Origin: Candidatus Choladousia intestinavium
GTDB lineage: Bacteria; Bacillota; Clostridia; Lachnospirales; Lachnospiraceae
Direction of reading: 5' to 3'
NCBI GenBank assembly: GCA_018712785.1
Contig: DVGK01000155.1
Coordinates: 1-38,187, forward strand
DNA: 38,187 nucleotides
The notes under the pieces: generated by a model
What the model was told of the DNA's origin: nothing
Database searches by the model: none
The model's input: only the letters and a program-made list of their open reading frames with translations
Shown: piece by piece, positions 1 to 38,187 of the stretch
Layout: each line of letters starts with the position of its first letter
Position numbering within the stretch: position 1 is the first letter of the stretch
Position numbers and translations under genes: made by a program

Positions 1-40
1 GGGGCTTCCGGCCGAAACCGTCGGAAGCCCCGGCTCTTTT
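1..40. terminator. Strong hairpin at the window edge, probable intrinsic terminator
   Basis: A 10-bp perfect stem (GGGGCTTCCG / CGGAAGCCCC, positions 1-10 and 22-31) closes a short loop. It lies 24 bases after the stop codon of the minus-strand L,D-transpeptidase gene. On the plus strand it is followed by CTCTTTT (34-40). On the minus strand the expected T-run would lie outside the window. It may end transcripts from either side. Confidence 0.55.
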
Positions 41-54
41 CCGGTTTAAATCCA

Positions 55-1467
55 TTATTTGTACAGCAAAATCGCCATACCCGCCTCTATGTTATTATAG
101 ATGGTCTCAGCGGCCTCATAGGGAAGGTTCACACACCCATGGGAACCGTTCGTCTGATAAATATTCCCCCCGAAGGAGCTTCGCCAGGGAGCATCGTGAA
201 GTCCCTGCCCGTCATGGAAGGGCATCCAGTAAGTCACTTCCTCTCTCCAGGTATCGCCCTCCAGAACAGAGGGGCTCTCTTTGTATGCCAGCGGAAATGC
301 TCCCGTGGCTGTCTCTCTGTCCTCTGTAGGAAGACCGGAGACGAAATCACTCTCCACAATCAGCTCTCCGTCAATGTAGAACCAGAGATGCTGCTTTGTG
401 AGGTTGACCTCCACATATGTGCCGCACAGATCGTCACGTCCATTCCTCTTATAACCGCTGACTGCATAGACCGGCTCTCTCTCCACCGTGGTATTGCTGT
501 AGATATCCGCCAGAAGCTGGTCGGTTTCACCGTCAATGTCGATCTGATATCCGTAGTCGCTGCTTGGAATCGTAACCTCTGTTCCGTCGGTCGCTGTAAA
601 AGTACGGGAGTAATACAAGGTATCATATTTGGAAGCCAGCTCTGTCACGTAATTGTAAACACTGTCCCGGCTGATGCTGGACTCCGCTCCGTCAATCACC
701 AGCCACTGCTGCACCGTATCCCAGTTCACTACCTCCGTCACTTCCCCGAAGGTCAGGGTAATATTGGCCTTGCAGTAGGAATTATAAATATCCATTAAGA
801 TATTCATGTCATGGTCATCCTGGGTAACAGCAGGAAGATAATAGAAATCCTGCGGTACCTCTATCTGCGCGTCCTCCTGGGGACGGGACTGCGCGGTCAG
901 GGCATCCATCTGCTCTTTCACCAGTTCCTGAAGCTTTGCGTCATCGAACTCATTGCCGTATACTTCCGGCTGTATATAATACTCCGTGCCGTTATATTCC
1001 ATAACGGCATCCACGCTGGCAACTCTGGGCGTGGAGAAATTGGCCGCCGCCACCGCCTGCTCAAACACATTCTCATCAAACTGGAAGGGAACCTCCACCT
1101 CAAAGGTATTCCCCTCGAACAGACTCAAGAGAAGACTAAGGTTCTGATCCCGCATACACTCCTGAATGTTGTCCAGGAGCTGCTTCTGGTCTACCGTATA
1201 TCCCATCTCTTCCAGCGTAAGGGTCAGTACGCTTTCTCCACCCTCTGTAATGGTGAGAGTGGGAGAACTGTAATCCTCTGTAAGCATCAGCAGAACTTCC
1301 TTACACGTCTTTCCGGTTACATCATACCCGTTTATAACTGTATCTTCAAAAAAAAGGCCGCTGTTCACCCTCTGATAGAGATAAAATCCAACACCTCCAA
1401 GCCCTGCGATCAGGCAGATTACAATAACTAAAATCGCGATCCGTATACCTTTATTCTTTTTCTTCAC
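55..1467 (-). CDS. Membrane-anchored L,D-transpeptidase (YkuD domain)
   Basis: A 470-residue cell-wall enzyme expected to make 3-3 peptidoglycan cross-links or attach proteins to peptidoglycan at the outer face of the membrane. Residues about 9-30 form one hydrophobic anchor after a Lys-rich start. The middle (roughly 40-330) is a long extracytoplasmic region with the look of the peptidoglycan-binding repeats that often precede YkuD. The C-terminal third is a YkuD domain with the catalytic motif SHGCVNLP, where Cys445 is the predicted nucleophile and His443 lies beside it. The start is a GTG, with AAGGGAC four bases upstream; no in-frame ATG is better placed. It lies downstream of phoR but has its own predicted promoter, so it is probably a separate unit. 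The family call is firm; whether it is Pho-regulated cannot be seen. Confidence 0.93.
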   Translation of the reverse strand: MKKKNKGIRIAILVIVICLIAGLGGVGFYLYQRVNSGLFFEDTVINGYDVTGKTCKEVLLMLTEDYSSPTLTITEGGESVLTLTLEEMGYTVDQKQLLDNIQECMRDQNLSLLLSLFEGNTFEVEVPFQFDENVFEQAVAAANFSTPRVASVDAVMEYNGTEYYIQPEVYGNEFDDAKLQELVKEQMDALTAQSRPQEDAQIEVPQDFYYLPAVTQDDHDMNILMDIYNSYCKANITLTFGEVTEVVNWDTVQQWLVIDGAESSISRDSVYNYVTELASKYDTLYYSRTFTATDGTEVTIPSSDYGYQIDIDGETDQLLADIYSNTTVEREPVYAVSGYKRNGRDDLCGTYVEVNLTKQHLWFYIDGELIVESDFVSGLPTEDRETATGAFPLAYKESPSVLEGDTWREEVTYWMPFHDGQGLHDAPWRSSFGGNIYQTNGSHGCVNLPYEAAETIYNNIEAGMAILLYK

Positions 1468-1561
1468 TTTTGTCCCTTACCCTTCTGAATCTTTACCTGC
1501 ACTTAACGAGACTTTCTCCCATCTGCCCCCTCTGCAGAAGGGATACAGCCCCACTCTCCCT

Positions 1562-1590
1562 ATATTGCACTATCCTTAGAGAATAGTCAA
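1562..1590 (-). promoter_or_regulatory. Predicted sigma-70-type promoter for the L,D-transpeptidase gene
   Basis: Reading the minus strand, TTGACT (1585-1590) is followed after exactly 17 bases by CAATAT (1562-1567). The -35 match is good and the -10 match is only 3 of 6. The leader to the GTG start would be about 90 bases. The -35 box touches the base of the hairpin described at 1589-1636. Confidence 0.45.
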
Positions 1591-1636
1591 GGGTCGGAAT
1601 CTTAATTTTCGATGAAGAAATCCGACCCTTTTTTTT
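1589..1636. terminator. Hairpin with T-run between phoR and the L,D-transpeptidase gene
   Basis: A 10-bp perfect stem, AAGGGTCGGA (1589-1598) with TCCGACCCTT (1621-1630), has a 22-base loop that can pair further inside. On the plus strand it runs into eight Ts. On the minus strand it starts 11 bases after the phoR stop but is followed only by TTGACTATT. It most likely ends the phoR transcript imperfectly and blocks antisense reading. Confidence 0.55.
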
Positions 1637-1641
1637 ACATT

Positions 1642-2976
1642 TTACGCATGCTGAATCTCGTTTTCAAACATAACCGTTACTTCTGTTCCCTCTCCCTCCA
1701 CGCTGTCCAGCTTGATCTGTGCATGGTGTTGGGCTACAATATGCTTTACAATGGCAAGCCCCAGCCCGGTGCCTCCTGTCTGCTTGGAACGGCTTTTATC
1801 TACCCGGTAAAACCGCTCGAAAACCCGTTCCAGGCTGTCCTTTGGAATTCCAATCCCTGTGTCCTTCACAGTCAGATAGGTGACTCCCTGTCTTGGGCTA
1901 ACAGTAACTTCCACCTTTCCTCCCAGCCGGTTGTAGCGGATCGCGTTATCGCAGAGATTGTAAACCAGCTCCTCCAGCATCTGCTTATTGGCCTGAATCA
2001 CCGCTTTGCTTCCGGTACAATGAATGCGGATTCCATGATTTTTGGCGTTAAGCTCCAGCATATCCACACAGGCCTTCGACACCTCATACAGATCCACGCA
2101 AGCATACGTAGTCTCCACCTGATCCGAATCCAGCTCGGAAAGCTTTATAATGTCATTAATCAGGGTAAGGAGCCGCTTTGCGTTTCTGGAAATCTCCCTG
2201 GCAAAGCGTCGTGACTCATCCTCCCCTGCCAGACCTGTCTCGATCAGCTCCGCATACCCGGAGATAGACGTCAAGGGCGTCTTCAGCTCATGGGAAACAT
2301 TCGCTGTAAACTCCTGGCGCATTTTGGCATTTTTTAAAATATCCTTATGCTGCTGGCGGATGGTGGTAATAAAAGGCACCAGCTCCTCGTACGTATCCGC
2401 CATCTCAATCTGATCAATGTGGTTCGCCAGGTTCTCAATAGGCCTGACAAGGCTGGCAGTTATATACCTGGACAGAATAAAGCAGATCAGGAAGATCACA
2501 GCGGCAATAAGAATAATCCCCTGCAGAGTTGTATAAAACACATTCCAGATACTGTTGGCCGGCTGGCTGACCCGAAGGATCTGTCCATTTTCCAGCTGCA
2601 CTGCGTAATAATACATATCCTGATTCACAGTATCGGAATGGCGGATGGAATATCCGCTTCCGTATGTCTCCGCCTGTTCAATCTCGGGCCGGTCGCCATG
2701 ATTCTCCATCTCCCCGTTTTCCACTTCATCGTCGTATATGACCTCTCCGTCCTCTGAAATCACCGTAATACGGAGATCGCTGTTGTAATCCGTATATTCC
2801 TGCCGCATCTCTTCCCCGGAGTTTACTAGCCCCTTCAGAAGGTTTGCGTAAATCTTCATATCGTTAATTACCTGTTCCTGGTACATATTGTGAAAAATAG
2901 CCACTGAAATGAGCACAGTAGCAACCAGGGTCAAGGTCGCTGTAGCAAGAAGATACTTGTTGATTTTCTTTTTCAT
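1642..2976 (-). CDS. phoR: PhoR-type sensor histidine kinase
   Basis: Sensor partner of the adjacent PhoP-type regulator, expected to report phosphate status. It has an N-terminal membrane helix (about 8-29), an extracytoplasmic sensor region of about 120 residues, a second helix (about 152-172) and a short HAMP-like linker. The kinase core follows: H-box FTANVSHELKTPLTS with phospho-acceptor His229, N-box NLCDNAIRYN near 340, and G-boxes DTGIGIP (372-378) and GGTGLGL (401-407). Its 444 residues are short for Gram-positive PhoR, and I see no PAS domain between the HAMP-like linker and the H-box. It starts 24 bases after the regulator stop, with AAGGAGG about 13 bases before the ATG. Gene order with nptA-like, phoU and pst genes supports the phosphate role. 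The kinase call is certain; the PhoR name rests on context. Confidence 0.9.
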   Translation of the reverse strand: MKKKINKYLLATATLTLVATVLISVAIFHNMYQEQVINDMKIYANLLKGLVNSGEEMRQEYTDYNSDLRITVISEDGEVIYDDEVENGEMENHGDRPEIEQAETYGSGYSIRHSDTVNQDMYYYAVQLENGQILRVSQPANSIWNVFYTTLQGIILIAAVIFLICFILSRYITASLVRPIENLANHIDQIEMADTYEELVPFITTIRQQHKDILKNAKMRQEFTANVSHELKTPLTSISGYAELIETGLAGEDESRRFAREISRNAKRLLTLINDIIKLSELDSDQVETTYACVDLYEVSKACVDMLELNAKNHGIRIHCTGSKAVIQANKQMLEELVYNLCDNAIRYNRLGGKVEVTVSPRQGVTYLTVKDTGIGIPKDSLERVFERFYRVDKSRSKQTGGTGLGLAIVKHIVAQHHAQIKLDSVEGEGTEVTVMFENEIQHA

Positions 2977-3000
2977 GGGAAAAGAGGAACCTCCTTACAC

Positions 3001-3681
3001 TTATTCTTCTCCTATGAGCATATATCCTACATTGCGGACCGTACGGATCAGCGAACCTGCGGCCCCCATTTTCTGGCGCAGCGTCTTAATGTGCATATCC
3101 AGCGTCCTGGACTCCCCTTCGAAATCCGTTCCCCAGACCCGATCCAGGATCATATCCCTGGGGGCTACAATTCCCGCGTTCAGCATCAGAAGCTTCAGAA
3201 GCTCATACTCCTTGAAGGTAAGCTCGCAGAGCTTGTCGTTGACAAAAACCTGACGCTTCTCATCATCCATAAACACAGGTCCGAAGCGCAGAAGCTTCTC
3301 ATCGTCCATCCCCTTGCTCCTTCTTATCAGAGCCTTCACTCTGGAGATCAGCTCCATTACGCCGAATGGCTTGGTCAAATAATCATCGGCCCCCTGGTCC
3401 AGTCCTTTCACCTTATCCAGCTCCGTTGTTTTTGCCGTCACTAAAATAATGGGAACCTTTCTGGTCTCAGAATTTAAGCGGAGCTTTTTCACAATGGCCA
3501 GCCCATCCTCATCCGGAAGCATAATATCCAGAAGAATCAGCCCCGGAACCTTTTCCTTGATCTTCTTGTAAAAGGTTCCCGCCGTCTCAAATCCCTGCAC
3601 TTCATATCCCGCATTCTTCAATGCGAACATCTCAATCTCCCGAATATTTTCATCGTCTTCCACAATATAAATTAATGCCAT
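3001..3681 (-). CDS. phoP: PhoP/PhoB-type response regulator (OmpR family)
   Basis: A 226-residue regulator with an N-terminal receiver domain (acidic pair Asp9/Asp10, phospho-acceptor Asp52, Thr82, Lys104 in KPF) and a C-terminal winged-helix DNA-binding domain ending in VRNVGYMLIGEE. I chose the inner ATG at 3681 because GGAGGAG (3688-3694) sits six bases upstream; the longer start at 3696 would bury this site and add five residues not typical of the family. It lies 61 bases after the Na/Pi cotransporter gene and 24 before phoR, so the three probably share a transcript. Its expected targets are the 11-bp repeats at 5660-5676, 10321-10370 and perhaps 38156-38183. Confidence 0.93.
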   Translation of the reverse strand: MALIYIVEDDENIREIEMFALKNAGYEVQGFETAGTFYKKIKEKVPGLILLDIMLPDEDGLAIVKKLRLNSETRKVPIILVTAKTTELDKVKGLDQGADDYLTKPFGVMELISRVKALIRRSKGMDDEKLLRFGPVFMDDEKRQVFVNDKLCELTFKEYELLKLLMLNAGIVAPRDMILDRVWGTDFEGESRTLDMHIKTLRQKMGAAGSLIRTVRNVGYMLIGEE

Positions 3682-3742
3682 TCTGGTCTCCTCCATTTTC
3701 TGCTTCTGCAGGCTCAGGAAATTCCGTCTGCAGCTCTTCAGG

Positions 3743-5581
3743 TCATTCCGGCAGCTCTTCTCTCTGCATATGGGAGCGCATATCCACCTTGGGAGTCCCT
3801 TTTATCCTTTCCGGTAATGCATACTTCTCACTGTATGCCTGATACTGCTGAGCAAAATGCATCCTGTCCTCTGTTTTCAGGGATTTTAAATAAGCGTGAC
3901 GTCCATATTCATCCTTATCCGCCTGTACAAGACAGACTGCAATGTTTGAGCAGTGATCCGCGATCCGCTGGTAGCTGGTGGTAAGATCTGACAGAATAAA
4001 TCCAAGCTCAATGGTACATCTTCCCTCCCTGAGCCGTTCAATATGTCTCTGCTTCATAGACGCGCTGAGATCATCGATCACTTCTTCCAGGGGCTCAACC
4101 TGCTGTGCCTTCTCAAGATTCTCAGTATGGACTGCTTCCATGGTAAGCTCCACGATCTCCTTAATGGCTGCTGAAAAAACCTGAAGCTCCCTGACCGCAG
4201 CCTGGGAGAAGGCCAGATTCTTCTCATAGATTTCCTCCGCCGCCTTCGCGATGCTCACGGCATGGTCGGAAATACGCTCCATGTCTCCAATGCTGTGAAG
4301 CAGCACAGAGAGCGTATGGCTGTCCTTCCTGGTCAGCTCATGCTTGGAAACCTGCACCAGATACGTACCTAAGCGGTCCTCATACCGATCCACCTGTTCC
4401 TCTTTATGGCTGACCTCCCGGACGCCCTCCGTCTTATACCGGTCCAGCAAAGAAATCGCTTCCTCCAGAGAACCTGCCGTCAGATCTGCCATTCTGGCCG
4501 CGGCCTTTCTGCATTGCTCCACCGCGAAAGCCGGAGTATCCAGAAATCTCTCATCCAATCCAAGAAGCTCCTGCTTTTCCGCATCGTCCTTTTTGCCGTT
4601 CTCTTCCCGGTCACGAACCGTCAGCTTTGCCAACTTAACCAGCACTCTATGGAAGGGAAGCCACAGACAGGTGGCAAAAACATTGAAGGCCGTATGCACC
4701 ACCGCGATTCCCGCCGGGGTAGCCGCATCGTCCAGAAATGCAAAATTGACAAAAAGATTGATGGTGTAAAACAGCACCAGAAAAACAATAGTGCCGATCA
4801 GATTAAAATACAGATGCACAAAGGCCGCTCTCTTCGCATTCTTTTTAGCCCCGATGGAGGACAGCAGCGCCGTAACGCAGGTACCGATATTCTGACCCAT
4901 AATAATAGGAAGGGCGGCCCCGTAGGATACAGAACCGGTCATGCACAGGGCCTGGAGAATTCCCACAGAGGCAGAAGAGCTCTGGATAATGGCTGTAAGA
5001 ACTGCTCCTGCCAGAAGTCCCAGTACCGGATTGCGGAACATTAAAAAAAGATTGGTAAATTCCGGAATCTCCGCCAGTGGTTCTACCGCCCCGCTCATGG
5101 TTTCCATGCCAAACATCAGCACTGCAAAGCCCAGCAAAATCGAGCCTACATCCTTCTTCCGCTCGCTTTTTGCGAACATGTGAAGCCCGATACCGATCAC
5201 GGCCAGAATCGGCGAAAAAGAAGAAGGCTTCAGGAGCTGGAGCAAAAAGCTGTCTCCCTCAATTCCGGAGAGGCTTAAAATCCAGGATGTAACGGTGGTA
5301 CCGATATTGGCTCCCATGATAATCCCTACCGTACGTTCCAAAGTCATAATGCCTGAATTTACAAACCCCACCACCATAACTGTGGTGGCGGAGGAAGACT
5401 GGATCACTGCCGTAACAGCCAGTCCCAGCAGCACGCCCTTGATTGTACTGCTTGTAAGATTCTCCAGAATCTTCTCAAGACGTCCGCCGGAAGCTTTGGC
5501 CAGACTGTCCCCCATTACGTTCATTCCATAGAGGAACAGCGCCAAACCTCCCAGCAGTGTAAACAAATTAAAAATATCCAT
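3743..5581 (-). CDS. Na/Pi cotransporter family protein with C-terminal PhoU-like domain
   Basis: A 612-residue protein of the SLC34-like Na+/phosphate cotransporter II family. The N-terminal half (about 1-320) is strongly hydrophobic and contains the family's inverted repeat, visible as two QSSSA motifs (Gln61 onward and Gln200 onward). The C-terminal part (about 340-560) is a charged helical PhoU-like domain. This two-part build is standard for the bacterial family. In such proteins the PhoU part is thought to control the transporter; direction and substrate have been shown only for a few members. It has its own promoter with Pho-box-like repeats and leads into phoP and phoR. The ribosome site (AAAGGG) is weak, and the ATG at 5581 is the first reasonable start. 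Confidence 0.9.
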   Translation of the reverse strand: MDIFNLFTLLGGLALFLYGMNVMGDSLAKASGGRLEKILENLTSSTIKGVLLGLAVTAVIQSSSATTVMVVGFVNSGIMTLERTVGIIMGANIGTTVTSWILSLSGIEGDSFLLQLLKPSSFSPILAVIGIGLHMFAKSERKKDVGSILLGFAVLMFGMETMSGAVEPLAEIPEFTNLFLMFRNPVLGLLAGAVLTAIIQSSSASVGILQALCMTGSVSYGAALPIIMGQNIGTCVTALLSSIGAKKNAKRAAFVHLYFNLIGTIVFLVLFYTINLFVNFAFLDDAATPAGIAVVHTAFNVFATCLWLPFHRVLVKLAKLTVRDREENGKKDDAEKQELLGLDERFLDTPAFAVEQCRKAAARMADLTAGSLEEAISLLDRYKTEGVREVSHKEEQVDRYEDRLGTYLVQVSKHELTRKDSHTLSVLLHSIGDMERISDHAVSIAKAAEEIYEKNLAFSQAAVRELQVFSAAIKEIVELTMEAVHTENLEKAQQVEPLEEVIDDLSASMKQRHIERLREGRCTIELGFILSDLTTSYQRIADHCSNIAVCLVQADKDEYGRHAYLKSLKTEDRMHFAQQYQAYSEKYALPERIKGTPKVDMRSHMQREELPE

Positions 5582-5622
5582 ATAAAATTCCCTTTCCCTT
5601 CTGTATATTCCACTAAATATAA

Positions 5623-5698
5623 ATTATACACAAAGTAGAAGAAAAAGGGGAGCTTTTTATGTAAAATTTATGTAAATACGCAGAAAAGGCCAACACAT
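5623..5698 (-). promoter_or_regulatory. Pho-box repeats and promoter of the Na/Pi cotransporter-phoP-phoR unit
   Basis: On the minus strand, two perfect TTTACA hexamers (5671-5676 and 5660-5665) are separated by five bases, giving the 11-bp spacing of Gram-positive PhoP boxes. Weaker copies (TTTTCT, ATGTGT) continue at the same spacing upstream to about 5698. A perfect TATAAT -10 box lies at 5623-5628 with no good -35, as expected for an activated promoter. Confidence 0.7.
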
Positions 5699-5770
5699 GA
5701 TACCGGGAAGACCGTTCTCGATTCGAGTCCATAAATGCAAAACCTCCCTGGCATTCGGCATCAGCCTTCT

Positions 5771-5803
5771 GAGGAAATGTCCCTCCACCGACATTTCCGC
5801 CTC
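5771..5803. other. Hairpin downstream of phoU
   Basis: GGAAATGT (5773-5780) pairs perfectly with ACATTTCC (5791-5798) around a 10-base loop. GAG/CTC extends the stem after a two-base bulge. No T-run follows on the minus strand. It could be a weak terminator or an mRNA 3'-end stabiliser for the pst transcript. Confidence 0.4.
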
Positions 5804-5852
5804 TATTTAAATTTCATAACTCACAAGCTTTTAAGTATTCCCGGCCGTCCTG

Positions 5853-6542
5853 CTATACTGTAAAGACGTCGTTAATCTCTTTTCCGCTTCTGTGCTTTCC
5901 TGTAATAGAAAATTCCACCCACTCGCCAATATTGGATGCATGGTCGCCGATCCGCTCATAGTATTTGGCGACCATCAGAAGATCCAGAGCCTGGTCGCTT
6001 GAGACCTCTCCCGTTTTCATTTCCTCAATAATCTCACTCCGCACAGCCAGGAAATGCTCATCTACAATATCGTCGCTGTCAATGACTTCCTGAGCCATGG
6101 CAAGGCTGCTCTCCACATAAGACTCAATACTGTTGTTTACCATCTTCATGGTAGCCTCCGCCATCTGAGTCAGTCTTGAGCCGCTGATAGGCAGCTTGAT
6201 GGTTCCTACCTGAATAATCTCAGCAATATCTGTGGCCTGATCTCCGATTCGTTCTAAATCTGTAATCATCTTCAGAGCGGCTGAAATTTTCCGCAGATCG
6301 GACGCTACCGGCTGCTGCTGGAGAAGAAGCTGGATGCAGATGGTCTCCACCTGCCGTTCCTGATGATCAATCTCATGCTCCAGCTGATCGATCTCTTTTA
6401 CAAGCGCGTCCTGATCTTTTTCTTCTGAAAGCAGAAGCTTATAAGTCTTCATAATGGCCTTCTCGCAGAGCATACCCATTTCCAGCATCTCTTTATGAAG
6501 ACGTTCCAATTTCTCTAAAAAACGATTTCTCATATCAGCCAA
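5853..6542 (-). CDS. phoU: Phosphate transport regulator PhoU
   Basis: A 229-residue helical protein made of two PhoU repeats. Each contains the metal-site-like pattern, visible as [18 protein letters not shown] (about 88-105) and [17 protein letters not shown] (about 190-206). PhoU links the Pst transporter to the PhoR kinase and keeps the Pho response off when phosphate is plentiful. The ATG overlaps the pstB stop region by eight bases, so translation is coupled. Length and both repeats are normal for the family. Confidence 0.97.
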
Positions 6543-7284
6543 ACCTCCCTGTGATATATTCTTCCGTTTTCTTATTCTTCGGCATAGAGAAAAGAGTCAT
6601 GGTATCATCGTACTCAATCACCTCTCCCAGAAGGAAGAAAGCGGTTTTATCAGAAATTCTGGCTGCCTGCTGCATATTGTGGGTTACCATTACAATTGTA
6701 TAATTCTCTTTCAGCTCTGTAGCCAGGTCCTCAATTCTGCTGGTGGAAATAGGATCCAGCGCGGAAGTAGGCTCATCCATCAGCAGAACCTCCGGTTCTA
6801 CAGCCAGAGCTCTGGCGATGCAAAGACGCTGCTGCTGTCCTCCGGACATTCCCAGAGCGCTCTTTTTCAGGCGATCCTTTACCTCATCCCAGATCGCGGC
6901 GTCTCTTAAGGCTTTTTCCACAATATCATCCAGCTTGGATTTTGAATGAACTCCGTGGGTTCTGGGACCATATGCAATATTGTCATAAATACTCATGGGG
7001 AAAGGATTCGGTTTCTGAAAGACCATTCCGACTCTCTTTCTCAGCATATTTACATCCATTTTCCCATAGATATCCTCCCCGTCCAGCTTCAGCTCTCCGG
7101 TGATTTTGCAGCCCTCCACCAGATCGTTCATACGGTTCAGGGATTTGAGAAGCGTTGACTTTCCGCAGCCGCTGGGGCCGATAAAAGCCGTAATTTTATG
7201 TTCCGGAATGTCCAGATTGATATCCTTCAGCGCGTGGAAATCTCCGTAATACAGGTTTGTATTGTGAATTGTTATTTTATCCAT
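6535..7284 (-). CDS. pstB: Phosphate ABC transporter ATPase PstB
   Basis: A 249-residue cytoplasmic ATPase that powers phosphate import. Walker [10 protein letters not shown] (36-44), ABC signature MSGGQQQR (146-153) and Walker [12 protein letters not shown] with Asp170/Glu171 are all intact. The run [20 protein letters not shown] followed by EEYITGRFG is the typical PstB C-terminus. It starts three bases after the pstA stop and overlaps phoU by eight bases, all part of the pst operon. Confidence 0.98.
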
Positions 7285-7287
7285 TTC

Positions 7288-8235
7288 TTAACCTCTTCCT
7301 TTTAAGAGTTTTCTCGCCAGCAGATCAGAAAGACCGTTTAACGCCAGCACAACTACAAGTAAAACAACCGCCGTAGCATAGGCTTCATTCATATGAAGGC
7401 CCTCGCTGGAAAGCACATACATGTGAACGGCCAGCGTACGCCCTGAACCGAAAAGATTGTGAGGAACCTGGGCAACTGAGCCCGCTGTATAAAGCAGAGC
7501 CGCCGTCTCGCCTACGATTCTTCCTGTAGCAAGAACCACACCGGAGAGAATTCCCGGCACAGCCGTAGGAAGAACAATGCGGAAGATGGTCCGCAGCTTT
7601 CCTGCGCCAAGTCCAAAGGACGCCTCTCTGTAAGAATCCGGCACTGCCAGAAGAGCTTCCTCCGCAGTCCTCATAATCAGCGGAAGAATCATAATTACCA
7701 GAGTTAATGAACCAGCCAGCAGGGAGTATCCCCATCTGAGAGCCGTACTGAAAAACAGCATACCAAACAGACCGTATATGATAGAAGGAATACCGGACAG
7801 AGTCTCGGCTGTAAGCCGGATCACTGTAACCACCTTGCTGCCTTTGTTCGCGTATTCCACAAGGAAGATTGCCGCGAATACCCCCAGCGGGATCGCGATC
7901 ACAAGAGAGAGCGCTGTCATAATCACCGTGTTAATCATCGCGGGCATCAGGGAAACGTTCTCTGAATTATACTCCAGCGCGAAGAGATCCGGGGTAATAT
8001 ACCGCACGCCTCTTATCACAATAAATCCTACCAGGAAAACCATTACCGCCAGGGTTAAGAAGCCTGCCAGCCATACCAGCAGGGCTGCCGCCGCTGAGCC
8101 GGGATGATTTTTCCACTTCTGCGCTACCTTTTCCAGCCACTCCCCAGCCGTCTGCTTTTTCTGTACCGGGGTATTGGCAATTACTACAGTTCCCTCGCCG
8201 CCCTCGTTCTGAGGCAGATTATTTTCTCTATTCAT
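7288..8235 (-). CDS. pstA: Phosphate ABC transporter permease PstA
   Basis: A 315-residue inner-membrane permease. After a charged cytoplasmic N-terminus of about 47 residues come six hydrophobic segments. The permease loop FGLGAGKLRTIFRIVLP contains the coupling-helix pattern that docks with PstB. The long N-terminal tail is a little unusual but within the family's range. The ATG lies inside the pstC stop region (8-base overlap), with GGAG eight bases upstream. Confidence 0.96.
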   Translation of the reverse strand: MNRENNLPQNEGGEGTVVIANTPVQKKQTAGEWLEKVAQKWKNHPGSAAAALLVWLAGFLTLAVMVFLVGFIVIRGVRYITPDLFALEYNSENVSLMPAMINTVIMTALSLVIAIPLGVFAAIFLVEYANKGSKVVTVIRLTAETLSGIPSIIYGLFGMLFFSTALRWGYSLLAGSLTLVIMILPLIMRTAEEALLAVPDSYREASFGLGAGKLRTIFRIVLPTAVPGILSGVVLATGRIVGETAALLYTAGSVAQVPHNLFGSGRTLAVHMYVLSSEGLHMNEAYATAVVLLVVVLALNGLSDLLARKLLKGRG

Positions 8236-9082
8236 ATGCCGATCTCCGTTTCAAAGCTGATATGCAAAGGTTAATAATCAAAATAAACACAAACAGTACA
8301 ACGCCGGTAGCAATCAGCGCCTCTCTGTGAAGATTTGCCGCATAACCCATCTCAATTACAATGTTCGCCGTCATCGTTCTCAGACCTTCGAATACACCCT
8401 GAGGCATCCAGGTCTGATTTCCTGCAACCATAATTACCGCCATAGTTTCACCGATGGCGCGTCCGATTCCCAGGACTACCCCTGCCATTACTCCGGATTT
8501 TGCCGCCGGAAATACCGTAAAGAACACGCTGCGCTCATGGGTGGCGCCCAGAGCCAGAGCTCCTTCATAGTATGAGTCCGGAACACTCCTGATCGCCGAC
8601 TCTGCAACCCCTGTTACTGTGGGCAGAATCATAATTCCAAGAAGAAGTGATGCCGTAAACATTGTTGTTCCGTTTCCTGTCAGTTCTCTCAGCCAGGGAA
8701 CGAACACTACCAGACCAAAGAAACCATATACTACAGAGGGAACACCAGCCATCAGATTTACCGTAGCCTTAAAAAACGGATACAGACGTTTCGGACAGTA
8801 GTGAACCATAAAAATGGCTGTGAGCAGAGCCACAGGTACTCCGATAATAATCGCACCCGCAGTTACGTAAATGCTTCCCAGTATAAACGGGAAAATTCCG
8901 TACAGATCATTGGAAGGCCTCCATGTCTGACCGAACAGAAAATTGAAAATTCCAATCTCGCCCATAGCCGGCAGTCCGTTCGCAAACAAGAAAATACAAA
9001 TCAGCGCTACCGCCAGGACAGAGGTACAGGCCGCTACCAAAAAGATGATATGCATAACCCGCTCTGATAATTTATTTGCCAT
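8228..9082 (-). CDS. pstC: Phosphate ABC transporter permease PstC
   Basis: A 284-residue permease with six predicted membrane segments and the coupling loop ALALGATHERSVFFTVFP, the partner of PstA in the phosphate channel. It is separated from pstS by 224 bases that hold two hairpins but no promoter I can defend, so it probably relies on read-through from the pstS promoter. The ribosome site (GGAAG five bases before ATG) is weak, which may keep permease levels below those of the binding protein. Confidence 0.96.
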   Translation of the reverse strand: MANKLSERVMHIIFLVAACTSVLAVALICIFLFANGLPAMGEIGIFNFLFGQTWRPSNDLYGIFPFILGSIYVTAGAIIIGVPVALLTAIFMVHYCPKRLYPFFKATVNLMAGVPSVVYGFFGLVVFVPWLRELTGNGTTMFTASLLLGIMILPTVTGVAESAIRSVPDSYYEGALALGATHERSVFFTVFPAAKSGVMAGVVLGIGRAIGETMAVIMVAGNQTWMPQGVFEGLRTMTANIVIEMGYAANLHREALIATGVVLFVFILIINLCISALKRRSAYE

Positions 9083-9183
9083 TCAAACTTCCATTCCTTT
9101 CTTTTTCGCTCCGGTACAGCCATTGCTGCTGATTCTGAAGTCTGGCTTCGTCTCCGGAAGAATCCTGTTTACCCCATTCATGG

Positions 9184-9215
9184 TTCTTCCCGAACGTTTT
9201 ACGGTCCGGGAAGAA
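9184..9215. other. Hairpin in the pstS-pstC gap (distal)
   Basis: TTCTTCCCG (9184-9192) pairs perfectly with CGGGAAGAA (9207-9215) around a 14-base loop. No T-run follows in either direction, so it is not a standard terminator. Its place between binding-protein and permease genes suggests mRNA processing or 3' protection of a separate pstS message. Confidence 0.5.
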
Positions 9216-9259
9216 ACAGGAATTAACATTTTATTTTCCACATCTGTTCATGTGTCCCT

Positions 9260-9279
9260 CTGAACATTTTACCGTTCAG
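9260..9279. other. Hairpin in the pstS-pstC gap (proximal)
   Basis: CTGAAC (9260-9265) pairs with GTTCAG (9274-9279) around an 8-base loop, 27 bases after the pstS stop. Its core (GAACATTTTACCGTTC) resembles the loop of the next hairpin (GAACGTTTTACGGTC), as if the two arose by duplication. Confidence 0.4.
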
Positions 9280-9306
9280 ACTTACAGAATCAAATCTTTT
9301 CCAGAA

Positions 9307-10245
9307 TTACTCTGCAGCTTCTGTCTCTGCTGCTGCTGTCTCTGTCTCTGCTGCTGCTTCTGTCTCATCTGCTGCTGCCTCAGTATCTTCAGATACTGCG
9401 GGTGCTGCAAGGGCATCTTCCCATGTGGTGATCTCGCCAACATAGATCTGACGGATTGTCTCGCTGGAAAGCTCAGTTACACCGCTGTCATTGTTTACGA
9501 TTACAGCAATACCATCCTGTGCGATTACAGTAGGTGTAAGACCTGCAGCGATCTCTTCCTCGTTTACTTCTCTGGAAGCCATTCCGATATCGCAAAGTCC
9601 ATCAATTGCAGACTGCATACCAGTGGTGGAATCGCTCTGCTGAACTTCAACGTTTACGTTCTCATTTACTGATGCATAACCCTCAGCCAGCTTTTCCATT
9701 ACAGGAGTTACAGAAGAAGAACCAGCTACTGTCACATCGCCTGACGCATCCGTTGCCTCGTAAGCGCCTGTGCTCTCCACCGGGATGTAACCATTCTCTT
9801 CAATGATAGCCTGTCCTTCATCACTCATAATGTAGCTTACGAAGTCTGCAGCTGCGTCGCTGAGATCTTCTTTTGTCGCAATATTGAAAGGACGAACAAC
9901 CGGATACGTTCCATTCTCGATATTCTCTGCAGTTGCCTCTACTCCGTCAACCTTCACAGCTGTAACTGTGTCATCCAGAGAACCAAGAGATATGTAACCG
10001 ATGGCATTCTCATCACCTGCTACCGTGGTCATCATAACGGCAGTGCTGTTTGTGATGTTTGCTGCCTGTGTAGTATTGTCAACGTCGTCAACCTCAATGC
10101 CCATCAGCTCTACGAAAGCGCCTCTTGTACCAGAACCATCCTCTCTGGAAACAACGGTAATGTCTCCCTCAGCTGCTGCCATAGCGGTTACGCCAAGACT
10201 TGCTGTCATCATTGCTGCCATACATACTGCAATTGCTTTTTTCAT
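9307..10245 (-). CDS. pstS: Phosphate-binding protein PstS, apparently circularly permuted
   Basis: A 312-residue secreted binding protein of the Pst importer. The first 24 residues are a signal peptide (MKKAIAV... AMA-AA). Residues about 27-156 match what is normally the second half of PstS: ITVVSREDGSGTRGAF, then NAIGYISLG, YPVVRPF, and the usual family ending EGQAIIEENGYIPV. Residues about 170-276 then match what is normally the first half: VTVAGSSSVTPVMEKLAEGY, CDIGMASRE, VIAQDGIAVIVN, IRQIYVGEITTWEDA. The order is thus swapped relative to known PstS proteins. The last 30 residues are a low-complexity Ala/Glu/Thr tail. I see no lipobox. The start at 10245 is supported by AAAGGAGA about ten bases upstream. 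It is first in the pst operon behind Pho-box repeats. Confidence 0.93.
   Translation of the reverse strand: MKKAIAVCMAAMMTASLGVTAMAAAEGDITVVSREDGSGTRGAFVELMGIEVDDVDNTTQAANITNSTAVMMTTVAGDENAIGYISLGSLDDTVTAVKVDGVEATAENIENGTYPVVRPFNIATKEDLSDAAADFVSYIMSDEGQAIIEENGYIPVESTGAYEATDASGDVTVAGSSSVTPVMEKLAEGYASVNENVNVEVQQSDSTTGMQSAIDGLCDIGMASREVNEEEIAAGLTPTVIAQDGIAVIVNNDSGVTELSSETIRQIYVGEITTWEDALAAPAVSEDTEAAADETEAAAETETAAAETEAAE
9310..9396 (-). repeat. Low-complexity repeat encoding the PstS Ala/Glu/Thr tail
   Basis: The 3' end of pstS is built from imperfect GCTGCTGTCTCTGTCTC-like units (plus-strand reading). They encode an acidic tail of Ala, Glu and Thr with DETEAAAETETAAAE-like text. Such slippage-prone DNA can change length between strains. 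No sorting signal (LPXTG) or helix is present at its end. Confidence 0.75.
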
Positions 10246-10304
10246 AATAATTAGATCTCCTTTCACCACAACCAAATCGCTGTGTCTCGTTCATTACGTT
10301 TTGC

Positions 10305-10370
10305 ATTTTAAAGGAGAAATGTAAAATATGAAACATGGTTCAAGTAAAGAATACGTAAATTCCCGGTAAG
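10305..10370 (-). promoter_or_regulatory. Pho-box array and promoter of the pst operon
   Basis: On the minus strand, hexamers CTTACC, TTTACG, TTTACT, CATGTT and TTTTAC occupy 10365-10370, 10354-10359, 10343-10348, 10332-10337 and 10321-10326. All are in perfect 11-bp register, the pattern of PhoP boxes (TTHACA with 5-base spacers). A -10 box TAAAAT follows at 10305-10310. The pstS ribosome site comes about 50 bases later. No good -35 exists, fitting activation by the PhoP regulator. Confidence 0.75.
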
Positions 10371-10374
10371 GATT

Positions 10375-11892
10375 TTACTTTTTATTTTCCCGAAGCCGCA
10401 GGGCTTCTTTTAAATATTCCATGTCTCCCGGACATGGCTGCACCGTATTTCCGATCTTCTGTCGCCTTTCGCACCCCTTTCCAAGGATCAGGATCAGTGT
10501 CTTCTCTTTCCCCACCTGAGCCACTGCTCTCTGAATAGCCTTTCTTCTGTCCGGAAGCTTCTGGCAGGGACATCCCGCAAGCTTTACATAAACGCTGATC
10601 TCATCCGCGATCTTCTCCTGGCTCTCCAGTCCCGGATCATCGGACGTAATATATACGGCGTCCGAATAGATCCCTGCCAGAAGGCCCAGCTCTTTTCTTC
10701 GGTTCAGTGCCTTTCCTCCCGGACATCCGAAGACCGTTATAATCTTCCGGTACTGGGGATATTCCTGGAACACCGCTTCATACAGCTTCTCAAAGCTTAA
10801 GCGGTTGTGAGCGAAATCCACAATGCCGCATACAGCCCCGTCACGGCTGACAAGGGTCTCCATCCTTCCCGGCACCTGGGTTTTTAAAAGCGCTTTCTTC
10901 ATGCATGAAACAGGCACCCCGTAAATGGACGCCGCCGCGATAGCCGCCATGGCGTTTTCTACATTGAACCCGCCTTTCATTCCCAGTTCAAATCTCTCGC
11001 AAAACTCCCGGCTGACCACCTGGAAGGAGATCCGCCCTCCCTCTCTGGAAACGCTGCAGCAGCGGTAATCCGCCTTAGGAGCCTTTCCGAAGGTCACGAT
11101 CCGCCCCGCCTTTCTGGCGGCTTTTAAAATTTGGCTGCTCTGGTCTGCGTCCAGATTTACGCAGGCGGTTCTGGCCTGCCGGAAAATAGAGAGCTTGGAA
11201 GTAAAATAATCTTCAAAATCCCTGTGCTCGCCGGGACTGATGTGGTCTTCGGATATATTCAGGAATACGGCCACATCGAAGACCAGCTCCTTTACCCGTC
11301 CGTATTTCAGCGCCTGGCTGGATACCTCCAGAGCCATATGCGAAAGCCCTGCGGTTCTGGCATTAAACAGATGCTCCTGAAGCACCAGGGCCTCCGGAGT
11401 GGTCAGAGTGGACCGTTCCCGCCGCATGCCGTCATAGTTCATCACCGAGGAGAGCAGCCCTGTCTCTTTGCCTCCTCTTTCTTTTTCCCACTGGTCGAAC
11501 ATGGCTTTCAGATACCAGGCCGCAGTGGTCTTTCCCTTGGTTCCGGTAATTCCCGTCAGCAAAAGACGCTCCGGAGAATAACCAAAAAACGAAGCCGCCA
11601 GCACGGCCATGGCGTTGCGGATATCGTTTGTTAAAAGACAGGGCACTCCCTCCTTCTTTATATACTCTTTTTCGCTGACATATCCCACACATCCTCTGTG
11701 GATGGCTTCCTCCAGATATTCCCGCTTAAAATTCTTTCCCTTACAGAAAAAGAGCGTGCCCGGCACTGCCCTTTTTGAATCGTATGTAATCCAGTAGACG
11801 CTGTGCGTATCTCCCTTCCACTGGTTTTTATCCTCCTCTGCCAGCAGCCCTCTGGCCGACAGCAGGCTTCCCATTTCATTCAGTGTCCTCAT
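10375..11892 (-). CDS. MurE-like Mur ligase (UDP-MurNAc-peptide synthetase family)
   Basis: A 505-residue ATP-dependent ligase of the MurE type, which adds the third amino acid to the peptidoglycan precursor UDP-MurNAc-Ala-Glu. The N-terminal UDP-binding domain contains YDSKRAVPGTLFFC. The P-loop is TGTKGKTT (116-123); the central domain has TTPEALVLQ, MALEVSSQAL and LNISEDH; the C-terminal domain begins near GRME. The family's usual specificity motif DNPR (diaminopimelate) or DNPA-like (lysine) reads DDPG here (418-421). VDYAHTP reads VDFAHNRLS, and the GGDRD-type motif reads CPGGKALNRR. It may therefore be a second MurE paralogue or act on another amino acid. GGGAGG lies seven bases before the ATG. 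It ends just before the pst promoter. Confidence 0.85.
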   Translation of the reverse strand: MRTLNEMGSLLSARGLLAEEDKNQWKGDTHSVYWITYDSKRAVPGTLFFCKGKNFKREYLEEAIHRGCVGYVSEKEYIKKEGVPCLLTNDIRNAMAVLAASFFGYSPERLLLTGITGTKGKTTAAWYLKAMFDQWEKERGGKETGLLSSVMNYDGMRRERSTLTTPEALVLQEHLFNARTAGLSHMALEVSSQALKYGRVKELVFDVAVFLNISEDHISPGEHRDFEDYFTSKLSIFRQARTACVNLDADQSSQILKAARKAGRIVTFGKAPKADYRCCSVSREGGRISFQVVSREFCERFELGMKGGFNVENAMAAIAAASIYGVPVSCMKKALLKTQVPGRMETLVSRDGAVCGIVDFAHNRLSFEKLYEAVFQEYPQYRKIITVFGCPGGKALNRRKELGLLAGIYSDAVYITSDDPGLESQEKIADEISVYVKLAGCPCQKLPDRRKAIQRAVAQVGKEKTLILILGKGCERRQKIGNTVQPCPGDMEYLKEALRLRENKK

Positions 11893-12010
11893 CTTGGCCT
11901 CCCATGATGCAGTATTCTCCTACGCGGCGGCACTCCTGGGGCGCCGTCTTTTTCCGTCAATCATTAGACTCTTCATCTGCCGGAAAGGTTTCACAATTCC
12001 GACAGGGAGG
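11893..12010. other. Upstream region of the MurE-like gene
   Basis: On the minus strand a TTGACG hexamer (around 11955-11960) could be a -35 box, but I find no -10 at a proper distance. A GC-rich stretch near 11917-11945 can fold weakly. Nothing else is recognisable. Confidence 0.3.
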
Positions 12011-12052
12011 AAAAAAGAAATATCCTTTCCGCCCTCTGGCAAAAAGGATATT
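12011..12052 (-). terminator. Intrinsic terminator of the tudS-nth-kinase operon
   Basis: On the minus strand a 10-bp stem (AATATCCTTT / AAAGGATATT, 12043-12052 and 12019-12028) encloses 14 bases. It is followed by TCTTTTTT (12011-12018). It lies about 67 bases after the stop of the last operon gene. This is the clearest terminator in the left half of the window. Confidence 0.85.
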
Positions 12053-12118
12053 CTCTGAATGTATCGTATTTTTTTCATTTTTGTATCAAAGTTGTATCAT
12101 CCGGCCCGGAATCCTGTT

Positions 12119-13108
12119 TTAGAAAATGTAGTCCTCATAGTTATAGGTCACCTCGTAGGTGTGCTGCATCCAGTCCTCAACCCCAGCGGAATACTGGGGC
12201 CATCCATGCATCTCCATGACTGCCTGCATATAGCCCATCCAGGACAGGGATCCGTACATCACCGTATACCCGGTTCCCCAGTCCGAACGTTCCAGAACGC
12301 GGTAGGCCTTTCCGCTGTAATCGCCGTATTCCAGCGTAATATCCAGCTCCAGCCCATGCTCGTCCATGGGATCCACTTCTGCCGACTGGGCCAGCCCGGC
12401 TCTTCCATAATCCGCCACAGTCATGCCTCCGGACTCCCATACGCTCCCAAAGAGATAGGCGTTCAGCATCTCCTCCACAGAAGAGAATCCCCCTTCCCGT
12501 GCCAGATACGCTGCCGTCTCCTGTCCCATGACAGACACGTAATACAGGAAGCCCGTGTCCGCGTCCATGACAAGATGAAGAACATGCCCCTGGTTTCCTT
12601 CCGTCTCGCTCCCCTGCGCCATAGCGATCACATACAGGGGAATCCTCCCCAGGGAGGTGTTTACGTACGTATAATACATATACCCTTCCACGGCCAGCGC
12701 ATCCATGTTTTCTATCTCCGCGCCGGCTATCACATCACGGCATAGGTACAGATATCCCTCCGGCAGAATTCCCGCTTCCGTCCAGTCCTCCAAGCTCTGG
12801 GCGCACTGCTCCAGAACCCGCAGGGGATCCTCCGGCTCCACCAGTCCGTAGACAGTCTCAAAATCCTCCAGAGTAATCTCCTCCATCTGCGCCACCGCCC
12901 GCATACGCTGACTGGCTCCCATCTCCTGGGAATCCACAAAAGCGATGGCCTCCCTCTCCTTTGTCACTACCTCCTGGAAGGTTCGGCTGTCGGACCATTC
13001 GGAGTACCAGTCCGGCAGAAGCAGCGCCAGCAGAACGGAAAACGCCAGTCCCACTCCGCAGACCGCGTACCAAAAAGCGGCCGGATATTGTCTTCTCTCT
13101 TTTTTCAT
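12119..13108 (-). CDS. Unknown membrane-anchored extracytoplasmic protein linked to a two-component system
   Basis: A 329-residue protein that I do not recognise. A single hydrophobic segment (about 10-30) follows a Lys/Arg-rich start, so the rest should lie outside the membrane. That part is acidic and rich in Tyr, Trp, Glu and Met, with no Cys pair or catalytic motif I can name. Its ATG overlaps the stop of the kinase gene (ATGA overlap), so it is translationally coupled to the kinase. A terminator follows. By position it could modulate the kinase's sensor domain, but that is a guess. It could equally be the regulated effector. Confidence 0.8.
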   Translation of the reverse strand: MKKERRQYPAAFWYAVCGVGLAFSVLLALLLPDWYSEWSDSRTFQEVVTKEREAIAFVDSQEMGASQRMRAVAQMEEITLEDFETVYGLVEPEDPLRVLEQCAQSLEDWTEAGILPEGYLYLCRDVIAGAEIENMDALAVEGYMYYTYVNTSLGRIPLYVIAMAQGSETEGNQGHVLHLVMDADTGFLYYVSVMGQETAAYLAREGGFSSVEEMLNAYLFGSVWESGGMTVADYGRAGLAQSAEVDPMDEHGLELDITLEYGDYSGKAYRVLERSDWGTGYTVMYGSLSWMGYMQAVMEMHGWPQYSAGVEDWMQHTYEVTYNYEDYIF

Positions 13109-14532
13109 GGCCTTTCTCCTCTGGAACGTTTTTTCCTTTTTGGCATTCTGAAAAGAATGGTGATCCGCATTCCCTCACCCGGTTCGCTCTCCATTTGCCA
13201 CGCGGCGCCGTGAAGCTCCAGAATCTTCTTGCACAGAGCAAGCCCCAGCCCGGCTCCCCCTTCTTTTCTGGATCTTGACTTATCTGCCATGTAAAAGGCT
13301 TCTGTCAGCCTGGACAGCTCTTCCTTCTTCACTCCCATCCCTTCGTCCTGGATGCTTACCAGATAGGATCCCTCCTCCGGATATCCGGTCATCCAGATTC
13401 GCTTCCCGGGCCGGGAGGCTTTTGCCGCGTTATCCAGAAAATTAATAAAAGCGGATCCCAAAAGCTCCCGGTCCCCGTACACAAACCCCGGCTTTATATC
13501 CAGAAGCAGAGAAAGATTCTTCTTTTCCAGAACAGGCGCCACGATCTCAGCCACCTCCTGGATCAGCTCCGAAAACAGGATTCTTCTGAAATCCGTCTCC
13601 TTCCCATCCATGGAGGACAGTTCCAGAAGCTTGTAAGACAGCGAAAGGAGCCGTTTGCCCTGACGGTAAATATAATCGGCGCTCATATCATTCTCTTCCC
13701 TGGAAAGCTCCGTAGAGCGGATGGTATCCGCATATCCGATGATGGATGTCAAAGGAGTCTTCAGCTCATGGGCGAAAGCGGAGGTAAAGGCCTCCTGACG
13801 GGAAACCTCCGCCTTCAGCTGCTCCATCTGGGCATTCATAACGCCGGCCATCCAGTTAAAATCCGACGCCAGCCGTCCGATCTCATCCCTGGAACGGATA
13901 TTCGCCCGCACATCATACTGACCCATGGCAAAGCTGCGGACCGTCCTGGAAAGCTTCCTTGTATTTCCCATTACCAGATAAAGAATCCCCAGCATCAGCC
14001 CTCCCATAACAAAGGTAATCAGAAACGCTCCTGTCTGGTATACAGACTGACGCCGATCCCTCTCTTCAAATACAGGCGTCAGATCCCTTACCGTCTCAAT
14101 ATAGACCCCTGTACTGCTTCTGGAAAGCACCACAATATAATACCGGCCATCCTGAAAGGCAATCTGCGCCCCTACGTTTACATTTTCCGTAAGATTTTCC
14201 CGGATTTCATTCTGAACCTGCTCCTGCGTGTCCTGATAGAGAACCTCCACTCCGTCCTCACCGTAAATTCTCGTATTCCCCGCCTCGGCACCCGAGTTTT
14301 TGTGGATGCCCTCCGCTATGGCCCTTACAGACTCCTCCTGATTCTGCTGGGCAACGGCATGCCAGGTCAGCTCATAGGACACCTGAAACATCTGGTTCTC
14401 CATGAAGCATCGCTCTCTCTCCCGTTTCAGATTGGACTGGAAGCTCTCCTGGAGAATCCAGGTACCCAAAAGGGTCAGTGAAAGAAGAAATACAGGAATC
14501 GTCAAAAAGAATATTTTCCACGCAAGACGCAT
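13105..14532 (-). CDS. HAMP-containing sensor histidine kinase
   Basis: A 475-residue kinase with a membrane helix (about 6-28), an extracytoplasmic domain (about 29-165), a second helix (about 166-188), HAMP (about 189-242) and a kinase core. His255 in FAHELKTPLTS is the phospho-acceptor. The N-box region is FINFLDNAAKAS, and the G-boxes are DEGMGV and GGAGLGLAL. The stimulus is unknown. GGGAGG lies seven bases before the ATG. The gene is 49 bases after its response regulator and overlaps the next membrane-protein gene by four bases. Confidence 0.94.
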   Translation of the reverse strand: MRLAWKIFFLTIPVFLLSLTLLGTWILQESFQSNLKRERERCFMENQMFQVSYELTWHAVAQQNQEESVRAIAEGIHKNSGAEAGNTRIYGEDGVEVLYQDTQEQVQNEIRENLTENVNVGAQIAFQDGRYYIVVLSRSSTGVYIETVRDLTPVFEERDRRQSVYQTGAFLITFVMGGLMLGILYLVMGNTRKLSRTVRSFAMGQYDVRANIRSRDEIGRLASDFNWMAGVMNAQMEQLKAEVSRQEAFTSAFAHELKTPLTSIIGYADTIRSTELSREENDMSADYIYRQGKRLLSLSYKLLELSSMDGKETDFRRILFSELIQEVAEIVAPVLEKKNLSLLLDIKPGFVYGDRELLGSAFINFLDNAAKASRPGKRIWMTGYPEEGSYLVSIQDEGMGVKKEELSRLTEAFYMADKSRSRKEGGAGLGLALCKKILELHGAAWQMESEPGEGMRITILFRMPKRKKRSRGERP

Positions 14533-14561
14533 CGCTTCCTCCCCGGGGTATGAAATCCTTC

Positions 14562-14581
14562 CCCCCGCCTTCAGGCGCGGG
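14562..14581 (-). other. GC-rich hairpin between regulator and kinase genes
   Basis: Directly after the regulator stop, CGCC-TGAA-GGCG forms a tetraloop stem extended by CCC/GGG across one mismatch. There is no T-run. It may set the ratio of regulator to kinase. Confidence 0.35.
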
Positions 14582-15235
14582 CTATCCGATCAGCCGATAG
14601 CCCACCTTGTAAATAGCTACGATCTCTTTCTCCAGCCCCAGCTTCTTCTTCAGCCTCTGAACGTGAAGATCCACCGTTCTCCCGGTCCCCGGATACTCGC
14701 CTCCCCACACATGCTCATAAATGGTTTCTCTGTACAAGGCCCGGTTCCTGTTCCGCATAAACAGATAAAGAAGCTCGTATTCCTTCGGAGTCAATTCTAC
14801 CGGCGCTCCCCCTCTCAGGACGGTGCGTGATTCCGGCTTCAGCTCAATCTCTCCAATGCGCAGACTCTGATCCAGCTTCCGGCATCGGCGCAGAACCGTC
14901 TCCACCCTTGCCAGAAGCTCCGCTATATCAAAGGGCTTGGAAATATAGTCCTCCGCCCCCATTTTCAGTCCCCTTACCTTCTGCGCCGTGTCCCCCATAG
15001 CCGTCAAAAAAATCACCGGAATCTCCTGGCTCTTGGCGTACTCCAGCACCTCATACCCATCCAGCTTCGGAAGCATAATATCCAGAAGAATCAAATCAAA
15101 ATCCTCCTCCTGAATCCGGTCGGCCGCCTCCTCTCCATCCATGGAGGTACTGCACTGATACCCCGCCTTCACAAGATTCATCCGGATCAGATTTAAAATC
15201 GCTTCCTCATCTTCCACAATCAGTATTTTAGCCAT
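14582..15235 (-). CDS. OmpR-family response regulator
   Basis: A 217-residue regulator. The receiver domain has the acidic cluster EDEE near residue 8, phospho-acceptor Asp52 in LLDIMLP, and the KPF motif. A winged-helix domain ends GYRLIG. The partner is the adjacent kinase at 13105-14532. It starts three bases after the endonuclease III stop, so it is co-transcribed with the DNA-repair genes upstream. The targets are not visible from sequence. Confidence 0.94.
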   Translation of the reverse strand: MAKILIVEDEEAILNLIRMNLVKAGYQCSTSMDGEEAADRIQEEDFDLILLDIMLPKLDGYEVLEYAKSQEIPVIFLTAMGDTAQKVRGLKMGAEDYISKPFDIAELLARVETVLRRCRKLDQSLRIGEIELKPESRTVLRGGAPVELTPKEYELLYLFMRNRNRALYRETIYEHVWGGEYPGTGRTVDLHVQRLKKKLGLEKEIVAIYKVGYRLIG

Positions 15236-15238
15236 AAC

Positions 15239-15874
15239 TCATACTCCATATTTCCCGCAGATATCCTCCAGACAGCATTTTTCACAGTGGGGCTTTGTCC
15301 TGGCGGTGCAGACATCCCTGCCATGCCATACGAGACGGTGACAGAAATCGCTTCCCTCCTCCGGCGGAATGATTTTCCACAGGGCCATCTCTACCTTTTT
15401 GGGATCCTTGATCCCGTCCACCAGACCGATTCGGTTGGTCAGGCGGATACAGTGGGTGTCCGTCACTATGGCCGGCTTGTGAAATACATCTCCCATAATC
15501 AGGTTGGCGCTTTTGCGTCCCACACCCGGCAGCTTCAGCAAAGCGTCAAAATCCTCCGGTACCTTCCCGTCATATTTTTCGTCCAGAATCCTCATACACG
15601 CGCTGATATCCCTGGCCTTGCTGTGTCCCAGACCGCAGGGCTTTACAATTTTCTCAATCTCCTGAGGCTCTGCCGCTGCCAGGGCCTTTACGTCGGGAAA
15701 TTTTTCATACAGCTTCTCAACCACCACATTCACCCGGGCGTCCGTACACTGGGCCGCCAGCCGTACGCTGACCAGCAGCTTCCAGGCCTGGTCATAATCC
15801 AGCGTACAGTCTGCGTCCGGATACTCCTTCTTCAGTCTTTCAATTACCTCAAGGGCGAGAGCTTCTTTTGTCAT
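15239..15874 (-). CDS. nth: Endonuclease III
   Basis: A 211-residue base-excision-repair glycosylase/AP lyase for oxidised pyrimidines. The helix-hairpin-helix LPGVGRKSANLI carries catalytic Lys121. Asp139 lies in VTDTHCIRL. Four cysteines for the [4Fe-4S] cluster stand near the C-terminus at 189, 197, 200 and 206. The first spacing is C-x7-C rather than the usual C-x6-C, and an extra Cys201 lies beside the third. Its ATG overlaps the stop of the 8-oxoguanine glycosylase gene by four bases, so two oxidative-damage repair enzymes are coupled. Confidence 0.95.
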   Translation of the reverse strand: MTKEALALEVIERLKKEYPDADCTLDYDQAWKLLVSVRLAAQCTDARVNVVVEKLYEKFPDVKALAAAEPQEIEKIVKPCGLGHSKARDISACMRILDEKYDGKVPEDFDALLKLPGVGRKSANLIMGDVFHKPAIVTDTHCIRLTNRIGLVDGIKDPKKVEMALWKIIPPEEGSDFCHRLVWHGRDVCTARTKPHCEKCCLEDICGKYGV

Positions 15875-16686
15875 TTCTCTTTCTCCTTATGCAGTTCATA
15901 ATAAAAAATATACTGCTGAAATATTCCTTCTTTTCCTCCGCACTTTTCTCTGGGAAAGCCTCCCGGATAATGAAGGGCAAGAGCCTGCCGGATGTGGGTA
16001 TCTACCGGAAAGGCCTCCAGATGGTGAAGGGAAAACAGGCAGATACAGTCTGCCACCTTCTCTCCTACGCCGAAAAGCTTTCTAAGCTCTCCCCTGGCCT
16101 CTTCATACCCCATACTCTTCAGCCTTTCCAGTGAGAAGCTTCCTTCCGCAATCTGTCTGGCAGAGCGGACCACGTATTTGCTTCGATAGCCCAGATTGCA
16201 CTCCTTCAGAGCGTCTTCCTCCAGATTTCCCAGCTTCTCCGGCTCAGGAAAAGTATAATAAGAAAAGTCTTCGGATTCTCTTTTTTCCCCATATGTACGG
16301 CAGAGATTCTCAATGCATCTTTGAATTCTCGGAATATTGTTCTGCTGGGAAATCAAAAAAGAGACAATCATTTCCCACAGGTCCTGGCGAAGAATCCGAA
16401 TTCCCCCGGCCATAGAAGCGGCTCCGGCCAGATATTCATCCATGGATACCGCCTGGCGCAGACAGGAGAGATAATCGCCTTCCAGATCAAAATAGCTTTT
16501 CCAAACGGTTTCGAATTCCTCCTCCGTGCAGAAAAAAGTCACCTTCTTCCCCTGCTGCGAAAGCTTCAGTCCCCGGTTTCCTGCCGTCACCCGGAAGCTC
16601 CCCGGTTCTGTCATACGCATCCGGAAGCACTGTCCCGAGCTGCAGATCTGCTCCAGATCAAATGCCTGAATCTCTTTCGTAACCAT
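15871..16686 (-). CDS. 8-oxoguanine DNA glycosylase (OGG1-like)
   Basis: A 271-residue protein of the OGG1 type. The N-terminal DNA-binding domain (about 1-95) contains the SGQCFRM motif. An HhH-GPD domain follows, with GVGEKVADCICLF carrying catalytic Lys210 and FPVDTHI carrying Asp229. SQQNN near 113-117 is the usual minor-groove wedge region. It removes 8-oxoguanine opposite cytosine. It starts six bases after the nitroreductase stop and overlaps nth by four bases. Confidence 0.93.
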   Translation of the reverse strand: MVTKEIQAFDLEQICSSGQCFRMRMTEPGSFRVTAGNRGLKLSQQGKKVTFFCTEEEFETVWKSYFDLEGDYLSCLRQAVSMDEYLAGAASMAGGIRILRQDLWEMIVSFLISQQNNIPRIQRCIENLCRTYGEKRESEDFSYYTFPEPEKLGNLEEDALKECNLGYRSKYVVRSARQIAEGSFSLERLKSMGYEEARGELRKLFGVGEKVADCICLFSLHHLEAFPVDTHIRQALALHYPGGFPREKCGGKEGIFQQYIFYYELHKEKEK

Positions 16687-16692
16687 TGCTTT

Positions 16693-17280
16693 CTACGCCT
16701 TTCTGCTAAGCACAACGTCCTGCAGCCTTCTTTTTGGCACATAGTGGACGTCCTCATCATCCCGGTAATAATCCACAGAATCTCCGGGAGCCGCTTCTGT
16801 CAGCACAATTTTCTCATCCGGCTTCCCCACCGCCACAATCAGCACCGGCTCCAAATCCGGAGACAGCTCCAGCGTTTCTTTTATCGCGGCAGGTGAAAAA
16901 TTTCCAATCATACAGCCTCCCAGCCCCATTTCCACCGCCCGCAGCAGTATCGACTGAGCGGCGATTCCTACGTCCTTCTGAAATCTGGCCTTTGAATCTC
17001 CGAGAAGCATATCCTGACAGATTACAATAAAGGCCGCGGGATTCTTCCCCGGATGGGGCAGAGTCAGCTCCGGAAGGCCCCTGGCCCACTTGGTCAGAGC
17101 CTGAATCCGGTCCACCTCTTCCTGCTCCCAGGCCAGGTAGTATTTTAAGGGCTGCCGGTTTACGCTGGAAGCCGACAGCCTGGCGCAGTCCACCATATCC
17201 TCCAGTTCTTCTCTTGTCACCTTCCGGCCGGAATCATATCCCCGGTAGCTTCTGTTTTTTATAATCAAATCCTTCAGCAT
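16693..17280 (-). CDS. Nitroreductase family protein (FMN-dependent)
   Basis: A 195-residue nitroreductase-fold protein. RSYRGYD near the N-terminus is the family's FMN phosphate-binding segment. SASSVNRQPLKYYLA and the later GGCMIGNF are family motifs. Such enzymes reduce nitro, quinone or similar compounds with NAD(P)H, and the substrate cannot be predicted. I chose the ATG at 17280 because GGGAG lies nine bases upstream; the longer start at 17295 has no site. It overlaps the TudS/DUF523 stop by seven bases. Confidence 0.88.
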   Translation of the reverse strand: MLKDLIIKNRSYRGYDSGRKVTREELEDMVDCARLSASSVNRQPLKYYLAWEQEEVDRIQALTKWARGLPELTLPHPGKNPAAFIVICQDMLLGDSKARFQKDVGIAAQSILLRAVEMGLGGCMIGNFSPAAIKETLELSPDLEPVLIVAVGKPDEKIVLTEAAPGDSVDYYRDDEDVHYVPKRRLQDVVLSRKA

Positions 17281-17729
17281 GTCTCTTTCTCCCATCCTTT
17301 ATCTGCCAGAAACTCAATTTTCGATTCTCCGATTACCTGTATGCCGTGGCGCTTCAGCAGCGCTGCCGTAATTCCGTCCCCCGGAATCTTTTTCCCCGAA
17401 AAGGAACCGTCGTAGATGACGCCGCAGCCGCAGGAAGGGCTTCGCTCCTTCAGAACTGCCGCCTGGCAGCCAAAGAATTTTGCCAGCTTCAGGGTCTCTG
17501 CCGCGCCTTTTGTAAAATTCGCGGTAACCTCCTCCCCCAGCCGGTTGTAAACCTTCCCCTCCCGGATTTCCGCAGGCTCTCTTGGGGTGGAAAGCCCGCC
17601 GAAGACCTCGGGACATACCGGCACCAGACAATGCTTTTTCCGCAGCAGAGCCAGGGCTGAATTCCAGTTGTTTTCCCCATCGTATCTGCAGTTCATCCCC
17701 AGCAGGCAGGCACTTACCAAAATATTCAT
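17274..17729 (-). CDS. TudS/DUF523 family protein
   Basis: A 151-residue protein with the family's three conserved cysteines: SACLLG and NCRYDG near the N-terminus, and SPSCGCG in the middle. In characterised TudS enzymes the matching cysteines hold a [4Fe-4S] cluster that removes sulfur from thiouracil. PVCPEVFGGLSTPREPAEI is also typical. It is the first gene of the operon that runs through nitroreductase, two DNA glycosylases and a two-component system. Specific substrate unknown. Confidence 0.88.
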   Translation of the reverse strand: MNILVSACLLGMNCRYDGENNWNSALALLRKKHCLVPVCPEVFGGLSTPREPAEIREGKVYNRLGEEVTANFTKGAAETLKLAKFFGCQAAVLKERSPSCGCGVIYDGSFSGKKIPGDGITAALLKRHGIQVIGESKIEFLADKGWEKETC

Positions 17730-17749
17730 GTTCTTTCCTCTCCCGGATG

Positions 17750-17776
17750 GCAGGAAACCCGTTCCGGGACTCCTGC
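17750..17776. other. Symmetric hairpin upstream of the TudS/DUF523 gene
   Basis: GCAGGA / TCCTGC (17750-17755, 17771-17776) and CCCG / CGGG (17758-17761, 17765-17768) form two perfect stems, separated by a 2x2 internal loop and capped by three bases. It begins about 20 bases before the ATG, covering the region just upstream of the ribosome site. It could be an operator or a translational control element. Confidence 0.45.
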
Positions 17777-17842
17777 TGTCAAAATTTTTCTCTGAAAATC
17801 AAAAATAGAAATCTTCCTTAGTTTACAACACAATCTCTGTTT

Positions 17843-18712
17843 TTACAATAAATTTGTATCTCCCGGCAGGCGGAACCCCTCGCCGATCACATCGTTGGAT
17901 TCCACAATAATTACAAAGGCGTCTTCATCCAGCTCATGTACCTTCTGTTTAATATCGTACATTTCTTTATTATTACTGGCGCAGAGCACCACCTGCCGCT
18001 TCTCTCCGGTATAGCCTCCTACCCCTTTAAGAATCGTAGTCCCCCGGCCAATCTGCTCCTGAATCATCCCCGCTACTTTTTCAGGAGCAGAAGTAATAAT
18101 CATGGTCAGCTTTCCGTTCCGCATTCCATAAACAACTTTATCCAGGACCGCCGCGTTCAGGTAATTCATGACAACTCCGCAGATCAGCGCGTTCATGCTT
18201 CCCAGGAGCCAGCTGCCTGCCGCGATCACGGTGGTATCCATCACAAAAGAAATATTCCCCAGAGAAAAATGGGGGTGATGGGCCCGTATGGTCATCATAA
18301 TAAAGTCCACGCCCCCCGTGGATGAATTCCGAAGGAATACAATCCCATAGCCGATTCCGCACAGCACCCCTGCTGCCAGGGCAGCCAGAAGCATCTCACC
18401 CTGGTATACCGGAAACACCGGCCCCAGAAAATCCATAACCGCCGATGTGATTAAAATTGTTTTCAGCGAATTCAGATAGAACCGTTTTCCAAGAGTTCTG
18501 TAACAGAACAGCGCAATCGGAATATTCAGCACTACGTTCATCGTGCCGATGGGCGTTCCCAGAAGCTGGTACAGGATCATGGCGATTCCAGAAATGCCGG
18601 TCATGGGGAATCCGGCAGGAACCGCGAAGCTGTAAATCGCCGCCGTAAGGCAGAACCCGCTGGCCAAATCTATAAGAACATCCACACAAAGTCTCTTCAT
18701 TTTTGTCTTCAT
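17843..18712 (-). CDS. YitT family membrane protein (DUF2179)
   Basis: A 289-residue protein with five to six membrane helices in the first 200 residues, including the family motif GISGIAMI and STGGVDFI. A C-terminal cytoplasmic DUF2179 domain (about 210-285) has the pattern RGTTILKGVGGYTGEKRQVV. The function of the family is not established. The ATG at 18712 follows AAAGGAGG at good spacing; a GTG one codon earlier is possible. It has its own promoter, back to back with that of the next operon. Confidence 0.92.
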   Translation of the reverse strand: MKTKMKRLCVDVLIDLASGFCLTAAIYSFAVPAGFPMTGISGIAMILYQLLGTPIGTMNVVLNIPIALFCYRTLGKRFYLNSLKTILITSAVMDFLGPVFPVYQGEMLLAALAAGVLCGIGYGIVFLRNSSTGGVDFIMMTIRAHHPHFSLGNISFVMDTTVIAAGSWLLGSMNALICGVVMNYLNAAVLDKVVYGMRNGKLTMIITSAPEKVAGMIQEQIGRGTTILKGVGGYTGEKRQVVLCASNNKEMYDIKQKVHELDEDAFVIIVESNDVIGEGFRLPGDTNLL

Positions 18713-18751
18713 CACAGAAATCCTCCTTTCGCGAAGCCAAACTGCAACTTC

Positions 18752-18780
18752 ATCTTACCACAGCCCGGAGCTTTTGTCAG
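18752..18780 (-). promoter_or_regulatory. Promoter of the YitT gene
   Basis: Minus strand: CTGACA (18775-18780), 17 bases, TAAGAT (18752-18757). Both boxes match the sigma-A consensus at five of six and four to five of six positions. The leader is about 35 bases. Confidence 0.65.
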
Positions 18781-18786
18781 GGCTGG

Positions 18787-18841
18787 TTGAGAGTTCTTTT
18801 GGGTTATGCTATACTTCTATCAGAAATTTCAGAAATTCTGA
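18787..18841 (+). promoter_or_regulatory. Promoter and palindrome of the response regulator-kinase-ABC operon
   Basis: TTGAGA (18787-18792), 17 bases, TATACT (18810-18815) form a good sigma-A promoter. Only six bases separate its -35 from that of the divergent YitT promoter. Just past the expected start site, the 9-mer TCAGAAATT is repeated in tandem (18820-18837). The second copy is part of a perfect 13-bp palindrome TCAGAA-A-TTCTGA (18829-18841) that touches the ribosome site. It may be an autoregulatory operator. Confidence 0.6.
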
Positions 18842-18851
18842 GGTGCATCCT

Positions 18852-19529
18852 ATGAAAAAAATCGCGATCATTGAAGACGACCCGGGCCTGAACGCCGGGA
18901 TCGTCCTGGCCTTAAAATCCCAGCAGTTTCAGTTTTCTCAGTATTATTCCCTGGAAGAGGCAAAAGAAGTTCTGAAGCCTCCCTTTCCGGATCTCATTCT
19001 TCTGGATATCAATCTTCCGGACGGAAACGGCCTGGACTTCCTGCAAAAAATCCGTTCCCGTGCCTGTGTTCCGGTGATCATCATCACGGCCAATGACCAG
19101 GAAATGTCCCAGGTAACCGGTCTGGAGCTGGGAGCGGACGATTACATTGTCAAGCCCTTCAGCCTCATGGTTCTTCGGGCCAGGATTTCCAACGCCCTGA
19201 GAAAGAGCGGCTCCGCCCTCACGTTTTCCTCCGGAGATTTTCTTTTTGATTTTGAAAATATGCAGTTCTACAGGAAGGGCCAGCGGCTGGAGCTGAGCAA
19301 AACGGAGCAGCGGCTGCTGCGGCTTCTGGTGGAACACCGTGGAATGGTGGTGTCCAGAGAATTCCTCACGGACCGGATCTGGACCGACGGCGCGGAGTAT
19401 GTCGATGAAAATGCCCTTTCCGTAACCATAAAGCGTCTTCGGGATAAACTGGAGGAACAGCCTTCTGCCCCCAGATACATCCATACGGTCTACCGGCAGG
19501 GTTATATCTGGAAGGAAGAAGAGACATAA
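18852..19529 (+). CDS. OmpR-family response regulator of an ABC-transporter module
   Basis: A 225-residue regulator with receiver domain (Asp9/Asp10 pair, phospho-acceptor Asp52 in LLDINLP, KPF motif) and winged helix ending VYRQGYIW. I used the ATG at 18852 because GAGGTG lies upstream and the IIEDD motif then starts at the proper position. It is followed 11 bases later by its kinase, and then by an ABC ATPase and FtsX permease. This arrangement resembles peptide-sensing and detoxification modules of the Bce type. The likely target is the promoter region at 20387-20489. Confidence 0.93.
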   Translation: MKKIAIIEDDPGLNAGIVLALKSQQFQFSQYYSLEEAKEVLKPPFPDLILLDINLPDGNGLDFLQKIRSRACVPVIIITANDQEMSQVTGLELGADDYIVKPFSLMVLRARISNALRKSGSALTFSSGDFLFDFENMQFYRKGQRLELSKTEQRLLRLLVEHRGMVVSREFLTDRIWTDGAEYVDENALSVTIKRLRDKLEEQPSAPRYIHTVYRQGYIWKEEET

Positions 19530-19540
19530 AGGAGAATGAA

Positions 19541-20386
19541 ATGGCTTTCTGGAACCACGAAAAAATATCTTACGAAAAACTGAATCAAATGGTAGATGAG
19601 GCCATGGACGGCTCTTTTTCGGAGGAAAACTACACAGAAAGCGAGCTTTCCAAGCTGGAAAGCAAATGGGCCCGCTTTCTGGCCTCCTCCAGCCTCGCCG
19701 GCCGCCAGCTTCAGGAAGAAAAGGAAAAAATCCAGGAGCTGATCACGGATATCTCCCACCAGACCAAAACTCCCCTTTCCGGTATCCTGCTGTATACACA
19801 GCTTCTTCAGGAGGAAGAGCTGCCCCCTTCTGCCCTTCCTCTGGTGCAGGAAATCGCCAGACAGGCCAGGAGACTGGATTTTCTCATTCATGCCCTGGTA
19901 AAGACCTCCCGGCTGGAAACGGGAGTTTTTCAGCTTGCGCCCGTACGGCAGCTCTTATTTCCCCTTCTTTCCGAAGCCAGGGATGAGCTGGCTTCCAGGG
20001 CGGCGTTAAAGGAAATTGAAATTCTTCTGCCCGATTCTTCCGGGGAAGCCGCCTGCTTCGACCTGAAATGGACGAAAGAGGCTCTGTGCAACCTTCTGGA
20101 CAACGCAATCAAATACAGCCCGAAGGGCAGCCGGATCACTCTGTCCCTCCGCTCCTTTGAAATGTTCTGCGCCATCGACGTTTCGGACGAGGGCACGGGG
20201 ATTTCCCAGGAGGAGCTTCCAAAGCTTTACGGCCGCTTTTCCCGGGGAAAGGCAGCCGCCGGGACGGAGGGCGTGGGAATCGGCCTCTATCTCTCCCGTG
20301 AAATTCTCTCCCGTCAGGGAGGCTATCTGACAGCCGAATCCAACTCAGGCTGCGGAAGCACCTTCTCTATGTTTCTTCCAAAGTAA
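19541..20386 (+). CDS. Soluble sensor histidine kinase
   Basis: A 281-residue kinase with no hydrophobic segment anywhere, so it should be cytoplasmic. A charged helical N-terminus (about 10-68) leads to an H-box of the HQTKTP type (His73 in ISHQTKTPLSG). The N-box is NLLDNAIKYSP, and the G-boxes are DEGTGI and GVGIGLYLS. Bce-like kinases normally have two helices and no sensor domain; this one lacks even those. It may depend on the neighbouring FtsX permease to sense its signal. AAAGGAG precedes the ATG. Confidence 0.93.
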   Translation: MAFWNHEKISYEKLNQMVDEAMDGSFSEENYTESELSKLESKWARFLASSSLAGRQLQEEKEKIQELITDISHQTKTPLSGILLYTQLLQEEELPPSALPLVQEIARQARRLDFLIHALVKTSRLETGVFQLAPVRQLLFPLLSEARDELASRAALKEIEILLPDSSGEAACFDLKWTKEALCNLLDNAIKYSPKGSRITLSLRSFEMFCAIDVSDEGTGISQEELPKLYGRFSRGKAAAGTEGVGIGLYLSREILSRQGGYLTAESNSGCGSTFSMFLPK

Positions 20387-20489
20387 GATCCGCCGCCCCC
20401 AATTCTTTCAGAACTGTTAGATTTCGGAAAGAGCCGGGAAAGATTTCTCTGATATCATAATTCCATAAAGCAAAAAGAAGGAGGATATT
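20387..20489 (+). promoter_or_regulatory. Probable regulated promoter of the ABC transporter genes
   Basis: This gap between kinase and transporter genes holds an AT-rich ATATCATAATT (possible -10 CATAAT) without a good -35, as expected of an activated promoter. TTTCAGAA (20406-20413) repeats a motif found in the palindromic region at 18820-18841. GGAGG precedes the transporter ATG. The reading is tentative. Confidence 0.35.
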
Positions 20490-21173
20490 ATGGAAATCTT
20501 AAAAACCATTGATTTAAAAAAATACTATGGACAGAAGCCGAATGTGGTCCGCGCCCTGGACGGCGTCAGCTTAAGCGTCCTCCCCGGGGAATTTCTGGCC
20601 GTGGTAGGAACCAGCGGCAGCGGGAAATCCACTCTGCTTCATATGCTGGGGGGACTGGACCGTCCCACATCCGGCAAAGTATTTGTGGAAGGAAAGGACA
20701 TCTTTTCTCTGAAAAACGATGCTCTGACCATCTTCCGCCGCCGGAAGATCGGCTTTGTCTTCCAGTCCTATAACCTGATCCCGGTGCTGAACGTATATGA
20801 AAATATTGTTCTTCCCCTGGAGCTGGACGGAAACCGCGTTGACCGGAAATATATCGACCGGGTCATCCAGACTCTGGGACTTTCAGACCGGAAAGAAAGC
20901 CTCCCAAGCCAGCTTTCCGGAGGCCAGCAGCAGAGAGTGGCCATCGCCAGGGCCCTGGCCTCCAAGCCTGCCATTATCCTGGCAGATGAGCCCACGGGAA
21001 ATCTGGACTCCAAAACCAGCCTGGATGTGCTTAGCCTTCTCAAAATCAGCAGCCAGCAGTTTAAGCAGACCATTGTGATGATTACGCACAACGAGAGCAT
21101 TGCCCAGATGGCGGACCGGGTCATCCGGATCGAGGACGGAAAAATTGCGGGAGGCGGTGAGGAAAATGCGTAG
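20490..21173 (+). CDS. ABC transporter ATPase (MacB/Bce-like)
   Basis: A 227-residue ATPase with Walker [10 protein letters not shown] (about 39-47), Q-loop FQSYNL, signature [15 protein letters not shown] and Walker [13 protein letters not shown]. This is the LolD/MacB/Bce subfamily that works with FtsX-type permeases, usually for export or removal of peptides and antibiotics. Its stop overlaps the permease ATG by eight bases. Confidence 0.95.
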
Positions 21174-23715
21174 AGTAAAAAACAGACGGATCATCCGCCT
21201 TCTCTCCCTGCGGCTTCTGAAGGCACGGAAGTGGAAGAACCTGATCGCCATCCTGGCCATTCTCCTGACCACCGGCATGTTTACCTCCGTTCTGACCATT
21301 GGGGCCAGCATGATCCAGCTTTCCCAGGAGAGCGCCATGCGCCAGGTAGGCGGAAGCGCCATGGCCGGTTTAAAGTATCTTCTGCCAAAGGACTATGAAA
21401 CCCTCAAAGAGGATGACTCCCTTTTAGATGTCTCCTACCGGATCCTCGCCGGGGAGCTTGCCAATGAAGAGCTGCGGGAGCTCCGGGCGGAAGTATGCTA
21501 CGCCCAGGATAAAGACGCCCAGCTTACCTTCGCCTATCCCCAGGAAGGGCGGATGCCGCAGGAACGCCTGGAGGTGGCTGCCAGCGATCTGACTCTGGAG
21601 GCCCTGGGCGTCCCCTGTGAAATCGGCGCTTCTGTGCCTCTTACGATCCGGGTGGGAGATAAAACTTATTCCGAGACCTTCACGCTCTGCGGATATTGGG
21701 ATGGAGATGAGGTATCCATGGCTCAGATGTGCTGGATCTCCAGGGCATACTGCGATGAGATCGCTCCCACGCCGCAGGGCTCCTATTACGATTCTTCGGT
21801 GGGCGCCTGGGAAGTGGCCGGCTACTGGATGGTGGATTTTAATTTTAAGAGCAGCTTTGACATAGAACAGCAGCTTCTGGATACCATGGAGCGAAACGGC
21901 TTCGACCCGGAGGTGGTTTCCTACGGCGTCAACTGGGCCTATCTGGATTCCAGCATCGATCTTTCCACCATCGTTCTCTATTCCCTGGTGCTTCTTATTA
22001 TCCTGATGGCAGGCTACCTGATTATTTACAATATTTTCTATATTACCGTAACCTCGGACATCCACAGCTACGGACTGCTGAAAACCATCGGAACCACAGG
22101 AAAACAGCTTCGCGGGCTGGTTTACCGTCAGGCCTTCCTTTTATCTGTTTTTGGAATCCCTCTGGGACTGGCCGCAGGCTTTGGCGCCGGAAAGCTTCTG
22201 CTTCCTTTCCTCCTGCGGATTGTCACCATCAGCGGCGCCTCTCCGGATCTTTCTACCGGTCTTTCTCCCCTGGTTTTTACGGGAGCGGTTCTCTTTACGC
22301 TGCTGACTGTGTGGATCAGCTGTCTGCGGCCCTGCCGCATCGCCACAAAGGTATCTGCCACAGAAGCCCTGCGGTACAGCGGCCAGATCCGCATAAGCAG
22401 GAAAAAGACAAAGCGGACCCGGAAGACTACCATGCTTTCTATGGCATGGTCCAATCTGGGCCGCTCCAGGAAGAAAACCTCCGTGGTTATCCTCTCCCTG
22501 TCCCTTTCCCTGCTGCTGGTGAATATCCTGTACACCGCTGTCCGGGGCATGGACGCGGATAAATTCATCCAGAATTCCATTGTGGGAGACTTTCAGGTAA
22601 TGGATCTCAGTGTCCACAACCTTTCCGTCCTGGAAGGAAGGAACTTAAGCACCATCACACCGGCTGTCCGTGAAGAGCTTTCCGCCCTCCCGGGGGTGGA
22701 ATCCATCAGCAATGTTTACTATACTCCGGATATCCTGGCCCTGGATGAAACCGGATACGAAAATGCTCTGAAAATCCTGGAATCTTTTTCCGATGATCCT
22801 TACGTAACAGAAAACGACACAGCTCCCATTCTGGAAGATCATGAGCTCTGGGTAGATGTATATGGAATCGATGACTTCTGCCTTCAGCACGTAACGCCTG
22901 TTATGGGAACCATTGACGCTGAGAAGTTCGCCACAGGGGACTATGTGATCCTGGATACCTACTGGCAGGCCGATGAAGATTATGAGAAAGGGATCTTCTA
23001 CCATCCCGGCGATACGATTACGTATACCTTCCCGGACGGAACCGAAAAAACGTATGAGGTCATGGCTCTGGGTGAACTGGGATACGCCCTCTCCACTCAG
23101 ACCTACGGTCTCTTCACTGCCTCCATGCTGATTCCGGAAGCGGATTATACCGCCCACATCAGCGATTCCGCCATGATCACCGTGCTACACGTACCGGATG
23201 AATCTGTGGCGGCCGTCACAGACTCTCTGGAGGATTTTACTCTGAATCTGCACCCGGATCTGAAATACGTTTCCCGGCAGACGTACCTGGATCAATTTGA
23301 CACCTTTCTCACCACCTTCGTGGTGGTAGGCGGCGCCCTCTGCTTCGTCCTGGCTTTCATCGGCATCCTGAATTTCTTCAATTCCATCATCACTATGATC
23401 CTGGAACAGAAGCAGGAGTTCGCCATGATGGAGGCGGTGGGCATGACCGGCAGTCAGCTCATGGGGATGCTGCGTTGGGAGGGGATTCTGCACACGCTGC
23501 TGTCCGTCCTTTTTTCCGGCGTATTCGGAAGCCTGGTTACGTATCTTCTGATTTCCCTGGTAGTCTCAGAGATCTGGTTCTTCACGTACCATTTTACGGT
23601 TCTGCCGATCCTGGTGTGTACTCCCTTCCTGCTGCTGATCACCTGCCTGATTCCGGCGCTCGCATACCGCCGTCTCTGCCGGGACAGCATTATTGAAAGG
23701 CTGCGGGTGGAATAA
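21166..23715 (+). CDS. FtsX-like ABC permease
   Basis: An 849-residue permease with two FtsX units. Helix 1 is at about 24-47, followed by a large extracytoplasmic domain (about 50-265) and three helices up to about 400. A second such unit starts near 440 with another extracytoplasmic domain (about 465-720) and three final helices, giving about eight in all. The start at 21166 overlaps the ATPase gene and follows GAGG; the longer upstream frame is a shadow of the ATPase gene. Its role is probably resistance to, or sensing of, an antimicrobial compound together with the upstream regulator and kinase. The substrate is not visible. Confidence 0.92.
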
Positions 23716-23741
23716 GCCAAAACCTGAAAAGGAAAAAATGC

Positions 23742-23788
23742 AAGAAAAATGCGGAGGCTTACGATCTCTTCGGCGTAATCCCCCGCAT
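23742..23788. terminator. Terminator between the converging permease and decarboxylase operons
   Basis: ATGCGG (23749-23754) pairs with CCGCAT (23783-23788), and GG-TTACG with CGTAA-CC continues the stem inward with single mismatches. On the minus strand TTTTTCTT follows immediately, so it is a clear terminator for the small OadG-like gene. It begins 34 bases after the permease stop and may also stop plus-strand transcripts, although its T-run there is 10 bases away. Confidence 0.8.
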
Positions 23789-23801
23789 AAAGCTTCTGTT
23801 T

Positions 23802-23921
23802 TTATTTTGAGCTGATCTTACTTAAAATCCACACAACCAGCATAATCAGAATAGTGGCCGCGAAAATTCCCACCATTCCTTTCCACATAATTTCCAATGC
23901 CATTAAAACATTCTCTGTCAT
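23802..23921 (-). CDS. Tiny OadG-like subunit of a Na+-translocating decarboxylase
   Basis: A 39-residue protein, MTENVLMALEIMWKGMVGIF followed by a hydrophobic helix (about residues 15-33) and a short polar end. GGAGG lies six bases before the ATG. It directly follows the beta-subunit gene and precedes a terminator. The size, single helix and place match the OadG-related small subunits that anchor the carboxyltransferase to the beta pump. It is much shorter than classical OadG and has no His-rich tail. Confidence 0.75.
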   Translation of the reverse strand: MTENVLMALEIMWKGMVGIFAATILIMLVVWILSKISSK

Positions 23922-23966
23922 AGCCGTCCTCCTGACTCTTCGATGCGTATTGCTCTGCTTCAGCTT

Positions 23967-25103
23967 TTATAAGAAAGAGGTCACCAGATTGATCACCATA
24001 CCTCCTGCGATTACAGAGGCGATCTGTCCGGATACGTTGGCTCCTGCCGCATGCATCAGCAGAATGTTCTGGGGATCTTCCTTCAGAGCCATCTTCTGGA
24101 TTACACGGGAGGACATGGGGAACGCTGAGATTCCGGCACCTCCTACCATAGGATTGATCTTCTCCTTGGAGAAAAGATTGATAAACTTTGCCAAAAGGAC
24201 ACCGCCGATGGTATCAAACACAAAGGCAAAGAGACCGATCACCATAATGAGAATCGTGTCTACCGCTACGAAGGATTCCGCCTGCATGCTGAAAGCGATG
24301 GTAATACCCAGCAGCAGCGTGATCAGATTGGAAAGCATATTCTGAGCCGCGTCGGACAGCGTATTCAGCACGCCGCACTCACGGATCAGGTTTCCGAACA
24401 TCAGAAAGCCTACCAGAGCCACAGAGGTAGGAGCAATCAGTCCTACAATGAAAGTAACGCAGATGGGGAACGCGATCCTTACCGCCTTGCTCACAGATGA
24501 GGGCTCATACTTCATCCGGATCATACGCTCCTTCTTCGTGGTAACCAGCCGGATGGCAAAGGGCTGGATAATCGGTACCAGGGCCATATAAGAGTAAGCC
24601 GCGACAGCAATGGCTCCCACATAATTGGAATCCAGAATCTGGGAAACCAGAATGGAGGTAGGGCCGTCCGCCGCGCCAATGATTCCGATGGAGGCCGCGT
24701 CCTGGATATTGAAGCCCAGGAGAACTGCCAGCAGAATCGCCGCGAAAATACCGAACTGCGCGCCTGCTCCGAACAGGAACATCTTCGGGTTTGACAAAAG
24801 AGGCCCGAAGTCAATCATCGCTCCGATTCCGATAAACAGCAGGATGGGCATCGCCTCCGAGGCATCGATCCCTGTCTCAAAGAGCCACTGAATAATACCG
24901 TGTGTCTCACCTACTCCGTTCAGTACCTGATCCAGCACGCCGGTGGAGGGAAGGTTTACAAGAATTGCCCCAAAGCCCATGGGGAGAAGCAGGGAAGGCT
25001 CATAATCCTTCTTAATCGCAAGCCAGATCAGAACAATACCGATCACATACATTACCACATGCTTCCAGGTCAGCGCCAGAAAGCCTTCAACAAGAAATTC
25101 CAT
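23967..25103 (-). CDS. Na+-translocating decarboxylase beta subunit (OadB/GcdB/MmdB family)
   Basis: A 378-residue integral membrane protein, the Na+ pump of biotin-dependent decarboxylases (oxaloacetate, glutaconyl-CoA or methylmalonyl-CoA). ILLFIGIGAMIDFGPLLSNP, GAADGPTSI with the conserved Asp, and the ending VGGAGISAFPMSSRVIQ are family signatures. About nine to ten helices are visible. I used the ATG at 25103 with AAAGGAG upstream; earlier in-frame ATGs lie in the leader. Neither the alpha carboxyltransferase nor the biotin carrier is encoded here, so the substrate cannot be told. A long leader with a strong inverted repeat precedes it. Confidence 0.93.
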   Translation of the reverse strand: MEFLVEGFLALTWKHVVMYVIGIVLIWLAIKKDYEPSLLLPMGFGAILVNLPSTGVLDQVLNGVGETHGIIQWLFETGIDASEAMPILLFIGIGAMIDFGPLLSNPKMFLFGAGAQFGIFAAILLAVLLGFNIQDAASIGIIGAADGPTSILVSQILDSNYVGAIAVAAYSYMALVPIIQPFAIRLVTTKKERMIRMKYEPSSVSKAVRIAFPICVTFIVGLIAPTSVALVGFLMFGNLIRECGVLNTLSDAAQNMLSNLITLLLGITIAFSMQAESFVAVDTILIMVIGLFAFVFDTIGGVLLAKFINLFSKEKINPMVGGAGISAFPMSSRVIQKMALKEDPQNILLMHAAGANVSGQIASVIAGGMVINLVTSFL

Positions 25104-25149
25104 GTTTTTCTCCTTTCTTTTGCACAGAGCTTCTCTCCTTATGTCCTTC

Positions 25150-25245
25150 TTATGCAAAATTTTCTTTTACATAAAATGGGCTTTTACTACAGCCCCTGCC
25201 GCTGTAGTAAAAGTCTCGTTTTTCTGCCGTCTGCACCTTTTTCAT
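25150..25245 (-). other. Leader with possible 31-codon peptide and inverted repeat before the decarboxylase gene
   Basis: The roughly 180-base leader contains a frame MKKVQTAEKRDFYYSG... of 31 codons and a 13-bp perfect inverted repeat, CTTTTACTACAGC (25181-25193) with GCTGTAGTAAAAG (25201-25213). The repeat has T-rich outer ends on the 5' side and A-rich on the 3' side, the reverse of a terminator. It fits a regulatory hairpin or an operator better. The frame has no good ribosome site, and its status as a real peptide is doubtful. Confidence 0.4.
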
Positions 25246-25290
25246 GACTGCACTCTAGCTGGAAATATCTCTGTAAGTCAAATTTCCCTT

Positions 25291-25319
25291 ATTTTAACAT
25301 CCTATAGAAAATTTTGCAA
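25291..25319 (-). promoter_or_regulatory. Promoter of the decarboxylase operon
   Basis: Minus strand: TTGCAA (25314-25319), 17 bases, TAAAAT (25291-25296). The start site would be near 25284, giving a leader of about 180 bases that contains the inverted repeat. Confidence 0.65.
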
Positions 25320-25348
25320 CAAGATAAATCCATAAAAATCCGGGTTTC

Positions 25349-25516
25349 TCAATACCGGCGTACAATGGGAAGGTCGTTGTTGATGCCCTTTGTAATCGGA
25401 ATCTGGTGCAGGTCGATAATGCCGTTGTGGAAGGCGGCGGCACGTCTTCTCTGCCGGCAACACCGTCCTTCATAAAATCCACATTATTCTAACACTGCCG
25501 TTTCAGAATTGCATGT
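25349..25516 (-). pseudogene. Probable remnant of a broken gene downstream of copA
   Basis: Right after the copA stop, an AAAGGAG ribosome site and ATG begin a frame that stops after three codons. Protein-like text then appears in two frames: VDFMKDGVAGREDV, then RAAAFHNGIIDLHQIPITKG and so on, ending in a TGA at 25349-25351. The composition is like that of coding sequence. I cannot name the parent protein. It could also be non-coding by chance. Confidence 0.4.
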
Positions 25517-25524
25517 ACTCTCCT

Positions 25525-25734
25525 TTACTGAATCTCCAGCACCTTATAATCCTGATCCTCTACAGCCTTTTTCAATACCTCGTCTGCCGTCTCCGTCTTC
25601 AATGTAACCACAGCCGTTCCGGTCTCATGGCTGACTTCCGCCGTCTCTACCTCGGACAAGGCTTCCAGCGCCTTCTTAACTCTTGCCTCACAGTGTCCGC
25701 ACATCATTCCTTCGATTTTCATGGTTTTCTTCAT
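25525..25734 (-). CDS. copZ: Possible internally started CopZ-like copper chaperone
   Basis: Within the copA frame, Met775 (ATG at 25734) is preceded by a perfect AGGAGGT (25742-25748) at a spacing of seven bases. Starting here would make a free 69-residue protein, MKKTMKIEGMMCGHCEARVK..., the size and motif of a CopZ/HMA copper chaperone. So the same message could yield both the fused pump and the separate chaperone. The site is visible; its use is inferred. Confidence 0.55.
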   Translation of the reverse strand: MKKTMKIEGMMCGHCEARVKKALEALSEVETAEVSHETGTAVVTLKTETADEVLKKAVEDQDYKVLEIQ

Positions 25735-28056
25735 TTTACTTACCTCCTGCATCTTACTTTCATACTTTTTATGTTTTCTTTTTTTATCTTTACCCGCGTC
25801 GTGCATGTTAAACCAGTTCAGCCTGAGGGCATTGGTTACCACGCAGAAGCTGGATAAGCTCATGGCTGCCGCCCCGAACATGGGGTTTAATTTCCATCCG
25901 AAAAGAGGATACCATAATCCTGCCGCCAGGGGAATCCCCACAACATTGTAGAAAAAGGCCCAGAACAGATTTTCGTGGATGTTGCGCAGAGTCGCCCTGC
26001 TCAGCCGGATAGCTGCCGGCACATCGCTTAAACGGCTCTTCATAAGAACCACATCCGCCGCGTCGATGGCAATGTCTGTCCCTGCTCCGATGGCGATGCC
26101 GATATCGGCTCTTGTAAGGGCCGGCGCATCGTTGATGCCGTCTCCCACCATGGCCACCTTCCCTCTCTCTTTCAGAGACCGGATCACGCTCTCCTTTCCA
26201 TCGGGAAGCACCCCGGCGATCACCTGATCCACACCGGCCTGTTTTCCGATGGCCCTGGCAGTCCGCTCATTATCGCCGGTGAGCATTACCACCTGGATCC
26301 CCATATTCTGCAGCTCCCGCACAGCCTGAGGACTGTCCTCTTTTATGATATCTGCCACGGCGATGATACCTGTCATCTCCCCGTCCCGGGCAAAGAACAG
26401 GGGCGTCTTGCCTTCCTCGGCCAGCTTCTCCGCCTTCTGCTTCATCTCCTGGGAAACAGAAGCTCTCTGAGAAATAAAGGAAAGATTTCCTCCTAAGAGG
26501 AGGGCTCCGTTCAGCCTGCCTGAGAGGCCGTTGCCCGGCACTGCCTGAAACTCCTCCGCCTCTGTCTCATCCTCCACTCCATCCTCCTGCCCCCGCAGCA
26601 GAATGGCCCGGGCCAGGGGATGCTCGCTTTTCTTTTCCAGCACATAGGCCATCGTTAAAAGCTCTCTTTCGCTGCAGCCTCCGGCCGGAATCAAATCCGT
26701 TACTCTGGGCTCACCGCTGGTAATGGTCCCGGTCTTATCCAGGGCCACCACATCTGCTTTCCCGGCTTCCTCCAGAGAAACCGCCGTTTTAAACATAATT
26801 CCGTTTTTGGCTCCCATACCGTTTCCCACCATGATGGCCACAGGCGTCGCCAGCCCCAGAGCGCATGGGCAGCTGATCACTAATACAGAGATTCCCCTGG
26901 CCAGAGCGAAACCGATACTCTGACCGGCCAGAAGCCAGATCAGAATCGTCACCGCCGCTATGGATATGACAGCCGGAACGAAGACGCCGGATACCCGGTC
27001 CGCCACCTTTGCTATGGGCGCTTTCGTCGCCGCCGCGTCGCTGACCATCTGAATAATCTGAGAGAGGGTCGTATCCTCCCCTACCCTGGTGGCCTCGCAT
27101 TTCATAAAACCTGAGTGGTTCAGGGTAGCTGCCGAGACCGGATCCCCAGGGTTTTTATCCACAGGAATGCTCTCTCCTGTAAGGGCTGACTCATTCACCG
27201 CGCTGTTCCCCTCCAGGACAATCCCGTCCACAGGAATGTTTTCTCCGGGCCGCACTACGAAAACATCGCCCTTTCTCACCTGGTCAATGGACACCTGGAC
27301 TTCCTTTCCCTCCCGGAGTATCGTAGCGGTCTTAGGCGCCAGCTTCATAAGACTCTTCAGCGCGTCGGTGGTCTTCCCTTTAGAACGCGCTTCCAGCATC
27401 TTTCCTACAGTAATCAGCGTCAGAATCATAGCTGCCGATTCAAAATAGAATTCATGCATATAAGACATAACTGCCTCGGTGTCCATCCGCATCTGAGCGT
27501 CTGTCATGGCAAAAAGAGCGTAAGTGCTGTATCCGTAGGAGGCCGCCGAGCCAAGGGCTACCAGGGTATCCATGTTCGGCGCCCCATGCCAGAGACTCTT
27601 AAAGCCGCTGATGAAGAACTTCTGGTTCACGATCATAACGATTCCGGACAAAAGAAGCTGAATCACTCCCATAGCCACATGATTTCCCTCCAGAACGGCC
27701 GGAACCGGCCAGTTCCACATCATATGCCCCATGGAAAAATACATCAGAGGCAGTAAAAAACAAAGAGAGACAATCAGCCGGCGCTTCAGAACCGGCGTCT
27801 CCTTATCCTTCAGGAAATCCTCCTCCGGACCTGCTAAAGCCTGTGCCTTTTCTCCCGCCTTTTTCAGAGCCGCTCCATAACCTGCTTCTTCCACCGCGGC
27901 GATCACCGCCGAAGCCTCCGCGCTTCCCTCCACTCCCATGGAATTTGTCAAAAGGCTGACTGAGCAGGCCGTTACCCCCGGCACCTTGGAGACAGCCTTC
28001 TCCACCCTGGCGCTGCAGGCAGCGCAGCTCATGCCTGTAACCGAATATTGTTCCAT
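25525..28056 (-). CDS. copA: Cu+-exporting P1B-type ATPase CopA with fused C-terminal CopZ-like domain
   Basis: An 843-residue copper pump. An N-terminal heavy-metal domain has GMSCAAC (Cys11, Cys14). Eight helices are expected. The motifs are TGES (293-296), membrane metal site CPC (396-398), phosphorylation motif DKTGT at Asp440, SEHP (477-480) and GDGIND (638-643). After the last helix a Lys-rich linker (about 753-774) leads to a second heavy-metal domain (775-843) with GMMCGHC (Cys785... 789). A C-terminal domain is not the standard build. It follows csoR by 48 bases and should be derepressed by copper. GGAGGGAAAG precedes the ATG. Confidence 0.96.
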   Translation of the reverse strand: MEQYSVTGMSCAACSARVEKAVSKVPGVTACSVSLLTNSMGVEGSAEASAVIAAVEEAGYGAALKKAGEKAQALAGPEEDFLKDKETPVLKRRLIVSLCFLLPLMYFSMGHMMWNWPVPAVLEGNHVAMGVIQLLLSGIVMIVNQKFFISGFKSLWHGAPNMDTLVALGSAASYGYSTYALFAMTDAQMRMDTEAVMSYMHEFYFESAAMILTLITVGKMLEARSKGKTTDALKSLMKLAPKTATILREGKEVQVSIDQVRKGDVFVVRPGENIPVDGIVLEGNSAVNESALTGESIPVDKNPGDPVSAATLNHSGFMKCEATRVGEDTTLSQIIQMVSDAAATKAPIAKVADRVSGVFVPAVISIAAVTILIWLLAGQSIGFALARGISVLVISCPCALGLATPVAIMVGNGMGAKNGIMFKTAVSLEEAGKADVVALDKTGTITSGEPRVTDLIPAGGCSERELLTMAYVLEKKSEHPLARAILLRGQEDGVEDETEAEEFQAVPGNGLSGRLNGALLLGGNLSFISQRASVSQEMKQKAEKLAEEGKTPLFFARDGEMTGIIAVADIIKEDSPQAVRELQNMGIQVVMLTGDNERTARAIGKQAGVDQVIAGVLPDGKESVIRSLKERGKVAMVGDGINDAPALTRADIGIAIGAGTDIAIDAADVVLMKSRLSDVPAAIRLSRATLRNIHENLFWAFFYNVVGIPLAAGLWYPLFGWKLNPMFGAAAMSLSSFCVVTNALRLNWFNMHDAGKDKKRKHKKYESKMQEVSKMKKTMKIEGMMCGHCEARVKKALEALSEVETAEVSHETGTAVVTLKTETADEVLKKAVEDQDYKVLEIQ

Positions 28057-28104
28057 CTTTCCCTCCTGTTCTCCTCCGGCAAAACAGCCTGACCACGGCA
28101 GTCA

Positions 28105-28413
28105 CTACTTCATCAGCTTCTGAAGCGTGGCCACCAGCTCGTCAATGGTCTCTTCCTTTCCTTCCCGGATATCCTCCGCCACACAGGTTCGGATGTGATT
28201 TGCCAGGAGTACCTTATTAAAACTGTTTAAAGCGGCGTTAGCCGCAGATACCTGCACCAGAATCTCCGGGCAGTACGCATCATTCTCCACCATCCTGCGG
28301 ATCCCCCGGATCTGCCCTTCGATGCGGCTGAGACGGTTCAAAAGATCCTTATACTCTTTTTCAGAGCGTTCCTTTGTTTTATGGTGGCTGCAACAGACTT
28401 GCTTCTCTTCCAT
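28105..28413 (-). CDS. csoR: Copper-sensing repressor CsoR
   Basis: A 102-residue helical repressor of the CsoR/RcnR family. The metal ligands of the Cys-His-Cys set are visible: AYCPEIL, then NHIRTC. LNRLSRIEGQIRGI is the DNA-binding helix signature. It represses its own promoter and copA until Cu(I) binds. I prefer the ATG at 28413 (AGGA six bases upstream). A start at 28437 would add eight residues and has a ribosome site jammed against the ATG. The N-terminal CCSHH is an extra Cys/His cluster. Confidence 0.95.
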   Translation of the reverse strand: MEEKQVCCSHHKTKERSEKEYKDLLNRLSRIEGQIRGIRRMVENDAYCPEILVQVSAANAALNSFNKVLLANHIRTCVAEDIREGKEETIDELVATLQKLMK

Positions 28414-28449
28414 ACTAAATCCTGCACTCCCTTTCATCTCCTGTCCTTC

Positions 28450-28493
28450 ATACCCTATGGGGGTATTATATACCCCTTATGGGTATATTGCAA
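28450..28493 (-). promoter_or_regulatory. csoR-copA promoter with two CsoR operators
   Basis: Minus strand: TTGCAA (28488-28493), 17 bases, TATAAT (28465-28470). Two GC-tract palindromes of the CsoR type, TACCCCTTATGGGTA (28471-28485) and ATACCCTATGGGGGTAT (28450-28466), lie in the spacer and just past the -10. This placement would block RNA polymerase. Confidence 0.85.
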
Positions 28494-28509
28494 GAAGAAA
28501 TTTCTGTAC

Positions 28510-29391
28510 TTATATCTTTTTTTCTGGATTCTTTTCCTGTTCTGTCTTCTCTTTATCCCCATACTTCAGATAATCCTGTTCTTTTCTCTTTTTTCTGGGA
28601 ATGAGACGCCAGACCAGATTCCCTTTTCCCCTGTTTTTTACATAAAAATAACCAAAGATAGAAAATACGACAGCTCCTATAAAGTTTACAATCAGATCCT
28701 CCATGGTATCCAAAAGCCCGATATCAAGATACCCTCCCACACCCAGCTCCTCTCCGTTTACCAGCACCTGACGGATCTCACGGATGGCAACCGCTGTATT
28801 TTTTCCCTCCGGATTCAGCATGACGGAAGAAATCGTGTGGATCACTGTATCCTTCTGCATATCAAGCCCGCACAACTGATCCATGGCGAACTCAAAAAAC
28901 TCCCATACAACACCGATGGTCATAGAAAAGCACAGAGCCACAATGGCAGTGAATAAAGGCGAAAGCTGAAACAGCACCTTATCGCTCCGGTTCAGCAGAT
29001 CTACCAAAGAAAAGCCGATCGCAGCCGCAAGGAACCCGTTCATAGTGTGAAGTAGCGTATCCCAAAATGGAAAAATCAGATAAAATTCGGAAATCTCTCC
29101 CAGAATCTCCGCCGCGAAAATAAACACCAGTATAATAATCTCCAGTACTGTAGGCAGTTCGATTCTCATGGTTACCTGGGCCGCGCTGGGCAGTATCAGT
29201 AGAAACAGCGTGAGAATACATAAAAATACATTTTCATAATTCTGATTCAGAATCTGGAGCACAGCCATGAGAATCACCAATACGCGCAGGCAGGTGTATA
29301 CAAGGAATGAACTTCTGTGCTCCCGCAGTTCCAGCCACAGAGCTTTTCCAAACTTCGACTTCCAGCGTCGGGGATTTTTGTTCTTTTTCAT
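28510..29391 (-). CDS. Multi-pass membrane protein of unknown function
   Basis: A 293-residue protein with a basic N-terminus and about seven hydrophobic segments between residues 28 and 245, and a highly charged C-terminal tail rich in Lys and Glu. FPFWDTLLHTMNGFLAAAIG and VVWEFFEFAMD are notable; together they recall the YjdF/DUF2238 type, but I am not certain. GGAAAAG lies before the ATG. No terminator separates it from csoR downstream. It diverges from the chloride channel gene. Confidence 0.8.
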   Translation of the reverse strand: MKKNKNPRRWKSKFGKALWLELREHRSSFLVYTCLRVLVILMAVLQILNQNYENVFLCILTLFLLILPSAAQVTMRIELPTVLEIIILVFIFAAEILGEISEFYLIFPFWDTLLHTMNGFLAAAIGFSLVDLLNRSDKVLFQLSPLFTAIVALCFSMTIGVVWEFFEFAMDQLCGLDMQKDTVIHTISSVMLNPEGKNTAVAIREIRQVLVNGEELGVGGYLDIGLLDTMEDLIVNFIGAVVFSIFGYFYVKNRGKGNLVWRLIPRKKRKEQDYLKYGDKEKTEQEKNPEKKI

Positions 29392-29412
29392 ATACTTTTC
29401 CTTTCTTTGATT

Positions 29413-29438
29413 GTATCTTTAAAAAGCAGGTGTATAAT
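29413..29438 (+). promoter_or_regulatory. Promoter of the ClC channel gene
   Basis: A perfect TATAAT lies at 29433-29438 with weak -35 candidates upstream (TTGTAT at 16 bases spacing). The leader is about 22 bases, with GAGGTG seven bases before the ATG. Confidence 0.5.
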
Positions 29439-29465
29439 AAAAGAAAAAATCTGAGGTGTATAAAA

Positions 29466-30743
29466 ATGGAATCGAATTCCACTCTTCATCCGTCTTCAAA
29501 TTTTTTCCTGCGTCAAAACGCAGAGAGACTTTTTACCGTTTTCAAATGGATCCTGTTTTCTCTGCTTTCCGGTCTATTCATCGGCCTTGTCGGAACTGCC
29601 TTTTATCATTGCCTGAACCTGGTAACGGACGCCAGAAATCACTTTCCATGGCTGATTTTTCTTCTCCCGGCAGGTGGTGTGCTGATCGTATTTCTGTACC
29701 ATATTTTCAGGGACGAAAACGATAAGGGCACCAATCTGGTACTGACCGCCATTTCCTCCGGCGAAAGAATTCCCTTCCGGATGGCGCCTCTGATTTTCCT
29801 GTCAACACTGATCACTCACTTATTCGGAGGATCCGCTGGCCGCGAAGGAGCCGCCCTCCAGCTTGGCGGAAGCATTGGAAACTTTCTGGGAAAGCTCTTC
29901 CGGATGGATGAAAAAGATCAGCATATTATGATTATGTGCGGCATGAGCGCTGCTTTTTCCGCGGTTTTCGGGACTCCCATGGCTGCCGCCGTTTTTTCCA
30001 TGGAGGTAGTTACGGTGGGCATTATGCATTACTCCGCCCTGGTTCCCTGCGTTCTGGCTTCCCTGACTGCCAGGGAGCTGGCCGCCTTTCTGGGTGCGGC
30101 CCCGGAAGTCTTCACCGTCCCGGCAGTTCCCTCCCTCACCCTTTCTACGGCAGCCCTGGCTGCTCTTCTGGCCGCTCTGTGCGCCGTAGTCAGCGTTCTT
30201 TTCTGTACGCTGCTCCATCAGACAGAGCACGCTTACCGGCATTTTATAAAAAATCCTTATCTGAGGGCTTTTATAGGCGGCTGCCTGGTTCTGCTCCTGA
30301 CGCTGCTGACGGGAAGCCGGCTTTACAACGGAAGCGGCACCAGCGCCATTCCGGACTTTTTCGCCGGCAGCGGCCGTCCGGAAGCTTTCATCCTTAAAAT
30401 GTTCTTTACGGCCCTTACCATCGGCGCCGGATTCAAGGGCGGTGAGATTGTCCCTTCCTTTTTTGTAGGCGCTTCCTTTGGCTGCCTCTTCGCAAATCTT
30501 GCTGACTGTCCGCCCGGCATCTGCGCGGCCGTTGGCATGACCTCTGTTTTCTGCGGCGTTACCAACTGTCCCATTACCTCCCTTCTCATCAGCTTTGAGC
30601 TTTTCGGATATGAGGGAATGCCGTATTATCTCATCGCGGTGGCCTTCAGCTATATGCTCTCCGGGTACGCCGGACTCTACCGGGGACAGAAGATCGCTTA
30701 TTCAAAATTTAAGACCAACTACATAAACCGGCAGACCAAATAA
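29466..30743 (+). CDS. ClC family chloride channel/transporter
   Basis: A 425-residue ClC protein with about ten helices. GSAGREGAALQ (about 122-132) holds the gating glutamate Glu127. GTPMAAAVFSMEV and KGGEIVPSFFVGASFG are the other pore motifs. The usual GSGIP serine motif near the N-terminus is replaced by DKGTNL, so anion selectivity may differ from that of E. coli ClcA. I chose the ATG at 29466 because GAGGTG precedes it; upstream codons are antisense to the neighbouring gene. It is monocistronic, ending at a bidirectional terminator. Confidence 0.93.
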   Translation: MESNSTLHPSSNFFLRQNAERLFTVFKWILFSLLSGLFIGLVGTAFYHCLNLVTDARNHFPWLIFLLPAGGVLIVFLYHIFRDENDKGTNLVLTAISSGERIPFRMAPLIFLSTLITHLFGGSAGREGAALQLGGSIGNFLGKLFRMDEKDQHIMIMCGMSAAFSAVFGTPMAAAVFSMEVVTVGIMHYSALVPCVLASLTARELAAFLGAAPEVFTVPAVPSLTLSTAALAALLAALCAVVSVLFCTLLHQTEHAYRHFIKNPYLRAFIGGCLVLLLTLLTGSRLYNGSGTSAIPDFFAGSGRPEAFILKMFFTALTIGAGFKGGEIVPSFFVGASFGCLFANLADCPPGICAAVGMTSVFCGVTNCPITSLLISFELFGYEGMPYYLIAVAFSYMLSGYAGLYRGQKIAYSKFKTNYINRQTK

Positions 30744-30773
30744 AACAATTCGGAAGTATTATCATGAATGACC

Positions 30774-30811
30774 AAAAGCGTACAGTGTTCTCTGATACCT
30801 GTACGCTTTTT
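30774..30811. terminator. Bidirectional terminator between the ClC and nucleoside hydrolase genes
   Basis: AAAAGCGTACAG (30774-30785) pairs with CTGTACGCTTTT (30799-30810). T-runs on both strands make it work in both directions. It begins 30 bases after the ClC stop and three bases after the nucleoside hydrolase stop. Confidence 0.85.
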
Positions 30812-30814
30812 CTG

Positions 30815-31774
30815 TCACAATTCCTTTTTTTCATCCAGAGAAAAAATCCCCTCCAGCAGATACTCCCTGAATTTCTCTGTATCAGCATCCAGAAGGACCA
30901 GTACCGGAAGCTCCTGCCCCGGCGCGCCGCTTCTCCTGTCGCATACAGTGGCTCCCCGGCTGATTCCCCGGCTGCAGTCCACCTGCACGTACATTTTCTC
31001 ACCCTGGAAAATTTCCGGATGAAGCAGGTACATAAAAGTCACCGCGTCATGGATGCTGGCCGCCTTTTTGCTTCTGTATCCGGGGCTGTCCAGATAGAAC
31101 TGCAGCATCTTTCCGATTTTCTCTGAGACCCTGCCTCCCCTCTGCAGCAGAAGCTCCATGTCTTCCCGATCCAGGCCGCATTTTTCCGTTACATCCAGAC
31201 CGCACATAACAAGGGGCAGACCGGACAGGAAAACCATAGCCGCTCCTTCCGGATCCTCATAAATATTAAATTCCGCATTGGAAGTCACATTGCCTCCTGT
31301 GGAGGCGCCTCCCATAACCACAATTTCCAAAATCCGCTCCCGTACCTCCGGGCAGGCCTTCAGCAAAAGCCCCACATTTGTCAGCGGGCCGATGGCAACC
31401 AGCGTCACCTTCTCCTTTGGCGGCAGCTCCATGATTCTATTTCTCATAAAAAGAACCGCGCTCTCTTTCACAGGCTCTGCTGTTGTTCTAGGAAAAAGCA
31501 CATCTCCCAGTCCGTTTTTTCCATGAATTCCCGAAGCCGTCAGAGGCTCCCGGATCACCGGCGTCCTGGCTCCCCGGGCCACCGGAGCATGCAGGCCCAA
31601 AAACTCGGAAAGCCGCAGGGCGTTTTCCGTCACTTTCTCAATGGTCTGGTTGCCCGCCACGGTGGTGATTCCAAGAAGCCGGAAAGCCTCCGGATGGGCC
31701 GCCGCCAGGCATAAGGCGATCGCGTCGTCAATCCCCGGATCACAGTCCAGAAGTATGTTTCTTCTCGTACCCAT
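30815..31774 (-). CDS. Nucleoside hydrolase (IunH/Rih family)
   Basis: A 319-residue enzyme that splits nucleosides into base and ribose. DCDPGIDDAIAL near the N-terminus gives the Ca2+-binding Asp cluster. MGGASTGGN, NAEFNIYEDPEGA and the His of SIHDAVTFMYL are the other active-site motifs. No signal peptide, so it is cytoplasmic. GGAGG lies about nine bases before the ATG. It is the last gene of the LacI-regulated transporter operon, 84 bases after the phosphoesterase. Confidence 0.95.
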   Translation of the reverse strand: MGTRRNILLDCDPGIDDAIALCLAAAHPEAFRLLGITTVAGNQTIEKVTENALRLSEFLGLHAPVARGARTPVIREPLTASGIHGKNGLGDVLFPRTTAEPVKESAVLFMRNRIMELPPKEKVTLVAIGPLTNVGLLLKACPEVRERILEIVVMGGASTGGNVTSNAEFNIYEDPEGAAMVFLSGLPLVMCGLDVTEKCGLDREDMELLLQRGGRVSEKIGKMLQFYLDSPGYRSKKAASIHDAVTFMYLLHPEIFQGEKMYVQVDCSRGISRGATVCDRRSGAPGQELPVLVLLDADTEKFREYLLEGIFSLDEKKEL

Positions 31775-31858
31775 ATTCCATTTCCTCCTGATTCTAAAGC
31801 TGTGGTTCTCCGGGAAAAGTACCCTGAATTTCTCCCCGCAGCTTCCCTGTTGGACTGT

Positions 31859-33382
31859 TCAGTATTTTACCATAAAATACCCGGTTTGCCCAGCCTTAAG
31901 AGGACTTCTTTTCTTTATGTACTCCGCGATCAGTTCCTGCATTTCTACAGAATCCTTCCACAGTACAGGACATTCCGCCAGAATCTCATATCCCCCCGTA
32001 CCTGTGGCTCTGTAATTGCTGGTTACAAGACTGTATTTCCTGTTTCCAAGAGATGTTCCATCCTTCCTCCTAAGACGGGTCACCCGCTGTCCCACCGGTT
32101 TCGTCAGGTCGAAAGCATAATCCAGACCGCTGTAAAAATCATAATTATAATGTTCTATTTTAGGCCTCAAAAAATCCTGTGATATCCGGGGCTGCCCGTT
32201 TCTGATTTCAAAATACGCGGCGCAGCGTTCCAGAGCCGTCTTCAGAACTGCCTCGTCCACTTCCAGGACAACCAGAGTGTTGGCAAACAGATACGCGCTG
32301 CTGATCCCCCTCATGGTAACCGCGCTGTCTAATCCGGCCGGCTCGTTCCCCAAACTTGTACATGAGAAATCCGCCTGAGTCCTGGCAAGCTGCACCTGAT
32401 TAAACAGCTCTGCCAGAGGACTTCCAAAAAGCGCCGCCTGCAGTTTTTCCTGCGGCATAATTGTCTCCTGCAAAAATCCGACCGGCTCGTCCAGCCACTT
32501 CTGTACCTTTTTTTCTAAAGGCAGAAGCCTCTCATAAACCTCTTTTACAGGTTTGCTTCCCACCTTTTCAATTTCAGAAAAAAAATCTGTCCTCTTTTCT
32601 CTCTCCAGATACCGCCCGGAGATTCGGAAAAACTGCTGCGCATTCGCAGGACACTGCACCGTATACGTTCCGCAAAGACTTCTTCCCTCCACCGTCATGT
32701 GCTGATGGCCTGTAAGCAAAAGGTCATATCCCACTTCTCTGGCAATTCTGCACCCCACATTCTCTCCGCTCCTTGAAAGAAGCCTGCCGGTGTCTAAATC
32801 TTCCTCAAATCCCCCGTGATAAATGCAGATGGTTAAATCACACTGCGGCTTTAAAATCTGAAACTGTTCTTCTGCCGTCTCAAAAGCGTCCAGAATACGA
32901 ATCTTCTCCAAATGCTCCGGCCGCTCCCAGATCTTTACAAAATCTGTCACGATCCCGGTAATCCCTACACGAAGGCCATTCTCCAGAACATGGATCTTAT
33001 AGGCGAAGAGCTTTAATTCTCCGGACAGGTCCTTTACATTGGCGCACAGGCATGTTCCTTTCATATTATCCAGATAATTTTTTACTGCTTCGAAGCCAAA
33101 GTTAAAATCGTGATTCCCCAGAGTAAAATAATCGCATTCCAGAGCATTGAACCCTTCCGCCATTGGATGAAAAGAAAATTCCTTCTGATGTCTCAGATAA
33201 TACTGAGAAAGAGGAGTCCCCTGCAGGGTATCTCCTCCGTCTAAAATCAGTGTGTTTCCATCTTTTTTCACCTGGGCCGCCAGGTTCAGAAGTCCTGAAT
33301 TTTCCGGTTTTCCGGCTGAATAATTCACAGGGAAAATGTGCCCGTGAACATCTGAAGTATAAATGATCTTAAATTCTTTCAT
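31859..33382 (-). CDS. 5'-nucleotidase/metallophosphoesterase (UshA-like), cytoplasmic
   Basis: A 507-residue two-domain enzyme. The N-terminal metallophosphoesterase motifs are DVHGH, GGDTLQG, LGNHDFN, YHGG and TGHQH. The C-terminal 5'-nucleotidase domain (about 320-507) has NTLVVLEVDEAVL and SNYRATGTGGYE. Relatives hydrolyse nucleotides, 2',3'-cyclic nucleotides or UDP-sugars and are usually exported. This one starts MKEFKIIYTSDVHGH with no signal peptide or anchor, so it should act on imported substrates. It is 13 bases downstream of the second permease gene. Confidence 0.9.
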   Translation of the reverse strand: MKEFKIIYTSDVHGHIFPVNYSAGKPENSGLLNLAAQVKKDGNTLILDGGDTLQGTPLSQYYLRHQKEFSFHPMAEGFNALECDYFTLGNHDFNFGFEAVKNYLDNMKGTCLCANVKDLSGELKLFAYKIHVLENGLRVGITGIVTDFVKIWERPEHLEKIRILDAFETAEEQFQILKPQCDLTICIYHGGFEEDLDTGRLLSRSGENVGCRIAREVGYDLLLTGHQHMTVEGRSLCGTYTVQCPANAQQFFRISGRYLEREKRTDFFSEIEKVGSKPVKEVYERLLPLEKKVQKWLDEPVGFLQETIMPQEKLQAALFGSPLAELFNQVQLARTQADFSCTSLGNEPAGLDSAVTMRGISSAYLFANTLVVLEVDEAVLKTALERCAAYFEIRNGQPRISQDFLRPKIEHYNYDFYSGLDYAFDLTKPVGQRVTRLRRKDGTSLGNRKYSLVTSNYRATGTGGYEILAECPVLWKDSVEMQELIAEYIKKRSPLKAGQTGYFMVKY

Positions 33383-33395
33383 TCCTTCTTCTCCT

Positions 33396-34205
33396 TTATC
33401 CCCGCGCCAGTTTTACCCGGATTTTCGTGGAGATCCATTCTACCAGCAGAACCAGCACAATTAACCCGGCGAGGATGGCTCCCGCCTCGTTCCACCGGTA
33501 ACTGTTCATAGCAAAAATCAAAGGCGCTCCGATGCCTCCGGCCCCTACCAGTCCCAGTACCGTAGCGTCCCTGAGATTAATGTCAAACCGGTAAATGGCC
33601 GTGGACGCAAAATTCGGCATCAGCTGAGGCAGTATTCCGTATCGTATTTTCTGCCAGGCCGAGCAGCCTGCGGCATCCAGAGATTCCAGCACCTTGGTAT
33701 CCAGATCTTCAATGGCCTCAATATACATCTTGCTGACCATGCCTACAGAACACAGGGACATGGTAAGGAGTCCCGCGAAAGCGCCGGGGCCTGTCACACG
33801 GATAAACATAAGCCCGTAAACAAAAGCCGGCACTGTCCGAACCGCCATAATGAGAATTCTCCCTAAAAAAGCCACAGGTTTTGGCGTAAGATTGGAGGCC
33901 GACAGAAATGCCAGGGGAACAGAAATAACAGCGCCTACTATGGTTCCCAGAAACGCGATGCATACCGTCTCCAGCAGAAGATACGGCACTCCCTCTGTGG
34001 TCAGGTTAAAAAGCAGATCCGTATCCGGATGAAAAATACCCGACAGGATATTCAACGCGATCCTGCCGCCGTTTTGCGTCGTCCCGCTTGTCTCCACTCC
34101 GGCGCCGCTCCATATAAGAAGCAAAAGGACGACCGCCGCGATGGCTGCCTCAAAAATCCACCTTCTGGGTCTGCTCTCGTAAGCTTTCTCGATTCGTTCC
34201 TTCAT
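33396..34205 (-). CDS. phnE: PhnE-type ABC permease (second copy)
   Basis: A 269-residue permease with about six helices after a charged N-terminus. The coupling loop reads DTKVLESLDAAGCSAWQKIR, typical of PhnE. It is the partner of the other PhnE and PhnC. Two different permease genes form a heterodimer in many phosphonate-type importers. The last residues VKLARG end 13 bases before the nucleotidase gene. Confidence 0.9.
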   Translation of the reverse strand: MKERIEKAYESRPRRWIFEAAIAAVVLLLLIWSGAGVETSGTTQNGGRIALNILSGIFHPDTDLLFNLTTEGVPYLLLETVCIAFLGTIVGAVISVPLAFLSASNLTPKPVAFLGRILIMAVRTVPAFVYGLMFIRVTGPGAFAGLLTMSLCSVGMVSKMYIEAIEDLDTKVLESLDAAGCSAWQKIRYGILPQLMPNFASTAIYRFDINLRDATVLGLVGAGGIGAPLIFAMNSYRWNEAGAILAGLIVLVLLVEWISTKIRVKLARG

Positions 34206-34218
34206 TCTTCATTTCCTC

Positions 34219-35040
34219 CTATACCAGACGTTTTCTGGCAGCTCTGCTGATGGTCTCTATGAAAAATACGGTTACAAATAACGCGATCAGAATCATGCCG
34301 ACACTGGAATATTCTCTCCAGCCGATCTTTTCATTGAGAATCAGCCCCAGTCCTCCGGCGCCTACATAGCCGAGAATGGAAGCATAACGGACGTTTCCTT
34401 CAAAGCAGAACAGGCAATTTGACAAATATGAGGGAAGCACCTGGGGAATAATAGCAGAAATAAAGGCCCGTGTCTTTGTGGCTCCCATTGCCTCCATGGC
34501 CTCAAATCCGCCCATATCTACCGTTTCTATTTCTTCATAGAGGATTTTTCCTATGTAAGCAAAAGTAAACACCGCGATTGCCGTAGTTCCCGCCAGCGTC
34601 CCCAGTCCGAAAATGTAAGTGGCGATAAGCGCCGTCACAAGGGTGGGCAGTGTACGGACGATGCTCAGAAAAAGCCGCATAACCCCCACCGCCGCTTTGT
34701 TTGGAATGACATTTGTGGATGCCAGCATGGCAAAGGGTACCACCAGGACAGAACCGATCACAGACCCCAGAAGGGACATCTGTATCGTGGCAAAAAGAGG
34801 TTCCCATACCTGAGACATATACGTCCAGTCAGGAGGAAACATCTGGGCCAGGATTACGAAAAACTGATTGATCCGGCTGATGAGGATCTTCATGTCAAAG
34901 CCTGTGACCTTCACAGACAGGTAAGTCATAATCACGAGAAACAGTACAGCCAGCGGCATCCTGGACCGGCGCTGCTTGACTGTTTTTCCGTTTTCCAGCT
35001 GAAAGGTTTTTGGCGGAAACAGCCTGTCGTACAAATTCAT
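34219..35040 (-). CDS. phnE: PhnE-type ABC permease (first copy)
   Basis: A 273-residue permease with about six helices. Its coupling loop GGFEAMEAMGATKTRAF matches the PhnE family. Its ATG overlaps the phnC stop by four bases. Membrane partner of the second PhnE. Together with PhnC and PhnD it forms an importer of phosphonate, phosphite, phosphate ester or similar compounds. Confidence 0.92.
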   Translation of the reverse strand: MNLYDRLFPPKTFQLENGKTVKQRRSRMPLAVLFLVIMTYLSVKVTGFDMKILISRINQFFVILAQMFPPDWTYMSQVWEPLFATIQMSLLGSVIGSVLVVPFAMLASTNVIPNKAAVGVMRLFLSIVRTLPTLVTALIATYIFGLGTLAGTTAIAVFTFAYIGKILYEEIETVDMGGFEAMEAMGATKTRAFISAIIPQVLPSYLSNCLFCFEGNVRYASILGYVGAGGLGLILNEKIGWREYSSVGMILIALFVTVFFIETISRAARKRLV

Positions 35041-35789
35041 GCAGTCTCCTCCTTATCTGATCTGTAAATTAAATTCAGTACCTCTTCATCTACCTGATTC
35101 GCCGGTCCGTCATACACAATTTCGCCGTTTCTTATTCCAACGACTCTCGCTGCGTACTGAAGGGCCAGATCTACGTGATGAATGTTCAGCAGCACAGTGA
35201 TCTTCATCTCCTGATTAATTTTCTTAAAATCATCCATCACCTGTTTTGCCGTCACAGGATCCAAAGAAGCTACCGGCTCATCTGCCAGTATAATCTGAGG
35301 ATTCTGGGCAAGCGTCCTGGCAAGCGCGACTCTCTGCTGCTGCCCTCCTGAAAGCTGATCTGCCCGAACAAATGCCTTCTCCAGAATCCCCACCTTGTCA
35401 AGGGCTTCCAGGGCTGAAAGCTTCTCTTCTTTTTTGAAGATTCCAAGAGCCGCTCTCCATCCCGGGAGTTCCGGCACGAAAGCAGTCAGTACATTTTTAA
35501 TTACCGTTGTTCTTGTAATTAAATTAAAGGACTGAAAAATCATGCCGATTTTTCTCCTGAATCTGCGCAGCTCTTTTCCCTGGAGGGACATAACCTCTGT
35601 TCCATCCACGGTAATCCTTCCGCCGGAAATATCATGCATTCTGTTTATGGTCCGTATTAAGGTTGATTTCCCGGCTCCGGACAGTCCGATGATCGCCACA
35701 AATTCCCCCTGCTGGATCGTAAGGTTAATATCTTTAAGGGCTTCAAAACCATTCGGATATTTTTTATAGACGTGTTCAAACTGAATCAT
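35037..35789 (-). CDS. phnC: PhnC-type ABC importer ATPase
   Basis: A 250-residue ATPase with Walker A GLSGAGKST (about 35-43), [15 protein letters not shown] and Walker B IILADEPVASLD. The stretch FKKEEKLSALEALDKVGI is typical of PhnC. I chose the ATG at 35789 because GGGAGGAAGG precedes it and the family begins MIQFEHVYKKY; the longer frame runs over the terminator hairpin. It follows a strong terminator after phnD, so it is probably expressed at a lower level than the binding protein. Confidence 0.94.
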   Translation of the reverse strand: MIQFEHVYKKYPNGFEALKDINLTIQQGEFVAIIGLSGAGKSTLIRTINRMHDISGGRITVDGTEVMSLQGKELRRFRRKIGMIFQSFNLITRTTVIKNVLTAFVPELPGWRAALGIFKKEEKLSALEALDKVGILEKAFVRADQLSGGQQQRVALARTLAQNPQIILADEPVASLDPVTAKQVMDDFKKINQEMKITVLLNIHHVDLALQYAARVVGIRNGEIVYDGPANQVDEEVLNLIYRSDKEETA

Positions 35790-35803
35790 TGATCCTTCCT
35801 CCC

Positions 35804-35846
35804 AAAAAAGGTGCTGCAACTGTGCGCGCAGGCACATTGCAGCACC
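35804..35846 (-). terminator. Strong terminator between phnD and phnC
   Basis: On the minus strand GGTGCTGCAA (35837-35846 complement) pairs with TTGCAGCACC (35810-35819 complement), and TGTGC/GCACA extends the stem to about 15 pairs. It is followed by TTTTTT (35804-35809). It should end most transcripts after phnD and let only some read through into phnC, as often seen for binding-protein genes. Confidence 0.9.
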
Positions 35847-35883
35847 CCTATAAAGCAAAAGCCTTCCTTATGACAGACAACTC

Positions 35884-36924
35884 TTACTGTGCGTTCAGCT
35901 CCTGAATCATTTTCTGCGCTTCTCTCTCAGAATCATAATCGGAAGATTGCGCCGGCTGATAACCATTGTGGCTGTAAATCGCAATCACTTCTTTTCCTTC
36001 ATCTGTATTCCCGATATTAATGAATGCCTCTGAAAGCGCTGCCTTAAAGTCATCGTCCATAATAGGAGATGTTTTGCTGACGCTGATCGTATCGTTATAG
36101 ATAGCCGGCGTCACACCGATCACAGCCGTATCCTCCCAGATACTGTTGGTCATGGCGTATTCTGATGTCCAGTTCTCTTCATAATCTCTGCGGGCATCCG
36201 CGTATGTACAAAGTACATCAATCTGTCCTGACGCAAGACGCGCGAAGGCGCTTCCATAGGAATCCGACTGAACGGCATGGGACAGCTCCGTAATATTCTT
36301 ATCAAAATTCTGCTGCATCCACAGGGAAGGATAAATATAGCCTGCCGGTGAGGATGAACCCATTACGCTCCAGTTGGCGCTGTCAATATCTTCCCAGGTA
36401 AGAGCTTCTCCGGCGTTTACCTTATCTGCTAATTCTTTTCCCTTCTCTGAAGGTCCTGCAATCATCAGGGCGCGGTAACTGGTCACCTGCTCATCACTGG
36501 CTTCCGTGGGAGCCTGATCATTCCAGTCCTTGGGATCATCGGAATCAATAGAAAGGCCGTCTCTTGTAGCTGTCAGCAGCACATCACATCCGTCGTCATA
36601 GAGAACATACGTACCGCCCGGAATCAGGCCCACATCCGTTGTTCCTGCTGCCAGCGCTTCTCCTACTGCCTCATAACTGGTGCCTACTGTAATATCCACC
36701 TCGGCCACATCATAGCCCAGACCGGCAAGCTCCGTAGTCAGCATTTCTTTCAAAGGCTCTGTAGCCGTGATAATCTCCTCCGGCTCTCTGGAAGGAACGA
36801 AGGCAATGCTGAGCTTTTCGATCTGCTTATTTCCTCCTTCTTCCGCATACAGGACTGTGCCGCTTCCCGCCAGAATACCTGCACATACTGCACCTGCCAG
36901 TAACCTTGACGCCATTTTTTTCAT
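35884..36924 (-). CDS. phnD: PhnD-type substrate-binding protein
   Basis: A 346-residue secreted binding protein. A signal peptide (about 1-27, ending VLYA-EEG) lacks a clear lipobox. LSIAFVPSREPEEI, SYEAVGEALAAGTTDVGLIP and GSSSPAGYIYPSLWM are PhnD-family motifs; the Ser-rich loop normally holds the phosphonate or phosphate group. The ligand cannot be told from sequence. The gene carries AAGGAGG before its ATG and a palindrome-overlapped promoter. It is first in the importer operon. Confidence 0.92.
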   Translation of the reverse strand: MKKMASRLLAGAVCAGILAGSGTVLYAEEGGNKQIEKLSIAFVPSREPEEIITATEPLKEMLTTELAGLGYDVAEVDITVGTSYEAVGEALAAGTTDVGLIPGGTYVLYDDGCDVLLTATRDGLSIDSDDPKDWNDQAPTEASDEQVTSYRALMIAGPSEKGKELADKVNAGEALTWEDIDSANWSVMGSSSPAGYIYPSLWMQQNFDKNITELSHAVQSDSYGSAFARLASGQIDVLCTYADARRDYEENWTSEYAMTNSIWEDTAVIGVTPAIYNDTISVSKTSPIMDDDFKAALSEAFINIGNTDEGKEVIAIYSHNGYQPAQSSDYDSEREAQKMIQELNAQ

Positions 36925-37116
36925 TTTCTGTTTCCTCCTTAAGTTCGTCTGAAAGTTCGCCGTACCTTCTGAATTCTGTACAGCTTTTTTAAAGGAATGA
37001 TATATTGAAAGGGATTTTCCCGTTCAACCGCAAATTTCAGCAGTATGTCTCAGTCTTACAAATCGCTTATTCCGGCAGAATGCATGGTCGTTTTTCGGAT
37101 GTCCCGCTGTTTTCAT
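36925..37116 (-). promoter_or_regulatory. phnD promoter with overlapping palindromic operator
   Basis: Minus strand: TTGAAC (37022-37027), 17 bases, TATATC (36999-37004). A 23-bp palindrome (37005-37027), TTGAA-c-GGGA...TCCC-t-TTCAA with 9 of 11 paired positions, covers the -35 and spacer. It is a candidate operator for the adjacent LacI-type regulator. A short palindrome CTGTACAG lies downstream near 36976-36983. The rest of the leader is featureless to me. Confidence 0.6.
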
Positions 37117-38094
37117 TTACGCCGTATCACCAATCCGGAGATGGGTAGGCACCAGAACCGTCACTGCCTGGCTTCTTTTCTGTTCGATCCGCCCAATCAG
37201 CATCTCCAGCGCGTTTTCCCAGACATAATCCGGAAACATCTCAATCCTGGTTCCATTTGGCCACTTGCTTTCCAGAGTCTGTATATCCTGATAGATGATC
37301 ACTGCCACATCCTTTGGTACGCGCAGCTCCAGATCCCGAAAGGCTTCCAGGGCCCCTTCTGCGACCTCGTCGCTTCCCAGAAGCACAGCCTCCGCCAGTG
37401 TTCCTTCCTGAAACGCTTTCTGCGCCAGCATATAGCCGCTCTCCCGGCTGATTTCTCCCACATGGAAAAAATACTCCTGGAATTCTCCCCGTTTTTTTAA
37501 AATTTTCCGGAGTCCTTCCAGCCTGTGAATTCCGATTTTTACATTTCCCTGCTCATACAGCCCGCCAATGTAGCCTATGCTTTTATATTTCTTATAATCA
37601 AGCAGGTACTTTACCATCTCTTCCAGGCCCAGGTTAAAATCCAGCTGAACCTGATCGTGTTCATAATTTCTCTGATTAGAATTTACAAAGACAACTGCAA
37701 AAGACAGAGATCTGAGGAAATCAATTTCGTCCTCGCTGAAAAGCCCAAAGGCAATAATCCCGTCAACCTCCTGCCTCTGGCCGAACACCAGACGCACAAA
37801 GGATACTTCATACTGATCTGTCATCACCTGCACCATACAAGCCAGTGAGGAAAGCCTTACATTCGGCCGATCCGGCCGGATAATCCGCCAGTCCGCCACT
37901 CCAATCATAAGCTTCTTCTTTTCTACGGCTCCTTTTCTCTGACGGGGCGGTATATAATTCAACTGACTCGCCGCCCGAAAAATTTTCATGCGTACCTCCG
38001 GCGTCACCGAAAGACTCTCATCCCGATTCAGAACCCGGGAAACAGTTGTAAGTGATACTCCTGCAGCTTTGGCCACTTCTTTAATGGTCGCCAT
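37117..38094 (-). CDS. LacI-family transcriptional regulator
   Basis: A 325-residue regulator. The N-terminal helix-turn-helix reads TIKEVAKAAGVSLTTVSRVL, followed by the hinge region and a periplasmic-binding-protein-like effector domain (about 60-325). It lies directly upstream of the importer operon, so its ligand is probably a product or substrate of that pathway, for example a sugar, ribose or nucleoside. A palindrome covers the phnD promoter. GGGGG precedes the ATG. No autoregulatory palindrome of the same sequence is seen at its own promoter. Confidence 0.94.
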   Translation of the reverse strand: MATIKEVAKAAGVSLTTVSRVLNRDESLSVTPEVRMKIFRAASQLNYIPPRQRKGAVEKKKLMIGVADWRIIRPDRPNVRLSSLACMVQVMTDQYEVSFVRLVFGQRQEVDGIIAFGLFSEDEIDFLRSLSFAVVFVNSNQRNYEHDQVQLDFNLGLEEMVKYLLDYKKYKSIGYIGGLYEQGNVKIGIHRLEGLRKILKKRGEFQEYFFHVGEISRESGYMLAQKAFQEGTLAEAVLLGSDEVAEGALEAFRDLELRVPKDVAVIIYQDIQTLESKWPNGTRIEMFPDYVWENALEMLIGRIEQKRSQAVTVLVPTHLRIGDTA

Positions 38095-38122
38095 TTTTTA
38101 TCCCCCTGTCTTTCTGCATTTC

Positions 38123-38146
38123 ATTATAGCAGTACTCATTAAAAAC
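38123..38146 (-). promoter_or_regulatory. Promoter of the LacI-type regulator
   Basis: Minus strand: perfect TATAAT (38123-38128) with a TG one base before it (extended -10, TGCTATAAT). The -35 is weak (TTGCGT at 16 bases spacing). Confidence 0.55.
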
Positions 38147-38154
38147 GCAATATG

Positions 38155-38183
38155 TTTTACTAAAATTTTACTAAAAATTACAT
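38155..38183 (+). promoter_or_regulatory. Pho-box-like direct repeats at the right edge
   Basis: Plus strand TTTACT (38156-38161), TTTACT (38167-38172) and TTACAT (38178-38183) are spaced by exactly five bases, 11-bp register, as in front of pstS and the Na/Pi cotransporter gene. The orientation points out of the window to the right. They may serve a gene beyond 38187, the LacI gene, or both. The same bases can be read as two tandem TTTTACTAAAA near-palindromes. Confidence 0.5.
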
Positions 38184-38187
38184 CATC

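Follow-up and report, generated by a model that had tools for sequence, protein, structure and literature searches.

PstS is a textbook binding protein. In its canonical form, the TIGR02136 group represented by Clostridium perfringens PBP-1 (PDB 4Q8R and 4GD5), an N-terminal half is followed by a C-terminal half. The canonical N-lobe consists of two separate stretches of chain, with the C-lobe lying between them; in SAR11 PstS these are residues 24–111 with 279–324 (N-lobe) and residues 112–278 (C-lobe), and Arg125 of 4Q8R has been named as a phosphate hydrogen-bond donor (PMC12421899). Natural permutation has been described for other solute-binding proteins. MglB-2 of Treponema pallidum (Tp0684), designated 'Type Ic', is a naturally permuted ABC-importer binding protein that still binds its ligand; it differs from PstS, which has a type 2 fold, in its Type I fold, its sugar (glucose) ligand, its cut and its need for a fourth lobe crossing, and its authors suggested tethering as one possible cause of the permutation (PMC4990184). 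Permutation is likewise found among the glycine-betaine-binding proteins 2B4L, 1R9L and 1SW1, a permutation-related group that comprises betaine- and molybdate-binding proteins, in which members share less than 24% identity and the ligand is other than that of PstS (PMC2395249).

The closest described system is the PstS2 protein of Streptococcus pneumoniae (SP_2084; PDB 4H1X, released 2012), the receptor of Pst2 (PMC4913102). In this organism, either Pst1 or Pst2 suffices to take up Pi supplied at 1 mM, and encapsulated strains need one of the two. Uptake at 1 mM and at 200 µM Pi is not reduced when Pst2 alone is lost, and at low Pi the main contribution comes from Pst1 (PMC4913102). The string 'permut' does not occur in that paper. 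Among the papers retrieved from an open-licence PMC library, no title or opening of an abstract describes a PstS permutation (subscription journals and preprints lie outside that scope); circular permutation and PstS co-occur there only in papers that, by title, concern a lake virome, phage and a fish pathogen, and '4H1X' together with 'phosphate' retrieves no paper.

The window (the whole 38,187-nucleotide stretch of Candidatus Choladousia intestinavium DNA analysed here) contains a complete pstS-C-A-B-phoU operon on the minus strand, of which pstS is the first gene (Table 1). An earlier note on this DNA, made from the sequence alone, had described the pstS gene as intact, with a good start and a Pho-box promoter, and as the only pstS of its operon. 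The frame is indeed uninterrupted (312 codons, 0 internal stops), a good ribosome-binding site, AAAGGAGA, lies ten bases 5′ of the ATG, and the encoded protein is the sole match at E values up to 0.001 within its own genome (2.97 Mb, 90%-complete). Support for the promoter is moderate: one candidate pair was found, with two mismatches to TTWACA-N5-TTWACA, and the window as a whole contains 21 pairs with up to two mismatches, where 5.4 would be expected.

Table 1. Positions of the pst operon, the segments of its permuted receptor and nearby features in the window.
Feature	Positions	Strand	Remarks
Permuted pstS, 312 aa	9307..10245	minus	ATG 10245, stop 9309-9307
Signal peptide, residues ~1-24	10174..10245	minus	AxA-type end, no lipobox cysteine; by eye and pattern
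C-terminal half of canonical PstS, residues 26-157	9775..10170	minus	SREDGSGTRGAF ... GYIPV
Joint, residues 158-164	9754..9774	minus	old C-terminus meets old N-terminus
N-terminal half of canonical PstS, residues 165-280	9406..9753	minus	VAGSSSVTP ... DIGMASR ... GEITTWED
Acidic Ala/Glu/Thr-rich tail, residues 281-312	9310..9405	minus	block pLDDT 52-63
pstC, permease	8228..9082	minus	PF00528 (BPD_transp_1)
pstA, permease	7288..8235	minus	PF00528 (BPD_transp_1)
pstB, ATPase	6535..7284	minus	PF00005
phoU	5853..6542	minus	PF01895
Na/Pi cotransporter with PhoU domains	5581-3743	minus	downstream of phoU, same strand
Possible Pho-box pair TTTACG-N5-TTTACT	10343..10359	minus	upstream of pstS; TTWACA-N5-TTWACA, 2 mismatches
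Perfect TTTACA-N5-TTTACA Pho-box-like pair and further overlapping repeat	5660-5687	minus	upstream of Na/Pi cotransporter

The main claim of the earlier note, that this PstS is circularly permuted, was confirmed, and the residue ranges it gave for the two halves are correct within a few residues: the C-terminal half of the family stands ahead of the N-terminal half, which places the protein outside the collinear N-half-to-C-half PstS. Both family profiles matched the window PstS in two stretches. The best stretch for TIGR02136 (E 1e-58) covered residues 163–277 on profile positions 33–154 of 295, and the best for PF12849 (E 2e-35) covered residues 163–282 on positions 4–126 of 267. The TIGR02136 score of 198.7 bits falls just below the curated cutoff of 206.6, likely because a collinear profile cannot take the swapped order in one pass. 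Against PDB sequences, canonical 4q8r from C. perfringens matched in two pieces of swapped order, query residues 168–277 matching chain residues 3–112 and query residues 26–156 matching 117–245, with E values (2.8e-21 and 3.4e-29) beyond chance. By contrast, 4h1x aligned straight through, from query residue 23 to 276 on chain residues 5–262 (E 4e-60). Like the canonical chains, the S. pneumoniae PstS1 chain (4exl) gave two separate pieces, whereas the PstS2 chain aligned in one, which fits the published term 'evolutionarily distinct' for Pst1 and Pst2. Neither the PDB sequence comparison nor Foldseek gave a collinear alignment with ordinary PstS. The new C-terminus sits in a loop whose canonical counterpart has the sequence W-x3-GG. 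A frameshift or a fused partial duplicate was ruled out for the window gene, which has one open frame with each half present once.

The structure of the window protein was predicted with AlphaFold2, with 30 aligned permuted sequences, 2 of them truncated, as input. The model has a mean pLDDT of 85.4, with values of at least 90 for 214 of the 312 residues and below 50 for residues 1–22. The first-ranked Foldseek match was 4h1x (258 columns at 43% identity, with a TMt of 0.92 and an rmsd of 1.7 Å), with which the model is collinear; every other match was much weaker. Canonical PstS structures were matched over about half their length, 4gd5 at rank 4, 4q8r at rank 10 and 1twy at rank 27 (137–138 columns, TMt 0.42–0.45). 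These half-length matches fit a permutation, because Foldseek aligns in chain order. Distant folds of this type ranked among them, including HisG at ranks 2–3 (13–14% identity) and, as a weak match, OpuAC (2B4L) at rank 8 (282 columns, TMt 0.47). The match to PstS of type 2 fold also places the window protein outside the Type Ic group of MglB-2. The window PstS resembles S. pneumoniae PstS2 in half order, cut and joint; it differs in its acidic tail, which the solved PstS2 chain lacks.

Two long predicted strands in the model, residues 117–124 and 237–251, look like hinge crossings. On this model, the old N-lobe would form one continuous stretch (about residues 122–245) and the other lobe would be assembled from both ends of the chain, the reverse of the canonical arrangement. 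Because the lobe roles would be inverted, the export signal or anchor would hang on the other lobe. Conserved residues of the phosphate pocket are shared with canonical PstS. R34 of the window protein aligns with Arg125 of 4Q8R, the R-x3-SGT motif is kept in permuted and other groups alike, and the residues R34, S38, G39, T40, S176, S206, S224 and R225 recur in no fewer than 76 of the 77 permuted rows and no fewer than 36 of the 38 rows that are canonical or double. The window PstS is probably functional and most likely captures phosphate in the ordinary way, with the two lobes in exchanged roles.

The acidic C-terminal tail reported in the earlier note is real, and two relatives (L002 and L003) also have it; among 76 permuted rows, a tail of at least 30 residues was otherwise found only in L156. 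A lipobox was recognized in 33 of 34 canonical rows and 56 of 76 permuted rows, a count made with a simple pattern rather than a trained predictor, which missed L075 and L078 (cysteines at plausible places); L098 is cut at its 5′ end, and the window protein has no lipobox. Permuted PstS proteins without a lipobox occur in the window's genus, Blautia and Aerococcaceae (L004, L007, L021, L027, L028, L031, L032, L162, L164 and others), all of which are Gram-positive. In the Aerococcaceae loci L028, L031 and L032, the permuted PstS has a joint of 60–92 residues, and its gene lies after the pst permease, pstB and phoU genes, not before them.

A search for homologues in related genomes found the same half order in many genera and several phyla (Bacillota, Campylobacterota and Actinomycetota), with a patchy occurrence. 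The genome counts that follow are lower bounds, obtained at E limits of 1e-3 (window's genus and phylum), 1e-20 (order of Hutsoniella sourekii), 1e-5 (family of Helicobacter valdiviensis) or 1e-30 (phyla of H. valdiviensis and of an Eggerthellaceae genome), the stricter of which, 1e-20 and 1e-30 among them, hide most canonical proteins. In the window's genus, at least 32 of 46 genomes encode a one-piece permuted PstS-like protein (G032 the orphan kind only, described below), at least 4 encode a canonical PstS (G016, G025, G041 and G043; L113–L116), 4 have fragments or weak matches alone (G021, G036, G044 and G045), and 6 have no PstS match at E 1e-3 among the matches listed. Two relatives in separate assemblies, L002 and L003, share the order at 95.6% and 90.7% identity, and L035 and L036 encode the same two proteins. 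Across 398 sampled genomes of the window's phylum, a one-piece permuted match was found in at least 17 besides the window's own. At least 72 of 295 genomes in the order of H. sourekii (Lactobacillales, NCBI taxonomy) match at E 1e-20 or better, at least 71 of them permuted and one (G603) split over contigs. In the Helicobacteraceae, the family of H. valdiviensis, at least 55 of 100 genomes match: at least 44 with a full-length permuted protein, 1 with a partial protein across the joint (G812), 9 with a canonical protein and 1 weakly. At 1e-30, at least 22 of 150 genomes in the phylum of H. valdiviensis and at least 5 of 198 in that of the Eggerthellaceae genome match, all permuted among the matches listed. 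The permuted pstS of H. valdiviensis is followed by pstC-, pstA- and pstB-like genes. The earlier note had called the permutation a striking evolutionary event, but its scale is not that of a single genome; it is most likely one old event common to a large group.

Within the window's genus, the canonical pstS of L113 and L114, the two loci examined from the four genomes with a canonical protein, heads a canonical-kind pstC-A-B operon, and whole-operon replacement may have taken place. At least 7 of the 46 genomes also carry a second, orphan permuted PstS-like protein (L093–L099; 39–44% identical). No pstC was found beside orphans L093 and L096–L099 or in the ORF list of L095. The orphan at L096 (2357-3319) adjoins a Na/Pi cotransporter, and that at L095 (3442-2489) adjoins a YibE/F protein and a calcineurin-like phosphoesterase.

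For the phylogeny of the receptor, each sequence was divided into its halves, which were arranged in a common order, aligned separately and then joined. The 178 half-pairs were thinned by similarity to 115, and five single-half loci (L034, L144, L148, L149 and L150) were left unclassified. In a quick tree of these 115 rows, in which canonical row L109 sits on a very long branch, the permuted rows lie on one side of a branch with an SH-aLRT of 96. A more careful tree of 79 rows, from which the long or odd canonical rows L109, L125, L129 and L132 and 32 of the 77 permuted rows were left out, separates 45 permuted rows from 34 others by one branch (100/99, 100% of 200 bootstraps). Trees of each half from the same rows, with the junction columns removed, split alike, at 97/88 (96% of bootstraps) and 99/95 (98%), although they rest on few columns and the C-half bootstrap was still unsettled. 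The cut is also shared: 34 canonical proteins read W-x3-GG in the loop, and 66 of 77 permuted proteins stop 4–6 residues past that Trp. The joint between the old ends measures 6–9 residues in 72 of 77 permuted rows. S. pneumoniae PstS2 falls on the permuted side of the tree. A further tree of 50 rows combined 36 permuted and 8 canonical rows of the 115 with six Helicobacter-family rows; here Campylobacterota rows fall among Bacillota permuted rows (a 15-row group, 95/92), and the seven Campylobacterota rows do not form one group (L185 lies apart, with low support). These placements suggest transfer between Bacillota and Campylobacterota. One origin is the best supported account of the permuted PstS sequences. 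The trees give one change of order and no direction, because they are unrooted. In the chains from E. coli and M. tuberculosis, the region matching the second half of the query lies near the chain's own N-terminus, and the permuted form is taken as derived because the canonical order is general in the wider family.

The permease divides in the same way. PstC sequences were compared across 87 operons with an adjacent pstC on the same strand, so that permuted genes placed elsewhere (Aerococcaceae and the orphan paralogues) are unrepresented. Identity to the window PstC is 50–82% for permuted operons and 40–52% for canonical or double operons. One branch of the PstC tree splits 56 permuted operons from 31 others (100/96, 100% of 200 bootstraps), with the caveat that long branches may meet (L108 with the fused doubles described below). 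On these trees, the permuted receptor marks its own importer and permease lineage, which in S. pneumoniae is Pst2.

Several other explanations were weighed against a naturally permuted receptor. The source is a draft genome of 160 contigs, in which fragments of a canonical pstS might have been joined in the wrong order by assembly or binning. However, the order recurs in the separately assembled L002 and L003, in many genera, in strain-titled records of Blautia wexlerae, Frisingicoccus caecimuris, Facklamia and H. valdiviensis and in a crystallized homologue (4H1X). An assembly error is ruled out by the order's being common to cultured strains, and an artefact of either kind has a negligible probability; the earlier note had named an assembly error and a fused partial duplicate as ways in which its claim could fail, and the locus is neither. 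That the permuted protein has shifted to a different ligand or a sensory function finds some encouragement in the orphan paralogues that lie away from pstC in the window's genus. Against it, the genome of the window protein contains no other match of this kind, the gene heads the pst operon and the pocket residues are kept, and we consider such a shift very improbable. The canonical loci of this analysis share the pst operon context with the permuted pstS.

The number of events and the parentage of the halves bear on how the permuted PstS arose. Its patchy occurrence over Bacillota, Campylobacterota and Actinomycetota, together with the presence of canonical PstS instead in at least 4 of the 46 genomes from the window's own genus, could reflect several independent permutations at the same loop. 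By contrast, a single branch divides permuted from other proteins, each half alone agrees, the PstC tree divides likewise, and the cut and joint are alike in nearly all rows; the position of Campylobacterota among Bacillota permuted rows is as expected under transfer. Repeated permutation is thus most unlikely. A chimera, in which the C-half and the N-half came from two different pstS paralogues fused once rather than from one duplicated gene, is also unlikely. In its favour, two copies that have already diverged can each contribute a half when permutation proceeds through duplication, and tandem and fused copies with 64–74% identity exist. Yet both halves put the permuted proteins on the same side of the same canonical set, in short alignments that would not distinguish a recent duplicate from a close paralogue. 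The supported reading is that the window gene, set in an intact pst operon, encodes a genuinely circularly permuted PstS, and we hold with high confidence that a naturally permuted PstS serving as the extracellular phosphate receptor of a PstSCAB importer is, taken whole, the best explanation of the locus.

Proteins of the kind expected as intermediates in permutation by duplication exist. Two loci encode fused double PstS proteins in open frames (N-C-N-C), L081 (1102-2694, minus, 531 aa) and L082 (1102-2733, minus, 544 aa), each with two complete PstS units in one chain and a lipobox, upstream of pstC and downstream of an ORF that is kinase-like by motif only. The fused form occurs in 2 of 3 genomes of its order. 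The two units are identical at 181 of 245 positions in one double and 179 of 245 in the other, and the inner joint (IPV, about five residues and then the second N-half) resembles that of permuted proteins. A further locus (L127, 2330-4444) carries two adjacent, separate canonical pstS genes with 159 of 248 positions identical, the stage that would precede fusion. The doubles illustrate the duplication route and show that such a step happens. As a direct ancestor of the permuted group they were rejected, since they fall among canonical rows, beside L083.

A plausible route to the permuted receptor would begin with tandem duplication of pstS, followed by in-frame fusion of the copies into an N-C-N-C chain and by loss of the outer halves, once, to leave the order C-N; descent and horizontal spread with the operon would then account for its occurrence. 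The cut lies in a loop, with the ITTW region on one side and the SRED strand on the other, and a short linker joins the old termini. The resulting receptor would be a normal Venus-flytrap whose two lobes hold phosphate between them and which would dock on PstC/PstA. A broader reading can be advanced only tentatively and is more doubtful than probable: one old duplication-and-loss event may have exchanged the roles of the two PstS lobes and given rise to a co-inherited lineage of receptor and permease across phyla, moving the tether to the other lobe and relaxing the requirement for a lipid anchor (in some Gram-positive members, acidic tails or linker inserts stand in place of a lipobox), with each stage (tandem, N-C-N-C and permuted) still living.

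The window gene is a member of a permuted variant of PstS that has already been crystallized but is apparently undescribed. Because Pst2 of S. pneumoniae works, a system with a permuted receptor works, and the data on Pst2 loss mean that high affinity is not implied for the permuted kind. The permuted order is carried by more than 150 of the sampled genomes, from at least three phyla. With the fused double PstS found in two other genomes, a duplication route becomes testable on living proteins, and a single permutation so widely carried would provide a clean natural experiment on chain order versus fold in folding, hinge motion and docking.
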